Shown piece by piece: positions 1 through 6,048 of a stretch of DNA of 6,048 nucleotides. A model generated the notes under the pieces. It saw only the letters and a list, made by a program, of their open reading frames with translations, searched no databases and had not been told where the DNA came from. Made by a program: the position numbers and the translations under genes. This DNA comes from Bacillota bacterium (GTDB lineage Bacteria > Bacillota > Bacilli > Alicyclobacillales > SLC66). The DNA lies in assembly GCA_021821185.1 (NCBI GenBank), contig JAKACU010000111.1, forward strand, positions 1 through 6,048, given 5' to 3'. The first letter of the stretch is position 1. Each line of letters opens with the position of its first letter.

Positions 1-261
1 AACGAGGATGCGCTCACCGTCGAGGCGAGGCGCCGGAACGCCTAGAGCGATGGACACGGCCGCTTGCTCATGCGATATCCGCGGAACCTGGCGCAACTCT
101 TCGATAACGGCCAGCAACCCCTGCACCTCTGCGTCGTACTGCTCGCGAAGCGTGGTGAGTTCTTGTTCGAGTTGCACCACGCGCTGTGCGGACGTGGTGT
201 CTGACCGTCGTTCCCGCTCCCGGTCGACCGTGAGTCTCGCCGGTGTTTTGTAACCAATCAC
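1..261 (-). CDS. Partial CDS, coiled-coil protein of unknown function (N-terminal 87 residues)
   Basis: A reading frame stays open from a GTG at 261-259 to the left edge, so only the N-terminus is present and the stop lies outside the window. The product begins VIGYKTPARLTVD, then has an Arg/Glu-rich stretch (residues 14-19). A clear heptad series follows, with Val28, Leu31, Leu35, Leu38, Tyr42, Leu49, Val52 and Leu56 at a/d positions, so residues 28-56 should form a coiled coil. Residues 63-80 (Ala/Val-rich, ending LGVPAPRL) resemble a short helix-turn-helix but are too short to prove one. Codon third positions are GC-rich, as expected of real coding sequence, and the two competing minus-strand frames give Arg/Ser/Thr-rich nonsense. 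The start is uncertain: an AAAAGG lies 13 nt upstream, rather far, and an in-frame stop just before it excludes a longer protein. I do not recognise the family. Confidence 0.6.
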   Translation of the reverse strand, partial: MIGYKTPARLTVDRERERRSDTTSAQRVVQLEQELTTLREQYDAEVQGLLAVIEELRQVPRISHEQAAVSIALGVPAPRLDGERILV

Positions 262-317
262 GAACCAACCATAACCTTTTCAACCCTTTTCTTTAGCTCC
301 TCAAACTTGAAGGCAAC

Positions 318-349
318 ATTGGGCAACGGAAAATTGCTGAATTGGGCAA
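318..349. repeat. Two 9-bp direct repeats, ATTGGGCAA, 23 bp apart
   Basis: ATTGGGCAA occurs at 318-326 and again at 341-349, in the spacer between the left partial gene and the end of the PucR gene. The 23-bp offset is close to two helical turns, so both copies face the same side of the DNA, as expected for a tandem operator. They lie 57-88 bp upstream of the GTG start of the left gene. A perfect TATAAT on the minus strand (392-397) lies further upstream but has no recognisable -35 partner. A regulatory role is inferred from position only. The rest of the 262-448 spacer shows no terminator with a clear stem and T-run. Confidence 0.35.
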
Positions 350-448
350 TTAATTCGTAAACTCACGCTAGGGAAAATGAAGCATCGGGCGATTATAGAG
401 ATTCATGGGTTTATGTGGTTCTGGATACTCTGAATCGTGAACTTGCGT

Positions 449-2089
449 CTATATGAGCGGCCTAATCAACAGGGCCATCCTGATACACAAGGTTTCGCCG
501 GCATCGTGTACATTCCACGAGAGCTTCTCTTGGCATTTGGCGAGTCTGTACTTGACGGTATTGGGGTGCACGTACAGTTCTCTGGCTGTTGCAGTGATGT
601 GGAAATTATTGTTAAAATATGATGTGAGCGTTTGAATGAGTTCGAAATCGTCTCCATTTTGCGGATCGGCAAGATCCTTCAGCGAGTTTTGACAAAACTC
701 ACGTTGGTAATGAACCGGAATCATGCCTATAAGATCCATTAGCTCTTTGGCTCGATAGGAACGCACAAACTTTCGGTTTCCTTCCCTATAACCAGATTGC
801 AGGTTCTCAAAGGCCTCCGAGAACGATGCGGGAATCTTGCCCATACGACTGACGGCGTTTCCAATCCCAAAGGATATGGAAATCTGCAATGCTATCTCGA
901 TCTCTTGTTGCATGGTGCGCGCGAATTCTGGCAAGGCTTGCTCCAACACGTCATAGGATTGAAACGTTGTCAAAAGAACGTAAAGATCTCCCTTTGTAAA
1001 TAACACGGCATGAAAATCGTGGCTGATGATCAGGCGAGTGATTAAATCGTACACTGCATTTTTTTGAAACTCGATTTTACTCTTCTCTGGAATCAACTTT
1101 CGGTGATGCACCTCAGTTGATTCGTCTATCTTTCCGGCCATGCATGCGTAATGGGCGCCTTCTGTGAGACCGTACTGCTTACCACGCAGTAAGATTTCCG
1201 TCTCGGAAGACATTTCGCCATCGAGCAGGACTGCAAAGAATTCATTCTTCATTCGCCTTGACTGCTCTTCAATGGCGTGTTGCTTAATCAACTCGAATGC
1301 CACAATGGTAGCGGCTTGTTCTAGAGCAAGCGTGATGAATGTATCGCGCTCTTGCATCTGACCAAGACTTACGATGTACCCAGTGCGTAGATCCGTTTGA
1401 ACCGAATAGATTGACACCACGACGCCAGTTGAAGAAACATAGGGAACGGACGAATTTGGGGGGAGTTGTGGGGTGTCCTCCAATCTCTCGGTGAGGGCTG
1501 AAAGCATGCCGTCGTGGATGGAATCACGTCTCGTGCCGTGCGCGAGCTTGACCGCATCCCACATACATAGCTGCCCATCCACAATGATAGTGGGTTGTTT
1601 CAAAATCATGGACAGGTTTTTGGAGATCGCCGATAATCCTTGGCCATGTAGAATTAACCCTGCAAATTGTTTGTGCATTTCCATCGCATAGCGCAGTTCC
1701 TCTGTCTTGCTATTTAGGATGAAAGATAATATTTGGTGCAATGCCTCCGCAAGATCCACCTCAAATGGAATTTCGATGACAGTAAAACCCAATTTGTCTG
1801 CGTGTTGTTTTACGGCATCAGGTATTTCTGCCAGGAAGCGTTTTGTTTTTAGGCATAAAGCTGCGCATTCATGTTCTTTCATCTCCTCTATAAGGCGCAT
1901 CAGAGCTGTCGGGTCGTCCTTAATCAGATACGCAGTCGTAAGCAAAATCTCATTTGGTTTCAAAAACTCGGCAATGTCTGGCGCATCCATCATGTCAACC
2001 CATTCTACTTCGTGCGAGGTTCCCAATGAACCAGCGACTACGCGAGCTTCGTTCAGAAGCGGAATGTTCAACAGGTCGAACACCTTCAT
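449..2089 (-). CDS. PucR-family transcriptional regulator
   Basis: A 546-residue cytoplasmic DNA-binding protein of the PucR/CdaR class; Bacillus PucR controls purine catabolism, and relatives sense many small metabolites. Residues 1 to about 125 fit the PucR N-terminal ligand-sensing domain (MKVFDLLNIPLL start, then PNEILLTTAYLI at 45-56). Roughly 290-430 fits the degenerate GGDEF-like middle domain (ISFGIGNAV at 404-412). Residues 482-540 fit the C-terminal PucR helix-turn-helix (FNNNFHITATARELYVHPNTVKYRL, about 492-516). The length is normal for the full three-part architecture. ATG at 2089-2087 is preceded by AAGGGGG (2097-2103) with a 7-nt gap, a strong ribosome site. It is transcribed divergently from the permease and hydrolase genes, the usual arrangement for a local regulator of a catabolic cassette, so it probably controls them and perhaps itself. 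Family assignment is secure; ligand, and activator or repressor mode, are unknown. Confidence 0.93.
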   Translation of the reverse strand: MKVFDLLNIPLLNEARVVAGSLGTSHEVEWVDMMDAPDIAEFLKPNEILLTTAYLIKDDPTALMRLIEEMKEHECAALCLKTKRFLAEIPDAVKQHADKLGFTVIEIPFEVDLAEALHQILSFILNSKTEELRYAMEMHKQFAGLILHGQGLSAISKNLSMILKQPTIIVDGQLCMWDAVKLAHGTRRDSIHDGMLSALTERLEDTPQLPPNSSVPYVSSTGVVVSIYSVQTDLRTGYIVSLGQMQERDTFITLALEQAATIVAFELIKQHAIEEQSRRMKNEFFAVLLDGEMSSETEILLRGKQYGLTEGAHYACMAGKIDESTEVHHRKLIPEKSKIEFQKNAVYDLITRLIISHDFHAVLFTKGDLYVLLTTFQSYDVLEQALPEFARTMQQEIEIALQISISFGIGNAVSRMGKIPASFSEAFENLQSGYREGNRKFVRSYRAKELMDLIGMIPVHYQREFCQNSLKDLADPQNGDDFELIQTLTSYFNNNFHITATARELYVHPNTVKYRLAKCQEKLSWNVHDAGETLCIRMALLIRPLI

Positions 2090-2105
2090 ACAAATACCCC
2101 CTTGA

Positions 2106-2122
2106 TGTTATATATGATTACA
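2106..2122. promoter_or_regulatory. Candidate GlnR/TnrA-type nitrogen box at the PucR-gene promoter
   Basis: TGTTA-TATATGA-TTACA matches the known Bacillus GlnR/TnrA consensus TGTNA-N7-TNACA at every fixed base, and flanking A/T extends the dyad to ATGT...ACAT (2105-2123). The spacer is AT-rich, as in characterised sites. It lies just upstream of the regulator's ribosome site and overlaps the candidate minus-strand -10 element. That position fits repression better than activation. Binding by a GlnR-like protein is inferred. Confidence 0.5.
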
Positions 2123-2147
2123 TAAACAAACGGAACGAATCTGTCCA
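2117..2147 (-). promoter_or_regulatory. Candidate promoter of the PucR-family gene
   Basis: On the minus strand a -35-like TGGACA (2142-2147, one mismatch to TTGACA) is followed after 19 bp by TGTAAT (2117-2122, one mismatch to TATAAT). An alternative -10, TATGTA (2119-2124), has ideal 17-bp spacing but a poorer match. Either would start transcription about 20 nt before the ATG, within the nitrogen-type box. Confidence 0.35.
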
Positions 2148-2222
2148 GGGCCACAGTACATTGCTGTATGTCACCTTTTGTTGTCGAATTCGCACAAGAT
2201 GCTTCTCTTATTTTATCACATT

Positions 2223-2247
2223 CTGATAATGACTTCCGATGTATCAG
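2223..2247. repeat. Inverted repeat CTGATA-N13-TATCAG upstream of the permease gene
   Basis: Perfect 6-bp arms at 2223-2228 and 2242-2247 have half-sites 19 bp apart centre to centre, about two helical turns, and enclose the candidate -35 element of the permease promoter. This is a plausible dimer-binding operator, possibly for the divergent PucR-type regulator. It does not obviously resemble the motif described for Bacillus PucR, so the assignment is inference. Confidence 0.35.
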
Positions 2248-2257
2248 GCTTTATTAT
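2229..2257 (+). promoter_or_regulatory. Candidate sigma-A-type promoter of the permease-hydrolase operon
   Basis: ATGACT (2229-2234, four of six matches to TTGACA) and TATTAT (2252-2257, five of six matches to TATAAT) are separated by 17 bp. Transcription would start near 2264 and give a leader of about 57 nt. The -35 sits inside the CTGATA inverted repeat, and the -10 and start site meet the nitrogen-type box at 2257-2273, so the promoter looks doubly controlled. Confidence 0.4.
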
Positions 2258-2273
2258 GTCAGTTAACATGACA
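2257..2273. promoter_or_regulatory. Candidate GlnR/TnrA-type nitrogen box at the permease promoter
   Basis: TGTCA-GTTAACA-TGACA matches TGTNA-N7-TNACA exactly and is a perfect 5-bp dyad, extended to 6 bp by flanking A2256 and T2274. It begins at the last base of the predicted -10 and covers the predicted start site, where a bound GlnR-like protein would block transcription. It is the second such site in this 231-bp region, 151 bp centre to centre from the one at 2106-2122. Confidence 0.55.
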
Positions 2274-2320
2274 TTGATGATGGTCGCCAGAGGGTCTGCC
2301 GTGTTCAGGAGGGACCTACC

Positions 2321-3751
2321 ATGAAAAAGGGGGTAACAGCAATGGGCGAACAACCGAAGAGTTTTGTTCAGCGTTTGGGCTTTCCCGAGACAATCGCAAT
2401 GTCGATCGCGCTCATGGCGCCAACAACGGGCGTCGCGCTAAATACGCCCTTCTTGGCTCAATCGGCAGGGTACAACGTGCCACTCGCCTTTTTTATTACC
2501 ACATTGGCCATTTTGGCAGTCGGCATTGCATTCATTCGGCTGTCCAAGGAATACGCCCATGCTGGATCGGTGTATGGACTGACTCGGACAGTGTTGGGGG
2601 ACAGGGCCGGGTTAGTATCGGGTTGGGCGCTGCTGTTAACCTATGTTGGATTCATCGCGGCCTTGCTAGCGGGATTCGGACAGTTCGCTCAACTGTTTTT
2701 GCAGAGCGTGGCAGGTGTCCATATTCGCTGGCCCATCTATGCGTTTGTTGCCGGCGGGGTGATTTGGTGGATGGCCCACAACGATATACGACTCTCTGCC
2801 AAACTCATGTTGTCATTCGAGGTAGTCAGTGTCGTTGTGTCGTTTGTCGCCTCCATTCTGATCCTGCTCCACAGTGGTGTATCGGCGGTGACTGCTTCAA
2901 GGCCGTTTATCATTGGCCCGAATGGAATAACGGGTCTCAGCAGCGCGCTTGTGTTCGGGGTTCTTACTTTTATTGGATTTGAAGGTGCGGTCATTTTAGG
3001 CGAAGAGGCGAAACAGCCCAGCAAATCGGTTCCAAGGTCTGTATTATGGAGTCTATTGTTGGCTGGAGTGTTTTTCACGTTCGTAAGTTATGCTCAAACA
3101 ATCGGATTCGGTGAACAGCCTGCCCAGGTTCAACAATTTGCGACTTCGGCGGCCCCAATGAACCAGTTGGCGGTTCGCTACGTTGGTTCATGGATGGCCA
3201 TGGCGCTGGACGGCGGAGCAACCATAAGCACATTCGCCTGCGCCTTGGCCAGCTTAAATGGTGCATCGCATATCATTTTTGCCCTCGCCCGCGACGGATT
3301 CTTGCCGCCGCATTTGGGGCGGCTGGATGCGAGAACTCAGTCGCCAAGATCGGCCGTACTGGTTGCAACGGTGGGAGGGTTGGGACTGTTGGCTGTTTCC
3401 ATCCCTTATCTTGCATCTGCGGCGAATGTGTATGGTGCGCTGGGTGCTCTGGCCACATTTGGTGTGCTTATTGCGTATGCGATGGTGAACGTTACTTCCT
3501 TGGCGCGCTATGCAAATTCCGATTACAGAGCAAAGAGATACCACTACTTCGCCGCTCCCGTCATTGGCTTGGCTCTGCTTGTTTACACATTCTATGCGAA
3601 CGTATTTCCGATACCGCCGGCGCCGATCAAGTACTTTCCCTACGTATTGATTATCTATCTGGCAATTGCAACGATTGGATCGTTGATCTTCCGTCAACGA
3701 TCGCAGCGTGTTTATCCCGTCATGCAGTCTGAGAGAGGAGATGGCGTATAG
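2321..3751 (+). CDS. APC-superfamily amino acid permease
   Basis: A 476-residue integral membrane transporter of the amino acid-polyamine-organocation superfamily, expected to import an amino acid-like or amide substrate by cation symport or exchange. Hydrophobic segments run almost the whole length, consistent with the family's usual 12 helices. The first helix has the unwound PTTGVAL-type segment (about 34-40). The hallmark helix 6/loop motif FIGFEGAVILGEEAKQPSKSVP lies at about 217-238, and the cytosolic ARDGFLPPHLGRLDART motif at about 323-339. ATG at 2321 follows AGGAGGG with a 7-nt gap. A second ATG at 2342 also has an AAGGGGG ahead of it and would shorten the protein by seven residues. 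The stop overlaps the start of the downstream amidohydrolase gene by one base, indicating one operon with coupled translation. Substrate cannot be read from the sequence; the neighbour suggests a compound containing, or giving rise to, an amide. Confidence 0.9.
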   Translation: MKKGVTAMGEQPKSFVQRLGFPETIAMSIALMAPTTGVALNTPFLAQSAGYNVPLAFFITTLAILAVGIAFIRLSKEYAHAGSVYGLTRTVLGDRAGLVSGWALLLTYVGFIAALLAGFGQFAQLFLQSVAGVHIRWPIYAFVAGGVIWWMAHNDIRLSAKLMLSFEVVSVVVSFVASILILLHSGVSAVTASRPFIIGPNGITGLSSALVFGVLTFIGFEGAVILGEEAKQPSKSVPRSVLWSLLLAGVFFTFVSYAQTIGFGEQPAQVQQFATSAAPMNQLAVRYVGSWMAMALDGGATISTFACALASLNGASHIIFALARDGFLPPHLGRLDARTQSPRSAVLVATVGGLGLLAVSIPYLASAANVYGALGALATFGVLIAYAMVNVTSLARYANSDYRAKRYHYFAAPVIGLALLVYTFYANVFPIPPAPIKYFPYVLIIYLAIATIGSLIFRQRSQRVYPVMQSERGDGV

Positions 3752-4671
3752 TGCATTCCGTCCATGTGGGGTCTCAGCACATTCACGCTTACTGGGATCG
3801 GTCACTTACTCCCGCAATGCGGGTATCGCCGGGTGCGGAGATCTACTTTGATTTGCCAGATGCGTCGAACGGCGAGATTACCCCGGAAACGACCGTAGAC
3901 CAAGTGAAGAACATTGATTTTAGAAAACTCGATCCGCTTGTGGGACCCATTTGGATCGATGGTGCTGAAGCGGGTGACGCCTTAGAGATTGACATTTTGG
4001 AGATCGCACCCAAGCGATTTGGATGGACAGCGATTCTTCCTGATTTTGGCCTCCTAAAAGACCATTTCAAGGATCCGAGATTCACGATTTGGGATGTGGA
4101 AGGGCGACGCGAGATTGAGATTATGGGTGGAGCAAAATTTCGATTGAACCCAATGATTGGATGTTTGGGGGTGGCTCCGCCCGAAACTGGACGCTTCCCG
4201 TCGATCACACCAACTCTCGCAGGCGGAAACATTGATGTACGGTATGTGGTGACAGGGAACAGAGTGATTCTTCCCGTCTATAATGAGGGTGCGCTCCTGT
4301 CCATCGCTGATGCGCATGCCATACAGGGCGAAGGGGAAATTAGCGGTACGGCAGTTGAATGTCCGGCCAGCGCCGCAATTAGGGTTAAACTGCACAAACA
4401 GGCGAATATAAAAGCGCCTCAAATTGACGCAGTCAACATGGAACGGTTTAATGAATCGAGCTGCAAAATATTCTTGGGGATTGGTCCAGATCTAATGAAA
4501 GCTTCCCAAGAGGCGGCGCTGCAAGCGGTGGAAGCGCTCGCCCGTTCCCTTAAGGTTGACGAGGCAAGCGCATATAACCTGCTTGGTATTGTCGGTGATC
4601 TCAGAATACACGAGATCGTTGATCAACCCAATTGGGTGGTGGGGTGCCTCATTCCAGCCAGGTTGTTCTAA
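3751..4671 (+). CDS. Acetamidase/formamidase-family amidohydrolase
   Basis: A 306-residue soluble cytosolic enzyme of the FmdA/AmdA family, whose members hydrolyse short amides such as formamide or acetamide to ammonia and a carboxylic acid. Length matches the shorter bacterial class. Family signatures: GGNIDVR at 158-164, the acidic/His cluster DAHAIQGEGE at 187-196 (probable metal-binding and catalytic region, with Asp187, His189, Glu194 and Glu196), and the C-terminal VGDLRIHEIVD at 281-291. No signal peptide is visible. The start is GTG at 3751, overlapping the permease stop as TAGTG, with GAGAGGAG ending 10 nt upstream. The ATG at 3741 is in another frame. Coupling to a transporter and a divergent PucR regulator points to nitrogen scavenging. 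Typical family members prefer GDGE where this has GEGE, a conservative change. The true substrate could be another amide; formamidase activity is not proven. Confidence 0.88.
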   Translation: MHSVHVGSQHIHAYWDRSLTPAMRVSPGAEIYFDLPDASNGEITPETTVDQVKNIDFRKLDPLVGPIWIDGAEAGDALEIDILEIAPKRFGWTAILPDFGLLKDHFKDPRFTIWDVEGRREIEIMGGAKFRLNPMIGCLGVAPPETGRFPSITPTLAGGNIDVRYVVTGNRVILPVYNEGALLSIADAHAIQGEGEISGTAVECPASAAIRVKLHKQANIKAPQIDAVNMERFNESSCKIFLGIGPDLMKASQEAALQAVEALARSLKVDEASAYNLLGIVGDLRIHEIVDQPNWVVGCLIPARLF

Positions 4672-4784
4672 ACACGAGGAGAGTGACGCGCGTTGATGGA
4701 ATTCGCGCTCGGAGTTCTCGACCCTTTTCGGGCAGTCTCTGTATGTCTTTGCGGATTCTGCGCGCCGTTCGGCCATGGATGGCG

Positions 4785-5744
4785 CTACCGCTCGAATCGA
4801 AAGCGAAAACTTTGCAGGACGAGATAGCTGAGCAGCGTAAACAGCACCATCAGCAGCGAGACATGCAGCAGATCGGCGTTCAGGCTGATGTTGCTGAGAA
4901 TGACATAGGCGCCGCTGGCGATCTGCAAAATGACGAGCATAAGCAAATAAACGGCCGCCCGGAACACATCGGGACGCGAATGCCGCGTCTTCCGGAGTTG
5001 CACCAGAAGGACGGTCACGATGACGGCGAGGCCGACCGCTATCAGACGATGAAAAAACACCAGTCCGACATTGCCGGAAAAGCCGGGGAACCACAGGCCA
5101 TTGCACAGAGGCCAACCCTGGCACGCCGCGGCCGCACCGTGAAACGCCACATCCGATCCAACGTAAACGGCGGCAAACACATAGATCCACGTCCATCTGA
5201 TAAATTGGCGGAGGCCGCGGCTGAGCTGCTGATTTCTGAGTGTCAAGCCATTTGGGGCAGACTCCTGGTACGCTCGGTACTGAAACAGGAATACGGTCAG
5301 GAGAGCGACGCCGACCTGTCCGAGGAGACCGAATCCCAAATGCAGCGCAAGGACGCTTGGCGGGTTTACAAACACCACCGCAAGAGCTCCCAGAATGGAT
5401 TGGATGACAATGAAGCCAAGGGCGATTGAGGCGAATACGCGCACCTCCAGCCAACTCCCAAAGCGGCGCCACGCCCAGATGGCGAACACCACGGCGATGA
5501 TCGCAAAAAAGCCGACAAGGAAGCGATGGAGAAATTCGATGATGACGTGCGCGTTGTTGAACGTCGGAAGGACCTGGCCATTGCACAGCGGCCAATCAGG
5601 CCCGCAGCCCTCCGCTGAATTGGTCTGAGTATCCAAAAATCCGATAAAGTTGACGACAAACATTCCAAATGTGGCGATGCATCCGAACCACAAAAGCGGT
5701 TTTGACGGAATTCTCCATTCGACTTCATTGCGCTCCGGCGACAA
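4785..5744 (-). CDS. ctaA: Heme A synthase (COX15/CtaA family)
   Basis: A membrane enzyme that oxidises the C8 methyl of heme O to the formyl group of heme A, the cofactor of aa3-type cytochrome oxidase. The 319-residue length is near that of Bacillus CtaA. Eight hydrophobic segments form two four-helix halves. All hallmark residues are visible: an extracellular cysteine pair in each half (Cys47/Cys54, Cys208/Cys214), the EFLHR motif with Glu70 and His73, and the remaining heme-ligand-type histidines His135 (LHLG), His232 (FFHR) and His294 (LLHV). The start is TTG at 5744-5742, chosen because GGAGGT lies 8-9 nt upstream, and the protein then begins with a short polar segment before helix 1. 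No cytochrome oxidase or heme O synthase gene is adjacent in this window, and the gene converges on the amidohydrolase gene with no clear terminator in the 113-bp gap. Long open frames in both directions over this gene are high-GC shadows. Confidence 0.95.
   Translation of the reverse strand: MSPERNEVEWRIPSKPLLWFGCIATFGMFVVNFIGFLDTQTNSAEGCGPDWPLCNGQVLPTFNNAHVIIEFLHRFLVGFFAIIAVVFAIWAWRRFGSWLEVRVFASIALGFIVIQSILGALAVVFVNPPSVLALHLGFGLLGQVGVALLTVFLFQYRAYQESAPNGLTLRNQQLSRGLRQFIRWTWIYVFAAVYVGSDVAFHGAAAACQGWPLCNGLWFPGFSGNVGLVFFHRLIAVGLAVIVTVLLVQLRKTRHSRPDVFRAAVYLLMLVILQIASGAYVILSNISLNADLLHVSLLMVLFTLLSYLVLQSFRFRFER
5096..5115. repeat. Copy 1 of a 20-bp near-identical repeat inside ctaA
   Basis: This 20-bp stretch matches 5576-5595 at 19 of 20 positions, differing only at 5109. 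Both copies encode Trp-Pro-Leu-Cys-Asn-Gly around the second cysteine of each extracellular pair (Cys214 here, Cys54 in the other). The offset is exactly 480 bp, or 160 codons, reflecting the internal duplication of the CtaA fold. Confidence 0.8.
5576..5595. repeat. Copy 2 of the 20-bp near-identical repeat inside ctaA
   Basis: Partner of 5096-5115, encoding the WPLCNG segment around Cys54 in the N-terminal half of heme A synthase. The DNA identity (19/20) exceeds what protein conservation alone requires. Confidence 0.8.
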
Positions 5745-5777
5745 GGGGCGACACCTCCGGGATATTGGGCGTGACGG

Positions 5778-5790
5778 ACAGGCGTCCTGT
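5778..5790. repeat. Inverted repeat ACAGG-CGT-CCTGT in the ctaA leader
   Basis: Perfect 5-bp arms around a 3-bp centre lie just downstream of the candidate ctaA -10 element and 33 bp ahead of the TTG start. It could be a compact operator or a small hairpin in the ctaA transcript. No known regulator motif is recognised. Confidence 0.35.
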
Positions 5791-5793
5791 ACC

Positions 5794-5799
5794 AGTATA
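5794..5799 (-). promoter_or_regulatory. Candidate -10 element for ctaA
   Basis: TATACT on the minus strand matches TATAAT at five of six bases and would place the transcript start about 40 nt before the TTG start codon. No good -35 hexamer is found 16-18 bp upstream, so the promoter may need an activator (ResD plays this role in Bacillus) or use another sigma factor. Confidence 0.3.
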
Positions 5800-5982
5800 A
5801 GCCACGCGCAGGCTCCGCGACATAGAAAATCATGAAGAGCTATTTGCGCTGTTGTTTTTTTGCGAACTGAGGACCATATATTACCTGTCAGAGGACCTCG
5901 TTTCGCAGGAAGGTCACCCTGTTTCTGAGTGATTGGCTGCCTTCAGACCTGGATTGCTCGAAAAATGGGCACCCGGATACAG

Positions 5983-6042
5983 TTATCCACAAATAGCGGC
6001 CTGTGGATAACGATTTCGCCCCACTTATCCCCTTGTGGATAT
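5983..6042. other. DnaA-box cluster, probable edge of a replication origin region
   Basis: Two perfect DnaA boxes lie close together: TTATCCACA at 5983-5991 on the plus strand and its complement TGTGGATAA at 6002-6010. They are followed by TGTGGATAT at 6034-6042 (one mismatch, minus orientation) and a weak TTATCCCCT at 6025-6033 (two mismatches). Three strong or near-perfect boxes in 60 bp is the density seen upstream of dnaA at Gram-positive chromosomal origins. No AT-rich unwinding element and no dnaA gene are visible before the window ends, so the full origin cannot be confirmed. Positions 5835-5980 hold no gene that I can support. Confidence 0.65.
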
Positions 6043-6048
6043 CTCTTT

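Follow-up and report, generated by a model that had tools for sequence, protein, structure and literature searches.

We found two exact GlnR-type boxes in the spacer between a PucR-type regulator gene and a divergent permease-amidase gene pair in a contig of an uncultured Bacilli lineage (6,048 bp, analysed at its full length and called the window below). The predicted sites are best explained by nitrogen control through GlnR only, which would probably repress the cassette (PucR regulator, permease and formamidase/acetamidase-like enzyme) under nitrogen excess, and we consider this explanation likely. The sites and their strength, GlnR in the nearest family, the box at ammonium-transporter, urease and purine-permease genes, and the recurrence at pucR-type loci are computed results. 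An earlier note on this DNA had suggested that general nitrogen control is layered on the local regulator and that the cassette belongs to a nitrogen regulon; the family GlnR, the boxes at nitrogen genes and the recurrence at pucR-type loci argue for this proposal. The cassette would be tied to nitrogen scavenging, with a predicted sign of control (off under nitrogen excess).

Genes of the window and relatives of the host

The features of the window are listed in Table 1. The regulator belongs to the PucR family, with PucR, GGDEF-like and HTH_30 domains all present; its best relatives are 41-42% identical and, where the source names them, are found in Bacilli. The amidase gene starts with GTG and has a one-base overlap with the permease stop codon. 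The amidase has solved relatives (2ii1 and 2f4l), both named acetamidases. No NCBIfam model scored over its cut-off for the permease or the amidase.

Table 1. Coordinates of genes, GlnR-type boxes and candidate promoters in the window
Feature	Position	Strand	Remarks
PucR-family transcriptional regulator, 546 aa	449..2089	minus	PF07905, PF17853, PF13556 over cut-offs
GlnR-type box 1	2106..2122	.	exact match; just upstream of pucR-type gene; extended 2105-2123, ATGTTATATATGATTACAT
Possible weak pucR promoter	2111..2139	minus	TTCGTT (2139-2134)-17-CATATA (2116-2111); by eye, below scan threshold
Possible sigma-A promoter of permease-amidase operon	2229..2257	plus	ATGACT-17-TATTAT; consensus scan 9/12, weak
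GlnR-type box 2	2257..2273	.	exact match; at permease promoter; extended 2256-2274, ATGTCAGTTAACATGACAT
Amino-acid/APC-type permease, 476 aa	2321..3751	plus	PF13520, 8.2e-32
Acetamidase/formamidase-family enzyme, 306 aa	3751..4671	plus	PF03069, 2.5e-47
ctaA	4785-5744	minus	

The CtaA of the window shares 98% identity with a protein from a MAG named Bacilli bacterium, 58% with that of Sulfobacillus thermosulfidooxidans and 47% with that of Alicyclobacillus tolerans. Among 398 genomes from the class of Alicyclobacillus cellulosilyticus, the nearest by CtaA are G339 and G375 (88-89%). The CtaA-nearest family, with 18 genomes, is called the family below.

Two exact boxes in the divergent spacer

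From the pucR start (2089, minus strand) to the permease ATG (2321), the spacer measures 231 bp. A motif scan of the 6,048-bp window for TGTNA-N7-TNACA gave two exact matches and no others (TGTTATATATGATTACA at box 1 and TGTCAGTTAACATGACA at box 2). Each is extended by an A at its left edge and a T at its right edge, which confirms the pair described in the earlier note. Four further places in the window match with one mismatch (chance expectation of about two with up to one mismatch). Exact sites are expected 0.006 times in the spacer from mononucleotide frequencies, close to the 0.004 claimed before, and 0.014 times on average in dinucleotide shuffles. Of 20,000 dinucleotide-shuffled versions of the spacer, one had two or more exact sites and none had two extended ones, and the claim that two matches are unlikely by chance was borne out.

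The strength of the boxes was scored with a matrix of P. polymyxa GlnR targets, for which 20 of the 34 sites tabulated in PMC9948412 were used. The omitted rows were those of unbound genes, the duplicates of nasD1, a 20-mer, and the second or weak sites that some bound genes have. Box 2 scores 23.0 bits and box 1 scores 20.8 bits, within the range of the 20 training sites (8.7-23.6 bits, scored by the matrix that contains them). The next score in the window, 8.1 bits, comes from a half-register that overlaps box 2; apart from it, the best score outside the boxes is 6.2 bits. Box 2 is closely like the P. polymyxa pucR site (ATGTCATGTAAAATGACAT).

The spacer contains one other repeat, a weak inverted one. 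On the plus strand, and with what we take to be the respective consensus sequences, one cre-like match with two mismatches overlaps box 1, and no CodY-like site was found in the spacer with up to four mismatches.

GlnR and its box in the nearest family

GlnR is encoded in all 18 family genomes (E 5e-50 or better) and was found adjoining glnA. Each genome has a single strong GlnR/TnrA-like protein, with a further MerR-type match in 5 of the 18 (E 2e-8 or weaker), and the 18 genomes show no sign of TnrA. Of the earlier name "GlnR/TnrA-type" for the boxes, the GlnR half is supported and the TnrA half is not, there being no second strong protein of this kind. The DNA-binding domain of the family GlnR matches GlnR of the solved entries 4r4e and 7tec. 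In an alignment of six sequences, this domain is conserved, and so is a C-terminal QG(E/D)(L/M)SRF tail, which is shared with Bacillus GlnR. The host presumably encodes GlnR as well, to judge from its family relatives. The lack of any GlnR or TnrA homologue, which had been named as a refutation, did not occur in the 18 genomes of the nearest family.

For the two genomes nearest by CtaA, exact boxes are not in excess over the reversed control (36 vs 41 and 34 vs 45); extended boxes are in slight excess over the 18 family genomes (71 vs 53) and in G375 no commoner than in the control (3 vs 2), so that a lone match means little. The surroundings were examined for 36 of the 71 extended boxes, picked by eye for AT-richness, and for 16 regions around exact boxes of G339 and G375, picked by eye from 70. 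Nine of the 36 extended boxes immediately precede ammonium-transporter genes (six genes, five genomes), and three of these six genes have paired boxes 62-72 bp apart. Two more precede ureA, two a cytosine/purine permease gene, and one is found in a PucR/aminotransferase divergent spacer. Eight of the 36 fall within predicted reading frames, and the 3' end of an amino-acid permease gene harbours one (L258). For several others, the gene downstream has no clear link to nitrogen (GT87, SDR/HAD, MFS, or no Pfam hit). A conserved non-extended box is present at a further amtB in both G339 and G375.

We also constructed a family matrix from 12 hand-picked sites at nitrogen genes. The window boxes rank second and third of 38 on this matrix, alongside 36 exact matches of the nearest genome; one G375 training site is the ortholog of the top-ranked G339 site, which inflates the G339 rank. 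In the 300 bp upstream of glnR, an exact box was found in 0 of 18 family genomes. A one-mismatch site is present there in one of the 18 (4.4 bits), and the best matrix score was 12.6; the control glnR of Bacillus siamensis has an exact site of 19.8 bits. Since the ammonium-transporter genes of the family have the box and glnR does not, GlnR may not be autoregulated by a classical box in this family. The ranking beside glnRA, amtB and ure sites that had been proposed, run here on the family genomes, is favourable for amtB and ure and fails for glnRA. These results suggest a GlnR-only lineage with the classical box at ammonium-transporter and urease genes, not at glnR.

Single or paired GlnR-type boxes were also seen upstream of isochorismatase-family hydrolase genes of three family genomes (L234, L238 and L240 in G277, G259 and G313). 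The encoded enzymes are candidate nitrogen-scavenging hydrolases.

Box position and predicted sign of control

The candidate promoter of the permease-amidase operon was the single sigma-70-like match in a scan of 2040-2380 (0.6 expected in shuffles). Its -10 shares base 2257 with box 2, so box 2 would cover the start point. On the pucR strand, box 1 has its 5' edge 33 bp from the pucR ATG and its end just 16 bp from it. A promoter fits nowhere in between, and the pucR promoter would overlap box 1 or lie upstream of it; the candidate read by eye has its -10 (CATATA) inside box 1. The claim that each box overlaps a predicted -10 or start site fits both candidate promoters, and it is weakened by the candidates themselves, one being a weak scan match and the other a by-eye reading. 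The positions of the boxes favour repression of both arms by the precedent of P. polymyxa nif, in which a GlnR site downstream of the -35/-10 represses together with glutamine-inhibited synthetase and an upstream one activates (PMC6191146).

In the predicted mechanism, one dimer of GlnR (MerR family) would bind each box, and glutamine-inhibited glutamine synthetase would make this binding more stable when nitrogen is in excess. Because the boxes appear to cover the -10 region or the start point, GlnR would then block transcription of both the pucR-type activator gene and the permease-amidase operon. Under nitrogen limitation GlnR would release and PucR would be made; together with its inducer, PucR would switch on the import and cleavage of an amide-like source of nitrogen. 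We infer the host GlnR, its binding and the choice of repression over activation; PucR as activator of the permease-amidase arm and the amide substrate are suggested by the protein families.

A TnrA-type activating position was set aside as the main reading, since the gap from box 1 to the pucR ATG is too short for a promoter. It is unlikely, if conceivable, that GlnR on both boxes mainly activates under nitrogen limitation, in the role of TnrA, at one or both promoters and from other start points. Such a role has parallels: P. polymyxa is without TnrA and its GlnR acts in both directions, as activator and as repressor (PMC9948412 and PMC6191146), and TnrA activates pucR in B. subtilis (PMC4475385). 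In the family, one amtB (L233) has its box upstream of a -35-like hexamer TTGACA, an activating position as read from the sequence, so both signs of control may occur. At another amtB (L180), the box is read just downstream of TTGACA-18-TATAGT. Activation in the window is opposed by the 16 bp between box 1 and the pucR ATG, into which a promoter would not fit, and by the scan of 2040-2380, in which no promoter-like site was found downstream of box 2. Repression by GlnR is therefore the sign that we prefer.

Recurrence of the boxes at pucR-type loci in Bacilli

We examined the best 80 of 240 pucR-type loci. A site of at least 14 bits is present within 250 bp upstream in 58 of these 80 (shuffle mean 1.25 over 20 rounds) and two such sites in 25 (shuffle mean 0); a strong site is missing in 22. 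After clustering at 70% identity, 17 of 49 groups among the same best 80 of 240 have a two-site member. Another control gave 1 hit in 240 coding windows and 0 in 160 windows further upstream; it is richer in coding DNA than the spacers are, and the shuffle control is the fairer one. In the best 80 of 240, a box is found at -46..-30 in 25 loci, and a pair at -30..-60 and -150..-210 in 22 loci with a spacing of 116-163 bp. The window pair fits these positions, with box 1 at -33, box 2 at -184 (184 bp from the pucR ATG) and a spacing of 151 bp. The conservation at related loci that the earlier note called for was thus found as sites at similar positions upstream of pucR-type genes (58 of the best 80 of 240). 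No permease or amidase was detected at these best 80 of 240 loci by tblastn at 1e-8 within at most 6 kb on each side, less in several (L070 has just 321 bp upstream).

The divergent neighbours were scanned at ten loci with one or two sites. Four encode an amidohydrolase and two an ABC ATPase; a gamma-glutamyltranspeptidase, an M20 peptidase, a dicarboxylate symporter and a class-V aminotransferase were found once each.

The recurrence upstream of pucR-type genes in many genomes, and the presence of one box at each of two divergent promoters, would also be expected if the boxes were operators of the PucR-type protein or another local regulator and resembled GlnR boxes by coincidence, through their symmetry. 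We judge this improbable. In the family, ammonium-transporter, ureA and purine-permease genes are preceded by the same motif (regions of 2.7-6 kb, in which tested neighbours only were identified). The B. subtilis PucR box, which we take to be WWWCNTTGGTTAA, is absent from the spacer with up to two mismatches (three in the best match) and occurs with at most one mismatch in just 7 of the best 80 of 240 pucR-type loci.

With GlnR as the reader of the boxes, one may ask whether the two-box pucR head is a portable control unit in Bacilli, to which varying nitrogen-scavenging genes are attached and whose transfer from one GlnR-containing host to another would carry the nitrogen control along. We put this forward tentatively and with some doubt; the two boxes might also cooperate across the divergent spacer. 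In this layout, a GlnR box lies about 31-58 bp upstream of the PucR-type gene and a second one about 115-165 bp further. The attached genes encode an amidohydrolase, gamma-glutamyltranspeptidase, ABC transporter or dicarboxylate symporter, and here the permease and amidase. The recurrent paired layout with changing partners is a lead for assigning function to such cassettes.

Comparison with known systems

GlnR/TnrA control of pucR is already in print for B. subtilis, for several Bacilli by prediction (PMC3412718) and for P. polymyxa, in which GlnR bound the pucR promoter in ChIP-qPCR and the predicted site is very similar to box 2 (PMC9948412). The window is a sound but fairly ordinary example of this known control scheme. 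P. polymyxa pucR resembles it in the PucR-type gene, the near-identical GlnR site and a species without TnrA. It differs in having one predicted site, in the table of PMC9948412, and in being named a purine-catabolism regulator, whereas two sites and a permease-amidase partner are found here. B. subtilis pucR/pucH (PMC4475385 and PMC3412718) shares general nitrogen control over a PucR-type regulator and a divergent promoter. There, however, TnrA activates pucR and pucH encodes an allantoinase, while the family studied here is GlnR-only and box 1 is very close to the ATG. Two GlnR sites (I and II) in one regulatory region are likewise found in P. polymyxa nif (PMC6191146), where the downstream one represses; both serve one promoter there, in contrast to one box per divergent promoter in the window. 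Literature searches on PucR/TnrA/formamidase, on GlnR with amidase, acetamide or formamide, and on PucR with GlnR and divergent returned neither the cassette nor the paired layout in titles and the first lines of abstracts, which is no proof of absence.

Probable accessory nature of the cassette

DNA similarity to G339 and G375 covers 4773-5836 (ctaA and its near flanks, 83% identity) and stops short of 1-4772, which contains the cassette. Different reading frames are found beside ctaA in G339 and G375, which suggests a variable site. G+C is 0.47-0.53 in the cassette genes and 0.56 in ctaA. Searches of the 18 family genomes gave no close copies of the cassette genes: the most similar full-length PucR there has 25% identity and the most similar amidase 32%. 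PucR matches at E 1e-30 occur in 2 of the 18 and amidase matches at E 1e-20 in 10 of the 18. Elsewhere, the best permease is 40% identical (398 genomes of the class) and the best amidase 41% (398 genomes of the phylum), with 41% also on plasmids. Closer amidases are protein records, with 62-65% identity or, for an incomplete copy from a Bacilli bacterium MAG, 99%. From the missing close copies, the lower G+C and the differing frames beside ctaA, the cassette is probably accessory and acquired.

The same three observations are compatible with the boxes being relics, carried in with the cassette from a donor that used GlnR or TnrA and idle in the present host. We give this little credence: the GlnR of the family has a conserved DNA-binding domain, and ammonium-transporter genes there carry the same box, so that the regulator should recognise imported copies. 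An origin by chance in the AT-rich spacer is hardly believable. Exact matches show no excess in the two genomes nearest by CtaA, but just 1 of 20,000 shuffles contained two exact sites, the scores are near the top of the P. polymyxa range and the positions are as in other pucR-type loci.

Two features at the ends of the window were also recorded. An 87-aa reading frame at 1-261 is cut by the contig end; its G+C of 0.625 is unlike that of the neighbouring cassette, and it matches no Pfam or NCBIfam model. In G339 and G375, no exact DnaA-box-like nonamer was found within about 1.5 kb on either side of ctaA. In the window, the last 66 contig bases contain (5983-6042) two exact DnaA-box-like nonamers (TTATCCACA, on opposite strands) and one with one mismatch; over the whole window, six such nonamers with up to one mismatch were counted vs 3.9 expected. 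This contig end is possibly the edge of an origin-like region.
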